In this document: positions 1 through 64,000 of the stretch, piece after piece
How the letters are laid out: each line of letters opens with the position of its first letter
How positions within the stretch are numbered: the first letter of the stretch is position 1
Made by a program: the position numbers and the translations under genes
The notes under the pieces: model-generated
Told to the model about the DNA's origin: nothing
The model's database searches: none
The model's input: the letters and a program-made list of their open reading frames with translations, nothing else
DNA from: Brevibacterium sp. XM4083
Lineage (GTDB): Bacteria > Actinomycetota > Actinomycetes > Actinomycetales > Brevibacteriaceae
Direction: 5' to 3'
Assembly: GCF_006489205.2 (NCBI RefSeq)
Contig: NZ_VFYR02000004.1
Coordinates: 456,101 to 520,100 of the forward strand
DNA length: 64,000 bases

Positions 1-307
1 CGCGGTGGACGAGCATCGCGGCGTTCCAGCGCAGCCACTTCCGGTAGCGGCGCTCGAGCCGCTCGTCACCGGGGTAGGTCGGCTCCTGGTCGGCGGGAAT
101 CGTGTTGACGTAGTCGGTCGTCGTGACCTTGGGTGCGGCTACGGAGTTCGTCGCCGCGCGGCGGCGCAGCGCGTCCATGATCTCTCCCGCCCGCGCGGTG
201 CCGCGGGCGGCGACGAGTCCCTCCCAGGACTCGAGCCATTCGTCGACCTCCTCGTCGGCGGGACTCGTGGACAGGGCGGCATCAGGGCGTGATGACAGTG
301 CGGTCAT
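1..307 (-). CDS. aceE: Pyruvate dehydrogenase E1 component, N-terminal part (cut by window edge)
   Basis: The reading frame opens with ATG at 307 and runs off the left edge without a stop, giving 102 codons. The translation contains YVNTIPADQEP, then PGDERLERRYRKW and LRWNAAMLVHR. This is the typical start of the homodimeric AceE-type E1 subunit, which decarboxylates pyruvate with thiamine diphosphate inside the pyruvate dehydrogenase complex. An AGAGG Shine-Dalgarno lies just upstream. A strong hairpin separates it from the uricase operon, so it is probably transcribed on its own. Identification rests on the N-terminus only; the catalytic part is outside the window. Confidence 0.88.
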   Translation of the reverse strand, partial: MTALSSRPDAALSTSPADEEVDEWLESWEGLVAARGTARAGEIMDALRRRAATNSVAAPKVTTTDYVNTIPADQEPTYPGDERLERRYRKWLRWNAAMLVHR

Positions 308-363
308 AGGGGTTTGCCTCTCAGTGGCCCACCGCGGTCAGGGGCGGGTCCGAAGGGTGCGGC

Positions 364-404
364 ACCGAGGCGGGACGGCGCAGGAACGGCCGTCCCGCCT
401 CGGT
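364..404 (-). terminator. Strong hairpin downstream of uricase
   Basis: A perfect 15-bp inverted repeat (ACCGAGGCGGGACGG at 364-378, complement at 390-404) with an 11-nt loop begins 16 nt after the uricase stop codon. No U tract follows on the minus strand. It probably ends the urate operon transcript before aceE. Confidence 0.6.
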
Positions 405-419
405 GGTGATTGGAACGGG

Positions 420-1304
420 TCAGCAGAACCCGGCGATGTTCGTCCAGGCGCTCGTCGACTCCTCCACCCCGTCACGGGTGAAGGTCGCCTCGATGAGGCC
501 GTAGGGACGGTCGGCGACGATGAAGACCTCGTTGGGGTTCTCGAGGCCGAAGCGCTCGATGTCGTAGAGGAAGTGGTGCTTGTTCGGGCACGAGAAGCGG
601 ATCTCGTCGATCTCCGGGACCTCGCTGATGACCTTCTCGCCCATCATGTAGAGGGTCTGCTGGAGGGCCTTCGAGTAGTGGTCGGTGAACGCCTCGAGGA
701 TGATGCCCTTGACCTTCTCATACGTCTGGTCGAAGTCGAGGTCCGTGGTGTTGTAGATCCACCGGGTGGCGATGTCGGTCGCGAGGATCCGGTCCTCGGT
801 CTCCGGCAGGGACGTGTATTTGTCCTTCGGGTAGCCGACGAAGCCCGACTCCGTCGTCTTGAGCACCGTGAGGTCGCGGAAGCCGGAGATCAGCGTGTCC
901 GTCTCACCGTCGCGGGTGAGCACGACCGTGCGGATCTCCGGGGCCGCCCGGTAGAACGAGTGGTCGTGGTCGTTGATGCGGTCCCAGCCGAACTCCTCGG
1001 CCTCCCAGCGTCCGCCGCTCACCCAGTCGAAGCTGCCGGTGAAGTGGTCGGCGAGCCCGAGGAGGAACTGCTCGGGCGAGGACACGCCGAGCTCCTTGGC
1101 CTTCGCGAAGATCGTGTTCTTCTGGGTGTCGGTGGCGACGACGTGTGCGTTGTCGCCCTCGGTGTGCGCGGTCTCGAAGTCGCCCCACAGCTGGGAGGTG
1201 ACATTGAGGTCGCGGATCTCATGGCGGTCCGAATCGCGGTAGACCCGCATGAGACGGTTCTCCGCCTTGCCGTACTGGTTCGTCGTCAGTTTCACAGTGC
1301 TCAT
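420..1304 (-). CDS. pucL: Urate oxidase (uricase)
   Basis: This 294-aa protein oxidises urate to 5-hydroxyisourate and H2O2 in the cytosol without a cofactor. It shows the tandem T-fold layout. By alignment with the Aspergillus enzyme the catalytic triad is Lys13 (YGKAENR), Thr58 (VVATDT) and His243 (NKHHF). Phe155, Arg181 and Gln215/216 match the substrate-clamp positions. The ATG has a GAGGAG Shine-Dalgarno six bases upstream. It is the last gene of uraD-uraH-uricase, whose three enzymes together give (S)-allantoin. The 146-bp gap before it is much longer than the other junctions in the operon and shows no clear feature. Confidence 0.96.
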   Translation of the reverse strand: MSTVKLTTNQYGKAENRLMRVYRDSDRHEIRDLNVTSQLWGDFETAHTEGDNAHVVATDTQKNTIFAKAKELGVSSPEQFLLGLADHFTGSFDWVSGGRWEAEEFGWDRINDHDHSFYRAAPEIRTVVLTRDGETDTLISGFRDLTVLKTTESGFVGYPKDKYTSLPETEDRILATDIATRWIYNTTDLDFDQTYEKVKGIILEAFTDHYSKALQQTLYMMGEKVISEVPEIDEIRFSCPNKHHFLYDIERFGLENPNEVFIVADRPYGLIEATFTRDGVEESTSAWTNIAGFC

Positions 1305-1450
1305 TGCGTACTCCTCGTAGTGCCGCCGCGCACGCGCGGCAGCCCGGATATCTCACGAGGCCGGCGGTTGTCTCCCGGTCGGCTTCGGCGGTTTGTTGAG
1401 GATGGAGATCCTGCAGGGGGCCTGCTTCCCCTGATGACGATGTGCGGGCC

Positions 1451-1774
1451 TCAGCTGCCCCGATACGTGCTGTAGGCGAAGGGGCTGAGCAGAAGCGGGA
1501 TGTGGTAGTGGGTCTCACCCGGGGCGACGGTGAAGTCGATCGTCACCTGCGGGTGGAAGTGGTCCTGGCCACGGGCGGTGAAGTACTCGCCGGTGCCGAA
1601 GACGATCCGGTACGTGCCGGGCTCGAGCGTCTCGGGGCCGAGCTGGGAGACCCGCCCGCCGGTATCCGTGCGCGCCTGCGCGAGCGTCTCCTCACCGCTG
1701 AGCAGCGTCACGGCGAGGTCGGCGGCGGGGGTGCCGGCGGTCGAGTCGAGGGCATGGGCGGAGATGAAGCTCAC
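1451..1774 (-). CDS. uraH: 5-hydroxyisourate hydrolase (transthyretin-like)
   Basis: This 107-aa transthyretin-related protein opens the ring of 5-hydroxyisourate to give OHCU. The family marks are present: SAHALD near the N-terminus (catalytic His7), an internal TYRIVF strand, HYHIPLLLSP, and the C-terminal YRGS tetrapeptide that separates hydrolases from true transthyretin. The start is GTG, with its GTGA overlapping the stop codon of uraD, which implies translational coupling. Confidence 0.96.
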   Translation of the reverse strand: MSFISAHALDSTAGTPAADLAVTLLSGEETLAQARTDTGGRVSQLGPETLEPGTYRIVFGTGEYFTARGQDHFHPQVTIDFTVAPGETHYHIPLLLSPFAYSTYRGS

Positions 1775-2283
1775 GAGAGGATTCCTTCCAGGCGGATGAC
1801 GGCGATCTCGATGAGCTGAGCGCCCACCTCGGCGATCTCCTCGTCATCGGAATTGGCCATCCGGCGGTCGAGTTCGGAGAGGATCTCCGCAGGCGTGCGG
1901 CCTGCGGCGCGGATGAGGAAGACCCGGTCGAAGCGCTCCTCGTACGCGGCGTTGCCGGCGCGCAGACGCTCTTCGACGTCGGTCTCGAGCGCACCCAGGC
2001 CCGCCTGCTCACGGGAGGAATGGGCCGCCTCGGCGGAATCGCCTTCCGCTTTCTCCCCGATCCTGGGATGATGGGTCAGCGCGGCTTCGATCTCCTGCGG
2101 CTGCAGGGGTGAGGCGGCGGTGCGGGCGAATTCGGCGGCCGTCGCGACCGACTCGAAGGGGCGACCGGCGACGACGGTGTCGATCCAGCGGTCGACGTCG
2201 AGGCACGGGCGCAGCACGTCGCGGGCCTCGCCCGCCGGCAGCCGATCGAATTCGATCAGGTCCACATCGACCTCGTTTCGCAT
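1771..2283 (-). CDS. uraD: OHCU decarboxylase
   Basis: This 170-aa protein decarboxylates 2-oxo-4-hydroxy-4-carboxy-5-ureidoimidazoline to (S)-allantoin. The catalytic His and Glu sit in HHPRIGEKAE (residues 71-80), and the C-terminal helix carries the usual IAVIRLEGIL. The frame is open 37 codons further upstream, but the ATG at 2283 fits the family length and has GGAAGAG upstream. The longer frame would run through the operator at 2373-2388. It is first in the leftward urate operon and diverges from glycerate kinase. Confidence 0.93.
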   Translation of the reverse strand: MRNEVDVDLIEFDRLPAGEARDVLRPCLDVDRWIDTVVAGRPFESVATAAEFARTAASPLQPQEIEAALTHHPRIGEKAEGDSAEAAHSSREQAGLGALETDVEERLRAGNAAYEERFDRVFLIRAAGRTPAEILSELDRRMANSDDEEIAEVGAQLIEIAVIRLEGILS

Positions 2284-2372
2284 CTCGGAAGTTCTCTTCC
2301 ATTCGTTTCCACGAGTGTGGCCTGCGTCTCGCCGGGATGTCAAATCCGTTTTCCGCCTCCAGTGGTCGATTT

Positions 2373-2388
2373 CGGAAAATTTCTTCCG
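2373..2388. promoter_or_regulatory. CGGAA-N6-TTCCG palindrome between uraD and glycerate kinase
   Basis: The perfect dyad CGGAA-AATTTC-TTCCG lies in the 176-bp divergent region. The same spacing and arms occur at 9252-9267 before the hyi-glxR-gcl genes. It is a candidate repressor site for a purine/glyoxylate regulator that is not in the window. Confidence 0.55.
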
Positions 2389-2459
2389 TATCATGGATAT
2401 TGACGGCGCCGACTTCGGTGCCGGCGACAGTGGTGTCGAGAGAATCGGTGAGGTTGAAT

Positions 2460-3605
2460 GTGGCTATGACTCCGACGATCGTCTGCGCCCCCGATTCCTT
2501 CAAGGGCTCCGCCGGCGCACCCGCGGCCGCGGCGGCGCTCGCGCGCGGGGCCCGGCAGGCCTTCCCGGCCGCGACGATCACCGAGCTGCCCTTCGCCGAC
2601 GGCGGCGAGGGCACCCTCGAGGCCCTCCTCGCGGTGTGGGGCACGCCGGCGCGCACCGTCGACGTCGTCGACGCCCTCGGCCGTCCGGCGACCGCCCGCT
2701 ACGGACTCTCCGCCGATGGCAGGACAGCGGTCATCGAAGCCGCCCAGGCCAACGGCCTCCCCCAGGTCTCCGACGTCCCCCTCGACCCCGAACGCGCCGG
2801 GACGTACGGCGTCGGCCTCATCGCCGCCCAGGTCCTTAACGACGGCGTCGACGAGATCCTCCTGTGCATCGGCGGTTCGGCGAGCACCGACGGCGGGGCC
2901 GGGATCGTCGCGGCCCTCGGCGCCGCCCTCACCGACTCCGCCGGGGAGCCGATCGCCCCCGGCGGCGGCGGACTCTCCGCCCTCGCCGCCGTCGACGCCT
3001 CCGGTCTCGACCCGCGCGCCCGCACCGTGACCTGGCGCATCGCCGTCGACGTCGACAATCCGCTCACCGGCCCGCGCGGGGCAGCGGCCGTCTTCGGCCC
3101 GCAGAAGGGCGCCGATGCCGTGACCGTGACGCGCCTCGATGACAACCTCGCCCATTTCGCCGAGGTGCTCGGCAGCGAGCATGCCGCGACCCCCGGGTTC
3201 GGGGCCGCCGGCGGGATCCCGCTGGCGCTCACCGCCCTCCTCGGCGCCGAGGTCGTCCCGGGCTCGCGCATGGTCGCCGAGGCCGTCGGGCTCACCGCGG
3301 CCCTCGCCGGCGCCGACCTCGTCCTCACCGGCGAGGGGTCGTTCGACTCCCAGTCGCTCGGGGGCAAGGTCGTCGCGGCCGTGCGGGACCACAGCCCCGC
3401 CTCGGCGCGCATCATCGTCGTCGCCGGACGCGTCGGACTCACCCCCGCCGAGTGCCGGGAGGCCGGCATCACCGCCGCGCTCTCGATCGCGCCCGGGCCG
3501 GCGGACCTCCCCGAACTCTCGGCCCGCGCCGAGGAGCTCATCGAAGCGACCGCCGCGCACGCGTGTGCACTCGTGGCGGCCGGACACCAACAGAAAGGGC
3601 ACTGA
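2460..3605 (+). CDS. glxK: Glycerate kinase
   Basis: A GckA/GlxK-type glycerate kinase of about 381 aa that phosphorylates D-glycerate, completing conversion of glyoxylate to phosphoglycerate. It has the N-terminal CAPDSFKGS and the family blocks PFADGGEGT, GGSASTDGGAG and TGEGSFDSQ. GTG at 2460 is chosen because GGTGAGG ends six bases before it; ATG at 2466 is the alternative. The open frame extends about 350 bases further upstream, but that part crosses the regulatory region. It is followed two bases later by the peroxiredoxin gene, and its promoter faces uraD across the CGGAA-N6-TTCCG site. Confidence 0.93.
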   Translation: MAMTPTIVCAPDSFKGSAGAPAAAAALARGARQAFPAATITELPFADGGEGTLEALLAVWGTPARTVDVVDALGRPATARYGLSADGRTAVIEAAQANGLPQVSDVPLDPERAGTYGVGLIAAQVLNDGVDEILLCIGGSASTDGGAGIVAALGAALTDSAGEPIAPGGGGLSALAAVDASGLDPRARTVTWRIAVDVDNPLTGPRGAAAVFGPQKGADAVTVTRLDDNLAHFAEVLGSEHAATPGFGAAGGIPLALTALLGAEVVPGSRMVAEAVGLTAALAGADLVLTGEGSFDSQSLGGKVVAAVRDHSPASARIIVVAGRVGLTPAECREAGITAALSIAPGPADLPELSARAEELIEATAAHACALVAAGHQQKGH

Positions 3606-3607
3606 TC

Positions 3608-4075
3608 ATGGCGAACACACTCACGGTCGGACAGCAGGCACCGGACTTCTCCCTGCAGGACGCGAACGGACAGACCCACTCGAAGGCGGACCTGGCAGGC
3701 AAGCGCTTCATCCTCTACTTCTACCCGAAGGCGGCGACGCCCGGCTGCACGACCGAGGCGTGCGACTTCCGCGACAACCTCGCGTCGCTGACCGCGGCGG
3801 GCTTCGAGGTGCTCGGGGTCTCCCCCGACGGCCCCGAGGCGCTCCAGGCCTTCGCCGCGGACGAATCGCTGACCTTCCCGCTGCTCTCCGACCCGGATGC
3901 GGCCGTCGCGAAGGCCTACGGCAGCTACGGGGAGAAGACGATCGGCGATCGGACCGTCGAGGGCACGCTGCGCTCGACCTTCGTCGTCGACGAGTCGGGT
4001 GCCCTCAGCCTCGCCGAGTACAACGTCTCCGCCGACGGCCACGTCCGGCGCCTCCGCGAGACCCTCGACGTCTGA
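3608..4075 (+). CDS. bcp: Bcp-type thiol peroxidase (peroxiredoxin)
   Basis: A 155-aa AhpC/TSA-fold peroxiredoxin of the Bcp/PrxQ class. The motif TPGCTTEAC holds the peroxidatic and resolving cysteines five residues apart, as in E. coli Bcp. It would reduce H2O2 and organic peroxides using thioredoxin. The start is ATG two bases after the glycerate kinase stop. Because uricase makes H2O2, its place next to the urate genes may be functional (inference). A two-way terminator follows. Confidence 0.93.
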   Translation: MANTLTVGQQAPDFSLQDANGQTHSKADLAGKRFILYFYPKAATPGCTTEACDFRDNLASLTAAGFEVLGVSPDGPEALQAFAADESLTFPLLSDPDAAVAKAYGSYGEKTIGDRTVEGTLRSTFVVDESGALSLAEYNVSADGHVRRLRETLDV

Positions 4076-4095
4076 CCCGACACGTCTGACGCAGG

Positions 4096-4143
4096 ACAGC
4101 CCTCCGGGCGCTCAGCGATGTCGCTGGGTGCCCGGAGGGCTGT
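4096..4143. terminator. Bidirectional terminator between bcp and allB
   Basis: A 14-bp perfect stem (ACAGCCCTCCGGGC at 4096-4109, complement at 4130-4143) lies between the convergent bcp and allantoinase genes, 16 bases before the allB stop. Confidence 0.8.
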
Positions 4144-4159
4144 TGGGGCCGCTCCGCGG

Positions 4160-5545
4160 TCAGCGGGCGGTGAGGAGCCGGCCGTGGGGGACCGTGAAGT
4201 CAACGGGAGCGCCGCCGAGCAGCGTGTCAGTGACCCGGCCGCGGACGACGCGCTGATCGTATGCGGTGATCTGGTTGCGGTGGTAGAGCTCGGTCGCCGA
4301 CACCGTCCACTCCTCGTCGGGGGCGAAGACGGCGAAGTCGGCGTCGCCGCCCACGGCGATCGCGCCCTTGCCGGCGACGCGGGCGACGGCGGCGGGGGCC
4401 GCGGACATCCAGCGGACCACCTCGGCGAGATCGATGCCGCGCCGTGCCGCCTCCGTCCACACGAGCGAGAGACCGAGCTGCAGAGACGAGATCCCACCCC
4501 ACGCGGCACCGAAGTCACCGGAGTCGAGGAGTTTGAGCTCGGCCGTCGACGGCGAGTGGTCGGAGACGATGCAGTCGATGGTCCCGTCGATGAGTCCCTG
4601 CCACAGCGCCTCGCGGTTGGACTCCTCCCGGATCGGCGGGCAGCACTTGTGGGTCGTCGCCCCGTCGGGGATCTCCTCGGCGGTGAGGACGAGGTAGTGC
4701 GGGCACGTCTCGACGGTGAGCCTGACCCCCTCGGCCTTCGCCGCGGCGATCTGCGGCAGGGCATCGGCCGAGGACAGGTGGAGGATGTGGGCCCGCCCGC
4801 CGGTCTCCCGCGCCGCCTCGATGACGTGGGCGATCGCGACGTTCTCGGCCTCGCGCGGCCGCGAGGCGAGGAAGTCGGCGAACTTCTGCCCGTGCGCCGT
4901 CGGCGCGGTGGCCATGACGCCGTGGTCCTCGGCATGGACGATGAGGAGACCGTCGAAACTCGCGATCTCGGTCAGATCCTCCGTCATCTCCGCAGGCGTC
5001 AGCGGCGGGAACTCCTCGACTCCGGAGTCCTCGAGGAAGCACTTGAACCCGTAGACCCCGGCGTCGTGGAGGGGGCGCAGATCCTCGCGGTTGCCGGGGA
5101 TCGCCCCACCCCAGAAGCCGACGTCGACGAAGGCCTTGGGCCCGGCGACGGCCCGCTTCGTCTCCAGCGCCGCGACGTCGACGGTCGGCGGCAGGGAGTT
5201 GAGTGGCATGTCGACGATCGTCGTCACCCCGCCGGCGGCCGCGGCCCGGGTCGCCGAGGCGAATCCCTCCCACTCGCTGCGGCCGGGGTCGTTGACGTGG
5301 ACGTGGGTGTCGACGAGCCCAGGCAGGAGCACGCGGGTGTCGTCGACCTCGACGATCCGCGTGTCCGCCGAGGCGGTCGCTTCAAGGTCATTGCCGTCGG
5401 CGGCGACGGCGACGATGACGCCGTCCCTGACCGCCACCTCGGCGGGTCCGACGCCGCCGGGCAGGATCGCCCGGCGGGCGCGGATGATGAGATCGACCGC
5501 TTCGGTGCCGGTCCCGGCATCGGTCGCAGTGGTGGGTGTGCTCAT
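4160..5545 (-). CDS. allB: Allantoinase
   Basis: A 461-aa cyclic amidohydrolase that opens allantoin to allantoate. Dinuclear metal-site signatures are visible: HVHVNDPGR, the carbamylated lysine in YGFKCF, the later histidines in VHAEDHG and HLSSAD, and the aspartate in [20 protein letters not shown] is typical of allantoinase rather than dihydroorotase, and the pathway context agrees. The ATG has a GAGGAGG Shine-Dalgarno. It lies 98 bases after gcl, and that gap holds hairpins and a direct repeat, so it may be controlled apart from the gcl operon. Confidence 0.95.
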
Positions 5546-5554
5546 GGATTCCTC

Positions 5555-5582
5555 CTCAGTGTCCCGACGACTCAGTGTCCCG
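5555..5582. repeat. Two copies of a 12-bp direct repeat in the allB leader
   Basis: CTCAGTGTCCCG occurs at 5555-5566 and again at 5571-5582, a 16-bp period, just upstream of the allantoinase Shine-Dalgarno. It could be an operator or a small duplication. Confidence 0.5.
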
Positions 5583-5595
5583 CCGACCGTCGGCT

Positions 5596-5641
5596 GCCCC
5601 GCTCACGGGGCCATGGTATACCGAAGCACCGGTGCGGTGCT
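5596..5641 (-). terminator. Two hairpins between gcl and allB
   Basis: AGCACCG-GTG-CGGTGCT (5625-5641) starts directly after the gcl stop, and GCCCCG-CTCA-CGGGGC (5596-5611) follows. Neither has a clear U tract. They may reduce read-through from gcl into allB. Confidence 0.45.
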
Positions 5642-5643
5642 CC

Positions 5644-7439
<1,796 letters not shown>

Positions 7440-7440
<1 letters not shown>

Positions 7441-8381
7441 CACGCCGCCCCTTCCTCTGCCGTGGTCTCCCGCGCCGAGGCGGTGTCGCCGGCGGCAGTG
7501 TCGCCCGAACCGGAGAGCTGTTCGACGACGGTGAGGAGACCCGAGTGGTCGAGGCCGCCGTTGCCCTGGGCGACGGTGGCGGCGACGAGCTGGGCGACGG
7601 CGGCGCCGAGCGGGATCGTCACGCCGGCCTCGCGGGCGGCGGCGGTGACGATGCCCATGTCCTTGTGGTGGAGCGCGAGGCGGAAGCCGGGGGCGAACTC
7701 GCGGTCGAGCATCTTCTGCCCCTTCTGCTCGAGCACCTTCGATCCGGCGAGACCGCCGCCGAGGACCTGGAGCGCTGAGGCGGTCTCGACGCCGTAGGCC
7801 TCGAGGAAGACGACCGCCTCGGCGAGGAGCCCGATGTTGCCGGCGACGATGAGCTGGTTGGCGGCCTTGACGGTCTGCCCGGAGCCGGAGGGTCCGACGC
7901 GGACGATCGTCCTGCCGACGGCGTCGAAGACGTCCGCGGCGGCGTCGAAGTCGGCCTCCTCCCCGCCGACCATGATCGAGAGCACGCCGTCGATCGCGCC
8001 GGGCTCGCCGCCGGAGACGGGAGCGTCGAGCGGTTTGAGGCCGGCCTCCCTCGCCTGGGCGGCGAGCGCCTTGGCGACATCGGGGCGGATCGTCGAGAAG
8101 TCGATCCACGTCGCACCGGCGTCGGCTGCGGCGAGGATGCCGTCGTCGCCGGTGAGCACGGCCTCGACATCGGGTGAGTCGGGGACCATGGTGATGATGA
8201 ACTGGGCGCCGGCGACCGCCTCGGCGATCGAGTCCGCGGCCTCACCGCCGGCGGCGGCGAGCTCCTGCGCCTTCGCCGGGGTCCGGTTGTAGCCGCGGAC
8301 GGTGAAACCGGCCTTGACAAGGTTCTTCGCCATCGGCAGTCCCATGATGCCGAGTCCGATGAATCCGATTGTAGTGCTCAT
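7440..8381 (-). CDS. glxR: 2-hydroxy-3-oxopropionate (tartronate semialdehyde) reductase
   Basis: A 313-aa beta-hydroxyacid dehydrogenase that reduces tartronate semialdehyde to D-glycerate with NAD(P)H. The Rossmann motif [13 protein letters not shown] is at the N-terminus, the substrate loop is PVSGGEPGA, and the catalytic lysine is in GQTVKAANQ. The ATG at 8381 begins MSTTIGFIG. It lies between hyi (33-bp gap) and gcl (one-base overlap). Its product is the substrate of the glycerate kinase at 2.5 kb. Confidence 0.95.
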
Positions 8382-8413
8382 GATGGAAGTCCTTACTGGT
8401 CGTAGTCGGTTGG

Positions 8414-9214
8414 TCAGCGGGCGAGCCACGCGAAGGCGGTGTCGCGGTCCTGCTTGTACTCGAGCGCGATGCCGCCGGAGTAGCCGAGCTCGAGCGAGCG
8501 GGCGATCCAGGCCTCGAGCGGAAGCTGCCCGGTGCCCGGTGCCCCGCGGCCCTCGGCGTCGGCGATCTGGATGTGTCCGAAGCTCGCGGCCCCGGTCTCG
8601 ATGGCCGCGGCGACGTCGTCGCCGTTGACGGCGAGGTGGTAGAAGTCGGCGAGGACGGCGATGTTCTCCGTGCCTGCGGCCCGCACCTGCTCGACGACGG
8701 CGGCGGCCTCCGCCGCGGTCTTGAGCGGGTAGGCCTCTGCCCCGGAGATCGGCTCGACGAGGACGGTGCCCTCGACCGCGGCGGCGACGACGGCGAGGTT
8801 CTCCAGCGCCACGGCGTCCTGCTCCTCCGGGGTCGAGTCGTCGAGTCGGAGGCCGTAGAGGGCGTTGAACGCCCGGCAGCCGGTGCGGCGGCCGATCTCG
8901 GCGACGATGGCCGCGTTCGCGGCGACGTCGGCCTGCGCGCCGGGGATCGAGATCATCCCGCGGTCCCCGCCGGCCATGTCGCCGGCCCAGAAGTTCAGCC
9001 CCTTGAGCTCGACCCCGGCGTCCTCGAGCGAGGCGACGAAGGCGTCGACCTCGTCCTGGCTCGGGGTCGGATTGCCGTCGAAGGGCCACCAGAACTCGAC
9101 CTTGTCGAAGCCTGCGTCCTTCGCCGCCTGGGCGCGCTCGAGCACCGGGAGTTCGGTGAGCAGGGTGGAGCAGTTGAGGATGTAGCTGTCTGCCTGAGTG
9201 AAGTCGAACGACAT
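8414..9214 (-). CDS. hyi: Hydroxypyruvate isomerase
   Basis: A 266-aa xylose-isomerase-like TIM barrel of the Hyi family that interconverts hydroxypyruvate and tartronate semialdehyde. FDKVEFWWPF, LVEPIS and ADFYH are family blocks carrying metal and substrate carboxylates. It heads hyi-glxR-gcl, the order common in actinobacterial glyoxylate operons. The upstream region has two overlapping palindromes (9242-9267). Confidence 0.92.
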   Translation of the reverse strand: MSFDFTQADSYILNCSTLLTELPVLERAQAAKDAGFDKVEFWWPFDGNPTPSQDEVDAFVASLEDAGVELKGLNFWAGDMAGGDRGMISIPGAQADVAANAAIVAEIGRRTGCRAFNALYGLRLDDSTPEEQDAVALENLAVVAAAVEGTVLVEPISGAEAYPLKTAAEAAAVVEQVRAAGTENIAVLADFYHLAVNGDDVAAAIETGAASFGHIQIADAEGRGAPGTGQLPLEAWIARSLELGYSGGIALEYKQDRDTAFAWLAR

Positions 9215-9241
9215 CGGGGTCTCCTTCGCGACTCTGCGAGT

Positions 9242-9267
9242 TTCCGTATTACGGAAGTTAGTTTCCG
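9242..9267. promoter_or_regulatory. Overlapping palindromes upstream of hyi-glxR-gcl
   Basis: TTCCG-TATTA-CGGAA (9242-9256) shares its right arm with CGGAA-GTTAGT-TTCCG (9252-9267). The second has the same arms and six-base spacer as the site before glycerate kinase. It lies 28-53 bases upstream of the hyi start, where a promoter is expected. Confidence 0.6.
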
Positions 9268-9327
9268 TTGGATGAAATCAGCATACGCATCGTCGGCGCG
9301 GAGAGTCAAGACCCTGACGCCGGACGC

Positions 9328-10614
9328 TCAGCCCTTGACGAGCTCGCCGTCGATCCACACGCGGGAGACGTCGGCGGGGGTGCCGAGGGCGAAGATTGTC
9401 GCCAGCGCGTCCTCCTCGGAGCCCGCATGCGCGATGCCGACGTCGAGCGGCTGCCCGGCCGCGGGGTCGATCCACACGGCGTCGAAGCGCTTGCCCACCG
9501 ACAGGTCCCCGACCTCGGCGTCCAATCCGAGCGCTGCGGCCCCGGCCGTCGTCGCGAGGTGAAGGAGGTGTGTCGACGTCAGCGGGACTCCCCCGGCCGG
9601 GTCGAGCTGCTGCATGAAGTACGCCTGCACGCCCTCTTTGAGCAGGGAGAACCCGATGCCGGCGCCGACGTCGGAGCCGAGCGCGACCCTCACCCCGGCG
9701 TCGAGGTGGCGGCGCAGCGGGAAGAAGCCGCTCGCGAGCGCGGAGTTCGACGTCGGGCAGTGCGCGGCCGCCGCCCCGACTTCGGCCATCCGCGTCAGCT
9801 CCCGGTCGGTGGGGTGGACGTTGTGGGCGAGGATCGTCTGCGCGCCCAGCAGCCCGGCCCGATCGTAGGTGTCGAGGTAGTCGCGGGACTCGGGATGGAT
9901 CTGCGCGACCCCGGTGATCTCGTCGCGGTTCTCGTTGAGGTGGGAGGTCACCCAGATGCCCGGGTTGTCCCTGACGAGTCCGCCGCCGGCGGCGAGCAGC
10001 TCGGGTCCGGCGGAGAAGGAGAACCGCGGGGTCACCGCGAAGCGCAGCCGCCCTCTCCCGTGCCAGCGGTCGATGAGCTCCTGGCTCTCGGCCACCGAGC
10101 GGTCGACGTCGGTGAGGAGGACCTCGGGGAGGTTGCGGTCGCTGGTGACCAGTCCCGTCGTCATCCGCAGCCCCACCTCGGCGGCGGAGGCGAAGAGGAT
10201 GTCGACGGCGGAGGCGAAGTGCGATCCGAAGACCATCGCCGAGGTGGTCCCCGCCGAGGTCAGGCCGGTGAGGAACTCGTGGGCCACGGCACGGGCGTAG
10301 GCGTCGTCGCCGAGCTTCGACTCCTCGGGCAGGGCCGCCTCGTCGAGCCAGTCGAGGAGCGGCTTGCCGAGGTGGCCGATCGCCCGGACCTGCGGGTAGT
10401 GGACGTGGGTGTCGACGAACCCGGGCAGGAGGACCCCTGAGCGGAGGTCGACGACCTCGGCGTAGGGGTGGCGCTCCCTGGCGGTTGCGAAGTCGGTGCG
10501 GGCGACGATGCGGCCGGCGTCGACGACGAGCGCGACATCGGCGTCGCTGCGCAGGGTGCCGCCGGTGAACGGATCGGTCGGGGTGTCGAGGATGCGGGCA
10601 CGGAAGATCTGCAT
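9328..10614 (-). CDS. guaD: Guanine deaminase
   Basis: A 428-aa amidohydrolase that deaminates guanine to xanthine, feeding xanthine dehydrogenase. Zn ligands are visible in PGFVDTHVHYPQ, SHLNEN, LAHNVHP and GSDVGAG, and AAHCPTSN is typical of the GuaD/TRZ group. It starts 34 bases after xdhC and completes an xdhA-xdhB-xdhC-guaD transcription unit. Its 3' end leads into the hyi promoter region. Confidence 0.94.
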   Translation of the reverse strand: MQIFRARILDTPTDPFTGGTLRSDADVALVVDAGRIVARTDFATARERHPYAEVVDLRSGVLLPGFVDTHVHYPQVRAIGHLGKPLLDWLDEAALPEESKLGDDAYARAVAHEFLTGLTSAGTTSAMVFGSHFASAVDILFASAAEVGLRMTTGLVTSDRNLPEVLLTDVDRSVAESQELIDRWHGRGRLRFAVTPRFSFSAGPELLAAGGGLVRDNPGIWVTSHLNENRDEITGVAQIHPESRDYLDTYDRAGLLGAQTILAHNVHPTDRELTRMAEVGAAAAHCPTSNSALASGFFPLRRHLDAGVRVALGSDVGAGIGFSLLKEGVQAYFMQQLDPAGGVPLTSTHLLHLATTAGAAALGLDAEVGDLSVGKRFDAVWIDPAAGQPLDVGIAHAGSEEDALATIFALGTPADVSRVWIDGELVKG

Positions 10615-10648
10615 GGGGTGGACTCCTGAAGTGTGGAAGGTGGAATGG

Positions 10649-11434
10649 TCAGGGCAGGCGGCTGAGCAGGTCGCCGGCGACGCTCACGGCGATCGTCGCC
10701 GGGCGCTTGCCGCTGACTGCGGGCAGGCCGATCGGGCACATGATCGTGTCGACGGCCTCGGGCGCATGCCCTTCGGTCTGGAGGGCCCGGCGGAAGCGCT
10801 GCCATTTCGCGCTCGAGCCGATGAGGCCGATGGAGCCGAGGTCCCCCCGCGTGAGCGCGGCGGCGCAGAGGTGGAGGTCCTCGGCGTGGTCGTGGGTCAT
10901 GATGAGCACGTGCGCGCCGGCGGGCAGACTCATGAGCACCTCTTCGCCGACGACGGCGAAGTGGCGGGTCACGGCGGCCACCGGGGCTTCGAGATGGTCG
11001 AGTTCGCTCAGCTGCTCGGGCCGCGAATCGGACACATGGAGGTCGATGTCGTGGCGGGCGAGGATGCGGGTGAGTTCGAGCCCGATGTTGCCGATCCCGA
11101 AGATCGCGACGACGGCGGGCACGGGCAGCGGTTCGAGGAGGAGGGTGACCTCTCCCCCGCAGCACTGCCGCCCGTACTGCGCCGGGGCCTTGTCGTTGAG
11201 CCGCAGGCTGAGCATCTCGGGTTCGCTCTCCCCGCCGTCGAGGAGTTCGCGGGCACGGGTGACGGCCGTCATCTCGAGATTGCCCCCACCGATGGTCCCG
11301 AAGAGGTCTTCGGCGGAGACGATCATCTTCGCGCCGGCTTCCCGGGGAGCGTGCCCCCGGACCGAGGCGAGGGTGATGAGGACGGCCGGCACCCGAGCGC
11401 TGCGAAGCTCGGCTGCGGTGTCCATCCAGGTCAT
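10649..11434 (-). CDS. xdhC: Xanthine dehydrogenase accessory protein XdhC
   Basis: A 261-aa XdhC/CoxI-family protein that binds, sulfurates and inserts the molybdenum cofactor into xanthine dehydrogenase. The N-terminal domain carries GTIGGGNLE and GRQCCGGEV, whose Cys pair is typical of the family. The C-terminal Rossmann-like half has IFGIGNIG and IGLIGSSAKW. Its ATGA overlaps the xdhB stop. Confidence 0.94.
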   Translation of the reverse strand: MTWMDTAAELRSARVPAVLITLASVRGHAPREAGAKMIVSAEDLFGTIGGGNLEMTAVTRARELLDGGESEPEMLSLRLNDKAPAQYGRQCCGGEVTLLLEPLPVPAVVAIFGIGNIGLELTRILARHDIDLHVSDSRPEQLSELDHLEAPVAAVTRHFAVVGEEVLMSLPAGAHVLIMTHDHAEDLHLCAAALTRGDLGSIGLIGSSAKWQRFRRALQTEGHAPEAVDTIMCPIGLPAVSGKRPATIAVSVAGDLLSRLP

Positions 11435-13776
11435 GACGGCACGGGCTCCCGGGAGCGGACGGCCTCGAGTGCCCAGAACACGGCCTCCGGGGTCGCCGGG
11501 GATGCGAGTTCGACGACGGTGCCCGGTGCCCCGAAGGCGCCGACGGCCTCCCGCAGGGCCTCGCGGACGGAGAAGGCGAGCATGAGCGGGGGTTCGCCGA
11601 CGGCCTTCGAACCGTAGACCGCGCCCTCCTCATGGGCCTTCTCCAGCAGCGCGACGTTGAAGACCTCGGGCATCTCGGAGAAGCTCGGGATCTTGTACGT
11701 GCTCGTCGCCTGCGTCGCCAGCCGTCCGCGGCTGGGCTTGTCGCTGTCGTCCCAGCGCAGGTCCTCGAGCGTGAGCCACCCGGCGCCCTGGACGAAGCCG
11801 CCCTCGATCTGGCCGAGGTCGATGAGCGGGGAGAGCGAATCCCCGACGTCGTGGACGATGTCGACGCGGCGCAGCGTGTACGAGCCGTCGAAGCGGCTGA
11901 CCTCGACCTCGCTGACGGCCGCCCCGTACGCGAAGTACTTGAACGGCTCCCCGCGCATCTCCGAGAGGTTCCAGTGAAGTCCCTCGGTGCGGTAGAAGCC
12001 GGAGGCCGAGAGCTGGATCCGCTGGAAGTACGCGGTGTTGACAAGCTCCTCCCACGTGATCGTCTTCGCCGACGAGAGTGCGCTGACGATGCCGCGGCTG
12101 ATCTCGACCTCGTGGGCGGGCGCCCCGAGGAGGCCCGCGGCGACGTGCCTGAGCCGACCGAGGATCTGCTCGCACGCGTCCTTGACCGCTCCCCCGTTGA
12201 GGTCGGAGCCGGAGCTCGCCGCCGTCGCCGAGGTGTTGGGGACCTTGTCCGTGCGCGTGGGCGCGAGCCGCACCGTCGACAGCGGCACCCCGAGGCTCGT
12301 CGCGGCGACCTGGAGCATCTTCATGTGCAGGCCCTGCCCCATCTCCGTGCCGCCGTGGGTGACGAGGACGGAGCCGTCCTTGTAGACGAGGACGAGGGCC
12401 CCGCCCTGGTTGAAGGCGGTGAGGTTGAAGGAGATCCCGAACTTCACCGGCGTGATCGCCAGCCCCCGCTTGACGTCGTCGCGGGTGGCGTTGAACGCCT
12501 CGATCTCCGCCCGCCGGGTCGCGACGTCGCCGGCGGCGAGCACCTGATCCCAGCACGCCTCCATCCGGTCGGGATGGCGGACCGGCTGGTAGTACGGGGT
12601 GTCCTGTCCGGCCTGGTAGAAGTTGCGCCGGCGCAGCTCGGCGGCGTCGATGCCCAGCTGCGGGGCGACGCGGCCGAGGATGTCCTCCATGACGAGCATC
12701 CCCTGCGGTCCGCCGAACCCGCGGAACGCCGTCTGCGAGGTCTTGTGGCATTTCGCGATGCGCCCGTGGACGCGGATGTTGGGCACCCAGTACGCGTTGT
12801 CGATGTGGCACATCGCGCGGGTGAGCACGGGTTCGGAGAGGTCGAGGCTCCATCCGCCGTCGGCGGTGAGCGTCGCCTCGAGGGCGAGGATCCGCCCGTC
12901 GTCGTCGAACCCGATCCGCCACGTCGAGTGGAAGCCGTGGCGCTTGCCGGTCATCGTGATGTCGAGGGTCCGATTGAGCCGCAGCCGCACGGGTCGGCCG
13001 GTGAGTTTCGCACCGAGGGCGGCGAGGGCGGCATAGCCGTGGGGCTGCATCTCCTTGCCGCCGAACCCTCCGCCCATCCGCAGGCACTGGACGGTCACCT
13101 CGTTGGCGGGGATCCCGAGGACGTGGGAGACGATGTCCTGGGTCTCCGTCGGATGCTGGGTCGAGCATTGGATGAAGACCTGGCCGTTCTCGTCGACGTG
13201 GGCGAGCGAAGCCTGGGTCTCGAGGTAGAAGTGCTCCTGGCCGGCGAACTCGAACTCCCCTGCGAAGACGTGCGCGGCGTCGGCGAAGGCCCCGTCGACG
13301 TCGCCCTTGTCGATCGTCGGCTGGATGCCGTGGAAGCTGCCGGCGGCGATCGCCTCGGGGACGGTGACGAGCGAGGGCAGCGGGGTGACCTCGGCGGTGA
13401 CCGCCTGCGCTCCGGCCTTCGCGGCTTCGAGATCCTCGCCGAGGACCCAGGCCAGGGGCTGGCCGAAGTACATGATCTCGTCGACGGGCAGCATCGGCTC
13501 GTCGTGTTTGACACCCTGGTCGTTGACGCCGGGGATGTCCGCGGCGGTGATGACCCGCACGACCCCGGGCACCGCGAGGGCGGGTGCGGTGTCGAGGGAG
13601 TCGAGGCGGGCGTGCGCGTGCTCGGACCTCACCGGGAATGCGTGGAGGACGCCGGTGAGGCGCCCGACGAGGTCGTCGGTGTAGAGGGCGGCGCCGGTGA
13701 CGTGGCCGAACGCGCTTTCGTGGTGGTGGCTCTCGCCGACGACGGGGTCGGCGGGGCGCTGGGACAGCTGGCTCAT
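11431..13776 (-). CDS. xdhB: Xanthine dehydrogenase, molybdopterin-binding subunit
   Basis: This 781-aa catalytic subunit oxidises hypoxanthine or xanthine at the molybdenum site. Visible blocks are GAALYTDDL, the QCSTQHPTETQ region, GGGFGGKEMQP, FRGFGGPQGM and, near the C-terminus, GSKAVGEPPLML. The last holds the catalytic glutamate of the xanthine oxidase family. It overlaps both neighbours by four bases, so the three xdh genes are translationally coupled. Confidence 0.96.
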   Translation of the reverse strand: MSQLSQRPADPVVGESHHHESAFGHVTGAALYTDDLVGRLTGVLHAFPVRSEHAHARLDSLDTAPALAVPGVVRVITAADIPGVNDQGVKHDEPMLPVDEIMYFGQPLAWVLGEDLEAAKAGAQAVTAEVTPLPSLVTVPEAIAAGSFHGIQPTIDKGDVDGAFADAAHVFAGEFEFAGQEHFYLETQASLAHVDENGQVFIQCSTQHPTETQDIVSHVLGIPANEVTVQCLRMGGGFGGKEMQPHGYAALAALGAKLTGRPVRLRLNRTLDITMTGKRHGFHSTWRIGFDDDGRILALEATLTADGGWSLDLSEPVLTRAMCHIDNAYWVPNIRVHGRIAKCHKTSQTAFRGFGGPQGMLVMEDILGRVAPQLGIDAAELRRRNFYQAGQDTPYYQPVRHPDRMEACWDQVLAAGDVATRRAEIEAFNATRDDVKRGLAITPVKFGISFNLTAFNQGGALVLVYKDGSVLVTHGGTEMGQGLHMKMLQVAATSLGVPLSTVRLAPTRTDKVPNTSATAASSGSDLNGGAVKDACEQILGRLRHVAAGLLGAPAHEVEISRGIVSALSSAKTITWEELVNTAYFQRIQLSASGFYRTEGLHWNLSEMRGEPFKYFAYGAAVSEVEVSRFDGSYTLRRVDIVHDVGDSLSPLIDLGQIEGGFVQGAGWLTLEDLRWDDSDKPSRGRLATQATSTYKIPSFSEMPEVFNVALLEKAHEEGAVYGSKAVGEPPLMLAFSVREALREAVGAFGAPGTVVELASPATPEAVFWALEAVRSREPVPS

Positions 13777-15218
13777 CGTCCGGCCTCCTCGGTCATCGCG
13801 TTAAGCTGTTCGGCATAGAAGCGCTCGAGGGAGGAGCGGAGCATCGCCGTGCGGTACTGCGCGCTCGCCCGGTGGTCGTCCATCGGCGTGCCCTCCGCGG
13901 CGAGCGTCTCTGCCGCCGCGTGGACGGTCTCGAGCGTCCAGGGCCGGCCTTCGAGCTCGGCTTCCGTCGCCCGGGCCCGCAGCGGTGTCGCGGCCACTCC
14001 GCCGAGGCCGATCCGGGCCTTCGCCACCACCCCGTCGACGACGTCGACGGCGTAGCCGATCGCGACGGAGGAGATGTCGTCGAAGCGCCGCTTCGCGATC
14101 TTCTGGAACGACGTCAGGGGTGCCAGCGGCAGGGGGATCCGCACCGCCGAGATGAGTTCGCCGGGCTGCCGCACGGTCTGCCGGTAGCCGGTGAAGTAGT
14201 CGGCCAGGGGCACGGTGCGCTCACCGTCGCGCGAGGCCAGCACGAGCTCGGCTTCGAGGGCGAGGAGGGCCGGCGGGGTGTCCCCGATCGGCGACCCGGT
14301 GCCGAGGTTGCCGCCGATCGTCGCCCCGTTGCGGATGAGGCGGGAGGCGAACTGCGGGAAGAGCTTGCCGAGCAGCGGCACGCTGCCGGCGAGCCCGCGT
14401 TCGACCTCGCTGAGGGTCAGAGCGGCGCCGATCTCGATGTGGTCGGCGGTGCGTCGGATGCCGCGCAGCTCGGGCAGACGGTCGATGGCGAGCAGCGACT
14501 TCGCGCGCACGCCCTTGATGTTGACCTCGACGCCCCAGTCGGTGGCGCCGGCGACGAGGAGGACGTCGGGATCGTCGGCGAGGATGCCGAGCGCCTCGGC
14601 GAGGTCGGCTGGCCGGCGATAGCGGCCCAGGTCCCCGGTCGGGGTGTCGGGTCGGTGGAGATCGGTGGGCGCCGAGGCGGGGGCGGGGTCGGTCATCCGG
14701 GCGGCCAGGGCGTCGGTGGCCTCTGGCGTGCCGAGGGCCTGTGCGGCGTCCTTGATCGGACGGTATCCGGTGCAGCGGCAGAGGTTGCCCGAGAGCGCGT
14801 GGAGATCGAACTCCTCCCGTCCGGGGCGGTAGTATTCGGCGGCCATCGAGCAGATGAAGCCGGGTGTGCAGTAGCCGCACTGGGATCCCCCGCGCACGGC
14901 CATCTCCTCGGCGACGGGGTGGATGTGGTCACCGGCCGAGAGTCCCTCGGCCGTGATGACCTCCTGGCCGTCGAGGGCCGCGGCCGGCAGGAGACAGGAA
15001 TTCACCGACGTCCAGCGGGTCGTGCCGTCGCCGTCGGGTCGCGCGATGAGGATCGCGCAGGCTCCGCATTCGCCTTCCGCGCAGCCTTCCTTGGCTGCGG
15101 TCAGGCCCTCGCCGCGGAGGAAGTCGAGGGCATTGGTATGGGTGGGGCCGTCGAAATCGTGATCGGTGCCGTTGACCGAGATCCGACAGGCCGGGCGTTC
15201 CGTGGTCGACGCTGACAT
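13773..15218 (-). CDS. xdhA: Xanthine dehydrogenase, FeS/FAD small subunit
   Basis: A 481-aa fusion of two [2Fe-2S] domains and an FAD domain. Cluster cysteines are Cys46/51/54/75 (CAEGECGAC) and Cys114/117/147/149 (CGYCTPG and CRCTGYRP). The FAD region follows from about residue 190 with GATDWGVEV and IGGNLGTGSPIGD. ATG at 15218 is chosen because AGGAGGTGAG lies at the right distance; the frame stays open 12 codons further up. It is the first gene of xdhABC-guaD. Electrons pass from the XdhB molybdenum site through the clusters to FAD and NAD+. Confidence 0.95.
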   Translation of the reverse strand: MSASTTERPACRISVNGTDHDFDGPTHTNALDFLRGEGLTAAKEGCAEGECGACAILIARPDGDGTTRWTSVNSCLLPAAALDGQEVITAEGLSAGDHIHPVAEEMAVRGGSQCGYCTPGFICSMAAEYYRPGREEFDLHALSGNLCRCTGYRPIKDAAQALGTPEATDALAARMTDPAPASAPTDLHRPDTPTGDLGRYRRPADLAEALGILADDPDVLLVAGATDWGVEVNIKGVRAKSLLAIDRLPELRGIRRTADHIEIGAALTLSEVERGLAGSVPLLGKLFPQFASRLIRNGATIGGNLGTGSPIGDTPPALLALEAELVLASRDGERTVPLADYFTGYRQTVRQPGELISAVRIPLPLAPLTSFQKIAKRRFDDISSVAIGYAVDVVDGVVAKARIGLGGVAATPLRARATEAELEGRPWTLETVHAAAETLAAEGTPMDDHRASAQYRTAMLRSSLERFYAEQLNAMTEEAGR

Positions 15219-15330
15219 CGCACTCACCTCCTGCGCCTCAGCGAGGAGGCGCACAGTGCATGGTTGGAACAGTTGCGCTGGCTCTCCGAGACTTCTGGTT
15301 ATCCATGCGAACAGCAGCGGAGAGCGGTCG

Positions 15331-15350
15331 GCGGGGCATCATCGCCCCGC
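15331..15350. terminator. Hairpin downstream of the purine permease
   Basis: GCGGGGC-ATCATC-GCCCCGC is a perfect 7-bp stem in the 193-bp gap between the permease stop and the xdhA start. There is no U tract. It may end the permease transcript. Confidence 0.35.
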
Positions 15351-15411
15351 GGGCGTCAGTCGCCGTGGGCGATCTGCCCTTTCCCCCACGCGGTGTGCTC
15401 CGTCACAGTGC

Positions 15412-16899
15412 TCATCCTCCCAAGATAGCCGAAATGGGACCGCGAACGAAGTAGAGGACGAATCCGGCCGAGACGATCCACAGCAGCCAGTGGACGTGCT
15501 GTCCGCGACGGCTGAACGCGTGGATGAGGGCCCACGAGATGAAGCCGACGCCGATGCCGTTGGCGATCGAGTAGGTCAGCGGCATCGTCACCATGGTGAG
15601 GAAGACCGGCAGCGAGGTGCGGAAGTCGCTGAGGTCGATCTCCCGGATCTGCGTGACCATCATGGCGCCGACGACGACGAGGGCGGCGGCTCCGGCCTCC
15701 ATCGGGATGACGCCGATGAGCGGGGCGAAGAACATCGAGAGGAGGAAGAGCACGCCGGTGACGATCGCTGCCAGTCCGGTTCTCGCGCCTTCGGCGATGC
15801 CGGCGGCGGAGTCGACGAACACCGTGTTCGACGAGGCGGACGCGCCACCGCCGGCGACGGCGCCGAGGCCCTCGATGACGAACGCGCTGCGGATGCGGGG
15901 GAACATGCCGTCCTTCGTCTGGAGTCCCGCGCTGCGGGCCAGACCCGTCATCGTGCCCATCGCATCGAAGAAGTTCGTGAACACGAGGGTGAAGACGAGC
16001 ATCGTCGCAGCGAGCACGCCGATGCGCTCGAAGGCCCCGAAGAGGTCGAACGCGCCGATGAGCCCGAAGTCGGGCAGCGCGACGATCTGGTCGGGCAGCT
16101 GCGGGGCACTGAGGTTCCAGCCGGCCGGGTCGGGGTTGACCGGGTCGCCGACGGTGCCGAGCTTCGCGAACGCCTGGATGATGATCGCGGCGATCGTCGC
16201 GACGATCATGCCGATGAGGATGCCGCCGGGCACCTTCCTCGCGACGAGGACGCCGATGAGGATGAGGGCGCCGATGAACACGAGCGTCGGCAGCGAGGTG
16301 ATCGACCCGTCCTGTCCCAGCTGGACGGGCGGACCGGCCGGGGTGCGGGTGACGAATCCGGAGTTGACGAACCCGATGAACGCGATGAAGAGGCCGATGC
16401 CGACGGTGATGGCGATCTTGAGCGCGTGGGGAACCGCGTTGAAGATCGCCGTGCGGATGCCGGTGGCGCCGAGGAGGACGATGATGATGCCGTTGATGAT
16501 GACGAGCCCCATCGCCTCGGCCCAGGTCACCTCCTGGACGACGGAGACGGCGAGGAAGCTGTTCATCCCCAGGCCGGCGGCGAGCGCGAACGGCAGCCGG
16601 GCGACGACGCCGAAGAGGATCGTGATGAGTCCCGCGACGAGCCCGGTGACGGCCGTGAGCTGGGCGAAGTCGAGCGTGCCGCCGGCGACGTCGGCGGAGC
16701 CGCCGAGGATGAGCGGGTTGAGCACGACGATGTAGGCCATCGCGACGAAGGCGACGATGCCTCCGCGGATCTCCTGCTTGACCGAGGAACCGCGCTTGGT
16801 TATCTCGAAGAATCTGTCCAGTGCGCCTGAACTGCGGGCGGCGGCGTCCGTGTCCTGCCGCTGGTCATCGTCCGACACTTCTTTGTCTGCCATTGTCAT
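15412..16899 (-). CDS. NCS2-family purine permease (AzgA-like)
   Basis: A 495-aa integral membrane protein with about 12-14 hydrophobic segments. It belongs to the NCS2 AzgA branch, which imports hypoxanthine, guanine or adenine with protons. Characteristic segments are AYIVVLNPLIL, LGMNSFLA, NFFDAMGTMTGLA and SSNTVFVDSAAGIAEGARTG. ATG at 16899 is preferred because GAGGTGG lies just upstream; the open frame goes 29 codons further. Next to xdh and guaD it probably supplies their substrates. A degenerate copy of the CGGAA-N6-TTCCG site lies about 100 bases upstream. Confidence 0.92.
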   Translation of the reverse strand: MTMADKEVSDDDQRQDTDAAARSSGALDRFFEITKRGSSVKQEIRGGIVAFVAMAYIVVLNPLILGGSADVAGGTLDFAQLTAVTGLVAGLITILFGVVARLPFALAAGLGMNSFLAVSVVQEVTWAEAMGLVIINGIIIVLLGATGIRTAIFNAVPHALKIAITVGIGLFIAFIGFVNSGFVTRTPAGPPVQLGQDGSITSLPTLVFIGALILIGVLVARKVPGGILIGMIVATIAAIIIQAFAKLGTVGDPVNPDPAGWNLSAPQLPDQIVALPDFGLIGAFDLFGAFERIGVLAATMLVFTLVFTNFFDAMGTMTGLARSAGLQTKDGMFPRIRSAFVIEGLGAVAGGGASASSNTVFVDSAAGIAEGARTGLAAIVTGVLFLLSMFFAPLIGVIPMEAGAAALVVVGAMMVTQIREIDLSDFRTSLPVFLTMVTMPLTYSIANGIGVGFISWALIHAFSRRGQHVHWLLWIVSAGFVLYFVRGPISAILGG

Positions 16900-16998
16900 G
16901 GACCACCTCACAATGTTCGATTTGGTCGACTGCGACATCGTCGTCGCAGTCCTGCGCCTTGAACGTGCGCAATGAAAGAGAAACACCCTTCCATGATG

Positions 16999-17014
16999 CG
17001 GAAAAGTATTTCTA
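16999..17014. promoter_or_regulatory. Degenerate CGGAA-N6-TTCCG-like site upstream of the permease
   Basis: CGGAA-AAGTAT-TTCTA keeps the left arm and spacing of the two perfect sites but has two mismatches in the right arm. It is weak alone and supported only by gene context. Confidence 0.3.
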
Positions 17015-17113
17015 TTTCATCCCGACAGTCTCGCGTCTCACGGTCGGTGTGTCAATCGTCACAGGCGAAGTGCAACCCATTCGAGACCCCGGCCGTGACC
17101 GGCCCGGACACAC

Positions 17114-17141
17114 GAAAACCCCCGGCTGACCAGGGGTTTTC
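17114..17141 (-). terminator. Terminator after tRNA-Ser
   Basis: GAAAACCCC (17114-17122) is complementary to GGGGTTTTC (17133-17141). On the minus strand the stem ends in TTTT, directly downstream of the tRNA 3' end, as in an intrinsic terminator. Confidence 0.7.
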
Positions 17142-17143
17142 AT

Positions 17144-17234
17144 TGGCGGTGGCGGTGGGATTTGAACCCACGGTACGGGGTTACCGTACACAACATTTCG
17201 AGTGTTGCACCTTCGGCCGCTCGGACACGCCACC
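17144..17234 (-). tRNA. tRNA-Ser(CGA)
   Basis: Read on the minus strand, the 91-base gene has a 7-bp acceptor stem GGTGGCG/CGCCACC, discriminator G and an encoded CCA. The D arm begins TGTCCGAGCGG. The anticodon stem is CAACA/TGTTG with loop CTCGAAA, so the anticodon is CGA, reading UCG. The extra arm is long, as in class II tRNAs, and the T arm is GTGGG-TTCAAAT-CCCAC. A terminator follows immediately. Confidence 0.95.
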
Positions 17235-17292
17235 GCCGACAACAATACAGTCGGTGCCGGGAGCGGGCCAAATCGGATCGGGGTGAGTGCGG

Positions 17293-17793
17293 TCACGTCC
17301 CCCGCCTGGCGGTGAAGAAGTCGGTGAGCAGGGCCGCCGCTGCGCTCTCCTGCACTCCGGAGTAGACCTCGGGGTGGTGGAGGGCCGCCCGATCGCGCGG
17401 CAGGTCCCACACCGATCCGACAGCTCCGGCCTTCTCGTCGAAGGCGCCGAAGACGAGGCGCGCGACCCGGGCGCCGATGAGCGCCCCGGCGCACATCGCG
17501 CACGGCTCGAGGGTGACGACGAGAGTGCACCCGTCGAGGCGCCACCGCCCGGTCGTCGCGGCGGCCTGCCGCAGGGCCAGGAGCTCGGCATGGCCGAGCG
17601 GATCCTCATCGACCTCCCGCCGGTTGTGGCCGGTCCCGATGACCCGCCCGTCGGGGTCGAGGACGACGGCCCCGACGGGAACGTCGTCGTGCGCGGGCGC
17701 CCGGGCGGCCTCGGCGAGGGCGAGGGCCATCCACGCGGAGAAGTGGGCATGCCCGCCGAAGCCGAGCTCATCGGCACGGGTGACGTGGCTCAG
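17293..17793 (-). CDS. tadA: tRNA-specific adenosine deaminase TadA
   Basis: A CDA-fold deaminase that converts A34 to inosine in tRNA-Arg(ACG). The zinc ligands and proton shuttle are in HAELLAL and PCAMCAG, with VPVGAVVLD upstream. The start is uncertain. The first in-frame ATG (17733, 146 aa) would remove helix residues that family members normally have before MALALAEA. No in-frame ATG or GTG lies between that and the upstream gene. CTG at 17793 overlaps the upstream stop as CTGA, has GAGG seven bases before it and would give 166 aa; it is used here. Confidence 0.85.
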
Positions 17794-18347
17794 CGGGCGG
17801 CCTCGAGCTGATCGGCGAAGCCGACGGTCTCCCCGACGTGGGCGACGACGCGCGCCGGATCCGAGGGGTACTTCTCGACCTGCTCGATGAGGTCGGCAGG
17901 GGCGAGTCCGCGGTCGGCGAAGATGTCGGCGTCGCCGCCCCATTCGCCGTCGCCGTCGAAGTCGAGCATCTCGACCTCGTCCTCGACGTCGTCGTCCTCG
18001 TCATCGGCGTCCGGCTCCTCCTCGTCGAGCCCGAACTCCTCCTCCGGTTCGGCTTCGTACGCGTCGTCCGGGGAGTCGAGGTAGTCGGCGAAGATCTCGG
18101 CGAACGGGCTGAGCTCGACGGCGCCGAGATCCGAGATGAAGACCTTGACCTCGTTGTCCGCGGCGAGGCGGACGAGTCCGAACCATTCGTCCTCGTGTTC
18201 GATGACGGCCACGGCCTCTCCGTCGTCGGTTCCCGCACTCCGCATCATGTCGACAAGGCTGTCGAGGTCCGTGGCGTCGCGGACGTCGACATCGAGAGCG
18301 CGGAATCCGTCGCTCGACTCGGCAAGGATCTCAGTGAAGTAGGACAT
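17790..18347 (-). CDS. tRNA adenosine deaminase-associated protein
   Basis: A 185-aa protein of an actinobacterial family found beside tadA; its biochemical role is not established. The N-terminal half looks folded ([25 protein letters not shown]). A very acidic stretch of Asp/Glu runs from about residue 95 to 140, followed by a short C-terminal part ending [14 protein letters not shown] at 18347 fits the family; an upstream open frame overlaps upp. Its stop is shared with the proposed CTG start of tadA, so the two are probably coupled. Confidence 0.85.
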
Positions 18348-18395
18348 GACTCCATTGTGGCCTCTTCCCCCGGCTTTCACCACAGCCGATTCCCG

Positions 18396-18407
18396 TACCA
18401 TCTGAGT
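18396..18407 (+). promoter_or_regulatory. -10 element giving a leaderless upp mRNA
   Basis: TACCAT at 18396-18401 is followed by six bases and then the upp ATG. No Shine-Dalgarno is visible, so transcription probably starts at the A of the start codon. Confidence 0.5.
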
Positions 18408-19046
18408 ATGCGCCTTCACGTAGCCGACCACCCCCTCATCGCCCACAAGCTCAGCGTTCTCCGAGATGAGAACACCGACTCCGCGCGCTTCCGGCAGCTC
18501 ACCGAGGAGCTCGTCATGCTGCTCGCCTACGAGGCGACCAGGTCCCTGGCCGTCGAGGACCGCGCGGTCACGACCCCGGTGGCGACGTTCACCGGGACCC
18601 GGATGGCCGAACCCCGTCCCGTCGTCGTCCCGATCCTGCGGGCGGGCCTCGGCATGCTCGACGGGATGCTGCGCATCCTCCCCACCGCCGAGGTGGGCTT
18701 CCTCGGGATGGTCCGCGACGAGGAGACCTTCGAGCCGACCGCGTACGCCGATCGCCTTCCCGATGACCTCAGCGGGCGGCAGATCTTCGTCGTCGACCCG
18801 ATGCTCGCCACCGGGGGGACGCTGGCGATGGCCATCGACTTCCTCCTGGCCCGCGGTGCCCGCGACGTCACCGCCGTCTGCCTCGTCTCCGCACCGGAGG
18901 GCGTCGAGCGCATCGAACGCGACTACGGGGCCTCGGCGAACGTCGAGATCTACACCGCGGCCCTCGACGAGCGCCTCAACGAGCTCGGCTACATCGTGCC
19001 CGGCCTCGGCGACGCCGGCGACCGGATGTACGGCATCGTCGACTGA
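18408..19046 (+). CDS. upp: Uracil phosphoribosyltransferase
   Basis: A 212-aa salvage enzyme that makes UMP from uracil and PRPP. The PRPP loop is [10 protein letters not shown] and the uracil-binding C-terminus reads [32 protein letters not shown] is also typical. The frame is open far upstream on the same strand, but that part is antisense to the tadA-associated gene. The ATG at 18408 gives the normal family length and sits six bases after a -10 hexamer. Confidence 0.96.
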
Positions 19047-19050
19047 GCGG

Positions 19051-19124
19051 ATTCGTCACAAACCGTCACATTCGTCTCAGAACCCGGCGATCCTTTGCCC
19101 GGGCGGACGCGTGTGACGAATAAT
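19051..19124 (+). promoter_or_regulatory. Direct and inverted GTCACA repeats with promoter before the winged-helix regulator
   Basis: GTCACA occurs at 19055-19060 and 19065-19070, a 10-bp period, with GTCTCA following at 19074. ATTCGTCACA (19051-19060) is an exact inverted copy of TGTGACGAAT (19112-19121). A -35 TTGCCC (19095-19100) and -10 AATAAT (19119-19124) are 18 bases apart, and the -10 overlaps the right inverted arm. GTCACA direct repeats resemble sites of OmpR-type regulators such as MtrA (inference). Confidence 0.45.
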
Positions 19125-19130
19125 GAAGGC

Positions 19131-19202
19131 ATGACCTCTGCGAATCACGAAGCGCGAATGCGCACGGCATCGATGTGTATGCCCTGCGTTCGTCGTCGGT
19201 GA
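19131..19202 (+). CDS. Possible leaderless short ORF (23 aa) upstream of the regulator
   Basis: ATG at 19131 is exactly six bases after the -10 AATAAT. The frame runs 23 codons to TGA at 19202, and the peptide ends CMPCVRRR. No convincing Shine-Dalgarno is present. It would be the first thing translated on the mRNA of the winged-helix regulator, whose own start is 80 bases later with a good AGAGGA site. The two close cysteines recall cysteine-sensing leaderless leaders of actinobacteria, but the resemblance is weak. It could be a chance frame. Confidence 0.3.
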   Translation: MTSANHEARMRTASMCMPCVRRR

Positions 19203-19281
19203 TCGCCCTTCCGCTGTCCGGCTGCGAACGAGTGCAGACACGTCGCGCAGCGGACTCCATCGCATCACCCAGAGGACAGAC

Positions 19282-20043
19282 ATGCCGAATCCCGAACCGA
19301 ACTACGTCCACCCCCGCAGCGCCGTCGCCGTGCGCCGCGCCGGAGCCAGGCTGAGCGCCGTGGACCCGCAGAACCCGCCGCACACCTTTGGGCCCTCCGG
19401 GGTCGTGCCCTCGCCGAAGGCGGCGCGCGGCATCATCGTCTACATCGGCCTCGACGAGTCGAAGGCCGCCGCGGACGGCACGAATCTCTCCGCGATCGCC
19501 GGTGAGCTCCAGGCGTACGCGAAGGAGCTCGCCTCCCAGGCCGAGACCCAGGCCGTCATCGCCCTGGCCCCGGAGGGCCGCGGCAGCGACATCGACGCCG
19601 TGCGCGCCGTCGCCAACGGCTCCCCCGCCGCGTCGGGAACCCCGGCCGGCACCCATGGCCCGGTGCGCTCGCGCATTCCCAACCGCATCCATCCGCCGGC
19701 CCTGCGCGAGACCGAGGCCGGTCCCGCCGAGCGTCTGCGCATCGACATCCCGCGCCGCGAGGTCCGCATCGACGGCGATCTCGTCGATGTCACGACGAAG
19801 GAGTTCGACCTCCTCGCCACCCTCGTCTCCCATGCCGATGAGACGCTGCCGCGCGAGGCCCTCATCGCCGCCGTGTGGTCGGGGGCCGAGGAACCGGACG
19901 AGCGCACCGTCGACGTCCACATCCGCCGTCTGCGCCGCCGCCTCGGCGAGCACTCCTCGGTCATCCGCACGATGCGCGGCGCCGGATACCGCTACGACAC
20001 ACATCCCGACGTCACCGTGTGGTCGGCCACCGCCCATCGGTGA
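19282..20043 (+). CDS. Winged-helix (OmpR/PhoB-type) transcriptional regulator without receiver domain
   Basis: A 253-aa protein whose C-terminal 90 residues form an OmpR/PhoB DNA-binding domain: DVTTKEFDLLATLV, ERTVDVHIRRLRRRLG and IRTMRGAGYRY. The N-terminal 150 residues are not a response-regulator receiver. There is no conserved Asp phosphorylation site, and the sequence is rich in Ala and Pro after a short hydrophobic strand (GIIVYIGLDES). It may therefore act without phosphorylation. AGAGGA lies five bases before the ATG. Its long upstream region carries direct and inverted repeats that suggest autoregulation. Confidence 0.85.
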   Translation: MPNPEPNYVHPRSAVAVRRAGARLSAVDPQNPPHTFGPSGVVPSPKAARGIIVYIGLDESKAAADGTNLSAIAGELQAYAKELASQAETQAVIALAPEGRGSDIDAVRAVANGSPAASGTPAGTHGPVRSRIPNRIHPPALRETEAGPAERLRIDIPRREVRIDGDLVDVTTKEFDLLATLVSHADETLPREALIAAVWSGAEEPDERTVDVHIRRLRRRLGEHSSVIRTMRGAGYRYDTHPDVTVWSATAHR

Positions 20044-20131
20044 GCCGGCCCATCGGTGAACGAGCACTGAGACGCACGTCGCACGACCCGCCCAGCAGGA
20101 GGCCAGGGTTCGCGGTTAAGATTCCTAATCG

Positions 20132-21073
20132 ATGAATCAGGCATATCCCAGGCCCGGGCGCGCACGGAAGTCCGCGAAGGGCATCACCGCACTCGTCGTC
20201 GGCCTTCTCTACGCCGCGTTCCTCGTCCTCCACGAGCTGGTGCCCGCCCGCGGCGGCATCGCCCTGCTCGTCGAGAGCGTCCTGCCGTGGACGGGGCTGA
20301 TCATCGGGCTCGTCCTGCTCATGATGCTCTTCCGGTTCTCCGTGCTCTCGGTCATCGGCGTGCTCGTCCCCGCGCTCGTGTGGGGCGTGATGTTCGGCGG
20401 ACCGCTCCTGCCGGGCCGCGATGCCGGCACCCCGGACCTCACCGTCGCCACGCAGAACGTCGGGGCCAGGCTGCCGGAGCCGACGGCCACGGCGCAGAAC
20501 ATCGTCGCCGCCGATCCCGACATCGTCACGATGCAGGAGCTCGCGTCTTTGTCCGGGCAGATCATCCAGGACGAGCTCAACGCCTCGTTCGCCCACTCGG
20601 AGGTCGTCGACACCCTCGGGGTGTGGTCGAAGTGGCCGATGTCGACGCCGGAGGAGATCGACCTCGGGCTGCAGTGGCCGCGGGCCTTCGCGACGACGAT
20701 CGCCACCGATCACGGCGACATCAGGTTCTACGCCGTCCACATGCCCTCGGTGAGGCCTGGCCAGGAGGGGATGCGCAACGCAGCCCTGCGCCGTCTCTCG
20801 ACCGTCATCGAGGGCGATGACGCGGAGCAGATCATCGTCGCCGGCGACTTCAACACCGCCTCGACGGACCGGAACTTCGACGAGCTCGTCCCGCCGCTCA
20901 AGGACACCCGCGTCGAGGCGCGCGGGGGCTTCGGCTTCACGTGGCCGGCGCGGTTCCCCGTCACCCGCCTCGACCACATCCTCTACCGCGGGTTCACCGC
21001 GACCTCGGACAGGGTCCTCGGCGAGGGCACGAGCGACCACCGCGCGGTCATCGCCGGACTCGATCTCGCCTGA
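20132..21073 (+). CDS. Membrane-anchored endonuclease/exonuclease/phosphatase (EEP) family protein
   Basis: This 313-aa protein starts with three predicted membrane helices (about residues 18-36, 46-66 and 69-90), followed by an extracellular EEP domain from about residue 100. EEP signatures are TQNVGA, DPDIVTMQE, VAGDFNTAS, RLDHILY and the final TSDHRAVIAGL. The substrate may be a phosphodiester, in nucleic acid or lipid, outside the membrane; the exact one is unknown. A -10 TAAGAT ends nine bases before the ATG, so the leader is very short. Confidence 0.85.
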   Translation: MNQAYPRPGRARKSAKGITALVVGLLYAAFLVLHELVPARGGIALLVESVLPWTGLIIGLVLLMMLFRFSVLSVIGVLVPALVWGVMFGGPLLPGRDAGTPDLTVATQNVGARLPEPTATAQNIVAADPDIVTMQELASLSGQIIQDELNASFAHSEVVDTLGVWSKWPMSTPEEIDLGLQWPRAFATTIATDHGDIRFYAVHMPSVRPGQEGMRNAALRRLSTVIEGDDAEQIIVAGDFNTASTDRNFDELVPPLKDTRVEARGGFGFTWPARFPVTRLDHILYRGFTATSDRVLGEGTSDHRAVIAGLDLA

Positions 21074-21103
21074 GACTCGATCTCGCCTCACCGGCGCGCG
21101 GGC

Positions 21104-22294
21104 TCAGCTCGTGCACTGTCCCGTCGGCACCGGGGTCGTGTTCGCCACGCCGGCCTGGAGTTCGTCGCGGATCTCGGCGCGGGTGAGCGCGTAGCCGGTC
21201 TCCTCATCCGTGGCCGAGCGGGCGAAGACCATGCCGACGACGTTGCCGCCGGAGTCGATGAGCGGTCCCCCGGAATTGCCCTCGCGGACGATGCCGCGCA
21301 GCGAGTAGACGTCACGCACGACGCTGCTCTGGTCGTAGATGTCGAGGCCGCGGGCGTTGATCTGCTCGCGCACGCGGGTCGGGGAGATCGTGTAGGGCCC
21401 GTTGGCGGGGAATCCGACGACGACGGAGTCGTCCCCGGGTCCGAGCGGACTGCCGAACTCGAGGGCGGGAGCATCGAGTTCGGGGACCCGGAGGACGGCG
21501 ACGTCGGCTTCCGGATCGAATTCGACGACCTCGGCGGAATAGGGGCGCCCGGTCCCGCCGACCTGGACGGCGAGACTCGTCGATCCGGCGATGACGTGGG
21601 CGTTCGTCGCCACGAGGCCGTCGTCGTAGACGAAGCCGGAGCCCTCGGAGCCGGCCCGACACGTCGTCGTCGTGGTCGTGATCTTCACGACCGACTCCTC
21701 AACGCTGCGACCGACCTCGACCATGTCGGCGTCGGGTTCGCCGACCCCGCGGATCTCCTCGGTCTGCCCGGAGAAGACCTGCGGGAAGCCCGTGGCGCGC
21801 AGGGTCGAGGCGAGATCGCCGAGCGCGCTCTGCGAGGAGTACGGGATCGTCCGGTCGATCGCGGCGATGACCCCGGAATCGGCGACCCACTGGTTGGGCC
21901 CCACCAGCGGGGTGGCGCGGATGAAGCCGGCGGCGAGCCAGACGACGAGGACGTAGACGACGCCGGCGGTCACGGTGCCCCCGATCGCGTCGATGCCCCG
22001 TCCGAGCTCGGAGTCCATGGCGCGTTTGATCCACGTGCCGATCCCGTTGCCGGCGAAGGCGAAGAGGACGCTGAGCACGAGCGGCATCGCCGCGAGCAGC
22101 GCGACGACGCCGGGATTGCCCATCGCCGAGGTGCCGGCGGAGAGGTTCTCGACGAGCGGGGAGAGCAGTCGTCCGGCGATCCATCCGACGACGAAGCCGA
22201 CGACCGTGCACAGCCCGACGACGAAGCCCTGCCGGAACCCGGCGAAGAGGGCGCCGATGCCGAGGAGGACGATGATGATGTCGACGATGATCAC
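21104..22294 (-). CDS. marP: MarP-like periplasmic serine protease
   Basis: This 396-aa protein combines a four-helix CvpA-like membrane domain (about residues 1-130) with an extracytoplasmic trypsin-like domain (195-390). The triad is His233 (ATNAHVIAG), Asp264 (DVAVLRV) and Ser341 (EGNSGGPL). Cys212 and Cys394 match the disulfide pair of Mycobacterium tuberculosis MarP (Rv3671c), as do the triad positions within about two residues. MarP is needed for acid and oxidative stress survival there. Its ATGA overlaps the prsW stop, so the two proteases are co-expressed. Confidence 0.9.
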   Translation of the reverse strand: MIIVDIIIVLLGIGALFAGFRQGFVVGLCTVVGFVVGWIAGRLLSPLVENLSAGTSAMGNPGVVALLAAMPLVLSVLFAFAGNGIGTWIKRAMDSELGRGIDAIGGTVTAGVVYVLVVWLAAGFIRATPLVGPNQWVADSGVIAAIDRTIPYSSQSALGDLASTLRATGFPQVFSGQTEEIRGVGEPDADMVEVGRSVEESVVKITTTTTTCRAGSEGSGFVYDDGLVATNAHVIAGSTSLAVQVGGTGRPYSAEVVEFDPEADVAVLRVPELDAPALEFGSPLGPGDDSVVVGFPANGPYTISPTRVREQINARGLDIYDQSSVVRDVYSLRGIVREGNSGGPLIDSGGNVVGMVFARSATDEETGYALTRAEIRDELQAGVANTTPVPTGQCTS

Positions 22295-23895
22295 GACACG
22301 GCCTTCGCCTCGGCGCGGGAGGCGGACAGCAGCCGGTCGCGGGCACCGGCGAATTCGCGGAGCTCGAAGTTCTCGATCTCCTTCTCACGGCTGCCGCCGA
22401 TGCCGGCGAGCAGGCGCATGCGCGTCGTCGACAGCTTCCCGGCGAGCCGGATCATCGTCGCCATCTCCGCCTTGCCGCCGGGGAACGAACCAGCCCACCG
22501 GCGGCCGTACTTCCGGCCCTTCCACGTGCCGAGCATGTCCGCCTCGGCGTGGGAGAGCCACCCGGAGTTCGCGTAGTCGCCGAGCATGTTGAGCGTGTGG
22601 AGGCGCTCGCTGCGGCGCAGCAGCAGCCCGAGGACGACCCAGCAGGTCGTGAGGATGAAGCTCAGGACGATGAGTCCGACGATCTGGGCGATCGGGCTGA
22701 TGAGCTGGAGACCGGTCATCGACCCGTTCCAGATCGCGTGGAGGCACATGCCGATGAAGAGTCCGGGCAGCCACATGAGGACGACGGCCCACCACGGCCA
22801 TTTGCGGGCGGCGAAGCCGATCGTCACCCCCGCCCAGCTCGAGAACGCGGTGTGGAGCAGCGGCGAGCACAGGCAGCGGAGGACGAAGGTGATCCACAGC
22901 CCCGAGGTGCTCTCCTGCCACGCGGTGCCGAGGTAGAGGACGTTCTCGGTGAAGGCGAAGCCCGCGCCGATGAGGGCACCGTAGACGAGGCCGTCGAGGG
23001 GGCCTTCGAAGTGCCGGCGGGCGGCGAGGACGAGGACGACGAGGAGCGAGGTCTTCATCGTCTCCTCGACGATCGGGGCCTGCACGACGGTGGCGAAGAC
23101 GTCGGGCATCCCGCCGACCCCGACGAGGAAGAGGGCGACCTCGCTGACGAGGGAGACGAAGAGGGTGAGGATGACCGAGGCGACCGCACCCCAGAGGAGG
23201 CAGAGGCCGAGGAGGATCTTCGGCTGCGGCTTCCATCGGTCGAGCCACAGGACGTAGGCGATGATCGCGACGAGCGGGATCGCCGAGAGCCCGATGAGGG
23301 CGAAGAGCCTGGCCCCGAACTGGAAGCCGCCGGCGACGGCCATGACGAGGAGGCCGAAGACGAGGGCGCACACCGCGAAGATCGCGATCGCGAGGCGGAT
23401 GACGTTCGTCGTCGATCCGGGTTCCTCGGGCGGCTGAGTGCGGCGGACCGCTCCCGTCCACGGGGTCTCCGACACCCGGTGATCGGGGGTCTGCATGGAC
23501 GCGCGCACCCGCATCTCCTGTGTCACGGTCGGGGCGAAGCGCGGCTGTTCGTAGACTCGGCGGGGCCCCTGCCCCGGGTGCGGGATCCCCGGCTGCGAGT
23601 CGACCGGCCGTCCGTGGTGGACCGGGGGGCCGGGATAGACGGGTCGACCGGCAGGATCGCCGCGGCGCTGCTGCGGTCGTCGGGTCTGCTCCTCCTGCGG
23701 ACGCGGGCGGAAGCGCTCATCGCTGCGCCGCGGATCGACCTGGGGAGGCCGGACGAACCCGGGTGGCCCTGCCATGGGCGGCCGTCCCGGGAACTGCTGC
23801 GGGCCCATCGCCTGCCGCGGTCCGGGCTGCGGGTTCCCGTGCGGGCCGGGGCCCTGGTTCGGGCCCGCCTGTCTTGGGCCGACCTGTTCCGACAT
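22291..23895 (-). CDS. PrsW-type intramembrane metalloprotease
   Basis: A 534-aa protein with a Pro/Gly/Gln-rich cytoplasmic N-terminus of about 150 residues, then some eight to nine membrane helices. PrsW-family metal residues appear in APIVEETMKTSL, FAFTENVLYLG and LLHTAFSSWAG. PrsW in Bacillus does site-1 cleavage of anti-sigma factor RsiW; family members cleave membrane proteins. The ATG at 23895 has GGAGAAGGA upstream. It is translationally coupled to marP, suggesting a shared envelope-stress role (inference). The C-terminal 100 residues after the last helix are unassigned. Confidence 0.87.
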   Translation of the reverse strand: MSEQVGPRQAGPNQGPGPHGNPQPGPRQAMGPQQFPGRPPMAGPPGFVRPPQVDPRRSDERFRPRPQEEQTRRPQQRRGDPAGRPVYPGPPVHHGRPVDSQPGIPHPGQGPRRVYEQPRFAPTVTQEMRVRASMQTPDHRVSETPWTGAVRRTQPPEEPGSTTNVIRLAIAIFAVCALVFGLLVMAVAGGFQFGARLFALIGLSAIPLVAIIAYVLWLDRWKPQPKILLGLCLLWGAVASVILTLFVSLVSEVALFLVGVGGMPDVFATVVQAPIVEETMKTSLLVVLVLAARRHFEGPLDGLVYGALIGAGFAFTENVLYLGTAWQESTSGLWITFVLRCLCSPLLHTAFSSWAGVTIGFAARKWPWWAVVLMWLPGLFIGMCLHAIWNGSMTGLQLISPIAQIVGLIVLSFILTTCWVVLGLLLRRSERLHTLNMLGDYANSGWLSHAEADMLGTWKGRKYGRRWAGSFPGGKAEMATMIRLAGKLSTTRMRLLAGIGGSREKEIENFELREFAGARDRLLSASRAEAKAVS

Positions 23896-24264
23896 AGTCC
23901 GTCCTTCTCCATGGGGCGCTCGAAGCCGCTGTTCAGAGCGTTGACTGCCCCATCAGTCTACGGTCGAACACTGACACGCACCCTAAAGCGACGTGTCCGT
24001 TCAGCAACAGCCGACACCGGCCACTTGCGTGCATCTGACTGTGGATTCCCGGCGCCGAGGCGGGGCGGCCGGGCCGTGGTCGCCGCCCGGTTCCGCGGGG
24101 CGAGGAGCCCGCGGGCCGCATCCTGCCGCGCCGCCGACTCGTGTCCCCAACTGTGAACGTGACTTGTCCGCTCGCGCTCGTTCTCCTGTGGACGCCGGCA
24201 CCGGTTTCCACAGGGGCTTGCCGGGGTCTGGTCAGGACTCTGTCGTGCGGCGTCCAATCGGGGC
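23896..24264. other. Intergenic region between prsW and the surface protein
   Basis: This 369-bp divergent region should hold promoters for the prsW-marP pair and for the surface-protein gene. I found no convincing ORF, RNA or repeat in it. Confidence 0.4.
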
Positions 24265-26136
24265 ATGAAAACTCGCAGACGACTCACGCCCCGATCCGCC
24301 CTCGTCCTCCTCATCGTCGCCGTCCTCTCGTGCGCCGGGCTCTCCCCCGGGCCCGCGCACGGGGCGACGGCCGAGCTCGGCGAGGTGCCGATGCTCAGCA
24401 GCGCCGACGCCTACGGTCCCGGAATCTGGCACGAAGCGCCCGAGGGGAAGACCTGGTACGGGGCGTATCGGACGTTCCCCGACACGTTCGCGTACTGCAT
24501 CGACGCGGGAAAGCAGTCGCCGCTGCCGGAGTACTTCGCCGACGCGACGGCGCAGGAGGTCACGGCACCGGTCACGGCGTGGGCCCTGGCAACGTACGCG
24601 GATTCGCCGGATCCCGATGTGCAGGCGGCGCTGAGCGCGATCGCCCGGGCCGATGAGCGCATCGACCACGATCACACGGTCCCGCCGCAGGAGCCGGGCG
24701 AACTCGGTGCGGCGTTCGAGGGGGCCGCCGAGCAGTACGAGGCGATCACGGCCGAGGCGACGAGGCTGGCGGGACCCTACACGCTGACCGTCGCGCTCGA
24801 GCCGGTCCTCGACATCCCCGTCCTCGAACCCTATGCCGCGAACGAGGGCGACTTCGCTCGCGCCCCCGCAGACCCGACGCCGTCGTTCCCGACGACGAAC
24901 CGGGTCACGCTCACCGCCGCCCTGACGACGGCGTCGGGGACCGCGGTGCCCGATGTGCCGATCACGCTCGAGGTCACCGGCGCCGATGGCCCGGCGAGTC
25001 TGACGAGCGGGACGGCTCCGGCGACGACGACGCTGACCGCCGAGGGTCCGGGCACGGTGAGGGTGAGCGCCTCGGCGAGCGTCGCCCCGGACACCGTCGC
25101 CCTCTGGGAGCCGACGTCGGGCACCCGGGTGCAGCGGGTCATCACGCCGGGCGAACCCGTCACGCTCACCGACTCCGCCGAGGTCGACCTCACCTCGCAG
25201 CCGCGGGTGGTCACGGAGATCTCGGAGGTCAACCCCTCCCCCGGGGACACGGTCACCGACACGTTCACCGTGTCCGGTCTCATCGGCGACCACACCGTCG
25301 ACGTCGTCCATGAGCTGTGGGCGACGACGTCGAAGCCGGAGGTGGGGAAGCGGAACGACGACGCCGAGGTGGTCGGATCCGTGACCTCGAAGGATGTCGG
25401 CAACGGCACCCACGAGTCCCCCGGCATCCGGATCCCCGCGGACTTCCGCGGGTGGGTGTACTTCACCGAGACGATCGCCGCCGACGACTCGACGAGGGAG
25501 TGGACGGGCATCCACGGCCAGCCGAAGGAGACGGGCTTCACCCCGTGGACCCCGACGGCGCAGACGCAGGCCCGGCTCGACGGCGACACCGTCAGCGACG
25601 AGGTCGCGGTGAGCGGGCTGCGGCCTGGCGCCGAGGCGAGGCTGACGGTCACGGCCTATCGCACCGACGACGAACCGGAGCAGTCGGCGACGCCGTCGGG
25701 CACCGAGATCGCCGCCCAGGACATCACCGTCGTCGCCGATCAGGAGGGCAGCGCGACGGTGAGCACGGAGCCGATCGACATGCCCGTCGGCTGGGTGACG
25801 TTCGTGACGACGATCGCCGAGGACGACGTCCACCGGGGCTGGACGAGCGAATGGGGCATCCCCGCCGAGACCGTGGAACGGGTGGCGGAGGGCACCGCGA
25901 GTCCTCCCCCGACCGCGCCCTCGCCGCCGGAGCAGCCGGCGCCGCCGGAGGAACCCGCGCCTCCGGAGGAACCCGCGCCTCCGACTCCGGTCGCAGACCG
26001 GCCTCAGGCCCCAGGGCCAGCCTCAGAGCTGCCGCGCACGGGAGCGGCCGGCCACGGCATGCTCATCGGCGCCGGCATCGTCCTCATCGGGGTGGGAGCG
26101 GCGACGCTGCTCGTCACCGGTCGGCGGAGACGATGA
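24265..26136 (+). CDS. LPRTG-anchored cell-surface protein
   Basis: A 623-aa sortase substrate. A signal peptide with RRR and a hydrophobic core ends near residue 33 (PAHGA). A domain with FAYCIDAGK (Cys78) and VQAAL (Gln120) resembles the start of thioester or related surface domains, but the Cys-Gln spacing is short. Two related beta-rich repeats follow, each with GWV(Y/T)F..TIA.DD and a later conserved Trp (about residues 315-430 and 430-540). A proline-rich spacer with PAPPEE repeats leads to LPRTG at about 589, a membrane helix and a RRRR tail. The ligand is unknown. It converges on the tandem-MerR gene with a 23-bp overlap. Confidence 0.8.
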   Translation: MKTRRRLTPRSALVLLIVAVLSCAGLSPGPAHGATAELGEVPMLSSADAYGPGIWHEAPEGKTWYGAYRTFPDTFAYCIDAGKQSPLPEYFADATAQEVTAPVTAWALATYADSPDPDVQAALSAIARADERIDHDHTVPPQEPGELGAAFEGAAEQYEAITAEATRLAGPYTLTVALEPVLDIPVLEPYAANEGDFARAPADPTPSFPTTNRVTLTAALTTASGTAVPDVPITLEVTGADGPASLTSGTAPATTTLTAEGPGTVRVSASASVAPDTVALWEPTSGTRVQRVITPGEPVTLTDSAEVDLTSQPRVVTEISEVNPSPGDTVTDTFTVSGLIGDHTVDVVHELWATTSKPEVGKRNDDAEVVGSVTSKDVGNGTHESPGIRIPADFRGWVYFTETIAADDSTREWTGIHGQPKETGFTPWTPTAQTQARLDGDTVSDEVAVSGLRPGAEARLTVTAYRTDDEPEQSATPSGTEIAAQDITVVADQEGSATVSTEPIDMPVGWVTFVTTIAEDDVHRGWTSEWGIPAETVERVAEGTASPPPTAPSPPEQPAPPEEPAPPEEPAPPTPVADRPQAPGPASELPRTGAAGHGMLIGAGIVLIGVGAATLLVTGRRRR

Positions 26137-26809
26137 GGCCACCGGCGCGGAAGAGGTCGCGGAGGCGAGCCTCGATCGAGGCGGTGCGCTCGTCCAGCGC
26201 GGTCAGGGATGCCCCGGCATCGCCGAGGTCGCGGAGGGCGCCCAGTGCCTGACGCACCTCGGGGATCCGGTAGCCCCCGGCGCGAAGGGCGGCGGTGATC
26301 CTCGCATCACGGATCGCGAGACTCCGATAGAGACGGGCCCGGACACCGCCGGAAACGACCCGCTCGGGGTCGATGAGGCCCTCGGACTCCCAGAACCGCA
26401 GCGTCGACGCCGGCACCCCCAGTGCCTGAGAGAGCTCGGTGATGGTCATCGGATCCTCGCCGCCCGTGTCCGCTGCCACTGTGAGGAGGGCGTCTCGAGC
26501 TGCGAGCACCTGCTTCCGCTCGGCGTCGAGTGACGCGGCGTGCTCGCCCAGTGCCGCGGCGATGTCCACCTCAGATGTCCGGTCGCGCCGCATCATCAGC
26601 GCGGCGGCGTCGACCGGTCCGATCGCTGCCGCAAGAAGCCGGTAGGCACCGAGCGCGCGCAGGTGAACCTCGGTGAAGGTCCGGTAGCCGTTGGGCCGGC
26701 GCTCAGCCGCTGGGATCACCCCGATCGTCTCGAGGCGACGCACCTGCTGGACGGAGCACCCCGAGATCTCGGCCACCTCGGCGGTGGAGAGCGGTCTGTC
26801 CATGGTCAC
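26114..26809 (-). CDS. Tandem MerR-type transcriptional regulator
   Basis: A 231-aa protein with two MerR helix-turn-helix modules in one chain. The first, residues about 6-70, has TAEVAEISGCSVQQVRRLE and RRPNGYR. The second, about 120-190, has TITELSQALGVPASTLRFWE and RARLYR. A linker helix of about 45 residues separates them. Usual MerR proteins have one module and dimerise. Its 3' end overlaps the surface-protein gene and it diverges from a DUF6194 gene, which it may control. No metal-binding cysteines are evident. Confidence 0.85.
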   Translation of the reverse strand: MTMDRPLSTAEVAEISGCSVQQVRRLETIGVIPAAERRPNGYRTFTEVHLRALGAYRLLAAAIGPVDAAALMMRRDRTSEVDIAAALGEHAASLDAERKQVLAARDALLTVAADTGGEDPMTITELSQALGVPASTLRFWESEGLIDPERVVSGGVRARLYRSLAIRDARITAALRAGGYRIPEVRQALGALRDLGDAGASLTALDERTASIEARLRDLFRAGGLIVSADR

Positions 26810-26838
26810 CCCATTCGACCTCGCAAACCCGACATAAG

Positions 26839-26858
26839 CACTTCAAGGACACACTTCA
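26839..26858. repeat. CACTTCA direct repeat in the MerR/DUF6194 promoter region
   Basis: CACTTCA occurs at 26839-26845 and 26852-26858, a 13-bp period, within the 52-bp divergent region. It could be the site of the tandem MerR protein, but the second copy also overlaps the DUF6194 translation start region. Confidence 0.3.
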
Positions 26859-26861
26859 CCC

Positions 26862-27302
26862 ATGAGTATGCACGATCTGCTTGAGACGATTCGCACGTTC
26901 GACGGAGTGCTCGAAGTGGCCCCCTCTGCCGGCGGCCCGTACCCCGAGATCTCGTGGGGCGATCACTACTTCTACTACGCCCCGGACGGCGTGATCCCCC
27001 ACCGAGTCCAGCCCTACGCCACGGTCGTGACGAAGGACTATCCCGACGACACGGCGTCACAGCTGCAAGGTCCCGACCGGTGGAGGGTCAACATCCACAT
27101 CGGTCGGGACCGCGCCAGGCGCCTCCTCGGCGACGGCGGCGACTGGGACTTCGCAGCGACCGACACGCTCCTCCCCCACCCGCTCTACGGCAGGCAGGGA
27201 TGGATCGCCGTCGTGACTCCCGGTCAGCGCACGACGGCAGCGGTCGTCGAACTCCTCGACGCCGCTCACCGAGAGGCGAAGCACCGGTGGGATCGCCGCT
27301 GA
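26862..27302 (+). CDS. DUF6194 family protein
   Basis: A 146-aa cytosolic protein without membrane segments. Blocks such as YPEISWGDHYFYY, RVNIHIGRDR, ATDTLLPHPLYG and WIAVVTPG are typical of the DUF6194 family as I recognise it; the function is unknown. The pattern of a substrate-like pocket with conserved Trp and His recalls YjbR-like proteins. It diverges from the tandem MerR gene and ends one base before the convergent hpaI. Confidence 0.7.
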   Translation: MSMHDLLETIRTFDGVLEVAPSAGGPYPEISWGDHYFYYAPDGVIPHRVQPYATVVTKDYPDDTASQLQGPDRWRVNIHIGRDRARRLLGDGGDWDFAATDTLLPHPLYGRQGWIAVVTPGQRTTAAVVELLDAAHREAKHRWDRR

Positions 27303-27303
27303 C

Positions 27304-28095
27304 TCAGTCCCGGCCGGACCACTCCTCAGCCCAGCGGCGGGCACCGGCGACGAGCAGGCTGACATCGGCGCCGACGAGGACGAAGGACGCCCCCGCATCG
27401 AGGTAGGCCCGCGCCTGCACCGGGTCGAAGGCGTTGACGCCGACGGGTTTGCCCGCCGCGCGCACCGCCTCGAAGGTCGCGCGCACCGCCGCGGTGACAT
27501 CGGGGTGCGTCTGCTGACCGAGCAGCCCCATCGAGGCGGCGAGGTCGGAGGGCCCGACGAAGACGGCGTCGACGCCGTCGACGGCGGCGATCGCCGCGGC
27601 GTTCTCCACGGCCGTGGCCGACTCGATCTGCACGGTCAGGGACACGAGCTCGGCCGCCCGGGTGAGATAGTCGGGCACGGTGTTCCAGCGCGACGCCCGC
27701 GCCAGGGCGGAGCCGACCCCGCGGACCCCGGCAGGCGGGTAGCGCACGGCCCGGGCCGCCTCCTCGGCGTCGGCGACGGTGTCGACCATCGGCACGAGGA
27801 GGTTCTGGGCGCCGAGGTCGAGGTGCTGCTTGATGAGCACCCGATCGCACACGGGAACGCGGACGACGGGGGTGGCCGGATAGCCGTTCATCGCCTGGAG
27901 CAGGCGGGTCGTCGTCTCGAGCCCGATCGGCGAGTGCTCACCGTCGATGAGCACCCAGTCGAGCCCGGAGGACGCGGCGATCTCAGCGGCCACGGGCGAC
28001 CCCGAGCTCACCCACATCCCCGCGAGGTGGTCACCGTCGGTGCGCCCGCGGAGCCGGTCGGCGAACGTCGGCGGCAGGTCTAGGCGAAACGGCAT
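27304..28095 (-). CDS. hpaI: 4-hydroxy-2-oxoheptane-1,7-dioate aldolase
   Basis: A 263-aa class II pyruvate aldolase of the HpcH/HpaI family. It splits 4-hydroxy-2-oxoheptanedioate into pyruvate and succinate semialdehyde, the last step of homoprotocatechuate degradation. The metal and substrate motifs LIDGEHSP, VRVP, QIESATAVEN and VFVGPSDLAASMG are present. ATG at 28095 overlaps the hpaH stop by 16 bases. It is last in the leftward hpa operon. Confidence 0.93.
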   Translation of the reverse strand: MPFRLDLPPTFADRLRGRTDGDHLAGMWVSSGSPVAAEIAASSGLDWVLIDGEHSPIGLETTTRLLQAMNGYPATPVVRVPVCDRVLIKQHLDLGAQNLLVPMVDTVADAEEAARAVRYPPAGVRGVGSALARASRWNTVPDYLTRAAELVSLTVQIESATAVENAAAIAAVDGVDAVFVGPSDLAASMGLLGQQTHPDVTAAVRATFEAVRAAGKPVGVNAFDPVQARAYLDAGASFVLVGADVSLLVAGARRWAEEWSGRD

Positions 28096-28865
28096 GTGAT
28101 GACTCCCAGTTCTCCGTAGTCGGCGTGGACGGTGTCGCCGGGGTGGACCCACATCGGTCGCGTGAACGAGCCGGCGAGCACGGTCTCGCCCGCCCGCAGG
28201 CTCTCCCCGTGGTCGGCGAGCTTGTTCGCCAGCCACGCGATGCCGCGGCCCGGATGGTCGAGGACGGCTGCGGCGACACCGGAATCCTCGATCGTCTCGT
28301 TGCGGTAGAGCAGGGCGGACACCCAGCGCAGGTCGACGGCGTCGACGGCCACCGGCCGACCGCCGAGGACCATCGCGCCGAGGGCCGCATTGTCGGAGAT
28401 CGTGTCGACGATCGTGCGCCCCTCCATCTCGATGCGCGAGGAGAGGACCTCGAGCGCCGGGACGACGTACTCGGTCGCCCGGAGCACGTCGATGAGCGTG
28501 ACGTCGGGACCGGTGAGGTCGGCACCGAGGACGAACGCGAGCTCGACCTCGATGCGGACTCCCGAGTACTGCGCGTGGTCGATGACCGCACCGGTCTCGT
28601 AGACCTGGTCGGCGAAGATCGTCCCGTAGTCGGGTTCGGTGATGCCGGTGGCCTGCTGCATCGGCTTCGACGTCAGACCGATCTTGTGCCCGACCATCCG
28701 CCGTCCCGCGGCCTCGCCGCGCCGGCGCCACTCCCGCTGGACCGCGTACGAGTCCTCGACGGTCATGTCCGGGTGGGCGGCGGTGAGCAGACCGATCTTC
28801 GACCGCGTCCTCTCCGCTTCCGCGAGCTCATCGGCGATGCCCTCGATGACGGCGTCTTCGAGCAT
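28080..28865 (-). CDS. hpaH: 2-oxohept-4-ene-1,7-dioate hydratase
   Basis: A 261-aa hydratase of the HpaH/MhpD family that adds water to 2-oxohept-4-enedioate before aldol cleavage. KIGLTSKPMQ, VELAFVLG and DHPGRGIAWLANKL mark the family, and the two acidic residues in VELAFV and the GHKIG lysine belong to the active site. It lies nine bases after hpaD. Confidence 0.93.
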   Translation of the reverse strand: MLEDAVIEGIADELAEAERTRSKIGLLTAAHPDMTVEDSYAVQREWRRRGEAAGRRMVGHKIGLTSKPMQQATGITEPDYGTIFADQVYETGAVIDHAQYSGVRIEVELAFVLGADLTGPDVTLIDVLRATEYVVPALEVLSSRIEMEGRTIVDTISDNAALGAMVLGGRPVAVDAVDLRWVSALLYRNETIEDSGVAAAVLDHPGRGIAWLANKLADHGESLRAGETVLAGSFTRPMWVHPGDTVHADYGELGVITCRFA

Positions 28866-28874
28866 GTCCCCTCC

Positions 28875-29987
28875 TCAGAGCTGGTGGCCGAGCTTGAATT
28901 CCTCTTCGCCGTCCTCGGCGCCCGAGCGGGCTCCGAAGTCGGATTCGGCGTCCTCCCGGCGCGTGTAGGAGAACCCGTCGGCGCCGATCGTCACCTCCAG
29001 CTCGGAGTCGTCGGTGCGGGCGGTGAGCGGGACGGGGTTGCCCTCGAGGTCGAGGACCGTCGAGGCGTCGGTGTACCACGAGGGCACGACCGGGTTGCCC
29101 CACCAGTCACGACGCTGGTTGTCGTGGACGTCCCACGTCACCCGCGGGTTGTCGGGGTCGCCGGTGTAGTAGTCCTGGGTGTAGATCTCGATGCGGTGCC
29201 CGTCGGGATCGCGCAGGTAGAGGTAGAAGGCGTTCGACACCCCGTGCCGGCCGGGTCCCCGCTCGATCGAGTCGGACATCCGCAGCGCGCCGAGCTTGTC
29301 GCAGATCGCGAGGATGTTGTGCTTCTCGTGGGTGGCGAACGCGACGTGGTGCATGCGCGGTCCGTCGCCGCCGGTCATCGCGGTGTCGTGGACGGTGGGC
29401 TTGCGGCGCATCCACGCCGCGTAGACGGTGCCCTCGTCGTCCTGGATGTCCTCGGTGACGCGGAAGCCGAGGTCCTCCATGTAGTTCACGGCGCGCGGCA
29501 CGTCCGGGGTGACCTGGTTGAAGTGGTCGAGGCGGACGAGCGCACCGGGCGAGTAGAGGTCGTAGCGCCAGGCCAGGCGCTCGACGTGGTCGACGTCGTA
29601 GAAGAACTCGTAGGGGAAGCCGAGCGGATCCTGCACGCGCACGGAGTCGCCGATGCCGCGGACGAAGCCGTCCTTGCGCCGCTCGACGGGGCAGCCGAGC
29701 TCACGGTAGAACGCCTCGGCGGCGTCGACCTCCTCCGGGCTGCGGACCCGGAACGAGAACGCGGCGACCGCGGGCACGGGTCCCTTGCGGAGGACGAGGT
29801 TGTGGTGGATGAACTCCTCCATCGACCGCAGGTAGACGGAGTTCTCGTCCTCCCAGGTGACCTGCAGGTCGAGGACGTCGACGTAGAAGTCGCGGGAGGC
29901 CTGGAGATCGGTGACGACGATCTCCATGTACGCGCAGCGCACGACGTCGGGCGCGGGAACGGTGGGGGTGGTGATGGGGTCGGACAT
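28875..29987 (-). CDS. hpaD: Homoprotocatechuate (3,4-dihydroxyphenylacetate) 2,3-dioxygenase
   Basis: This 370-aa extradiol ring-cleavage dioxygenase opens homoprotocatechuate to 5-carboxymethyl-2-hydroxymuconate semialdehyde. With ATG at 29987 the numbering coincides with the crystallised Brevibacterium fuscum enzyme: metal ligands His155, His214 and Glu267, acid-base His200, and Asn157 and Tyr257. Two vicinal-oxygen-chelate modules are present. AGAGGA lies before the ATG; a GTG five codons upstream is in frame but less likely. The Brevibacterium enzyme uses Fe(II), and close similarity suggests the same here. Confidence 0.97.
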   Translation of the reverse strand: MSDPITTPTVPAPDVVRCAYMEIVVTDLQASRDFYVDVLDLQVTWEDENSVYLRSMEEFIHHNLVLRKGPVPAVAAFSFRVRSPEEVDAAEAFYRELGCPVERRKDGFVRGIGDSVRVQDPLGFPYEFFYDVDHVERLAWRYDLYSPGALVRLDHFNQVTPDVPRAVNYMEDLGFRVTEDIQDDEGTVYAAWMRRKPTVHDTAMTGGDGPRMHHVAFATHEKHNILAICDKLGALRMSDSIERGPGRHGVSNAFYLYLRDPDGHRIEIYTQDYYTGDPDNPRVTWDVHDNQRRDWWGNPVVPSWYTDASTVLDLEGNPVPLTARTDDSELEVTIGADGFSYTRREDAESDFGARSGAEDGEEEFKLGHQL

Positions 29988-29998
29988 GGGTTTTCCTC

Positions 29999-31504
29999 TC
30001 ACTGCTTCCCGAAGACGGGATTGTGGACCTCGCCGAGGTTGATGTGCACGGCCTGCTGGTCGGTGTAGAAGTCGATCGAGCGGTAACCGCCCTCGTGGCC
30101 GAGGCCCGAGGCCTTGACGCCGCCGAAGGGGGTGCGCAGGTCACGGACGTTGTTCGAGTTCAGCCACACCATGCCGGATTCGACGGCCTGCGCGAAGTTG
30201 TGGGCGCGCTTGAGGTCCGAGGTCCAGATGTACGCGGCGAGCCCGTACTTCGTGTCGTTGGCGAGCTCGAGCGCCTCCTCGTCGGAGGAGAACTTCGTGA
30301 TCGCGACGACGGGGCCGAAGATCTCCTCCTGGTAGATGCGCGCATCGGGGGTGACGTCGGCGAAGACGGTGGGCTGGACGAAGTTGCCGTCCTCGAAGCC
30401 CTCGGGGCGTCCGCCGCCGGCGACGAGGCGGCCCTCCTCCTTGCCGAGCTCGACGTAGGACATGACCTTCTCGTAGTGCTCGGGGTGGACGAGGGCGGCC
30501 ACCTCGGTGTCGGGGTCCGAGGGCAGACCGACCTTGACCCGCTTCGCCTGGGCGGCGTAGCGCTCGACGAACTCGTCGTAGATCGAGTCCTCGACGAGGA
30601 TGCGCGACCCGGCGGTGCAGCGCTCCCCGTTGAGGGAGAAGACCCCGAAGATCGTCGCGTTGACGGCGGCGTCGAGGTCCGCGTCGGCGAAGACGACGGC
30701 CGGGGACTTCCCGCCGAGCTCCATCGACAGGCCCTTGAGCCACGGGGCGGCGTTGGCGAAGATCGCCTGACCGGTCGAGGACTCACCGGTGAAGGAGATG
30801 AGCGGCACGTCGGGGTGCTTGACGAGGGAATCGCCGGCGAAGCCCTCTTCGCCGAAGCCGTTGACCATGTTGAACACGCCCGTGGGCAGGCCGGCCTCTT
30901 CGAAGATGCCCGGCCACAGAGACGCCGAGAGCGGGGTGAACTCGGCGGGCTTGAGCACGACGGTGTTGCCGGTCGCCAGCGCCGGGCCGAGCTTCCACGA
31001 TTCGAGCATGAACGGGGTGTTCCACGGGGTGATGAGCCCGGCCACGCCCTTGGGCTTGCGGTTGACGTAGTTGGCCTGCCGTCCGGGCACCTTGTAGGCA
31101 TCGTCGGTCTGGGCGACGATGAGGTCGGCGAAGAAGCGGAAGTTCTCCGCTGCCCGGCGGGCCTGGCCCTTGGCCTGGGTGATCGGCAGCCCGGAGTCGT
31201 AGGACTCCATGGCCGCGAGCTCGTCCTCGCGGGACTCGACGATGTCGGCGATGCGGTTGAGCACGCGGGCCCGTTCGCGCGGGAGCATCGTCGGCCACGG
31301 ACCCTCTTCGAAGGCCTTCTTCGCCGCGGCGACGGCGCGATCGATGTCGGCCTTCTTGCCCGAGGCGGCCTTGATGTAGGGCTGGTTCGTCACAGGATTG
31401 ATGACGTCGAACTCGTCGCCGTCGAGGGAGTCGACGAACTCGCCGTCGATGTAGTGGCGAATCTTCTCCGGCAGGTTGGCGGGAGCACTGGTGGACGCAG
31501 TCAT
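29999..31504 (-). CDS. hpaE: 5-carboxymethyl-2-hydroxymuconate semialdehyde dehydrogenase
   Basis: A 501-aa NAD-dependent aldehyde dehydrogenase that oxidises the ring-cleavage semialdehyde. LITPWNTPFMLESWK, the general base glutamate in MELGGKSP and the catalytic cysteine in NGERCTAGSR are visible. The gene overlaps the GntR gene by four bases and ends 11 bases before hpaD. Position and the HpaE-like sequence support the specific assignment. Confidence 0.93.
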   Translation of the reverse strand: MTASTSAPANLPEKIRHYIDGEFVDSLDGDEFDVINPVTNQPYIKAASGKKADIDRAVAAAKKAFEEGPWPTMLPRERARVLNRIADIVESREDELAAMESYDSGLPITQAKGQARRAAENFRFFADLIVAQTDDAYKVPGRQANYVNRKPKGVAGLITPWNTPFMLESWKLGPALATGNTVVLKPAEFTPLSASLWPGIFEEAGLPTGVFNMVNGFGEEGFAGDSLVKHPDVPLISFTGESSTGQAIFANAAPWLKGLSMELGGKSPAVVFADADLDAAVNATIFGVFSLNGERCTAGSRILVEDSIYDEFVERYAAQAKRVKVGLPSDPDTEVAALVHPEHYEKVMSYVELGKEEGRLVAGGGRPEGFEDGNFVQPTVFADVTPDARIYQEEIFGPVVAITKFSSDEEALELANDTKYGLAAYIWTSDLKRAHNFAQAVESGMVWLNSNNVRDLRTPFGGVKASGLGHEGGYRSIDFYTDQQAVHINLGEVHNPVFGKQ

Positions 31505-32190
31505 GACTTGTCCCTCTCTGTTGCTGTGGTGGCTTCTTGGTAGCTGTGCAGGGTGGCGGTGCGGTGGGCGCGGACGACGCGTTCGACCTCATCCGCCGAG
31601 GCGGCCGCCCGGATGAGCGCGATGATCCGGGAGTGCTCGTCGACGGATTCCCGCGCGCGTTCGGGAACGAAGGAGAACGTCGAGTTGCGCAGGTGCGCGA
31701 GCCGGTCCCATTCGACGCCGACGAGCGTGCGGAGGCGATCGTTGGGGCAGCGGGCGAAGAGCGCGGCATGGAACTCGTGGTTGAGCCGCGTGAACTCGAC
31801 CGGGTCGAAGTCGTCGAGCAGGGCGAGCATCTGCTCGTTGAGCGCCTCGGCGGCGGCGAGGTCACCGTCGGTGATGTGGGTGAGCGCCTGCGCCGTCGCC
31901 GCGCCCTCGAGGATCGCGACGGCCTCCATCGACTGGACGTACGACCCGTGGTCGACCATCGCCACCCGCGCCCCGACGTTGCGTTCGAAGGTGACGAGAC
32001 CGTCGGCTTCGAGCCTGCGGATCGCCTCCCGCACGGGCACGACGGAGGTGTCGAGGTCGACGGCGATCTGCGAGAGCACGAGCTTGTCACCGGCGTCGAA
32101 CGTGTGGTCCCCGATGCGCTCGCGGATCCAGTTGTACGCGAGCTCGGCCTTGCTCAGACGCTGGCCGAGCGGGGCGGCCTCGGCGGTCAT
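31501..32190 (-). CDS. GntR/FadR-type regulator of the hpa genes
   Basis: A 229-aa repressor-type protein with an N-terminal winged helix (LSQIAVDLDTSVVPVREAIRRLEADGL) and a C-terminal FCD ligand domain. The latter has FHAALFARC and a late DEHSRII, giving likely metal-binding histidines. The ATG at 32190 is chosen because its ATGA overlaps the stop of the upstream fusion gene; starts at 32205 and 32226 are in frame. Being inside the operon, it probably controls the operon and the divergent hydroxylase through the ATCGTAT/ATACGAT sites. Confidence 0.88.
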   Translation of the reverse strand: MTAEAAPLGQRLSKAELAYNWIRERIGDHTFDAGDKLVLSQIAVDLDTSVVPVREAIRRLEADGLVTFERNVGARVAMVDHGSYVQSMEAVAILEGAATAQALTHITDGDLAAAEALNEQMLALLDDFDPVEFTRLNHEFHAALFARCPNDRLRTLVGVEWDRLAHLRNSTFSFVPERARESVDEHSRIIALIRAAASADEVERVVRAHRTATLHSYQEATTATERDKS

Positions 32191-33656
32191 CGTGAGCTCT
32201 TCCATTCCTCGAACTTCGCCTTCCACTCACCGGTCGGCGGGAAGAGACCGTCGACGGGGTTGCCGGCGGCGACCTGATCGGCGACCCAGCCGTCCTCGGT
32301 CTCTTTCTCCAGCGCTGCGTCGACGACCTCCTCGGCGAGGTCACGCGGGATGACGATGACCCCGTCGTCGTCGCCGACGATCACATCGCCGGGCAGGACG
32401 GTGGCGTTGCCGCAGGCCACGGCGACATCGGACTCCCACGGCACGTGCTTGCGGCCGAGCACCGCGGGGTTCTTCGCGGTCGCGAACACCGGGAGGATGC
32501 CGGCCACCTCCGCAGCGTCGCGGACGCCCCCGTCGGTGACGACCCCGGCGGCGCCGAGGGACTTCGCGCGGAGAGCGAGGATGTCACCGAGCGTGCCCGA
32601 TCCGGACTCGCCGCGGGCCTCGATGACGATGACCTCGCCGGGCTTGAGGGAGTCGAAGGCGCGCTTCTGCGCGTTGTAGCCTCCCCCGTGGGACGTGAAG
32701 AGGTCCTCCCGGTTGGGGACGAAGCGCAAAGTCTTCGCGACCCCGACGAGCGTCGTGCCCGCGGCGAGCGGACGGACCCCGTCGATGACGACGTTGTTGA
32801 GGCCGCGGGCACGCAGCTGCGCGGACAGGCCCGCGGTCGGCGCCTTCTCCAGCTTCTCGCGCAGCCTGTCGGGCAGGGATCCGTCGTCTGCGGGCGGGAG
32901 GCCGGCCTCCTCGCGGGAGCCCCACGCATCGGCGGCGAGCGCCTCGGTGACGGCCGGGGTGCTGCCGAGGGCTGCGTCGAAGTCGCCGGGACCCTCGACG
33001 ACCTCGGTGCGCAGGCGTCCCGAGCTCAGCTGCTCCCCCGAGTCCGAGGAGGCGCCGGTGACCTCGACCTCGACGACATCGCCGGGGGCGACGACGGTCG
33101 ACCCGGCCGGGGTGCCGGTGAGGATGACGTCCCCGGACTCGAGCGTGAAGTGCTGGCTGAGGTCGGCGATGATCTGCGTGAGCGGGAAGATGAGCTGGTC
33201 GGGGCCGGTGCCGTCGTCCTGGACGAGGGAGCCGTTGACCCACGTCCGGATCGTCAGCTCCTGCGGGTCGACCTCGGCGGCGGGGATGAGGTTCGGACCC
33301 AGCGGGGTGTAGCCGTCGCGGCTCTTCGAGCGCACGTTCGACCCCTTGTCGGGGGTCTTGAGGTCGTAGAGGCCGAAGTCGTTGGAGGCGGTGACGCCGG
33401 CGACGTGGTCCCACGCCTCGTGCGCGGTGACCCGATGGGCGGGGCTGCCGATGACGATGGCGATCTCGCCCTCGAACGCGAGCAGCTTCGTGTCGGCGGG
33501 GCGCTCGATCGTCGCTCCGCTCGGGGCGACCGAGCTCGAGGCCTTGAGGAAGTACGAGGGCGCGGCGGGGCGCGTGCCGCGCTGGGCCGAACGGGACTCG
33601 TACGCCACATGGACGGCGATGATCTTGCCGGGGCGGGAGGGCACTGCAGTCGACAT
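32187..33656 (-). CDS. Fusion of fumarylacetoacetate-hydrolase-like (HpaG) and RraA-like domains
   Basis: A 489-aa protein with an FAH-fold domain (about 10-215: LAFEGEIAIVIG, ASNDFGLYDLK, GDVILTGTPAGS) and an RraA/HMG-aldolase-like domain (about 270-465). The latter carries GDILALRAK and the DGGVRDAAEVAG metal motif. E. coli HpaG is two FAH repeats that decarboxylate and isomerise the ring-cleavage triacid; here the second half is replaced. RraA relatives include oxaloacetate decarboxylases, so the domains may split isomerase and decarboxylase work (inference). ATG at 33656 has CGAGG upstream. It is first in the operon. Confidence 0.88.
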   Translation of the reverse strand: MSTAVPSRPGKIIAVHVAYESRSAQRGTRPAAPSYFLKASSSVAPSGATIERPADTKLLAFEGEIAIVIGSPAHRVTAHEAWDHVAGVTASNDFGLYDLKTPDKGSNVRSKSRDGYTPLGPNLIPAAEVDPQELTIRTWVNGSLVQDDGTGPDQLIFPLTQIIADLSQHFTLESGDVILTGTPAGSTVVAPGDVVEVEVTGASSDSGEQLSSGRLRTEVVEGPGDFDAALGSTPAVTEALAADAWGSREEAGLPPADDGSLPDRLREKLEKAPTAGLSAQLRARGLNNVVIDGVRPLAAGTTLVGVAKTLRFVPNREDLFTSHGGGYNAQKRAFDSLKPGEVIVIEARGESGSGTLGDILALRAKSLGAAGVVTDGGVRDAAEVAGILPVFATAKNPAVLGRKHVPWESDVAVACGNATVLPGDVIVGDDDGVIVIPRDLAEEVVDAALEKETEDGWVADQVAAGNPVDGLFPPTGEWKAKFEEWKSSR

Positions 33657-33689
33657 CGAAACCTCGTTCTCTCGTCGTTGATTGATTGA

Positions 33690-33701
33690 ATCGTATACGA
33701 T
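33690..33701. promoter_or_regulatory. GntR-type operator 1 (ATCGTATACGAT)
   Basis: A perfect 12-bp palindrome 33 bases upstream of the fusion gene, of the kind bound by FadR/FCD regulators. The same half-sites recur at 33753-33774. Confidence 0.65.
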
Positions 33702-33752
33702 GCTTTGCCACTGGACAAGGGGTTGTCCTGATTTCCTGGATTCGCGTGCTTG

Positions 33753-33774
33753 ATCGTATATGAACTGATACGAT
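33753..33774. promoter_or_regulatory. GntR-type operator 2 (ATCGTAT-N8-ATACGAT)
   Basis: Seven-base arms identical to those of operator 1 are separated by eight bases and lie 67 bases before the hydroxylase start. Together the two sites place both divergent promoters under one regulator. Confidence 0.6.
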
Positions 33775-33841
33775 CTCAATCACAGTGTGCGTGATGGATC
33801 ACTCGAGACGCACGAGGGTGTGTGAGAAACCGGAGGCTGAT

Positions 33842-35764
33842 ATGCACTTCCATCAGAACGGCTACGTGTCCGCGGATCCGCGGATCGAGGAGGCGGCGGG
33901 GTACGGCATCGACCGACCCGAAGCCCTGCCCGACGAGGTCGACGTCCTCATCGTCGGCAGCGGACCGGCGGGCATGGTCGCCGCCGCACAGCTCGCCCAG
34001 TATCCCGAGGTCAACACCCGGATCATCGAGAAGCGCGACGGGCGTCTCGTCATCGGCCAGGCCGACGGCATCCAGGCGCGCTCGGTCGAGACGTTCCAGG
34101 CCTTCGGCTTCGCCGAGGAGATCATGCGCGAGGGCTACCACATCACGGAGATGGCCTTCTGGAATCCGGATCCCGAGAACCCCGATCACATCATCCGCAC
34201 CGGCAGGCCCAAGGACGACGAGACCGGCGTCAGCGAGTTCCCGCACCTCATCGTCAACCAGGCCCGCGTCCTCGACTACTTCGCGCAGTTCGCCAAGCAG
34301 TCCCCGGCCCGCATCGAACCCGACTACGGCATCGAGTTCGTCGACCTCTCCGTCGAGGATCCCGCCACCGCCGCCGATCCTCAGCACCCGGTCACGGTGA
34401 CCGTGCGCTACACCGCCGGTGAGCGCGCCGGCCAGCAGCGCACGATCCGCGCCGGCTTCGTCATCGGCAGCGACGGCGCCCGCTCCGGGGTGCGCTCGGC
34501 GATCGGCCGGACGATGTCCGGCGACCAGGCCAACCACGCGTGGGGCGTGATGGACGTCCTCGCCAACACCGACTTCCCCGACATCCGCACGAAGTGCGCG
34601 ATCTCGTCGAAGCACGGCAACATCCTCCACATCCCCCGCGAGGGCGGCCACCTCTTCAGGATGTACGTCGACCTCGGCGAGGTGCCCGTCGACGATGCGC
34701 GCAAGGTGCGCCAGACGAGCATCGAGGACATCATCGCGAAGGCGAACGCCATCATCGCCCCCTACTCGCTCGACGTGAAGAACGTCGCGTGGCACAGCGT
34801 CTACGAGGTCGGCCATCGGCTCACCGACGCCTTCGACGACACCGACGAGTCGGTTCCGGACTCGCCGTGCCCGCGCGTGTTCATCACCGGCGACGCCTGC
34901 CACACGCACTCGGCGAAGGCCGGTCAGGGCATGAACGTCTCGATGCAGGACGGCTTCAACATCGCCTGGAAGCTCGGGCAGGTCGCCACCGGCCGCTCGT
35001 CGTCGGAGCTGCTGCGGACCTACTCGGCCGAGCGCCAGGTCACGGCGAAGAACCTCATCGACTTCGACAAGGAGTGGTCGACGCTCATGGCCACCCCGCA
35101 GGATCAGCTGCCGGACAAGGCCTACCTCGAGGACTTCTACGTCAAGACCGCGGAGTTCCCCGCCGGCTTCATGACCGAGTACACCGAGTCGATGATCACC
35201 GCCTCGACGGCTAACCAGGAGCTCGCGGCGGGCTTCCCCGTCGGCAAGCGCTTCAAGTCCGCGCGCGTCAACCGCGTCGTCGACGCCTACCCCCTCCACC
35301 TCGGGCACGAGGCGAAGGCCGACGGCCGCTGGCGGATCTACGTCTTCGCCGACGGTGCGACCCCAGGGCAGGAGACCGACGCCGAGGCGCTCAACGGGGT
35401 TCCCGGACTCTCCGCCTGGCTCGAATCCGATCCCGCCTCCCCGCTCGTGGCCTATCGCCGCACCGGTGAGGACGTCGACGCCCTCGTCGAGCTCAAGGTC
35501 ATCTACCAGCAGCCGCACACGGAGTTCGACTTCACCGACGTGCCTCCGGTCTTCCGCCCCTTCGTCGGGAAGTTCAGCCTCGAGTACCTTGAGAACATCT
35601 ACGCGGCCCTGCCCGATGACGACATCTTCGACACCCGCGAGATCAGCCGGGACGGTGCCGTCGTCGTCGTGCGCCCCGACCAGTACGTCGCCGGCATCTA
35701 CCCGCTGAGCGCCCATGAGGAGATCGGAAAGTTCTTTGCCGGGGTGTTCCTCCCCGAGAGCTGA
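33842..35764 (+). CDS. MobA-like flavin-dependent aromatic hydroxylase
   Basis: A 640-aa class A FAD monooxygenase of the phenol hydroxylase/3-hydroxybenzoate 4-hydroxylase group. The FAD motif VLIVGSGPAGMVAA, then QARVLDYF, GSDGARSGVR and FITGDACHTHSAKAGQGMN are in order, and a thioredoxin-like C-terminal domain follows from about residue 450. It resembles Comamonas MobA along its length. ATG at 33842 has GGAGG five bases before it. Sharing operators with a homoprotocatechuate operon, it may para-hydroxylate 3-hydroxyphenylacetate; 3-hydroxybenzoate to protocatechuate is the alternative. Confidence 0.88.
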   Translation: MHFHQNGYVSADPRIEEAAGYGIDRPEALPDEVDVLIVGSGPAGMVAAAQLAQYPEVNTRIIEKRDGRLVIGQADGIQARSVETFQAFGFAEEIMREGYHITEMAFWNPDPENPDHIIRTGRPKDDETGVSEFPHLIVNQARVLDYFAQFAKQSPARIEPDYGIEFVDLSVEDPATAADPQHPVTVTVRYTAGERAGQQRTIRAGFVIGSDGARSGVRSAIGRTMSGDQANHAWGVMDVLANTDFPDIRTKCAISSKHGNILHIPREGGHLFRMYVDLGEVPVDDARKVRQTSIEDIIAKANAIIAPYSLDVKNVAWHSVYEVGHRLTDAFDDTDESVPDSPCPRVFITGDACHTHSAKAGQGMNVSMQDGFNIAWKLGQVATGRSSSELLRTYSAERQVTAKNLIDFDKEWSTLMATPQDQLPDKAYLEDFYVKTAEFPAGFMTEYTESMITASTANQELAAGFPVGKRFKSARVNRVVDAYPLHLGHEAKADGRWRIYVFADGATPGQETDAEALNGVPGLSAWLESDPASPLVAYRRTGEDVDALVELKVIYQQPHTEFDFTDVPPVFRPFVGKFSLEYLENIYAALPDDDIFDTREISRDGAVVVVRPDQYVAGIYPLSAHEEIGKFFAGVFLPES

Positions 35765-35843
35765 GGGCCGGCCTGTCTGGGAGCTGGCTGATGACCGGGG
35801 CGAAGGTCTCGGAATGGCACTTCGCGTGTGGCAGGGTGGTCGT

Positions 35844-36314
35844 ATGACCACGAATGAGAAGAGCATCACAGTCACCCGTGTCATCGACCACCCCACGCAG
35901 GAGATCTTCGACGTCCTCACCCTCCCGGAGAACCACGAGCAGTTCGACGGCTCGGGGATGGTGCGGGCGGCGGAGAAGTCCCAGCGCATCCAGGGCGTCG
36001 GCGACGTCTTCGTCATGAACATGTTCGCCGACGCGATGGGCGGCGACTACCAGATGCACAACCATGTCACCGCGTACGACGCGAACAAGATGGTCGGCTG
36101 GCAGCCGGCGCAGTCGGACAACCCGAAGGAGCCCGGCGGCTGGGAATGGGTCTACGAGCTCAATGCGGTCGGCCCCGAGAGCACCGAGGTGACGCTGACC
36201 TACGACTGGTCGAAGGTCGACGACCCGAAGCTGCTCTCACTGTTCCCCGTCGTCAGCGAGGACCAGCTCGACGAGTCGCTCAACCGCTTGGCCGCCGCCG
36301 TCTCCGGGAGCTGA
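35844..36314 (+). CDS. SRPBCC-family protein
   Basis: A 156-aa helix-grip (START/Bet v1-like) protein with the typical ITVTRVIDHPTQEIFDVLTLPENH start, a central strand region and the C-terminal long helix (QLDESLNRLAAAV). Such proteins bind hydrophobic ligands, and no specific function can be given. ATG at 35844 follows a GGGTGG; a -10-like CAGGGT ends six bases before it. It may be transcribed with or apart from the hydroxylase 79 bases upstream. Confidence 0.8.
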   Translation: MTTNEKSITVTRVIDHPTQEIFDVLTLPENHEQFDGSGMVRAAEKSQRIQGVGDVFVMNMFADAMGGDYQMHNHVTAYDANKMVGWQPAQSDNPKEPGGWEWVYELNAVGPESTEVTLTYDWSKVDDPKLLSLFPVVSEDQLDESLNRLAAAVSGS

Positions 36315-36341
36315 CACAGCCCTATCCGGCGGTAGCCGAGC

Positions 36342-36896
36342 TCAGAAGCGCGAGCCCGAGTACTTCTCGGCGTGCCTGCGGTGACGGCAGTGTCGGCTGC
36401 CATAGAGCCCGAAGATGCCGCCGACGATGAGGGCCGTGCTGCCGAGCGCCCACAGCACCGCCCCGGGTGCGGGATAGCCGATCTCCATCCCGCCGACCCA
36501 GCGGCCCTGCTCGTCCATCCCGTCCCACATGAAGAACGGCGGGTCGAGCAGCATGAGGGTGAGCGCCACGAGGAGCACGAGCCCGAGGATCACCGCCGCC
36601 GGGGACCACATGACGAGGGACCGTGAGATCCATGCGGTGACCGCGCACGCGATGATCGCGATCCACGGCAGCAGGAACGCGACGTCGCTCGTCTCCGGCG
36701 CGATCGGCTGCTCGCCGAGCGAGGTGATGACGAGGCGGGGCCCCTCGTGGTTCCCGCTGTCGAGGACGGGCACCCAGATCATCGCCACCCAGGACGCGAG
36801 CGCGACGAGCGGCAGCCACCGCGCCACCCACCGCGACCGTCGACCGCGCGGCAGCAGCTGCGTGCCGACGGGTGCGGGGCGGTCCACGGTGTTCAT
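36342..36896 (-). CDS. Predicted four-helix membrane protein
   Basis: A 184-aa protein with four hydrophobic segments: ARWLPLVALASWVAMIWV, an internal ITS-containing loop, LLPWIAIIACAVTAWI, AVILGLVLLVALTLMLL and AVLWALGSTALIVGGIFGLY. The tail is short and basic with His and Cys. I do not recognise the family. ATG at 36896 is used; starts four and seven codons upstream are possible. It converges on the SRPBCC gene. Confidence 0.65.
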   Translation of the reverse strand: MNTVDRPAPVGTQLLPRGRRSRWVARWLPLVALASWVAMIWVPVLDSGNHEGPRLVITSLGEQPIAPETSDVAFLLPWIAIIACAVTAWISRSLVMWSPAAVILGLVLLVALTLMLLDPPFFMWDGMDEQGRWVGGMEIGYPAPGAVLWALGSTALIVGGIFGLYGSRHCRHRRHAEKYSGSRF

Positions 36897-36967
36897 GACC
36901 ACCATCCTTGGTTTCACCTGCCGCCGGCCGGTGACGGGGATGTTGCAGAACTGTCACCCGGGCTGTC

Positions 36968-38437
36968 TCACCCGGCGCGAGCGCGGATCTGCGTGCGGAG
37001 AACCTCCTCGGCGTGGGAGCGGGCGCGTCGCCACGCCGGTGCGGCGTCCGGCTCGAGCAGACCGGCGAAGACCCGACGCCAGTCACCGGCACCGCTGTCC
37101 GGAGCACCGCTGTCCGCCGGAGGACCGGTGCTCACTGAAGGACCGGTGCCGGCCATACCGCGGTTCGACCGCCGCGGATGCTTCATCCGCTTGAGGAACG
37201 GCGGGGTCGTCGTCGCGTATCTCCGCCCGGTCGGGGTCGTCACCGTCAGTCCCGTCGCGGTCGCCTCGTGCGACCATCCGGGGTGCTCCTTCGCGTAGTT
37301 GCAGGAGGCGCACAGTCCCGAGCCGTTCTCCCACGAAGTGCCACCGCCGGCGGCGAAGGGCTGAGCATGATCGGCGTGCTTGATCGGGGCATCGCACCAC
37401 GGGGTCCGGCACCGATCGTCACGGAAGATCACCATCTGCCGCAGCCGCCCGGTGAAGGCCCGTGAGCGTGATTCGGTGCCGACGAGCTGACCGTCGGTCA
37501 CGCTCGTGAACATCCGCCTGATGAACACCTCGGCCTCGTTCGCGGCGAGGAAGCTCCGCGCGGTCGCCGCCGGCAGCGGCCCGAATCCGGGCATCCATGC
37601 CGGGACCATGCCGTCAGCGAAGAGCGACTCGGCGTCGATGACGACGTGGACCTCCGTCGGCACCGCCGCGGCAGTCGTCTGCCCGGTCAGCCGCTCAACG
37701 AAACTGTCAGCCATGATCTGCGGGTGCCGCCGACCGTGCGCGTCCCCTCCGGCGATCACCGCGTCTGCCTCGGCCTTGAGCCCCGACCAGACGGCCACGG
37801 CCTGCGGCAGCGGAAGGATCGCGCTCACCCGCCCCATGCCGTCGGCCAGCGGCGTCATCGACACCCGCCGGTGAGCGGCGGCACGCTCCGCCTTCTTCGC
37901 AGCATCCGCGGCGTCGACCTGCATCGCCAGTGCCCGCACCTCGGTGCGCAGACTGCGCGGTCCCGACTGGCCGAGGCTCTCACGCATCCGCGTATCCACG
38001 CGCCGCCGATCCCCCGGCTCGAGGGTCGCCGTCTCCTCGACCACGATCCGCGCCTTGTCCGCGGAGATCTCCCCGGCCGTCAGCGCCGCATAGGTGCCGG
38101 GCAGTTCGGTGACGAGCGATTGGGCGGCGGTGAGGAACTTCCGCCCCGATCCGGGCGAGACCCGCTTCGCCAGCCCCACCTCGTCGCCGGCGCGCACACC
38201 CCACTCCTGGACGGGCAGACCGGCCAGGCGGTCCCGGTCCCGACGCAGCTCGGCGAAGGCGACGGCCTCAGCCGACTGGGCGGCGGCGATCGTCGCGGTG
38301 AGCTCCTCGAGCGCGGTGATCCGCGCGAGCGCGTCGTCCTCGGACTCCGCCACCGCGGCACCGCGCAGGAAGCCGCCCAATCGGGCCACCTCGGCGAGGT
38401 AGTCCGACGGCGATTCCGGAGCGGGACCGATCTCCAT
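36968..38437 (-). CDS. DUF222/HNH endonuclease domain protein
   Basis: A 489-aa protein of a large actinobacterial paralogous family. An N-terminal DUF222 helical domain (about 10-330) precedes an HNH nuclease domain: FRDDRCRTPWCDAPIKHADH, then GLCASCNYAKEHPGW, with two CxxC-type pairs binding zinc. A disordered Pro/Ser/Gly tail follows. The family's role is uncertain; members have been linked to mobile elements, but many are single chromosomal genes as here. A -10 TAGGGT ends six bases before the ATG and no Shine-Dalgarno is present. Confidence 0.88.
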   Translation of the reverse strand: MEIGPAPESPSDYLAEVARLGGFLRGAAVAESEDDALARITALEELTATIAAAQSAEAVAFAELRRDRDRLAGLPVQEWGVRAGDEVGLAKRVSPGSGRKFLTAAQSLVTELPGTYAALTAGEISADKARIVVEETATLEPGDRRRVDTRMRESLGQSGPRSLRTEVRALAMQVDAADAAKKAERAAAHRRVSMTPLADGMGRVSAILPLPQAVAVWSGLKAEADAVIAGGDAHGRRHPQIMADSFVERLTGQTTAAAVPTEVHVVIDAESLFADGMVPAWMPGFGPLPAATARSFLAANEAEVFIRRMFTSVTDGQLVGTESRSRAFTGRLRQMVIFRDDRCRTPWCDAPIKHADHAQPFAAGGGTSWENGSGLCASCNYAKEHPGWSHEATATGLTVTTPTGRRYATTTPPFLKRMKHPRRSNRGMAGTGPSVSTGPPADSGAPDSGAGDWRRVFAGLLEPDAAPAWRRARSHAEEVLRTQIRARAG

Positions 38438-38449
38438 GACCGCACCCTA
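38438..38449 (-). promoter_or_regulatory. -10 element for a leaderless HNH/DUF222 mRNA
   Basis: TAGGGT (38444-38449, minus strand) is followed by six bases and the ATG at 38437. Confidence 0.45.
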
Positions 38450-38511
38450 GGGCACGGTCCTGACATGAGATGCCCGGCCTCGGTGACCTGGGACGACACG
38501 CCAACCGGGCG

Positions 38512-39120
38512 TCACGCCCCGGCTTTGATCCTCCGCATGATCATGTCCATCGCGACGATGTTGTGGCCGCCCTCGGGGACGATGAGATCGGCGTTGCGCT
38601 TCGAGGGCTCGACGTAGAGCTCGTGCATCGGCTTGACGGTGCCGAGGTACTGCTCCTCGACGGATTCGAGCGTCCGGCCCCGTTCGATGACGTCGCGTTT
38701 GATCCGGCGCAGCAGGCGGACGTCGGCATCGGTGTCGACGAAGAGCTTGATGTCGAGGAGTTCGCAGATGCGCGGCTCGGCGAGGATGAGGATGCCCTCG
38801 ACGATGATGACCGGAGAGGGCTGGACGACGGTCGTGTCCGTGCTCCGGTTGTGGTTGGAGAAGTCGTAGATCGGGCTCTCGACCGACCGCTGGCTGCGCA
38901 GCGCGAGGAGATGGTCGACGAAGAGGTCGTTGTCGAAGGCGTCGAGGTCGTCGTAGTTGACGCGCTCGCGCTCGGCGAAGGTGAGGTCGTCCTGCCGGCG
39001 GTAGTAGTTGTCGTGGTAGAGCACCGAGGACACGCCCACGCACTCGGCCAGCAGCGCCCGGGTCAGCGTCGTCTTCCCGCTGCCGGTGCCCCCGGCCACG
39101 CCCACAGTCAGAATCTCCAC
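38512..39120 (-). CDS. udk: Uridine kinase
   Basis: A 202-aa P-loop kinase that phosphorylates uridine (and probably cytidine). The Walker A motif is GGTGSGKTTL near the N-terminus, with HDNYYR, the YDF segment, VIIVEGILIL and RRIKRDVIERGR. The frame is open further upstream, but GTG at 39120 gives the normal start (VEILTVGVAGG) and has GAGGGAA nine bases before it. It diverges from the mgtE leader. It complements upp in pyrimidine salvage. Confidence 0.93.
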   Translation of the reverse strand: MEILTVGVAGGTGSGKTTLTRALLAECVGVSSVLYHDNYYRRQDDLTFAERERVNYDDLDAFDNDLFVDHLLALRSQRSVESPIYDFSNHNRSTDTTVVQPSPVIIVEGILILAEPRICELLDIKLFVDTDADVRLLRRIKRDVIERGRTLESVEEQYLGTVKPMHELYVEPSKRNADLIVPEGGHNIVAMDMIMRRIKAGA

Positions 39121-39194
39121 GGTCGCATATTCCCTCGTCTCGCCCGAATGTCTCCCCAAATCTACCCGATGCGGTTCGTGTCCGACCCCTCCGA

Positions 39195-39200
39195 TAGGGT
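39195..39200 (+). promoter_or_regulatory. -10 element (TAGGGT) of the mgtE leader transcript
   Basis: The context CCGATAGGGT recurs before the secreted nuclease gene (46738-46747). A start near 39207 would leave about 35 bases before the leader-peptide ATG. Confidence 0.4.
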
Positions 39201-39241
39201 GGAGGAAAGCTGCCGGAGCCGCGTCAAGGAGGTGGTCGTCG

Positions 39242-39286
39242 ATGGATTCCGACTCTCGATTGTGCCGCCCCTCCCCCATGCCCTGA
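39242..39286 (+). CDS. Proline-rich leader peptide of mgtE (14 aa)
   Basis: A 14-codon ORF, MDSDSRLCRPSPMP, begins seven bases after AAGGAGGTG (39226-39234), one of the strongest Shine-Dalgarno sequences in the window. It has an acidic N-terminus, three prolines in its last five residues and several codons rare in this genome (TCT, CGA, TTG). This matches the design of MgtL, the enterobacterial mgtA leader, where acidic/proline stretches destabilise ribosomes at low Mg2+. Its stop is followed directly by a pair of alternative hairpins that end at the mgtE ribosome-binding site. Confidence 0.65.
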   Translation: MDSDSRLCRPSPMP

Positions 39287-39336
39287 CGCCTGCTGTCCGA
39301 CCGCTCCTTCCGCAGGCGTCGATCGACGACTGCCTG
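39287..39336 (+). promoter_or_regulatory. Mutually exclusive hairpins controlling mgtE translation
   Basis: Hairpin A pairs CGCCTGC (39287-39293) with GCAGGCG (39312-39318). Hairpin B reuses the latter segment: CAGGC-GTCG (39313-39321) pairs with CGAC-T-GCCTG (39327-39336), giving nine pairs with one bulged T. Hairpin B takes the first G of the GGAG at 39336-39339, the mgtE Shine-Dalgarno. Only one of the two can form. No U tract is seen, so control would be of translation, or of Rho access. Confidence 0.55.
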
Positions 39337-39345
39337 GAGACGACC

Positions 39346-40677
39346 ATGGACGCGTCCACCATCCGCACCCTGACCGCCGACCGTGAGCTGCCGCGCCTGG
39401 CAGCCGCCGTGCGCCGCCTCGGCTCATCAGCGACGACCGACCTCATCGCGCAGCTGCCCGCCACCGAGGCGGCCGTGGTCTTCCGACTCCTGCCGAAGAC
39501 CGTGTCCGTCGACGTCTTCGACCGCCTCGACCGCGGCACGCGCTCCGACCTCATCACCGCGCTCGGCACCGCGGAGCTGACGACGATCTTCGCCGACCTC
39601 GACCCGGAGGACCAGAGCCGCCTCGTCGACGAACTCCCCGCGAACGTCGCGACGAAGCTGCTCGCCGCAGTCTCCCCTGCCGATCTCGACGCGGTCATGG
39701 CCGTCGCCGGCTACGACCGGAACTCGATCGCCCGCCGGATGTCTCCGACGGCCGTCGTGGCGTGGGAGGACGACACCGTCACCGAGGTGGCCGACCGGGT
39801 CCGCGCCGCCGACGTCGATCTCGCCGACGTCCGCCTCCTGCCCGTCCTCACCGCCGACCGCACTCTCGTGGGGACCCTCGACGCGCTCGAACTCCTCCGG
39901 TGCGACGCACACTGCCCGGTCACCTCGGCGATGGACCCGCTCGAGACGGTCACGCACACGAGTGAGGATCAGGAGACGGCAGCGCGGGCGGCCCTGCGCG
40001 ACGGCGTGCCCGTCCTGCCCGTGTGCGACAGCGAGAACCGCCTCGTCGGGATCGTGCCGATCGACGACGCGGCGCGGATCATCGCCGAGGCCGACGAAGC
40101 CGACTTCGCGCTCTCCGGCGGCACCCAGCCGCTCTACCGCCGGTACCTGCCGACCCCGATCCTCACGATCGCGCGCACCCGCATCGTCTGGCTCCTCGTC
40201 CTCGCCGTGTCCGCCGTGCTCACCGTTCACGTCCTCGAGATCTTCGAATCGACGCTCGCCGAGGTGGTCGCCCTCGCCCTCTTCATCCCCCTGCTCACGG
40301 GCATCGGCGGGAACACCGGCTCGCAGGCGGCGACGACCGTGACGCGGGCGCTGGCGATGGACGAGGTGGGGCTGCGGGACTTCGCGCGGGTCGCCGTCAA
40401 GGAGTTCACGACGGGCCTGGCCCTCGGCGTCCTCCTCGCCGTCCCGGCGTTCGCGATCGCCTCCCCGCTCTACGGCCTCGACATCGGGACGATCATCGGC
40501 CTCACCCTCATCGTCAACTGTCCGATCGCCGCCCTCGTCGGCGGGTCGATCCCGCTCGTCGCCAAGGCCTGCCGTGTCGATCCGGCGGTCGTGTCGACCC
40601 CGTTCATCTCGACGTTCTGCGATGCCAGCGGACTGCTCGTCTACTTCACGATCGCCATCTCGATCATGGGCCTGTGA
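39346..40677 (+). CDS. mgtE: Magnesium transporter MgtE
   Basis: A 443-aa Mg2+ channel with the cytosolic MgtE N superhelical domain (about 1-125), a CBS pair (about 130-255) and five membrane helices in the C-terminal third. The pore signature FIPLLTGIGGNTGSQAATTV and the late NCPIAALVGGSIPLV are intact. ATG at 39346 has GGAG six bases upstream. The open frame continues far upstream but through the leader region. The CBS and N domains close the pore at high cytosolic Mg2+, so leader control would add a second layer. Confidence 0.95.
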   Translation: MDASTIRTLTADRELPRLAAAVRRLGSSATTDLIAQLPATEAAVVFRLLPKTVSVDVFDRLDRGTRSDLITALGTAELTTIFADLDPEDQSRLVDELPANVATKLLAAVSPADLDAVMAVAGYDRNSIARRMSPTAVVAWEDDTVTEVADRVRAADVDLADVRLLPVLTADRTLVGTLDALELLRCDAHCPVTSAMDPLETVTHTSEDQETAARAALRDGVPVLPVCDSENRLVGIVPIDDAARIIAEADEADFALSGGTQPLYRRYLPTPILTIARTRIVWLLVLAVSAVLTVHVLEIFESTLAEVVALALFIPLLTGIGGNTGSQAATTVTRALAMDEVGLRDFARVAVKEFTTGLALGVLLAVPAFAIASPLYGLDIGTIIGLTLIVNCPIAALVGGSIPLVAKACRVDPAVVSTPFISTFCDASGLLVYFTIAISIMGL

Positions 40678-40696
40678 GCGCTGAGCGACAGGCGGC

Positions 40697-40732
40697 TTCA
40701 GCCGAAGTGCCGGGTTCAGCCGAAGTGCTGGG
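40697..40732. repeat. 18-bp tandem duplication over the regulator stop codon
   Basis: TTCAGCCGAAGTGC(C/T)GGG occurs at 40697-40714 and 40715-40732 with one mismatch. On the minus strand each copy encodes HFG-stop in frame, so the gene has a second identical ending six codons downstream. Confidence 0.75.
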
Positions 40733-42296
40733 TCAGCTGCGCCCACAGCTCGTGGTCGAAGCGGCGGCGGGCGAGGAGTCCGGACATGTGGCGCACCGCG
40801 TTGTCGACCTTGCCGCGCCACACCTCGATGGCCTCCCGCGCATCCCCGCGTGACAGGGCCCGGAAGATGCCGCGGTCGTCGGCGAGGATCCGGTCGCTGG
40901 CCGGGGAGTAGTCGAGCCTGAGGACGGAGATGAAGAGGCGCAGACGCAGGGTGAGCGATTCGAAGGCCCGCGCGCTCTGCCGCAGCCCCGAGGCGCGGGC
41001 GAGCTCCTGCTGGAAGTGGAGGTCGGCGTCCTCGACGTCGATGCCGCTGCGCGTCGCCGCCGAGGCCTCGACCTGCCGGAGGGCGAGCTGGACGGGAACG
41101 AGGAACCGCTGGGGGCGCAGGGCGAGAGACCGCAGCAGCACCTCGCCGACGGCCATCCGCGCCGCGTAGAGGTCGAGGACGTCGACGGTCGTGATGAGCG
41201 GGATCCTCGCCCCGCCGCGAGTGCCGTCGAGCAGTCCGTCGTCGACCATCCGCCGCAGCGCGGCATCGACCGAGGACCGCGGCACCTCCATGCGGCGGGA
41301 GAGCAGCTTCGGGCTGATCCGGTCCCCGGGTTCGTAGCCGGAGTCGATGATCTCCTCGCGCAGGGCGATCGCGAGGTGCTCGGTGATCGAGCGGGTCGCG
41401 CTCGGCAGCCATGAGGAGATCTCCATTGAGTCAGAACTCGTGGAAGTTTTCGGTGCCTCGGTCTGCCGCCCGGCCTGCCAGTTCACCCCTTCGAAGCCGT
41501 GGCGCACACGGCCGGAGACGAGGTCGAGGAGCGAGCCGGGAATGTCCTGACTGTGCGCGAACGCCTCCTTGAGCGCGGTGACGAAGGCGTCGATGTCGCG
41601 GTGGAGGGAGAGGTGGCTCAGGTGCGGGGCGTGCTCGAATGATGCGGCGACGACCTCGGCGGCCTCGCCGAGGGGGTCGAAGACGACGAGCCGCAGGGCG
41701 CTCGGGGCGACCCCCGGCACGCCGTCGCGGATGATCGTCATCGCCGCCTCATCGGTCTGCCGGTGCTCGCTGCCGAAGCGCTGGGACCACCGGGCGACGC
41801 CCGCCGAGCGCAGCGCGGCGACGAGTCCGGCGATGCGCCGCTGGATCCGCCGCGCCGGGACCGCCGGGCCGGGCTCGGCTCCCGCCCGCCGGCGGAAGCC
41901 GACGACGATGAGGGGGAATCCGCCGACCGCGGCGACGACCTCGTCGCCCCCGCCTCCGGCCGTGCGGACCTCGGCGAGGTGGGCCGAGGACACCGTGAGG
42001 TCCTGCATCGCCCGGGTCACGATGCTCTGGCTCAGGCCCGTCGCCTCGGCGAGCGCCCGAGTCGAGAAGTCCGGTCCGGAGATGCGGGCGCCCGCGGTTC
42101 CCACGAGCGCCTCGACGACCTGGGCGGCGGTGCTCTGGATCTGCGGCCGCCCGCTGCGGGGACGGTCGCCGAGGTCCGCGCGGCGGACCCAGCGACGCAG
42201 ACTCGACTCGGACACCCCCGCCTCCGCGGCCGCCTCGGCGATCGAGGTCACTGCCGCGCGAACGACGGTCTCGCGACGGAACTCGGGCGTGTACAT
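40716..42296 (-). CDS. Composite regulator: transposase-type HTH plus GntR/FCD
   Basis: This 526-aa protein has three parts. Residues 1-60 are an IS3-OrfA-like helix-turn-helix (FRRETVVRAA, AAEAGVSESSLRRWVRR). Residues about 60-290 include a second HTH-like segment (ALAEATGLSQSIVTRAM) and an unassigned domain. Residues about 310-520 are a complete GntR winged helix (ISPKLLSRRMEVPRSSVDAALRRMVDDGLL) with an FCD-like ligand domain. It diverges from putA across 142 bases and probably responds to proline or a product (inference). I know of no family with this exact order. Confidence 0.8.
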   Translation of the reverse strand: MYTPEFRRETVVRAAVTSIAEAAAEAGVSESSLRRWVRRADLGDRPRSGRPQIQSTAAQVVEALVGTAGARISGPDFSTRALAEATGLSQSIVTRAMQDLTVSSAHLAEVRTAGGGGDEVVAAVGGFPLIVVGFRRRAGAEPGPAVPARRIQRRIAGLVAALRSAGVARWSQRFGSEHRQTDEAAMTIIRDGVPGVAPSALRLVVFDPLGEAAEVVAASFEHAPHLSHLSLHRDIDAFVTALKEAFAHSQDIPGSLLDLVSGRVRHGFEGVNWQAGRQTEAPKTSTSSDSMEISSWLPSATRSITEHLAIALREEIIDSGYEPGDRISPKLLSRRMEVPRSSVDAALRRMVDDGLLDGTRGGARIPLITTVDVLDLYAARMAVGEVLLRSLALRPQRFLVPVQLALRQVEASAATRSGIDVEDADLHFQQELARASGLRQSARAFESLTLRLRLFISVLRLDYSPASDRILADDRGIFRALSRGDAREAIEVWRGKVDNAVRHMSGLLARRRFDHELWAQLTQHFG

Positions 42297-42438
42297 GACT
42301 CGATTCTACTCGTGCGGTCACGACTTCTGACTCAAATTATTCTGCGGGCGGTCGCCAGCCATTCACCCCGCATTCGGCGCGGCGCATACTGAGGGAAATC
42401 CCGCCGGAACACCGTCACGACAGTAAGGACGACCCACG

Positions 42439-45400
42439 TTGCTGCACACAGACACCGACCTCGAACAGCTCACCGCGCGCTCGGTCGACACCGTCCGCAA
42501 ATGGCTGCGAGTGGCCACGAACAAGACCGCTGCGAAGAACCCCGCGGCCGAACGCCTCTCGGCCGTCCTCTCCGACCCCAATGGGCTCGACTTCACCGTC
42601 GGGTTCGTCGACCGCGTCGTGCGCACCGATGACGTCCACGCCGCCGCCGACGCACTCGCCGAGGTCGGCAAGCTCGCCCCGGAGACGATGTCGAAGCTCG
42701 ACCGCGCGCAGATCAAGGCCGGTGCCGCCCTGGCGAAGGTGATGCCGCAGGTCGTCGTGCCCGCCGCCCGCACCCGCCTGCGCCAGATGGTCGGCCACAT
42801 GGTCGTCGACGCCCGTGACAAGCCGTTCGGCTCGACCGTCGCCAAGCTCACCGGTGAGGGCCACCGCCTCAACATCAACCTCCTCGGCGAGGCCGTGCTC
42901 GGTGACGCCGAAGCCGACCACCACCTCGAGGAGACGCACCGCCTGCTCGCCCGCGACGACGTCGACTACGTCTCCGTCAAGGTCTCCTCGGTCGCCTCGC
43001 AGCTGTCGATGTGGGCCTTCGACGAGACCGTCGACTACGTCGTCGACCGCCTCCGCCCGCTCTACGCCCAGGCCGCGAAGGCCCCGACGGGTGCGAAGTT
43101 CGTCAACCTCGACATGGAAGAGTACCGGGACCTCGAGCTCACGCTCGCCGTGTTCACCCGCCTGCTCTCCGAACCGGAGTTCAAGGACCTCGAGGCCGGC
43201 ATCGTCATCCAGGCCTACCAGCCCGACGCCCTCGGGGCGATCCAGCGGCTCAGCGAGTTCGCGAGCCAGCGGGTGGCCGCCGGCGGCGCCGGCATCAAGG
43301 TCCGCCTCGTCAAGGGCGCGAACCTCGCGATGGAGACCGTCCACGCCGAGGTGGCCGGCTGGCCGACGACGACGTGCGATTCGAAGCAGAGCACGGACGC
43401 GAACTACAAGCGCGTCCTCCACTGGCTCTTCACCCCTGAGCGCATGGAGGGCCTGCGCATCGGCGTGGCCGGCCACAACCTCTTCGACATCGCCTTCGCC
43501 CACCACCTCTCCGTCGAACGCGAGGTCACCCACCGCGTCGAGTTCGAAATGCTCCAGGGCATGGCGACCGAGCAGGCGGCCGCCGTGACCGAGGACGTCG
43601 GGGACCTCCTCCTCTACGTGCCCGCCGTGCACCCGAAGGAGTTCGACGTCGCGATCTCCTACCTCGTGCGTCGCCTCGAGGAGAACTCCGCGACGGAGAA
43701 CTTCATGTCCGGGATCTTCGAGCTCGCCAACGGCAATGCGATCTTCGACCGCGAAGCCGACCGCTTCCGCGCCTCGGTCGCGCAGCTCGAGGCCGAGCTC
43801 GCCGTCGACGGTGAGGCCGCACCGCTGCCCAACCGCACCCAGGACCGCTCCGCCGCCCACATGGCCGGGCCCGCTCAGGTCGTCTTCGCCAACGAACCCG
43901 ACACCGATCCGTCGCTGCCGGCCAACCAGAAGTGGATCCGGTCGATCATCGCCGAGGCGACCGCACCGGGCTATCTTGACTCCCGTCCGGCCGCGCCGAC
44001 GATCGAATCGACCGACGAGATCGATGCGATGGTCGCCCGCGGTCGCGCCGCCGCCGCGGACTGGCGTGCCCTCGGGGCGGCAGCGCGCGGGGAGATCCTC
44101 CACCGTGCCGCCGAGATCTTCGCCGCCCGTCGCGGCGAGTTCATCGCCGTCGAGGCCGCCGAGGTCGGGAAGATGCCGTCCCAGTCGGATCCCGAGATCT
44201 CCGAGGCGATCGACTTCATCCGCTACTACGCGCTCCACGCTCTCGAACTCGAGAAGCTCGAGGGGGCGACGTTCACGCCCGATGAGATGGTCGTCGTCAC
44301 CCCGCCGTGGAACTTCCCGATCGCGATTCCGACCGGCGGCACGGTCGCGGCTCTCGCCGCCGGCTCCGCGGTCATCCACAAGCCCTCGGGTCCGACCCCG
44401 TACTGCTCGGCGCTCATCGTCGATGCCCTGTGGGAGGCCGGCGTGCCGCGCGACGTCCTCCAGCTCAGCGCTCCGATCGAGCGGGAGCTCGGTCAGCACC
44501 TCGTCTCCCACCCGGATGTCGACCGCGTCATCCTCACGGGCGCCTCGGAGACGGCCGCGCTGTTCAAGTCCTTCCGTCCCGAACTCCACGTCAACGCCGA
44601 GACTTCGGGCAAGAACGCCCTTGTCATCACCCCGGCCGCCGACCGCGACCTCGCCGTCGCTGACCTCGTGTACTCCGCGTTCGGCCACGCGGGACAGAAG
44701 TGCTCGGCGGCGTCGCTCGGCATCATGGTCGGGTCGACGTACGATTCCGAGCGCTACCGCAAGCAGCTCATCGACGCCGCGTCCTCGATGGTCGTCGACT
44801 GGCCGGCCAACCTCTCGGCGACGATGGGACCGCTGACCGAGGACCCCTCGGACAAGCTGCGTCGCGCGCTGACGACCCTCGAGCCCGGCGAGTCGTGGCT
44901 GCTCGAGCCCAAGCAGCTCGACGACACCGGCCGCCTGTGGAGCCCGGGCATCAAGGACGGGGTCAAGCCCGGTTCGTTCTTCCACCTCACCGAGGTGTTC
45001 GGTCCGGTCCTCGGCCTCATGCACGCCCGTGACCTCGACGAGGCCATCGAGTTCCAGAACGCCGTCGACTTCGGTCTCACCGGCGGCATCCACTCGCTCG
45101 ATCCCGATGAGGTCCGTCAGTGGCTCGACCGCGTCGAGGTGGGCAACGCCTACGTCAACCGCGGCATCACCGGCGCGATCGTCCAGCGCCAGTCCTTCGG
45201 CGGCTGGAAGCAGTCGTCGGTGGGTCTGGGGTCGAAGGCCGGCGGCCCGAACTACCTCATGCTCTTCGGTCACTACACCGACGATCCGGCGACCCTGCCC
45301 GGTTCGGTCGGCGACGGACAGAGCCTCGAACGCGCCCAGGCCGATGACCGCCGCTGGTTCGACGCCGAGTTCGGTGCCGCGAAGGACCACACGGGTCTGC

Positions 45401-45870
45401 GCTCGGAGGCGAACATCTTCCGCTACCGTCCGCGCCCGGTCACACTGCGCGTCACCGGCGCGGCGACGGCGTTCGATCTCGAGCGCTCGCTCTCGGCGGC
45501 GCAGACCGTCGGCTCGACGGTGCAGCTGAGCGTGGCCACGGACATCTCCGCAGACGTGAAGATCGCCGTCGAGCGCGCCGGCGTGGCCTCGCGCGTCGAA
45601 TCGGCTGAGGCGTTCGCGTCGATGGTCGCCGACGGCCGCTACGACGACACCGTGGGCGCGCGCATCCGCGTCCTCGGCGACTACGAGCCGGAGCTGCTCG
45701 CGGTCGCCGCGCAGCGCCCCGAGGTCGCCGTCATCGACGAGCCCGTCACCTCCTCGGGCCGCGTCGAGCTGCGCTACTACGTCCAGGAGCAGGCCGTGTC
45801 GATGACGCTGCACCGCTTCGGCAACCCGAGCCGTGACTTCCACGAGCTCGCCGCCGAGCTCAAGGCGTGA
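42439..45870 (+). CDS. putA: Bifunctional proline dehydrogenase/P5C dehydrogenase
   Basis: This 1143-aa enzyme oxidises proline to glutamate in two steps. The FAD-dependent proline dehydrogenase barrel spans about residues 100-440 (YVSVKVSSVASQ, IVIQAYQPDALG, VRLVKGANLAMET). The NAD-dependent aldehyde dehydrogenase spans about 490-970, with VTPPWNFPIAIPTGG, AETSGKNALV and the catalytic cysteine in GHAGQKCSAA. There is no N-terminal ribbon-helix-helix, so it is not a PutA self-repressor. The start is TTG with AAGGA upstream. A terminator follows. Confidence 0.96.
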   Translation: MLHTDTDLEQLTARSVDTVRKWLRVATNKTAAKNPAAERLSAVLSDPNGLDFTVGFVDRVVRTDDVHAAADALAEVGKLAPETMSKLDRAQIKAGAALAKVMPQVVVPAARTRLRQMVGHMVVDARDKPFGSTVAKLTGEGHRLNINLLGEAVLGDAEADHHLEETHRLLARDDVDYVSVKVSSVASQLSMWAFDETVDYVVDRLRPLYAQAAKAPTGAKFVNLDMEEYRDLELTLAVFTRLLSEPEFKDLEAGIVIQAYQPDALGAIQRLSEFASQRVAAGGAGIKVRLVKGANLAMETVHAEVAGWPTTTCDSKQSTDANYKRVLHWLFTPERMEGLRIGVAGHNLFDIAFAHHLSVEREVTHRVEFEMLQGMATEQAAAVTEDVGDLLLYVPAVHPKEFDVAISYLVRRLEENSATENFMSGIFELANGNAIFDREADRFRASVAQLEAELAVDGEAAPLPNRTQDRSAAHMAGPAQVVFANEPDTDPSLPANQKWIRSIIAEATAPGYLDSRPAAPTIESTDEIDAMVARGRAAAADWRALGAAARGEILHRAAEIFAARRGEFIAVEAAEVGKMPSQSDPEISEAIDFIRYYALHALELEKLEGATFTPDEMVVVTPPWNFPIAIPTGGTVAALAAGSAVIHKPSGPTPYCSALIVDALWEAGVPRDVLQLSAPIERELGQHLVSHPDVDRVILTGASETAALFKSFRPELHVNAETSGKNALVITPAADRDLAVADLVYSAFGHAGQKCSAASLGIMVGSTYDSERYRKQLIDAASSMVVDWPANLSATMGPLTEDPSDKLRRALTTLEPGESWLLEPKQLDDTGRLWSPGIKDGVKPGSFFHLTEVFGPVLGLMHARDLDEAIEFQNAVDFGLTGGIHSLDPDEVRQWLDRVEVGNAYVNRGITGAIVQRQSFGGWKQSSVGLGSKAGGPNYLMLFGHYTDDPATLPGSVGDGQSLERAQADDRRWFDAEFGAAKDHTGLRSEANIFRYRPRPVTLRVTGAATAFDLERSLSAAQTVGSTVQLSVATDISADVKIAVERAGVASRVESAEAFASMVADGRYDDTVGARIRVLGDYEPELLAVAAQRPEVAVIDEPVTSSGRVELRYYVQEQAVSMTLHRFGNPSRDFHELAAELKA

Positions 45871-45900
45871 TCGCCCGAACCTGATCACCGCGGATGCCCC

Positions 45901-45942
45901 AAGGGCGCTCAGCCACCTCTCGCCAGGTGCCTGAGCGCCCTT
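45901..45942 (+). terminator. Terminator after putA
   Basis: AAGGGCGCTCAG (45901-45912) pairs perfectly with CTGAGCGCCCTT (45931-45942), with a second pair CACCT/AGGTG inside the loop. It starts 31 bases after the putA stop. Confidence 0.8.
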
Positions 45943-45953
45943 CGCGTTGCCGC

Positions 45954-45965
45954 TAGAGTGACGCT
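45954..45965 (+). promoter_or_regulatory. -10 element for a leaderless HAD-phosphatase mRNA
   Basis: TAGAGT (45954-45959) is followed by six bases and GTG at 45966; no Shine-Dalgarno is visible. Confidence 0.5.
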
Positions 45966-46634
45966 GTGACTCAGCGTCAGACCATTCCACTGGGCGGGGC
46001 GATCTTCGACTGCGACGGCATCCTCGTCGACTCCGAACGACCCTGGCTCGATCTCATGGCCGCCTATCTCGACCGTCTCGGGGTCAATGATGACCGTGCC
46101 GAATCCTTTCGTGGATTGAGTGGCGCCGAGGCGGCCGAGCAACTGGCCGCCGTTGCCACCGGTGTCGGGACGGCGCCGACCGCAACGGAGATCGACAGTG
46201 CCTACACGGCCGCCCTCGCCGAGGTGTCGGCCCCGATGCCGGGAGCCCGGCAGCTGGTGCGGGCGCTCGCGGGTGTCGTGCCGATCGCGGTGGCGAGCAA
46301 TGGCCGCAGCGCCGATGTCCGCGGCCTCCTCGACCGAGCGGGACTGCTCGACTGCTTTGACGCGATCGTCACCATCGATGACGTCGACGACGGGAAACCG
46401 TCTCCCGACGTCTATCTGCGGGCGGCGCACGATCTCGGGCTCGACCCGCGGGTCGCGGTCGCCTTCGAGGACTCCCCCGTCGGTTCGCAGGCCGCTGCCG
46501 CGGCCGGATGCACCGTCGTGGGCATCAACGCCGACCGCGGCATTCCACTCGTCGCCGACGTGCGTCTGACCGAGATGAGCGACGTGCACGTCGATCCGAC
46601 GACCCGAATGCTCCGCATCTCTGTGGACGGCTGA
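45966..46634 (+). CDS. HAD-superfamily phosphatase (beta-phosphoglucomutase-like)
   Basis: A 222-aa HAD hydrolase. Motif I is FDCDGILVDSE, motif II is VASNGR, motif III is in DGKPSPDVYL and motif IV is AFEDSPVGSQAA. The alpha-helical cap between motifs I and II places it with sugar-phosphate phosphatases and phosphoglucomutases. The substrate cannot be told. Motif I has Asp-x-Asp, so hydrolysis or phosphotransfer is possible. Confidence 0.88.
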   Translation: MTQRQTIPLGGAIFDCDGILVDSERPWLDLMAAYLDRLGVNDDRAESFRGLSGAEAAEQLAAVATGVGTAPTATEIDSAYTAALAEVSAPMPGARQLVRALAGVVPIAVASNGRSADVRGLLDRAGLLDCFDAIVTIDDVDDGKPSPDVYLRAAHDLGLDPRVAVAFEDSPVGSQAAAAAGCTVVGINADRGIPLVADVRLTEMSDVHVDPTTRMLRISVDG

Positions 46635-46692
46635 TGTCCACGCCGGAGTGTAGGCTCGGTCACAGTCAGCGCGTTCAGTGGACTGCCCGAGT

Positions 46693-46711
46693 GTTCACAT
46701 CGCGTTCACAT
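46693..46711 (+). promoter_or_regulatory. Pho-box-like direct repeat upstream of the secreted nuclease
   Basis: GTTCACAT occurs at 46693-46700 and 46704-46711, exactly 11 bp apart, as in actinobacterial PhoP sites built from GTTCACC-type units. A -10 TAGGGT (46742-46747) lies 30 bases further on. Confidence 0.5.
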
Positions 46712-46801
46712 GGTTGCCGTCGGCGTCGACCAGTGGGCCGATAGGGTGCAAGGGATCCGTCCGTCACGTCCGCGTGTGCCCACTGATCCCGAAAGGCCTC
46801 C

Positions 46802-49639
46802 ATGAAAGCCTCGTCCTCCCTCGCCTCCGCCGCCGCTCTCGGCCTCGTCGCCGGCCTCGGACTCGTCCTGCCGACCGCCTCGGCGAGCGCTGCGACCGCA
46901 CCCCACATCAGCGAGATCGGCTACACCCTCGACACCGACTTCATCGAGATCGCCGCCGACCCCGGCACCGACCTCTCGGGGTGGACCGTCGGCTCGGTGA
47001 CCCGCGGCGGCAGCGTCCAAGCGGCGGAGAACGTCACCACGGTCCCGGACGGCACGACCGTCGGCGACTCCGGTGCCCTGGCCGTCGAGGTGCCGATCAC
47101 GAACTCCGTGAACTCCGGATCGGCCGCCGACGGCAGCTACGGGGCCTCGGCGTTCGCGATCGACGACGCGGGCACCCTCATCTCCTTCGACCAGATCGGC
47201 GGCGTCACCGGCGGCAGAGGCGTGACGGGCACGGCGAACACCCACACCCCCGACCCCGTCGTCGACGAGGAGGCGACCCCCACGGGAGCCACGGCCAGCG
47301 GCGGTCAGTCGATCCAGCTCATCGACGGGTCCTGGAGCGCGGCCCCGCCGACCCCGGACGCCCTGCCGGGCGGCGGCGGTGACGGCGGCGACCCGGCTCC
47401 CGAGGACGTCACCCCGATCGCCGAGATCCAGGGCACCGAGGACGACAGCCCGATGCAGGGTGAGACAGTGAGGACCCGCGGGGTCGTCACGGCCGCGTAT
47501 CCGACCGGCGGACTCGGCGGCTACTTCGTCCAGACCGCGGGCTCCGGCGGAGCCGACGACGCCACACCGGGCGCTTCCGACGGCATCTTCGTCTACTCCC
47601 CCGACACCGTGGCCGACGTGAGCATCGGCGACTTCCTCGAACTCACCGGCACCGCCTCGGAGCGCTACGGGCAGACACAGCTGACCGTCTCCGCCTCCGG
47701 GATGACCCGCCTCGACGAACCCGCCGAAGCGGTCAAGGCCGTCGAAGGCGACTTCCCCGACGATGCCGCCGAGCGCGAGGCCCTCGAAGGCATGCTCGTC
47801 CAGCCCTCCGGCGAGCTCACCGTCTCCGACAACTACAACGCGAACACGTACGGCGAGATCGCCCTCGCGACCGGCGACGGCGTCCTGCGCCAGCCCACCG
47901 ACGTCGCCCGACCCGGCAGCGACGAGGCGAAGGCGATCGAGGCCGAGAACCTCGCCCGCGAGGTCATCCTCGACGACGGCGCGAGCGTCAACTACCTCGA
48001 CAGCGACCAGGACGTGCCCCTGCCCTACCTCAGTCAGGACGCACCCGTGCGCGTCGGCGCGGCCGCGACCTTCACCTCACCGGTCGTCCTCGGCTTCGGG
48101 TTCGACAAGTGGCGGTTCCAACCGACGACGCAGCTCACCGGCGACAACGCCGAGGCGGTCCAGCCGACGACGTTCTCCGACACCCGCAGCGCCGCCCCCG
48201 AGGAGGTCGGCGGCCAGGTCACCCTCGCGAGCTTCAACGTCCTCAACTACTTCACGACGACCGGCGACCAGCTCTCCGGGTGCACCTACTACGAGGACCG
48301 CGAGGGCAACCCGATCACCGTCCGCGGCGGCTGCGATGCCCGCGGTGCCGCCAACGCGGAGAGCCTCGAGCGGCAGGAGACGAAGATCGTCGAGGCGATC
48401 AACGACCTCGACGCCTCGGTCGTCTCCCTCATGGAGATCGAGAACTCGGCGCGCTTCGGCAAGGACCGCGATTCCGCCCTGCAGACCCTCGTCACCCGCC
48501 TCAACGAGGCGGCAGGCGCGGAGAAGTGGGCGTTCGTCCCCTCCCCGGCCGACCTTCCCGCTGAAGAGGACGTCATCCGCACCGCACTCATCTATCAGAT
48601 CGCCGAGGTGGCCCCGCAGGGCGAATCGGTCATCCTCGACGATGAGAACGCGTTCTCCAATGCCCGCGAACCCCTGTCCCAGGCGTTCGCGCCGAAGGAC
48701 GACGCCGGCACCGCCGAGACGGAGAAGACGTTCGTCACCGTGTCCAACCACTTCAAGTCGAAGGGCTCGGGCGAAGGCCCGGGCAACGAGGACACCGGCG
48801 ACGGTCAGGGCTTCTCGAACGCCGACCGCGTCAAGCAGGCCAACGCCCTCGTCGACTTCGCCGGCCAGCAGCAGACAGCGGCCGACACCGACGACGTCTA
48901 CCTCCTCGGCGACTTCAACTCGTACACGCAGGAGGACCCCATGCAGGTCTTCTACGACGCCGGGTACAAGGACGTCGCCGCGGAGATGACCGACGGGTCG
49001 ACGTACGTTTTCCAGGGCCGCACCGGCAGCCTCGACCACGTGCTCGCCCTCGATGCGGGCGACACCGAGACGGCGTTCGACAACGTCACCGGAGCCGACA
49101 TCTGGGACATCAACTCCGTCGAGCCGATCGCCTCGGAGTACAGCCGGTACAACTACAACGTCACCGACCTCTACTCCCCCGACCGCTACCGCGCCTCCGA
49201 CCACGACCCCGTCCTCGTCGGGATCTTCGACCCCGAGAGCGGCACCGGCGGAGAGGACGCGGAAGCATCGGCTGATGCAGACGCGGGTGCGGGTGCGGCA
49301 GCAGCGGCCGACGGCGGCGCGGATTCCGACAGCGGCGCAGACAGCGGGAGCAAGGGCGCCGACGGCGGGAACGCAGGCGCCGACGACGGCCAGGATGACG
49401 CCGACGGAAGCCAGGACGACGGCGACGAGAACGGCTCCGGGTCGCAGAACGACGCCGATGAGAACGGCGGCTCGCAGGGCGACGAGAACGCGCAGAACAC
49501 CGCGGGACCCGGCGGGAACCTGCCGCGCACCGGCTCCGAGCTCGCTCTGCCCGTCTCGATCGCCGCGGGCCTCGTCCTCGTCGGGGCCGCCTCGGTGATC
49601 ATCACCCGACGCCGCCGCGAGGGCAGCGCCAAGCACTGA
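46802..49639 (+). CDS. ExeM/NucH-type extracellular nuclease with LPRTG anchor
   Basis: A 945-aa surface enzyme. A signal peptide ends near residue 31 (SASAATA). A lamin-tail-like domain follows (about 33-180), then an OB-fold-type region (about 205-320), then the EEP nuclease (about 475-815). EEP motifs are TLASFNVLNYF, VVSLMEIEN, VSNHFKSKG, LLGDFNSYTQ, SLDHVLA and ASDHDPVLVGIFD. An Asp/Gly/Ser-rich spacer leads to LPRTG at about 907, a helix and a basic tail. ExeM-like proteins degrade extracellular DNA for phosphate. A Pho-box-like repeat upstream fits that role. Confidence 0.9.
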   Translation: MKASSSLASAAALGLVAGLGLVLPTASASAATAPHISEIGYTLDTDFIEIAADPGTDLSGWTVGSVTRGGSVQAAENVTTVPDGTTVGDSGALAVEVPITNSVNSGSAADGSYGASAFAIDDAGTLISFDQIGGVTGGRGVTGTANTHTPDPVVDEEATPTGATASGGQSIQLIDGSWSAAPPTPDALPGGGGDGGDPAPEDVTPIAEIQGTEDDSPMQGETVRTRGVVTAAYPTGGLGGYFVQTAGSGGADDATPGASDGIFVYSPDTVADVSIGDFLELTGTASERYGQTQLTVSASGMTRLDEPAEAVKAVEGDFPDDAAEREALEGMLVQPSGELTVSDNYNANTYGEIALATGDGVLRQPTDVARPGSDEAKAIEAENLAREVILDDGASVNYLDSDQDVPLPYLSQDAPVRVGAAATFTSPVVLGFGFDKWRFQPTTQLTGDNAEAVQPTTFSDTRSAAPEEVGGQVTLASFNVLNYFTTTGDQLSGCTYYEDREGNPITVRGGCDARGAANAESLERQETKIVEAINDLDASVVSLMEIENSARFGKDRDSALQTLVTRLNEAAGAEKWAFVPSPADLPAEEDVIRTALIYQIAEVAPQGESVILDDENAFSNAREPLSQAFAPKDDAGTAETEKTFVTVSNHFKSKGSGEGPGNEDTGDGQGFSNADRVKQANALVDFAGQQQTAADTDDVYLLGDFNSYTQEDPMQVFYDAGYKDVAAEMTDGSTYVFQGRTGSLDHVLALDAGDTETAFDNVTGADIWDINSVEPIASEYSRYNYNVTDLYSPDRYRASDHDPVLVGIFDPESGTGGEDAEASADADAGAGAAAAADGGADSDSGADSGSKGADGGNAGADDGQDDADGSQDDGDENGSGSQNDADENGGSQGDENAQNTAGPGGNLPRTGSELALPVSIAAGLVLVGAASVIITRRRREGSAKH

Positions 49640-49654
49640 GGAACGGCCGTCGCC

Positions 49655-50803
49655 TCAGTCGGCGACGGCCACGGCGCCGCGCATGAGCACGCGTGCGGTG
49701 CGATAGAGCGAGGTGGCGGTGACCTCCCCGGTGGTTCCGTCGCGCACCGCCGAGGCGGTGACGACCCCGGACGGAGTGCCGAGGCGCACCTCCGGCCCGG
49801 AGCGCGGGTGCGCGCTGCGGGTGAGAATCCGGTGGGGAATCGTGTCGGGGACGAGGGCGGCCGCGGCCAGGCACATCGCCGCAGTGCCCGGCACCGCCCT
49901 GTGGGCCTGCCCCATGGAGACGACGCGGACGGGAAGGTCGGCGTCGGCGGCGAGAAGCCGCGTGCCGTCGAGGAGACGCGTGTCGGCCTGCGCAGTGACG
50001 ACGGCGACCTTGGGCACGACCTGCGGTGCGGTCTCCGGGGTCTCACACAGTCCCATCCGCACCGCGGCGGCCCGGCGCAGCTCCTCGATGAGCCCCATCG
50101 CACGTGAGTCGGCGTCGATCTGCGCGGGCAGCTCGGTGCCGTTGAGTCCCACCGCCGTGCAGGGAACGATGACGAGCGGCAGCGTCGCATCGATGAGCGT
50201 GGCGTCGATGAGGAACCCGCCAGCGACCAGGGAATCCGAGGTGTTGCCCGTCGGCAGGAGCGCACCCGTGCGGCTGCCGGCCGGGTCAGGATAGATGAGT
50301 TCGATGGGGGCGGCCTTCCCGCTCACGCCGGTGAGGACGAAGTCCCCGTCGACAGCGGCCTGACCGTCCTCGACGGTGAGGCCGACATCGACGAGCTTGC
50401 CCGTGTTGACGTTGAACAGGCGGAAGACATGCCACCCGTCACCGGCGCTGATGAGCCCGGCCAGCAGGGCGAACGGCACGACCCCGGAGGAGAGATTGCC
50501 GCAGTTGCCTGCGTAGTCGACGGCCGCCTCGGCGATCTCCACCTGCCCGAACGTGTAGTCGAGGTCGACGCCGTCACGGTCGGAGGCGGAGACGACCATG
50601 ACCTTCGACAGAGAGGAGATTCCCCCGCCCATCCCGTCGAGCTGCCGACCGAAGGCATCGGGCGAGCCCATCGCCGAGGTGAAGATCCGGTCCCAGGCCG
50701 TCCGCTCGCCGCCGTCGCCGACCGGTGGCAGATCCGCGGCGCGGAAGAAGAGGCCCTTGCTCGTGCCTCCGCGGACGAAGGCGGCGTCGATCCAGCGTGT
50801 CAT
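49655..50803 (-). CDS. PrpF/GalD-family isomerase
   Basis: A 382-aa member of the PrpF (DUF453) family, a diaminopimelate-epimerase-like fold. Blocks are FVRGGTSKGLFF at the N-terminus, DGMGGGISSLSKV, YAGNCGNLSSGV and PTGNTSD. Known members are 2-methylaconitate isomerase and 4-oxalomesaconate tautomerase; the substrate here is unclear. It is the last gene of a benzoylformate operon and overlaps the transporter by four bases, so a role on an aromatic-pathway intermediate is likely but not identified. Confidence 0.87.
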   Translation of the reverse strand: MTRWIDAAFVRGGTSKGLFFRAADLPPVGDGGERTAWDRIFTSAMGSPDAFGRQLDGMGGGISSLSKVMVVSASDRDGVDLDYTFGQVEIAEAAVDYAGNCGNLSSGVVPFALLAGLISAGDGWHVFRLFNVNTGKLVDVGLTVEDGQAAVDGDFVLTGVSGKAAPIELIYPDPAGSRTGALLPTGNTSDSLVAGGFLIDATLIDATLPLVIVPCTAVGLNGTELPAQIDADSRAMGLIEELRRAAAVRMGLCETPETAPQVVPKVAVVTAQADTRLLDGTRLLAADADLPVRVVSMGQAHRAVPGTAAMCLAAAALVPDTIPHRILTRSAHPRSGPEVRLGTPSGVVTASAVRDGTTGEVTATSLYRTARVLMRGAVAVAD

Positions 50804-52053
50804 GCCCTCAGAGTAGCGTTCCTCGCACCGACCGCCGACGGCACGATCGCCATCGCGAGGAAGCCGAGGACCGCGACGAACGCGAAGAGGTAGAAGCCCC
50901 AGGGGTAGGCGATGCCGGCGGCGACGAGAGTGCCGGTGATGAACGGTCCGACGATCGCGCCGATCCGGCCGACCGCCGAGGCCATGCCGAGTGCCGTGCC
51001 GCGCGCGGTCGCCGGGTAGATCGCGGAGACGAACGCGTAGATGAGGACCTGGGCGGAGAAGACGAAGACGCCGGTGATGAAGACGGCGAGGTTGAGCAGC
51101 ACCTGGCTCGACATCGGGATGCTGAGGATCGCGAGGAAGACCGCGGCGAGGACGAACCACAGGAGCACGACCGGTTTCGTCCCGTGCCGGTCGGCGAGCC
51201 ACCCGGCGACGACGAGGCCGACGACGGCGCCGAGGTTGAGGACGAAGAGCATGACGAGGGAGTCGGAGACCTCGTATCCCGCATCGGCCATGAGCTGCGG
51301 CAGCCACGTGTTGAGGCCGTAGACGAGGAGGAGTCCCATGAAGCTCGCGGCCCACACGCCGATCGTCACGAGCGCGAACCGGCCGGTGAAGAGACCGCGC
51401 ATTCCCGTCTTCGGCGCCGCCGCAGCCTCCGTGCTCTGCCGTGATCGGGCGGCGAGGAACGCCGTCGATTCCGGCAGCTTCCACCACAGCAGCGGCACCA
51501 TGAGCAGCCCCGCGACGCCACCGGCGATGAAGAGCAGATGCCAGTTGTGCGAGTAGAAGACCGCGAGCAGCGAGATCGCCACGGCGCCGGCGTGGTAGCC
51601 GGTCATCGTCAGCGTCGTCGCCTTGCCGGTCTTGCCCGAGCGGTTGTGCTCGCTGATGTAGGCGAGACAGCTGGGCATGACCGCGCCGAGCGCGAGACCG
51701 GCGATGAACCGGAACACCGTGAACAACGCGACGTTCGGAGCGAAGGCGACGAGCAGGGTGAAGACGGAGAAGATGATCACGCACGCGATGATCGTCGACC
51801 GCCTGCCCACCCGGTCGACGATCGGCCCGACGACCGCGGCGCCGAGGCCGACGCCGACGAGGCTCATCGTCGCCACGAGCGTCGCCGCCTCGGGGGTGAA
51901 GCCGAGGGCCCCGGTGGCGAGCAGCTGCGGGATGACCGCCCCGAGGACGACGAGGTCGAAGCCCTCGAGGGCGACGGCGAGCCAGCAGAGGACAGCCGGC
52001 CAGCGGGTGTCGGCGGGGGTGGGGCGGGATGGTGCGGCAGGCGATGCGGACAA
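50800..52053 (-). CDS. MFS aromatic acid:H+ symporter
   Basis: A 417-aa, 12-helix transporter of the AAHS family (PcaK/BenK/MhpT type). The first helix carries ALEGFDLVVLGAVIPQL, and the first cytoplasmic loop has VGPIVDRVGRR. In the second half the matching loop is VAGWLADRHGTKP. No ATG fits between the dehydrogenase stop and the first helix. TTG at 52053 with GGAG six bases before it is the best start; the longer ATG frame would overlap the neighbour by 140 bases. It probably imports mandelate, benzoylformate or benzoate. Confidence 0.88.
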   Translation of the reverse strand: MSASPAAPSRPTPADTRWPAVLCWLAVALEGFDLVVLGAVIPQLLATGALGFTPEAATLVATMSLVGVGLGAAVVGPIVDRVGRRSTIIACVIIFSVFTLLVAFAPNVALFTVFRFIAGLALGAVMPSCLAYISEHNRSGKTGKATTLTMTGYHAGAVAISLLAVFYSHNWHLLFIAGGVAGLLMVPLLWWKLPESTAFLAARSRQSTEAAAAPKTGMRGLFTGRFALVTIGVWAASFMGLLLVYGLNTWLPQLMADAGYEVSDSLVMLFVLNLGAVVGLVVAGWLADRHGTKPVVLLWFVLAAVFLAILSIPMSSQVLLNLAVFITGVFVFSAQVLIYAFVSAIYPATARGTALGMASAVGRIGAIVGPFITGTLVAAGIAYPWGFYLFAFVAVLGFLAMAIVPSAVGARNATLRA

Positions 52054-52084
52054 CGCTGTCTCCGGTCTGTGAAAGTGTTGGTGG

Positions 52085-53548
52085 TCAGAAGGGGTACGGG
52101 GCGATCTGGGAGCGCATCGTGATCCACTGGACCTCGGTGAAGGATTCGATGTTGGCTTCGGCACCGCCGATGCGGGAGCCGTTGCCCGAGTCCTTCGTGC
52201 CGCCGAAGGGGACGTCCCCTTCATCGGCGATGGTCTGCTCGTTGATGTGGATCTTGCCCGAGTCGATGTGATCGGCGAGGTCGATCGCGGTGCCGAGGTC
52301 GCCGAGGATGCTCACCGACAGCCCGTATTCGCTGTCGTTGACGATGTCCGCGGCCTCCTCGAGCGTGGAGAACCGTCCCACGGGGGCGACGGGGCCGAAG
52401 ATCTCCTGCGTCCAGGCGGGGTTCGTCGGCGAGAGGTCGGCGAGCACCGTCGCCGGGACGAACGGACCCTCGCCGACGCCGCCGGTGACGAGGCGGGCAC
52501 CGTCGGCCTGAGCCTTCTCGATGATGTCGCGCACGTGCGTCTGCTGCTTCTCGTCGATGATCGGTCCCAGGGCGACCTCCTCGGTGCTCGGGTCGCCGAC
52601 GGGCAGCTTCGCGGCGTGGTCGGTCAGAGCCGCGACGTAGTCGTCGTAGATGCTGTCGTGGACGAGGTGCCGACCCGTGGTCATGCAGATCTGACCCTGG
52701 TGGAACCAGGATCCGAAGGCGCCCGCCGAGGCGGCGGCTGCGAGATCGGCGCCGGGGAGGACGATGAGGGCGTTGTTGCCGCCGAGCTCGAGGTGGCAGC
52801 GCTTGAGGAGGCGACCGGCGTTCTCGCCGACGATCCGTCCCGCCGCGGTCGACCCGGTGAACGAGATGACCGAGACCTCGGGGGCCGCGACGAGGGCTTC
52901 GCCGACGTCACCGCCGCCGGGAAGGACCTGGAGGACGCCTTCGGGCAGCCCCGCCTCGGCGAAGATCTTCGCCAGGGTGACGCCTCCGGACACCGCGGTG
53001 CGCGGATCCGGCTTGAGGATCACGGCGTTGCCGAGGGCGAGCGCGGGAGCGACGGAGCGGATGGAGAGGATGAGCGGGAAGTTGAACGGGGCGATGACGG
53101 TGACCACGCCCGCGGGCACGCGGCGGGAGAACGACCAGTGGGGTTCGTCCGAGGGCAGGACCTGCCCCTTCGGGTGGGTCGGCAGCGCTGCGGAGTCGTA
53201 GCAGGAGGCTGCCGCATAGTCGGTCTCGAAGGTGGCCTTCGCGGCGATCGCACCCGATTCGCGCATGATCCACGTGTTGATCTCCGCGGCGTGCTGGGCC
53301 CACAGGTCACCGGCGCGGCGCATCACCGCCGCCCGTTCCGTCGGTTTGGTCTTCGCCCAGTCGCGCTGCGCTGCGGCCGCCCGTCGTGCCGCGTCGAGGG
53401 CATCGTCGGACGAGGCCATGCCGATCTGGGCGAGGGTCTCACCGGTGGCGGGTTCGACGACGGGGGTCGGGTCGGCTGACCCGTCCACCCAGTCGCCGGT
53501 GAAGATCCGGCCGTGCCAGTCGGTGCCGAGGAAGGTCTCAGTGCTCAT
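52085..53548 (-). CDS. Aldehyde dehydrogenase, probably benzaldehyde dehydrogenase
   Basis: A 487-aa NAD(P)-dependent aldehyde dehydrogenase. Cofactor and catalytic motifs are APFNFPLILSIRSVAPAL, SFTGSTAAGR, LELGGNNALIVL (general base Glu) and HQGQICMTTGRH (catalytic Cys). The QGQICM form is frequent in benzaldehyde and vanillin dehydrogenases. Lying 32 bases after benzoylformate decarboxylase, it should oxidise the benzaldehyde that enzyme releases. ATG at 53548 is used; the frame is open further upstream inside mdlC. Confidence 0.9.
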   Translation of the reverse strand: MSTETFLGTDWHGRIFTGDWVDGSADPTPVVEPATGETLAQIGMASSDDALDAARRAAAAQRDWAKTKPTERAAVMRRAGDLWAQHAAEINTWIMRESGAIAAKATFETDYAAASCYDSAALPTHPKGQVLPSDEPHWSFSRRVPAGVVTVIAPFNFPLILSIRSVAPALALGNAVILKPDPRTAVSGGVTLAKIFAEAGLPEGVLQVLPGGGDVGEALVAAPEVSVISFTGSTAAGRIVGENAGRLLKRCHLELGGNNALIVLPGADLAAAASAGAFGSWFHQGQICMTTGRHLVHDSIYDDYVAALTDHAAKLPVGDPSTEEVALGPIIDEKQQTHVRDIIEKAQADGARLVTGGVGEGPFVPATVLADLSPTNPAWTQEIFGPVAPVGRFSTLEEAADIVNDSEYGLSVSILGDLGTAIDLADHIDSGKIHINEQTIADEGDVPFGGTKDSGNGSRIGGAEANIESFTEVQWITMRSQIAPYPF

Positions 53549-53580
53549 TGCGGTGTCTCCTTGGGGTTGAGGTGGGGGTG

Positions 53581-55161
53581 TCAAGGGGTGGTCTTCTCGG
53601 TGTCGATCTCGATGAGGGTGGGTCGACCGGCGCCGTGGGCGTCGGTGAGGAGTTCGGCGAGATGGACGGTGGAGTCGGCGTGGACAGCGGTCATGCCGTA
53701 GCCCCGGGCGATCGAGACGAAGTCGACATCGCCGAGGTCGAGCCCGGGCACCGTGCCCGCGTCGAGCATGTCCGCGAACCACACGAGCGCCCCGTACGTG
53801 GAGTTGCGGAGGACGACGATGGTCACGGGGATGCCCTCCTCGACGGCGGTGCGCAGCGCGGCGATCGAGTAGTGGGCGGACCCGTCGCCGATGATCGCGA
53901 CGACGGGTCGGTGAGCGTCGGCGAGCGCGACGCCCATCGAGGCGGGCAGACCCCACCCGAGGCCGCCGGAGGCGGGGAAGAAGTACGATCCGGACTCGCG
54001 GAGATCCATCTGGGCCCAGAAGGCGGAGTTCGTCGATGTCGATTCGACGACGTAGCGGGTGTCGACCGGCATCGTCTCCCGCAGGGTCGCGAAGACCTCC
54101 TCGGGGTGGAGGGTGCCCGGTGTCGCCGAGGCGGTCGCGGGCTCGATCTCAGGCTCCCACGTCTGCGGGGTGCGAGGGGCGGGGGCAGCGTCGGCGAGTG
54201 CGACGAGGGCGGCGACGGGATCGGTGACGAGCGCATCGCCGAAGGGGGCGCGCTCGGCGGCGTCCGGGTCGTCGCCGATTTGGACGAGATGCGTCGTCTC
54301 CGGCAGGTACTCTCCGGGCTGCCACTGGTGGTAGCGGAAGACGGGGGCGCCGATGACGAGGGCGAGGTCGTGGGCGCCGAGGATCTCCCCGATCGGGCCG
54401 ATCGCCGCCGGCAGCACCCCGCGGAAGAGCGGATGCTGGTTGGGGAAGGGCAGGCGCGGCAGGGACGGGGCGGCCCACACGGGCAGGTCGTGCGCCTCGG
54501 CGAGGGCGATCGCGGCCGTCCACGCCTCTGGGGTGTCGACGTCCGGGCCGAGGACGAGGACCGCGGACTCGGCTGCGCCCAGCCGGTCGTGGAGGTCGGC
54601 GATGACGGTCGGGTCGGGGGCCGAACCGGGGCTCACGGTGCGGGAGAGCTGGCCGACGACGGAGGCGTCCACCTCGGCGTCCCAGTCGTCGTAGGGCACG
54701 GAGAGGTAGACGGGACCGCGCTGGGAGGCGAGCACGGATTCGGAGAACGCGCGGGGCACATCGGCGGCTGCGAGCGGTTCGAGGGAGCGGTGGACGAGGG
54801 GTTTCGCGAGCATCGTGGCATCGACATTGGCGAGCATGACCTCGGGACCGACCATGCTGCGCACCTGCTGACCTGCGGTGACGACGAGCTTGGAGCGGGA
54901 GATCGCAGCGTTCGTCAGGGCGCCGAGTCCGTTGCCCGACCCCGAGGCGGCGTGGAGGTTGACGAGCGTCGGACGGTCGGTGACCTGGGAGTAGCCGTCG
55001 GCCATGGCGACGACGGCGGCCTCCTGGAGCCCGAGGATGTAGCGGGCGTTGAGGTCTTTGAGGAACGGCAGCTCGTTCGATCCGGGGTTGCCGAAGAGGA
55101 CGGTCATTCCGTGGAATGCCATGAGGTCGTGGACTGCCTGCCGGACCGTGATTGCTGCCAT
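53581..55161 (-). CDS. mdlC: Benzoylformate decarboxylase
   Basis: A 526-aa thiamine-diphosphate enzyme that decarboxylates benzoylformate to benzaldehyde. It aligns throughout with Pseudomonas putida MdlC. Active-site residues are visible: Ser28 in FGNPGSNELPFLKDL, Glu47 in LQEA, His70 in NLHAASG and His278 in FRYHQW. The ThDP motif is GDGSAHYS with Asn-Ser further on. It is the first gene of the operon and faces an IclR regulator. Mandelate racemase and dehydrogenase are not in the window. Confidence 0.95.
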   Translation of the reverse strand: MAAITVRQAVHDLMAFHGMTVLFGNPGSNELPFLKDLNARYILGLQEAAVVAMADGYSQVTDRPTLVNLHAASGSGNGLGALTNAAISRSKLVVTAGQQVRSMVGPEVMLANVDATMLAKPLVHRSLEPLAAADVPRAFSESVLASQRGPVYLSVPYDDWDAEVDASVVGQLSRTVSPGSAPDPTVIADLHDRLGAAESAVLVLGPDVDTPEAWTAAIALAEAHDLPVWAAPSLPRLPFPNQHPLFRGVLPAAIGPIGEILGAHDLALVIGAPVFRYHQWQPGEYLPETTHLVQIGDDPDAAERAPFGDALVTDPVAALVALADAAPAPRTPQTWEPEIEPATASATPGTLHPEEVFATLRETMPVDTRYVVESTSTNSAFWAQMDLRESGSYFFPASGGLGWGLPASMGVALADAHRPVVAIIGDGSAHYSIAALRTAVEEGIPVTIVVLRNSTYGALVWFADMLDAGTVPGLDLGDVDFVSIARGYGMTAVHADSTVHLAELLTDAHGAGRPTLIEIDTEKTTP

Positions 55162-55282
55162 GGACGATGCTCTCCTTCGAGACGGACGGTGGGGACGCCC
55201 CGCCGATATTCGTCACGCTAGTGAGCAGCGACACGCCTGGCTACGGTTATTCCATTCATTGGGACGCACAGGTTCGCGCCGC

Positions 55283-55294
55283 TACGATGCTGGT
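55283..55294 (+). promoter_or_regulatory. -10 element for a leaderless IclR-regulator mRNA
   Basis: TACGAT (55283-55288) is followed by six bases and ATG at 55295, without a Shine-Dalgarno. Confidence 0.5.
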
Positions 55295-56068
55295 ATGGCG
55301 AACTCACCTTCGGGCGACTCGATGATCGATCGGCTCGTTCGCGTCCTCGGGGCCTTCGACCCCGACCACCCGAGCCTGACCACCGAGGAGCTCGCCGGCC
55401 GCGCCCAGCTGCCGAAGTCGACGGCGTACCGCCTCATCAACGACATGATGTCCCACGACCTCCTGCAGCGGGATCCGAGCGGGCGGGTGCGGATCGGGGT
55501 CGGGATGTGGGAGCTGTCGAACCGCGCCTCCGACGCCGTCGAGCTCGCGTCCCTGGCGCGGCCGCACATGATCGCCGTCCACGACTTCGTCGGGGAGAAC
55601 ACGCAGCTGGGGATCCTCCGGGAGCGGGAGGTCCTCTTCATCGAGCGGATGTCGAAGCCGATGGCCGTGATCAACCGGTCGCGCACGGCCGGCCGGCTGC
55701 CCGCGCACGCCTCCTCGTGCGGCCTCGTCCTCCTCGCGCACGCGCCCCGGCACGTGCGCGAGGCGTATCTGCGGGGTGCGCTCGCCGCGTTCACCGAGCG
55801 CACGACGACGGATCCGACGGTGCTGCGGCGGATGCTCCAGACGATCCGGACCTATCACTGCGCCGAGCTCGTCGGTCACATCGACGACGGCACGACGGGT
55901 GTCGCGGTGCCGGTCTTCGACGGCAGCGGACTGACGATCGCGAGCCTCGGCGTCGTCGTCGATTCCGAGCGCAACGTCGGGATGCCGGCGATCATGCAGG
56001 CGCTGCGGGCCGCCTCGGCGGGGATCACTCAGGACCTCATCAGCCAGGGACGGACGGTCACGGACTAG
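55295..56068 (+). CDS. IclR-family regulator of the benzoylformate operon
   Basis: A 257-aa regulator with an N-terminal winged helix (LTTEELAGRAQLPKSTAYRLINDMMSHDLL) and a C-terminal GAF-like IclR effector domain. The latter has LFIERM, RLPAHASSCGLVLLAH and GVAVPVFDGSG. It is divergent from mdlC with 133 bases between starts, so control of that operon by an aromatic acid is likely. The open frame extends 82 codons upstream over the intergenic region and is not used. Confidence 0.9.
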   Translation: MANSPSGDSMIDRLVRVLGAFDPDHPSLTTEELAGRAQLPKSTAYRLINDMMSHDLLQRDPSGRVRIGVGMWELSNRASDAVELASLARPHMIAVHDFVGENTQLGILREREVLFIERMSKPMAVINRSRTAGRLPAHASSCGLVLLAHAPRHVREAYLRGALAAFTERTTTDPTVLRRMLQTIRTYHCAELVGHIDDGTTGVAVPVFDGSGLTIASLGVVVDSERNVGMPAIMQALRAASAGITQDLISQGRTVTD

Positions 56069-56069
56069 C

Positions 56070-56333
56070 TCACGTCCGCGCGGCGTAGCGGGCGCGGCGC
56101 TTCTCGGCCTCGACCTCGCGGTTCTTCGGCGGTGCGCTCGTCACGAGGGAGTCGAGGAGGTGCTGCGTGATGTGGGCGATCTCCTCGACGGCGGCGTCGA
56201 AGGCGTCGGCGTTGGCCTTCGAGGGCTTCGTCGTCCCCGCGATCTTGCGCACGTACTGCAGTGCTGCGGCGTGGACCTCCTCCGAGTTGGCCGCGGGCGC
56301 GAAATTGTGGAGGGTTCGGATGTTCCGGCACAT
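56070..56333 (-). CDS. DUF2277 family protein
   Basis: An 87-aa protein matching the DUF2277 pattern: MCRNIRTLHNF at the start, then ALQYVRKIAG, KPSKANADAFD and LLDSLVTSAPP. The function is unknown. It is wide-spread as a single small gene in actinobacteria and other groups. TACCGT lies six bases before the ATG, so the mRNA is probably leaderless. It ends two bases from the convergent IclR gene. Confidence 0.88.
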   Translation of the reverse strand: MCRNIRTLHNFAPAANSEEVHAAALQYVRKIAGTTKPSKANADAFDAAVEEIAHITQHLLDSLVTSAPPKNREVEAEKRRARYAART

Positions 56334-56345
56334 GGCTCAACGGTA
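56334..56345 (-). promoter_or_regulatory. -10 element for a leaderless DUF2277 mRNA
   Basis: TACCGT (56340-56345, minus strand), six bases, then ATG at 56333. Confidence 0.5.
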
Positions 56346-56484
56346 CGCCGTCACTCCCCCTTGAGTGCTTGCAGAATGCAATTGCTTGGTGTGCTCAGTC
56401 AACCACACATCCGGCGCCGGCAGAATCCCCGACGTAGACTGAGCCTGACCACCGCCGAGGTGGTTCCGAACCCCAGGAGAATCG

Positions 56485-57222
56485 ATGGTCGTCCCCGGCG
56501 AGCCCGCCGAACCGCTCACCCCCGCCCAGGCGGAGAAGGTCCAGCGGCTGCGCACGGACTTCTCGCGCCTGCTCATGCATCACCGGTTCGCGATCGACGA
56601 GGTGCTCACGAAGGTCTCGATCCTCCGCGAGGAGTTCCTCACCCTGCACCGCTACAACCCGATCGAGCACATCAGCTCACGGGTGAAGACCCCGCGCAGC
56701 CTGCTCGAGAAGATCACGCGGCGCGGTCTGCCGCTCGACATCGACGTCATCCGCACGGCGATCACCGACATCGCCGGCATCCGCATCACGTGCAGCTTCA
56801 TCGCCGACACCTACCGGGTGCTCGAGACCCTCACCTCGCAGAACGACATCCGGGTCATCGAGATCAAGGACTACATCGCCCACCCGAAACCCAACGGCTA
56901 CAAGAGCCTCCACGCGATCCTGGAGATCCCCGTCTTCCTCTCCGACGGGCCGGTGCCGATCATCTGCGAGGTCCAGGTGAGGACGATCGCGATGGACTTC
57001 TGGGCGAGCCTCGAGCATAAGATCCACTACAAGTACGCAGGCGACGTGCCCGACCGCCTCGTCGCCGAACTCACCCGTGCCGCCGCGGTCGCCGGTGAGC
57101 TCGACCTCAAGATGGAGCAGCTCCACAACGAGGTCCGCGACGCCGATGCCACCGACCACGGCAACGATCTCGACGCCGAGCTCCTCCGCCTGCTGTGGAA
57201 CCTCAGCCGCGACGAGGAGTGA
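56485..57222 (+). CDS. Small alarmone synthetase (RelA/SpoT-like, RelQ type)
   Basis: A 245-aa protein with only the (p)ppGpp synthetase domain. Signature pieces are DIAGIRITCSFIADTY, IKDYIAHPKPNGYKSLHAI and EVQVRTIAMDFWASLEHKIHYKY, with the catalytic Glu in the last. There is no HD hydrolase or TGS/ACT region, so it is a single-domain synthetase similar to YjbM/RelQ. ATG has AGGAG upstream. The final helix (LRLLWNLSRDEE) fits tetramer-forming relatives. Confidence 0.9.
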   Translation: MVVPGEPAEPLTPAQAEKVQRLRTDFSRLLMHHRFAIDEVLTKVSILREEFLTLHRYNPIEHISSRVKTPRSLLEKITRRGLPLDIDVIRTAITDIAGIRITCSFIADTYRVLETLTSQNDIRVIEIKDYIAHPKPNGYKSLHAILEIPVFLSDGPVPIICEVQVRTIAMDFWASLEHKIHYKYAGDVPDRLVAELTRAAAVAGELDLKMEQLHNEVRDADATDHGNDLDAELLRLLWNLSRDEE

Positions 57223-57224
57223 GG

Positions 57225-57890
57225 TCAGAACCGAGCGGAGAATCCGCCGTCGGTGCCGATGAGCTGCCCGGAGACCCAGCGCCCGGCAGGTGAGAGCAGG
57301 AACGCGACGATGCCGCCGATGTCGGCAGGCGTGCCGAGGCGACCGAGCGGCTGGGCGGGGAGCAGAGCGGCCCGCAGGTCCTCGTCCATCCACCCGGTGT
57401 CGATGGGGCCGGGATTGACGACGTTCGCCGAGATCCCCCGCGGCCCCAGTTCTCTCGCTGCGGAGATGACGATGCGATCGAGCGCCCCCTTCGACGCCCC
57501 GTAGGGCAGATTGCCGGTGACGTGGTCGCTCGTGAACGCGACGACCGCGCCGCCGTCAGGGCCGACCTGCCGGGCGAAGGCGGCGATGAGGAGGAGGCTG
57601 GCCCGGGCGTTGACAGCGACATGTCGGTCGAAGCTCTCCGCCGTCGTGTCGAGGATGCCCGATTCGACGCCGTGGGCATGGCTGAGGACGAGGGCGTCGA
57701 GGGTGCCGTGCTCGGCGGTCACCGCCGCGATGAGTTCGTCGGGACCCGTTGGCGTCGACAGGTCGCAGGGATGGTCGGTGCCGTCGAGGTCGCTGGTGAC
57801 GACGTCCCAGCCGTCGGCTTCGAGCCGCGGCACGATGCCGGCGGCGATGCTGTCGGGTCGGCCGGCACCGGTGATGAGCGCAAGGGGCAT
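57225..57890 (-). CDS. Short-chain dehydrogenase/reductase
   Basis: A 221-aa SDR. The cofactor motif near the N-terminus is ITGAGRPDSIAAGI, NAG-like NAR at about 93, the catalytic Ser in AFTSDHVTG and YGASK with Tyr and Lys; the C-terminal GQLIGTDGG is typical. The second cofactor loop has SDLDG, suggesting NAD(H). The substrate is unknown. A TACCCT -10 lies six bases before the ATG and no Shine-Dalgarno, so it probably has its own promoter although the VOC gene ends only 16 bases upstream. Confidence 0.87.
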   Translation of the reverse strand: MPLALITGAGRPDSIAAGIVPRLEADGWDVVTSDLDGTDHPCDLSTPTGPDELIAAVTAEHGTLDALVLSHAHGVESGILDTTAESFDRHVAVNARASLLLIAAFARQVGPDGGAVVAFTSDHVTGNLPYGASKGALDRIVISAARELGPRGISANVVNPGPIDTGWMDEDLRAALLPAQPLGRLGTPADIGGIVAFLLSPAGRWVSGQLIGTDGGFSARF

Positions 57891-57902
57891 GGTTCGAGGG
57901 TA
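57891..57902 (-). promoter_or_regulatory. -10 element for a leaderless SDR mRNA
   Basis: TACCCT (57897-57902, minus strand), six bases, then ATG at 57890. Confidence 0.5.
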
Positions 57903-57906
57903 GTGC

Positions 57907-58260
57907 CTACTCCCGGTGGGCGACGATGTTGAAGACGTTGCCGTCGGGCGCGCGGACGAAGAAGCGCCGCACGCCCCATTCCTCGTCGGTGAGCGGGTGG
58001 ACGATCTCGACCCCGCGGTCGACCGCCTCGGCGTAGGCGGCGTCGACGTCGTCGACCTTGATCGAAGCCGCCGCGTCGACCGGGGCGGTCGCGTCCGCGG
58101 TGACGACCTGGAGGTGCGCACCGGTCTCGGGTGAGGTGAACCGGGCGACCCAGCCGAGGTTGAACTCCTCGGTCGCCAGCCCGAGGTAGGACGTGTAGAA
58201 GTCGCGCGCGGCCGCGATATCGGCGACCGGCAGATCGGCGATGATGCTGTGGACTCTCAT
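57907..58260 (-). CDS. VOC-family (glyoxalase-like) protein
   Basis: A 117-aa single vicinal-oxygen-chelate unit: ADLPVADIAAARDFYTSYLGL, a central HLQVVTAD strand, and GVRRFFVRAPDGNVFNIVAH at the end. Proteins of this size act as dimers; they include glyoxalases, resistance proteins and epimerases. No specific function can be assigned. A GAAAGGGAAG region serves as ribosome-binding site. It ends ten bases from the macrodomain gene upstream. Confidence 0.85.
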   Translation of the reverse strand: MRVHSIIADLPVADIAAARDFYTSYLGLATEEFNLGWVARFTSPETGAHLQVVTADATAPVDAAASIKVDDVDAAYAEAVDRGVEIVHPLTDEEWGVRRFFVRAPDGNVFNIVAHRE

Positions 58261-58270
58261 GGCTTCCCTT

Positions 58271-58804
58271 TCACCACTGGTCGTGGTCGAAGACCTGGCA
58301 GAAGACGCTCGTCATCGCGTCGCTGAAGAGGACGAACTGGACCTCGGTGATCGTCTCCCAGCGCCCACGGGCTCGCCCGTCGACGATGACGGCATGCGCC
58401 GCCTCGGCGACGTCCCGCGGTGACCAGCCGTAGACCCCGCCGCCGATCGCCGGGAATGCCACCGAGGCGGCCCCGACCTCCTCGGCGACGTTGAGGCTCG
58501 ATTCGAACGCCGACTCGAGCACCTCCGGGTCGGCCTCACCGGCGTTCCGATTCGGGCCGACGGTGTGGATGACCCACTTCGCCGGCAGCTCCCCCGCCTC
58601 GGTGGCCACGGCCTGACCTGGGGGAAGACCCCGCGGCAGGCTCGTCCGCCGCAGCTCCCTCGTCGCCTCGAGGAGGGCAGGTCCCGCCGCGCGGTGGATC
58701 GCCCCGTCGACACCGCCTCCGCCGAGGAGACTCGAGTTCGCGGCGTTGACGATCGCGTCGACGCTCACCTCGGTGATATCGCCTTCGAGTACCGTGATCT
58801 TCAT
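58271..58804 (-). CDS. Macrodomain protein (O-acetyl-ADP-ribose deacetylase type)
   Basis: A 177-aa MacroD/YmdB-like protein. ADP-ribose-binding blocks are VDAIVNAANSSLLGGGGVDGAIHRAAG near the start (written as one conserved loop of about 27 residues at 16-42), AKWVIHTVGP and FPAIGGGVYGW. The family hydrolyses O-acetyl-ADP-ribose or mono-ADP-ribosyl groups. TAGACT lies six bases before the ATG, so the mRNA is probably leaderless. It diverges from the amidotransferase gene. Confidence 0.9.
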   Translation of the reverse strand: MKITVLEGDITEVSVDAIVNAANSSLLGGGGVDGAIHRAAGPALLEATRELRRTSLPRGLPPGQAVATEAGELPAKWVIHTVGPNRNAGEADPEVLESAFESSLNVAEEVGAASVAFPAIGGGVYGWSPRDVAEAAHAVIVDGRARGRWETITEVQFVLFSDAMTSVFCQVFDHDQW

Positions 58805-58816
58805 GGAGCGAGTCTA
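58805..58816 (-). promoter_or_regulatory. -10 element for a leaderless macrodomain mRNA
   Basis: TAGACT (58811-58816, minus strand), six bases, then ATG at 58804. Confidence 0.5.
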
Positions 58817-58832
58817 GTCAGGACGGTGGCAG

Positions 58833-59624
58833 ATGTGCAGGCTTCTCGGATTCATCTCACCGACCCCGGTGAGCGCGGCCGGGCTGATCGGCCGGGAGCA
58901 GTGTCGGCAATGGCAGGACCTCGGCCGACTCCACGACGACGGGTGGGGCACCGCATGGATCGATCCCGCCACCGAGGCGCTCGACCGGTTCCGCACGCCC
59001 CACGAGGGCACGAACGACCCCCGACTCACTGCGGCGCTCGACGATGCGGCCGCGCGCGGACGGATCGTCCACCTGCGGATGGCGACGACGGGGATGGCCG
59101 ACCTCGTCGAGAACACGCACCCGTTCCTCGCCGACGGCGTCGCACTCGCGCACAACGGGTCGATCCACCCGGTCGAGCAGCTGCGGGGACGGGTCACCGA
59201 TGCCGAGCTCGCCCGCATCGGCGGCACGACGGATTCGGCGCTTCTCTTCGCCCTCATCCTCCGGCGGGTCGATGCGGGCACCCCGCTCCTCGAGGCCGTC
59301 GTCGAGACGGTGCGTGAGATCCGCGCGGAGTTCGACCATCCGGGCATCAACCTGCTCGTCCTCACCCCGGCAGAGCTCATCGTCGTCCACGCGACGCTCG
59401 GCACCGACGTGCCCTACGCGAGCTTCGACACCTCAGGCACCGGTGGCAGGCTTCCGCTCGACCATCGCGATCACTACTACCGGATGAGCTGGCAGCGCTT
59501 CGACGACGGGGCGACGATCGTCACGAGTTCGGGACTCAGTCACGCCGGGTGGAGCCGGATCGAGCAGAACACCGCGATGCGGCTGACCGTCGCCGACGGC
59601 GCGGAGACGATCGTGCGACTGTGA
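58833..59624 (+). CDS. Class II glutamine amidotransferase-like protein
   Basis: A 263-aa Ntn-type glutaminase domain with Cys2 as nucleophile after removal of Met1 (MCRLLGF). Other family blocks are LHDDGWGTAW, RIVHLRMAT, NTHPFL, LAHNGSI and GTTDSALLF. It is similar to YafJ and EgtC-like stand-alone amidotransferases. No synthase domain is fused and no ergothioneine genes are nearby, so the acceptor is unknown. Confidence 0.88.
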   Translation: MCRLLGFISPTPVSAAGLIGREQCRQWQDLGRLHDDGWGTAWIDPATEALDRFRTPHEGTNDPRLTAALDDAAARGRIVHLRMATTGMADLVENTHPFLADGVALAHNGSIHPVEQLRGRVTDAELARIGGTTDSALLFALILRRVDAGTPLLEAVVETVREIRAEFDHPGINLLVLTPAELIVVHATLGTDVPYASFDTSGTGGRLPLDHRDHYYRMSWQRFDDGATIVTSSGLSHAGWSRIEQNTAMRLTVADGAETIVRL

Positions 59625-59625
59625 C

Positions 59626-59850
59626 CTACGCCTTCTGAACGGTGATCGTCCACGCGGCGTCGCCGGTTCGGTCGAAGTGCGTGACCGGGTAGCCGTTCTC
59701 CGCCGCCCACTGGGGAATCGCCTCGGTGGCCTGGGTGCAGTCGAAGTTGATCACGAGTTCGTCACCGACACTCAAGTCGCTGATCGCGTCCTTGGCCTCG
59801 ACGAGCGGGAAGGGGCAGACGAGCCCGTTGGTCTCGAGGATCTGTTTCAT
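59626..59850 (-). CDS. tusA: TusA-like sulfur carrier
   Basis: A 74-aa SirA/TusA-fold protein with the CPFP motif (Cys12 as persulfide carrier), EAKDAI and LVINFDC. It lies under the same operon as a YeeE/YedE transporter, with a four-base overlap. That pairing is the TsuA/TsuB thiosulfate-uptake arrangement, so it more likely works with the transporter than in tRNA thiolation. Confidence 0.9.
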   Translation of the reverse strand: MKQILETNGLVCPFPLVEAKDAISDLSVGDELVINFDCTQATEAIPQWAAENGYPVTHFDRTGDAAWTITVQKA

Positions 59851-60902
59851 GCTGTCCTGCTTTCCGCGGGCACGGGAGTGCTCGCTGCGCTGCGTGGTCT
59901 GATGGTGGCCTTCGCGGCGATGGCCGCGCCGACGATCATGAAGAACGTCGCGACCCAGCCCTGGTATTCGAACTGTGCGGTCGAGACCATGGCGTTGCCG
60001 ACGGTGCAGCCGCCGGCGATCGCCGCGCCGATGCCCATCCCGACGCCGCCGGCGATCGCCTTGAGTAGCGTCTCACGGTCGGGCACGCGGATCCGGAACT
60101 CACCGGAGGCCTTCGCGGCGATGAACGAGCCGACGAGGATGCCGATGACGAGCATGACTCCCCAGTCGACGAGGGTGACGTCCCCGGTGGCGAAGTAGGT
60201 GACGAGGTTCGCCGAGGGGGTCGTGATGCCGAGCCCGGAGTTGCGTCCCGTCGCCGCCGACAGCGGCCACGCGAGTGTGGCGATGACGCCGATGATCGCG
60301 GCCGTGGCGAACGGGTTCCACCGCTTCTCGAAGAGGAGGTGGGCCAGTCCGGTCCGCCGCGGGGGCAGCGCGGCCACCGGGGTGGTGAGCTTGCGGTTGT
60401 GGCGAACGGTCAGCCACACGGCGACTCCGGAGAGCGCGATCGCGAACACCCACGGGCTCAGTCCGGTCGTCGCACTCAGGGTGCCGTCGGGCACAGTGAT
60501 CGACCGCAGACCGTCGGTGAGTCCCGCTGCCGGCCCGGTCTTCATGATCGCAGCGGTCAGGGCGAAGAAGATCAGCGCCATCCAGCTGCCGACGAGTCCT
60601 TCCCCGACCCGGTAGTACGTGCCCGTGGCGCAGCCCCCGGCGAGGATCATCGAGGCCCCGAAGATGAGTCCGCCGAGGATGGAAGCCAGCCACGGGAACG
60701 CCGACTGCTCGAGGGTGATGATCCCGAGCGAGCTGAAGGCGGCGAGGCCGATCGCATGGACGGCGATGACGACGATGAGCGCGGAGAACCACCGGGTGTT
60801 GCCGGTGAGCGTGAGATCGCGGAAGGCGCCGGTGACGCAGAAGCGTCCGCGCTGGAGGACGAATCCGAGCAGCAGCCCGACGACGAGTCCGGTGATGATC
60901 AT
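59847..60902 (-). CDS. YeeE/YedE (TsuA-like) sulfur-compound transporter
   Basis: A 351-aa membrane protein with about nine to ten helices in two related halves. The conserved cysteines that relay thiosulfate in TsuA are in QRGRFCVTG, LAGGCATGT and IAGGCTVGN. ATG at 60902 gives MIITGLVVGLLLGFVLQRG; an upstream extension is not hydrophobic and is rejected. With the downstream TusA-like gene it probably takes up thiosulfate or a related sulfur species. Confidence 0.9.
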   Translation of the reverse strand: MIITGLVVGLLLGFVLQRGRFCVTGAFRDLTLTGNTRWFSALIVVIAVHAIGLAAFSSLGIITLEQSAFPWLASILGGLIFGASMILAGGCATGTYYRVGEGLVGSWMALIFFALTAAIMKTGPAAGLTDGLRSITVPDGTLSATTGLSPWVFAIALSGVAVWLTVRHNRKLTTPVAALPPRRTGLAHLLFEKRWNPFATAAIIGVIATLAWPLSAATGRNSGLGITTPSANLVTYFATGDVTLVDWGVMLVIGILVGSFIAAKASGEFRIRVPDRETLLKAIAGGVGMGIGAAIAGGCTVGNAMVSTAQFEYQGWVATFFMIVGAAIAAKATIRPRSAASTPVPAESRTA

Positions 60903-61173
60903 GGATGGCCTTCCTGACGGTGTGCACCCGGGCCGTCCTGCGATGACGGGGCCCAGGTGTTGAGCACTGCGGTGCAGAACTGACAATGTCAGCCCGAAAG
61001 ATCTGAGTAAACACCCATCAGCACCGCCCACTATTGTTGAGCAATCAGGCCGATCGCGTCAATGCCTGCGTCATGTGCCGTCACTCACGCACGCCGTTGA
61101 ATGAGAAAGCTCTCGCGCCGGTTTCGTGGTGCGGAGCACACTGAGGTGAACCCTGACAGGCAAGGAGGCCTCA

Positions 61174-62370
61174 GTGCCAGATCTCCACACCGATGTCGCG
61201 ATCGTCGGCGCAGGACCCGCGGGACTGATGCTCGCGCATCTGCTCCACAACGCCGGCATCGACTCCGTCGTCGTCGACAATCGCAGCCACGACGACATCG
61301 CGACGACCCATCGCGCCGGGATCCTCGAGGCCGCCTCGGTGCGGATGCTCGAGACCCCGGGCATCGACTCCCGCGTCCACACCGCAGGCCATCGCCACGA
61401 CGGCATCGACATCCGCGTCGACGGGGTCAGCCACCCCCTCGACTTCCCCGACCTCGTCGGCGAATCCGTGTGGCTCTACCCGCAGAACGAGATCTACGTC
61501 GACCTCGCCGCCGCCCGCGCCCGCACCGGACGACCGACGTTCCACTCGGTGACCGACACCCGCCTCGACGCCGTCGACTCACCGTCCCCGCAGGTGCGCG
61601 CCGTGACCGCAGACGGTGAGCCGCTCACCGTCACCGCCCGGTACGTCGTCGGCGCCGACGGCTCCCGCGGCCCCTCCCGAGCATCGATCCCCGAAACCAC
61701 GCGCAAGCGGTTCTTCCACGAGTACCCGTTCGCGTGGTTCGGGATCCTCTGCGAGGCGCCACCGAGCCACGAGGTCCTCATCTACTCCCGCTCCGCACGC
61801 GGCTTCGCGCTGATCTCCCAGCGCAGCGACACCGTCCAGCGGATGTACTTCCAGGCCCCACCCGACACCGAGGTCGCCGACTGGTCCGACGACCGCATCT
61901 GGACCGAACTCCAGGCCCGGGTCGAGGGCCCCGACGGCTTCGCACTCCGGACCGGTCCGATCATCGACAAGACGGTCCTGCCGTTCCGCTCCGCCGTGAC
62001 CGAGCCGATGCAGCACGGCTCCCTCTTCCTCGCCGGCGACAGCGCCCACACCGTCCCACCGACCGGGGCGAAGGGCCTCAACCTCGCTTTCGCCGACGTC
62101 GCGGTGCTCGCCCCCGCCCTCGTGCGCGCCCTGCAGGACTCCGACGCCGAGGCGCTCGCCCGGTACTCGGCGACCGCGACGACGCGCGTCTGGAAAGCCC
62201 AGCACTTCTCGTTCCAGATGACGAGGATGCTCCACACCGACCCCACCGCGGATCCCTTCGAAGCCCGCCGCAGCCTCGGCGAACTCGATTCGATCCTTAC
62301 CTCCGACCACGGCCGCCGTTACCTGGCCGAGTGCTACACCGGCTGGCCGCACACCACCACCATCCCCTGA
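61174..62370 (+). CDS. pobA: 4-hydroxybenzoate 3-monooxygenase
   Basis: A 398-aa class A FAD monooxygenase that turns 4-hydroxybenzoate into protocatechuate with NAD(P)H. FAD motifs are VAIVGAGPAGLMLAHLL, VVGADGSRGPSR and LFLAGDSAHTVPPTGAKG. The start is GTG with AAGGAGG five bases upstream. It heads pobA-pcaH-pcaG-pcaB, 17 bases before pcaH, so its product is used at once. Confidence 0.95.
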   Translation: MPDLHTDVAIVGAGPAGLMLAHLLHNAGIDSVVVDNRSHDDIATTHRAGILEAASVRMLETPGIDSRVHTAGHRHDGIDIRVDGVSHPLDFPDLVGESVWLYPQNEIYVDLAAARARTGRPTFHSVTDTRLDAVDSPSPQVRAVTADGEPLTVTARYVVGADGSRGPSRASIPETTRKRFFHEYPFAWFGILCEAPPSHEVLIYSRSARGFALISQRSDTVQRMYFQAPPDTEVADWSDDRIWTELQARVEGPDGFALRTGPIIDKTVLPFRSAVTEPMQHGSLFLAGDSAHTVPPTGAKGLNLAFADVAVLAPALVRALQDSDAEALARYSATATTRVWKAQHFSFQMTRMLHTDPTADPFEARRSLGELDSILTSDHGRRYLAECYTGWPHTTTIP

Positions 62371-62387
62371 AGAAGAGAGGTCAGACC

Positions 62388-63188
62388 ATGAGCGCACAGA
62401 AGCTCTCCGGTCCCGACGACGCCGCCGAATCCCAGGCGACGCTGAGCGCGGAGATCAACGCGATCGGCAGCGAGTACCGCGGCGCCGTGGCAGCCGGCGC
62501 CCCCGTCGAGACGCAGCCGCGACTCGACTACCCGCCCTATCGCTCCTCCCTCCTGCGGCATCCGACGAAGGACCTGCGCCACACCGATCCGGAGACGATC
62601 GAGCTCTACTCGCCGGCGTTCGGCCACCGGGACATCGGCACCCTCGAATCGGATCTGACGATCCAGGCTGGCGGAGAGCCGATCGGTGAGCGCATCCGCG
62701 TCACCGGCCGCGTCCTCGACGGCCAGGGCCGGCCTGTCGCCGGTCAGCTCGTCGAGATCTGGCAGGCGAACTCCGCCGGCCGCTACATCCACAAACGCGA
62801 CCAGCACCCGGCCCCCATCGACCCGAACTTCACCGGGGTCGGACGCACCCTGACGGGACCGGACGGATCGTACTCGTTCACGACGATCAAACCCGGCCCC
62901 TACCCGTGGAAGAACCACCACAACGCGTGGCGACCGGCCCACATCCATTTCTCGCTCTTCGGCACCGAGTTCACGCAGCGCATGGTCACGCAGATGTACT
63001 TCCCCGGTGACCCGCTCTTCGCCCTCGACCCGATCTTCCAGTCGATCACTGACGACAAGGCGCGCGAGCGCCTCGTGGCCACATACGACCACGACATCAC
63101 CGAACACGAATTCCTCATGGGCTACTCGTGGGACATCGTCCTCACGGGAGCCGAGCGGACCTGGATGGAAGAGGACGACGATGCCTGA
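62388..63188 (+). CDS. pcaH: Protocatechuate 3,4-dioxygenase beta subunit
   Basis: The 266-aa Fe(III)-binding subunit of the intradiol dioxygenase that opens protocatechuate to 3-carboxy-cis,cis-muconate. The four ligands of the Pseudomonas enzyme are recognisable: Tyr in GRYIHKRD, Tyr in IKPGPYPW, and both His in WRPAHIHF. ATG at 62388 has AGAGAGG upstream. Its end overlaps pcaG by eight bases. Confidence 0.96.
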   Translation: MSAQKLSGPDDAAESQATLSAEINAIGSEYRGAVAAGAPVETQPRLDYPPYRSSLLRHPTKDLRHTDPETIELYSPAFGHRDIGTLESDLTIQAGGEPIGERIRVTGRVLDGQGRPVAGQLVEIWQANSAGRYIHKRDQHPAPIDPNFTGVGRTLTGPDGSYSFTTIKPGPYPWKNHHNAWRPAHIHFSLFGTEFTQRMVTQMYFPGDPLFALDPIFQSITDDKARERLVATYDHDITEHEFLMGYSWDIVLTGAERTWMEEDDDA

Positions 63189-63753
63189 GACCGAGTACAC
63201 CGCCACCCCCGGCCAGACCGTGGGACCCTTCTACGGCTACGCCCTGCCCTACCCGGGCGACAGCGCGCTCGTCCCGCCGGCAGCGGCCGACGCCGTGCAG
63301 CTGGCCGGGGTCGTCTACGACGGCGCAGGGGTGCCCGTGCCCGATGCGATCCTCGAGATCTGGCAGCCGGACGAGACCGGCACGGTGTCCCGGGAGACCG
63401 GGTCGCTGCGCCGTGACGGCTTCACATTCACCGGGTTCGGTCGCGCCGCCTGCGACCCCGAGGGACGGTTCAGCTTCTCGACCGTCGTTCCCGGCCCCAC
63501 CGAGGAGGGCAAGGCCGCCTTCATCAGCGTCGTCGTCTTCGCTCGCGGTCTGCTCAACCGGCTCTTCACGCGGGTCTACATCCCCGGTGACGCCGAGGCG
63601 CTGGCCGCCGATCCGCTGCTGTCCTCCCTCGACCCGGCCGACCGGGACCGTCTCATCGCGACCCGGGAGGCTGACGGAACGCTGCGATTCGACATACGGT
63701 TGCAGGGAGAGGACGAGACCCCGTTCCTCCGGTTCCCCGGCCACACCGACTGA
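63181..63753 (+). CDS. pcaG: Protocatechuate 3,4-dioxygenase alpha subunit
   Basis: The 190-aa non-iron partner of PcaH. It begins TPGQTVGPFYGYAL and has the same beta-sandwich blocks (LEIWQPDETG, GFGRAACDPEGRF, VFARGLLNRLFTRVYIPG) without iron ligands. The overlap with pcaH keeps the two at equal expression. Confidence 0.95.
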   Translation: MPETEYTATPGQTVGPFYGYALPYPGDSALVPPAAADAVQLAGVVYDGAGVPVPDAILEIWQPDETGTVSRETGSLRRDGFTFTGFGRAACDPEGRFSFSTVVPGPTEEGKAAFISVVVFARGLLNRLFTRVYIPGDAEALAADPLLSSLDPADRDRLIATREADGTLRFDIRLQGEDETPFLRFPGHTD

Positions 63754-63771
63754 GACGACTGAGGAGACTGC

Positions 63772-64000
63772 ATGAGCCGCACCCGGCTGCTCTTCGCCCC
63801 CGGCGACCTTCGCGGTGCCGACAGCGTCGACGACGCGGCGCTCGCCGGGGCGATCGGTGAGGTCGAGAGCGCGTGGGTGACCGCGCAGGCCGCGGCCGGT
63901 CTCGTCTCCGCGGAGACGCGGACCGCGGTCACCGGCGCGGTCGACGCCGTGACGTGGGAGCTCCAAGCCGATGCGGAAGCGCTGGCAGGCCTGGCCGCCG
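63772..64000 (+). CDS. pcaB: 3-carboxy-cis,cis-muconate cycloisomerase, N-terminal part (cut by window edge)
   Basis: ATG at 63772, with GAGGAG upstream, opens a frame of 76 codons that runs off the right edge. The sequence (TRLLFAPGDLRGADSVDDAA, then EVESAWVTAQAAAGLVSAE) looks like the helical N-terminus of a fumarase/aspartase-family PcaB. Position after pcaHG supports this. The catalytic motifs lie outside. Confidence 0.8.
   Translation, partial: MSRTRLLFAPGDLRGADSVDDAALAGAIGEVESAWVTAQAAAGLVSAETRTAVTGAVDAVTWELQADAEALAGLAA

Follow-up and report, generated by a model that had tools for sequence, protein, structure and literature searches.

The short open reading frame (ORF) at positions 39242-39286 of the window, by which we mean the entire stretch of 64,000 nucleotides of Brevibacterium sp. 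XM4083 DNA analyzed here, is probably a member of a family of leader peptides that regulate Mg2+-transport genes in Actinobacteria, working as a translation-dependent attenuator. The peptides share the motif [MV]-x(0-2)-[D/E]-x(2-4)-S-R and are encoded upstream of mgtE, corA, mgtA and mgtC. Their association with Mg2+ transport is well supported by the sequence comparisons described below; that the ribosome is the sensor, and in which direction the genes are regulated, are points that we infer. In enterobacteria, Mg2+ uptake is known to be controlled by leader peptides, and the Mg2+-sensing leader described for Bacillus and mycobacteria is the M-box. If our reading is right, Actinobacteria would possess a second, ribosome-based Mg2+ sensor, common to four unrelated transporter families; the D/E..SR motif is simple, and thus easily searched for and mutated, and both Mg2+ sensing by acidic nascent chains beyond enterobacteria and the role of Ser-Arg would become testable.

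The leader ORF and its locus

The leader ORF, on the forward strand like mgtE and the other elements of the leader, extends from an ATG to a TGA stop at 39284-39286 and encodes a peptide of 14 codons (MDSDSRLCRPSPMP). A strong, extended Shine-Dalgarno sequence (AAGGAGGTGGT, 39226-39236) with the core AAGGAGG at 39226-39232 precedes it. The 14-codon ORF with a ribosome site before mgtE claimed in a preliminary description of this DNA is confirmed. The conserved core D-S-D-S-R is encoded at 39245-39259, with the Ser-Arg codons TCT CGA at 39254-39259, and is followed by a C-rich tract (39261-39283) that contains an anti-Shine-Dalgarno CCCCTCC. The stop is separated by 59 nt from mgtE (39346-40677, start ATG at 39346, Shine-Dalgarno GGAG at 39336-39339), whose product of 443 aa has the Pfam architecture MgtE_N-CBS-MgtE and is a true MgtE, scoring above the cut-off of NCBIfam TIGR00400.

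Transcription probably begins 5' of the ORF, because a -10-like element, TAGGGT (39195-39200), lies 47 nt upstream of it and would place the start near 39206. A transcription start downstream of 39242, which would contradict the preliminary description, is thereby made improbable; a scan with the sigma-70 consensus returned no site. Of 21 leaders, 18 have a TANNNT hexamer 25-100 nt 5' of their start codon, against a background of 0.0014 per position (about 0.1 per 75 nt); those that lack it are L193, an mgtA leader, and both mgtC leaders.

Three minus-strand ORFs surround the locus, as judged by eye: a divergent uridine-kinase-like frame (38512-39279), an ORF resembling a DUF222/HNH endonuclease-type protein (36968-38437), and, 3' of mgtE and convergent with it, one resembling a GntR-type regulator (40716-42296). 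The first ATG of the uridine-kinase-like frame, at 39279, falls inside the leader ORF, so that automatic annotation could begin that gene too early and mask the leader.

The element had been taken for something other than a standard M-box, and the Rfam searches agree. Between 38000 and 40000, no Rfam family, the M-box (RF00380) included, was matched at E values up to 10 apart from two weak unrelated hits. In 20 loci drawn from the 80 best of 219 relatives, a tRNA alone reached the gathering score.

Conservation of the leader upstream of mgtE

Of 57 genomes searched within the genus, 7 (its own included) encode an MgtE with 77-100% identity to that of the window, and each of these 7 has the leader ORF. 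The peptides start with MDSDSRLC or MDPDSRLC and vary in their tails. The codon for Ser5 is TCT in the window, in L012 and in B. casei, and AGT in the remaining Brevibacterium leaders, a two-base change that preserves the serine. Hairpin A (described below) is conserved across Brevibacterium, and CGCCTG is found at +27 from the Arg codon in the 7 leaders; in B. casei (L013:2913-2975) the loop of this hairpin carries a large insertion, and its 3' arm, CAGGCGTC, is retained further downstream. Brevibacterium also has a second MgtE type (44-48% identity), which in the 23 loci examined is without the leader; a single match to the motif pattern among these loci, L144, was judged to be due to chance. 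Over the 54 loci of this comparison the pattern matched 11 on the sense strand and 5 on the reverse strand.

The acidic start noted in the preliminary description is borne out by D2 and D4, which resemble Glu2 and Asp4 in the EPDP of MgtL. The proline-rich end fared differently: in Brevibacterium the nucleotides of the C-rich tract are conserved, but they are read in differing frames and the amino acids are not kept, so that this end is not conserved as a peptide. Proline is absent past Ser-Arg in the leaders of Timonella, Leucobacter, Ruania, Sphaerimonospora and Mycetocola, and likewise in both mgtC leaders.

Beyond the genus, we considered 81 mgtE loci, namely the best 80 of 219 relatives plus the window. 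In 14 of them (Brevibacterium, Timonella, Leucobacter, Ruania, Sphaerimonospora and Mycetocola) the motif is accompanied by a good ribosome site, and by the same test the other 67 lack this combination. As a pattern the motif matched 18/81 loci in the sense direction vs 2/81 in reverse; four of the 18 (L017, L036, L055, L075) were rejected for want of a strong ribosome site. On a tree of 44 of the 81 MgtE proteins the leader label needs 6 changes, 3 of them forced by well supported branches, and the distribution of the leader is therefore patchy rather than that of a single clade.

Gene-blind genome scans

A sequence-only model (R1) of the ribosome site and first codons was trained on 9 mgtE leaders and used to scan genomes with disregard of the downstream gene. 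Applied to the 81 mgtE loci, it matched 12 places, every one at a leader, and missed the two Ruania leaders. The genome scans covered 396 genomes of the order, 394 of the class and 150 of one family. The class scan returned the own genome only (E≤0.001; the filters applied to large sets lose weak matches), while in the order and family scans 9 of the 12 places with E≤0.004 lie upstream of a Mg2+-transport gene (mgtE 5, mgtC 2, corA 1, mgtA 1). With the training species and their congeners removed, 5 of 8 places at this threshold, in 4 genera, precede such a gene. The remaining 3 of the 12 best places, and most of the weaker ones, are chance matches. The order scan gave 44 places at E≤0.05; loci were obtained for 30, a D/E..SR ORF is present in 8 of these, and 7 of the 8 precede a Mg2+-transport gene. 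In the E range 0.004-0.05, only 2 (L113 and L125) of the 24 places fetched (L109-L132) qualify.

Retraining with the newly found leaders produced a second model, R2. Among 81 genomes from another family, 3 gave a match at E≤0.01, all before mgtE; two of these leaders were in its training set and the third, L106, was not. In the 17 leader-bearing genomes it gave 28 places at E≤0.1. These comprise the 17 known leaders, L207, and a further 10, of which 9 were inspected and contain no leader of this type. L207 is an extra copy before mgtA (E = 1.3e-6), itself outside the training set, although the model had been trained on a sister copy from that genome; this sister, the corA leader L107, is 3.8 kb away, and the two peptides begin VSDKHSRS (L207) and VSDDHSRS (L107). 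By eye, L107 and L207 are similar only in the Shine-Dalgarno site and first codons. The identities of the downstream genes were verified by profile: CorA (PF01544, 2e-41) and MgtC (PF02308, 3e-39) are above the Pfam cut-offs and below those of NCBIfam, and the mgtA products match the magnesium-translocating P-type ATPase at 5e-152 and 2e-148 (fragments, under the full-length cut-offs); the mgtE products were identified as MgtE.

Four model-like places (L108, L122, L190, L192) lie in or before genes that appear unrelated by eye, and were rejected as chance. One of them, L190 (also L208), from the genome with the mgtA leader L193, has a TTG-started LSEDSASRSC... before what by eye is a glycosyltransferase-like gene; its R1 E value is 0.0011 and its motif complete, yet it is probably a chance occurrence. 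A looser pattern matched 11 of the 394 class genomes; the 10 besides the own genome were treated as chance because a backwards control also matched several genomes.

These results bear on an alternative explanation of the ORF, that it serves only for translational coupling or ribosome recruitment near mgtE and senses nothing. The gap of just 59 nt between leader stop and mgtE in the window would suit such a role, but the leader is separated from the transporter gene by about 440 nt in L106 and about 460 nt in L107, the latter with a short ORF in between, and three quarters of the best gene-blind places share a function in Mg2+ transport downstream; we regard this explanation as very improbable.

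Peptide motif and codons

We collected 25 leaders, 24 of them distinct (L074 and L188 are identical in sequence). Each of the 25 has an acidic residue within codons 2-4 and Ser-Arg within codons 5-8; from the start to Ser there are 12, 15 or 18 nt, always a whole number of codons. DxD or DD is found in Brevibacterium, L106/L113, L107, L193 and L195, and the remaining groups have just one D or E; the single acidic residue of about half of the groups is a weaker feature than the EPDP of MgtL. A proline adjoins the acidic residue in some groups only. Ser-Arg is encoded by AGT CGA in 17 leaders, TCT CGA in 3, AGC CGA in 2, AGT CGG in 2 and AGT CGT in 1. AGT accounts for 2.3% of 132 Ser codons and CGA for 2.2% of 178 Arg codons in four ORFs of the window, and for 3.8% of 260 and 6.1% of 394, respectively, in 13 mgtE genes. 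The conserved Ser-Arg with its rare codons, together with a 27-nt spacing to a hairpin arm, goes beyond what the preliminary description contained. On the sequence evidence, the leader peptide is under selection, since the acidic residue and Ser-Arg are kept, Ser and Arg through differing codons, and the spacing from start to Ser varies by whole codons; the rare codons or the RNA are under selection as well.

The weight of the RNA is the crux of an alternative in which the conserved stretch is an RNA element, either an undescribed riboswitch-like structure or a protein-binding site with AGUCGAUC in it, and the presence of the ORF is accidental. In its favor, AGTCGATC is nearly invariant at the nucleotide level, down to the rare codons, and the competing helices described below overlap it. 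This is difficult to reconcile with the preservation of Ser through AGT, TCT and AGC and of Arg through CGA, CGG and CGT, with variation in length between start and Ser by whole codons only, or with the occurrence of a start and a ribosome site in 25/25 leaders, although the leaders were chosen in part by those features; moreover, the stem partners of AGUCGAUC are, by eye, out of register between genera. We consider an RNA element unlikely.

The rarity of AGT CGA could also mean that the ORF senses charged tRNA-Arg or tRNA-Ser, or the speed of translation, with Mg2+ genes as targets since ribosomes need Mg2+. There is precedent in the Salmonella mgtM and mgtP leaders of the mgtCBRU operon, which respond to ATP and to charged tRNA-Pro (PMC8092293). 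Codon sensing, however, would have no need of the acidic residue found in 25/25 leaders, and to us it appears a little less plausible still than the RNA element.

RNA folds in the window and across groups

Two hairpins that cannot coexist had been described past the ORF, and both were recovered. Hairpin A (39284-39321; arms 39284-39293 and 39312-39321; -18.1 kcal/mol), which we also call P1 or 2:3, has a CGCC that begins 27 nt past the Arg codon. Hairpin B, or 3:4 (39313-39336; -13.2 kcal/mol), reaches into the mgtE GGAG by one base, its first G, and uses the 3' arm of hairpin A, which makes the two mutually exclusive. In a third helix, 1:2 (39221-39289), the region before the start pairs with both the C-rich tract and hairpin A's 5' arm; this is the minimum-energy fold. 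All three helices are predicted to be able to form. A possible long-range helix (39229-39336; duplex -25.2 kcal/mol), seen on inspection only in the window, L012 and L013, would join the leader Shine-Dalgarno/start with about 39320-39336. In the window the folding z-scores are -0.19 for the whole leader, -1.43 for 67 nt around hairpin A, -2.5 for 48 nt, and only -0.28 for helix 1:2. Folding by itself is weak evidence for an element; it is conservation that provides the proof against chance.

Across groups, CGCGYC with at most one mismatch (background 2.3% per position) is placed exactly at +27 nt from the Arg codon in 9 of the 25 leaders. These belong to Timonella, Leucobacter, Ruania, Sphaerimonospora and Mycetocola, which make up 5 of the 14 groups, and in most of these five genera the hexamer is the 5' arm of a predicted hairpin. 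The position is the same whether the stop codon of the ORF ends at +27, as in three of the genera, or at +45, as in the other two. L106/L113 and L189/L191 have a CGCGYC-like hexamer at +24 to +26, and a CGCGYC-like arm near +27 is absent in 5 of 14 groups (L195, L107, L207, L125, L193). A P1 hairpin with a CGCG/CGCC-type arm at +24 to +28 is predicted in 18/23 leaders and 8/13 representatives; none of this type is predicted in L074, L195, L107, L125 and L193. The mean z-score of P1 over the 13 representatives is -0.63, and the use of its arm is 6.1 vs 4.6 (p = 0.09). For helix 1:2, the mean z-score is -1.12 (p = 0.005) over representatives of 14 groups, and its use of nucleotides +24 to +32 is 5.9 vs 3.65 expected (p = 0.013); these p-values refer to structural positions picked after the sequences had been seen, and to a set of representatives in which two, the window and L014, are both Brevibacterium.

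Hairpin A is kept within Brevibacterium. On the P1 alignment RNAalifold gave 3 pairs with zero compensatory changes, and thus no formal covariation support for P1. We have not built on this alignment because MAFFT fails to match the arms between genera. Pairing of the leader Shine-Dalgarno with the tract past Ser-Arg is significant over 13 representatives (Fisher p = 0.001) and convincing by eye in Leucobacter and Ruania. Sequestration of the leader Shine-Dalgarno was rejected, and is not claimed, because the site is no less accessible than in shuffles (unpaired 0.29 vs 0.26, p = 0.54).

Proposed mechanism

Occurrence of the same leader before four unrelated kinds of Mg2+-transport genes suggests sensing of Mg2+ through the translating ribosome. 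At low Mg2+ the ribosome would slow down or be lost while translating the acidic start and the rare codons for Ser-Arg. Standing at Ser-Arg it would break helix 1:2 and leave the P1 arm free, whereupon P1 (2:3) could form and the transporter would be made; since a ribosome footprint covers roughly 10-15 nt ahead, a ribosome in this position would spare P1 at +27. Once at the stop, the ribosome would instead cover the P1 arm, favoring the competing 3:4 fold (hairpin B in the window) and reducing output; with no ribosome, 1:2 would hold the P1 arm, with the same lowered output. The readout may be translation of mgtE or termination, possibly Rho-dependent. A broader proposal, which we advance tentatively and hold slightly less likely than its contrary, is that an acidic start and a rare-codon Ser-Arg about 27 nt before a hairpin constitute a regulon-wide ribosome sensor of Mg2+ for MgtE, CorA, MgtA and MgtC, with a motif of its own and no M-box.

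In the preliminary description the switch between hairpins A and B acted on the mgtE ribosome site. The competing helices can indeed form, but the predicted accessibility of GGAG does not follow the expected logic: with one set of flanks it is 0.57 without a ribosome, 0.67 with a ribosome at Ser-Arg and 0.45 at the stop, and with another set 0.55, 0.09 and 0.32, respectively. Over the window and 13 relatives no consistent predicted shift distinguishes a ribosome at Ser-Arg from one at the stop. Because of this inconsistency across flanks and relatives we do not endorse hairpin B as the readout.

Comparison with known systems

Among the matches listed by searches of the open-licence literature (titles and beginnings of abstracts; subscription papers are largely outside this scope), none concerns a leader of this type before actinobacterial mgtE, corA, mgtA or mgtC. 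The mgtE motif SRC-65-1, a proposed riboswitch reported only in Thioalkalivibrio, is likewise a leader element before mgtE, but the available part of PMC11109978 describes no leader ORF for it. The M-box (ykoK) controls Mg2+ genes including mgtE, and that of M. tuberculosis has uORFs (PMC12810186); small ORFs in actinobacterial leaders of Mg2+ genes are common to both systems. The leader locus, in contrast, has no M-box match, and uORF2 of the M-box is described in PMC12810186 as mycobacteria-specific, with a conserved proline and a location after the aptamer.

Two further parallels are enterobacterial. The 8-codon ORF mgtQ before Salmonella mgtB resembles our leader in its AGGAGG site, its acidic codon 2, and the alternative 1:2 + 3:4 vs 2:3 folds around the ribosome site of the gene; it differs in being intergenic and enterobacterial, with a translational output, and the excerpt of PMC8092293 that describes it mentions no Ser-Arg. 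MgtL, the leader peptide of enterobacterial mgtA, acts through EPDP and intrinsic ribosome destabilization (PMC11282234, as excerpted). It too is a short ORF with its own ribosome site before a Mg2+-transport gene, and the acidic residues at codons 2 and 4 of the Brevibacterium leaders (MDSD, MDPD) correspond to its Glu2 and Asp4, which by eye are the only positions of agreement between the peptides. No Ser-Arg is mentioned for MgtL in that excerpt of PMC11282234, and its lineage is enterobacterial, while the leader of Actinobacteria has an unconserved tail and precedes mgtE, corA, mgtA and mgtC. By analogy, we read the actinobacterial leader as one that would work like MgtL and MgtQ, with a differing peptide motif.
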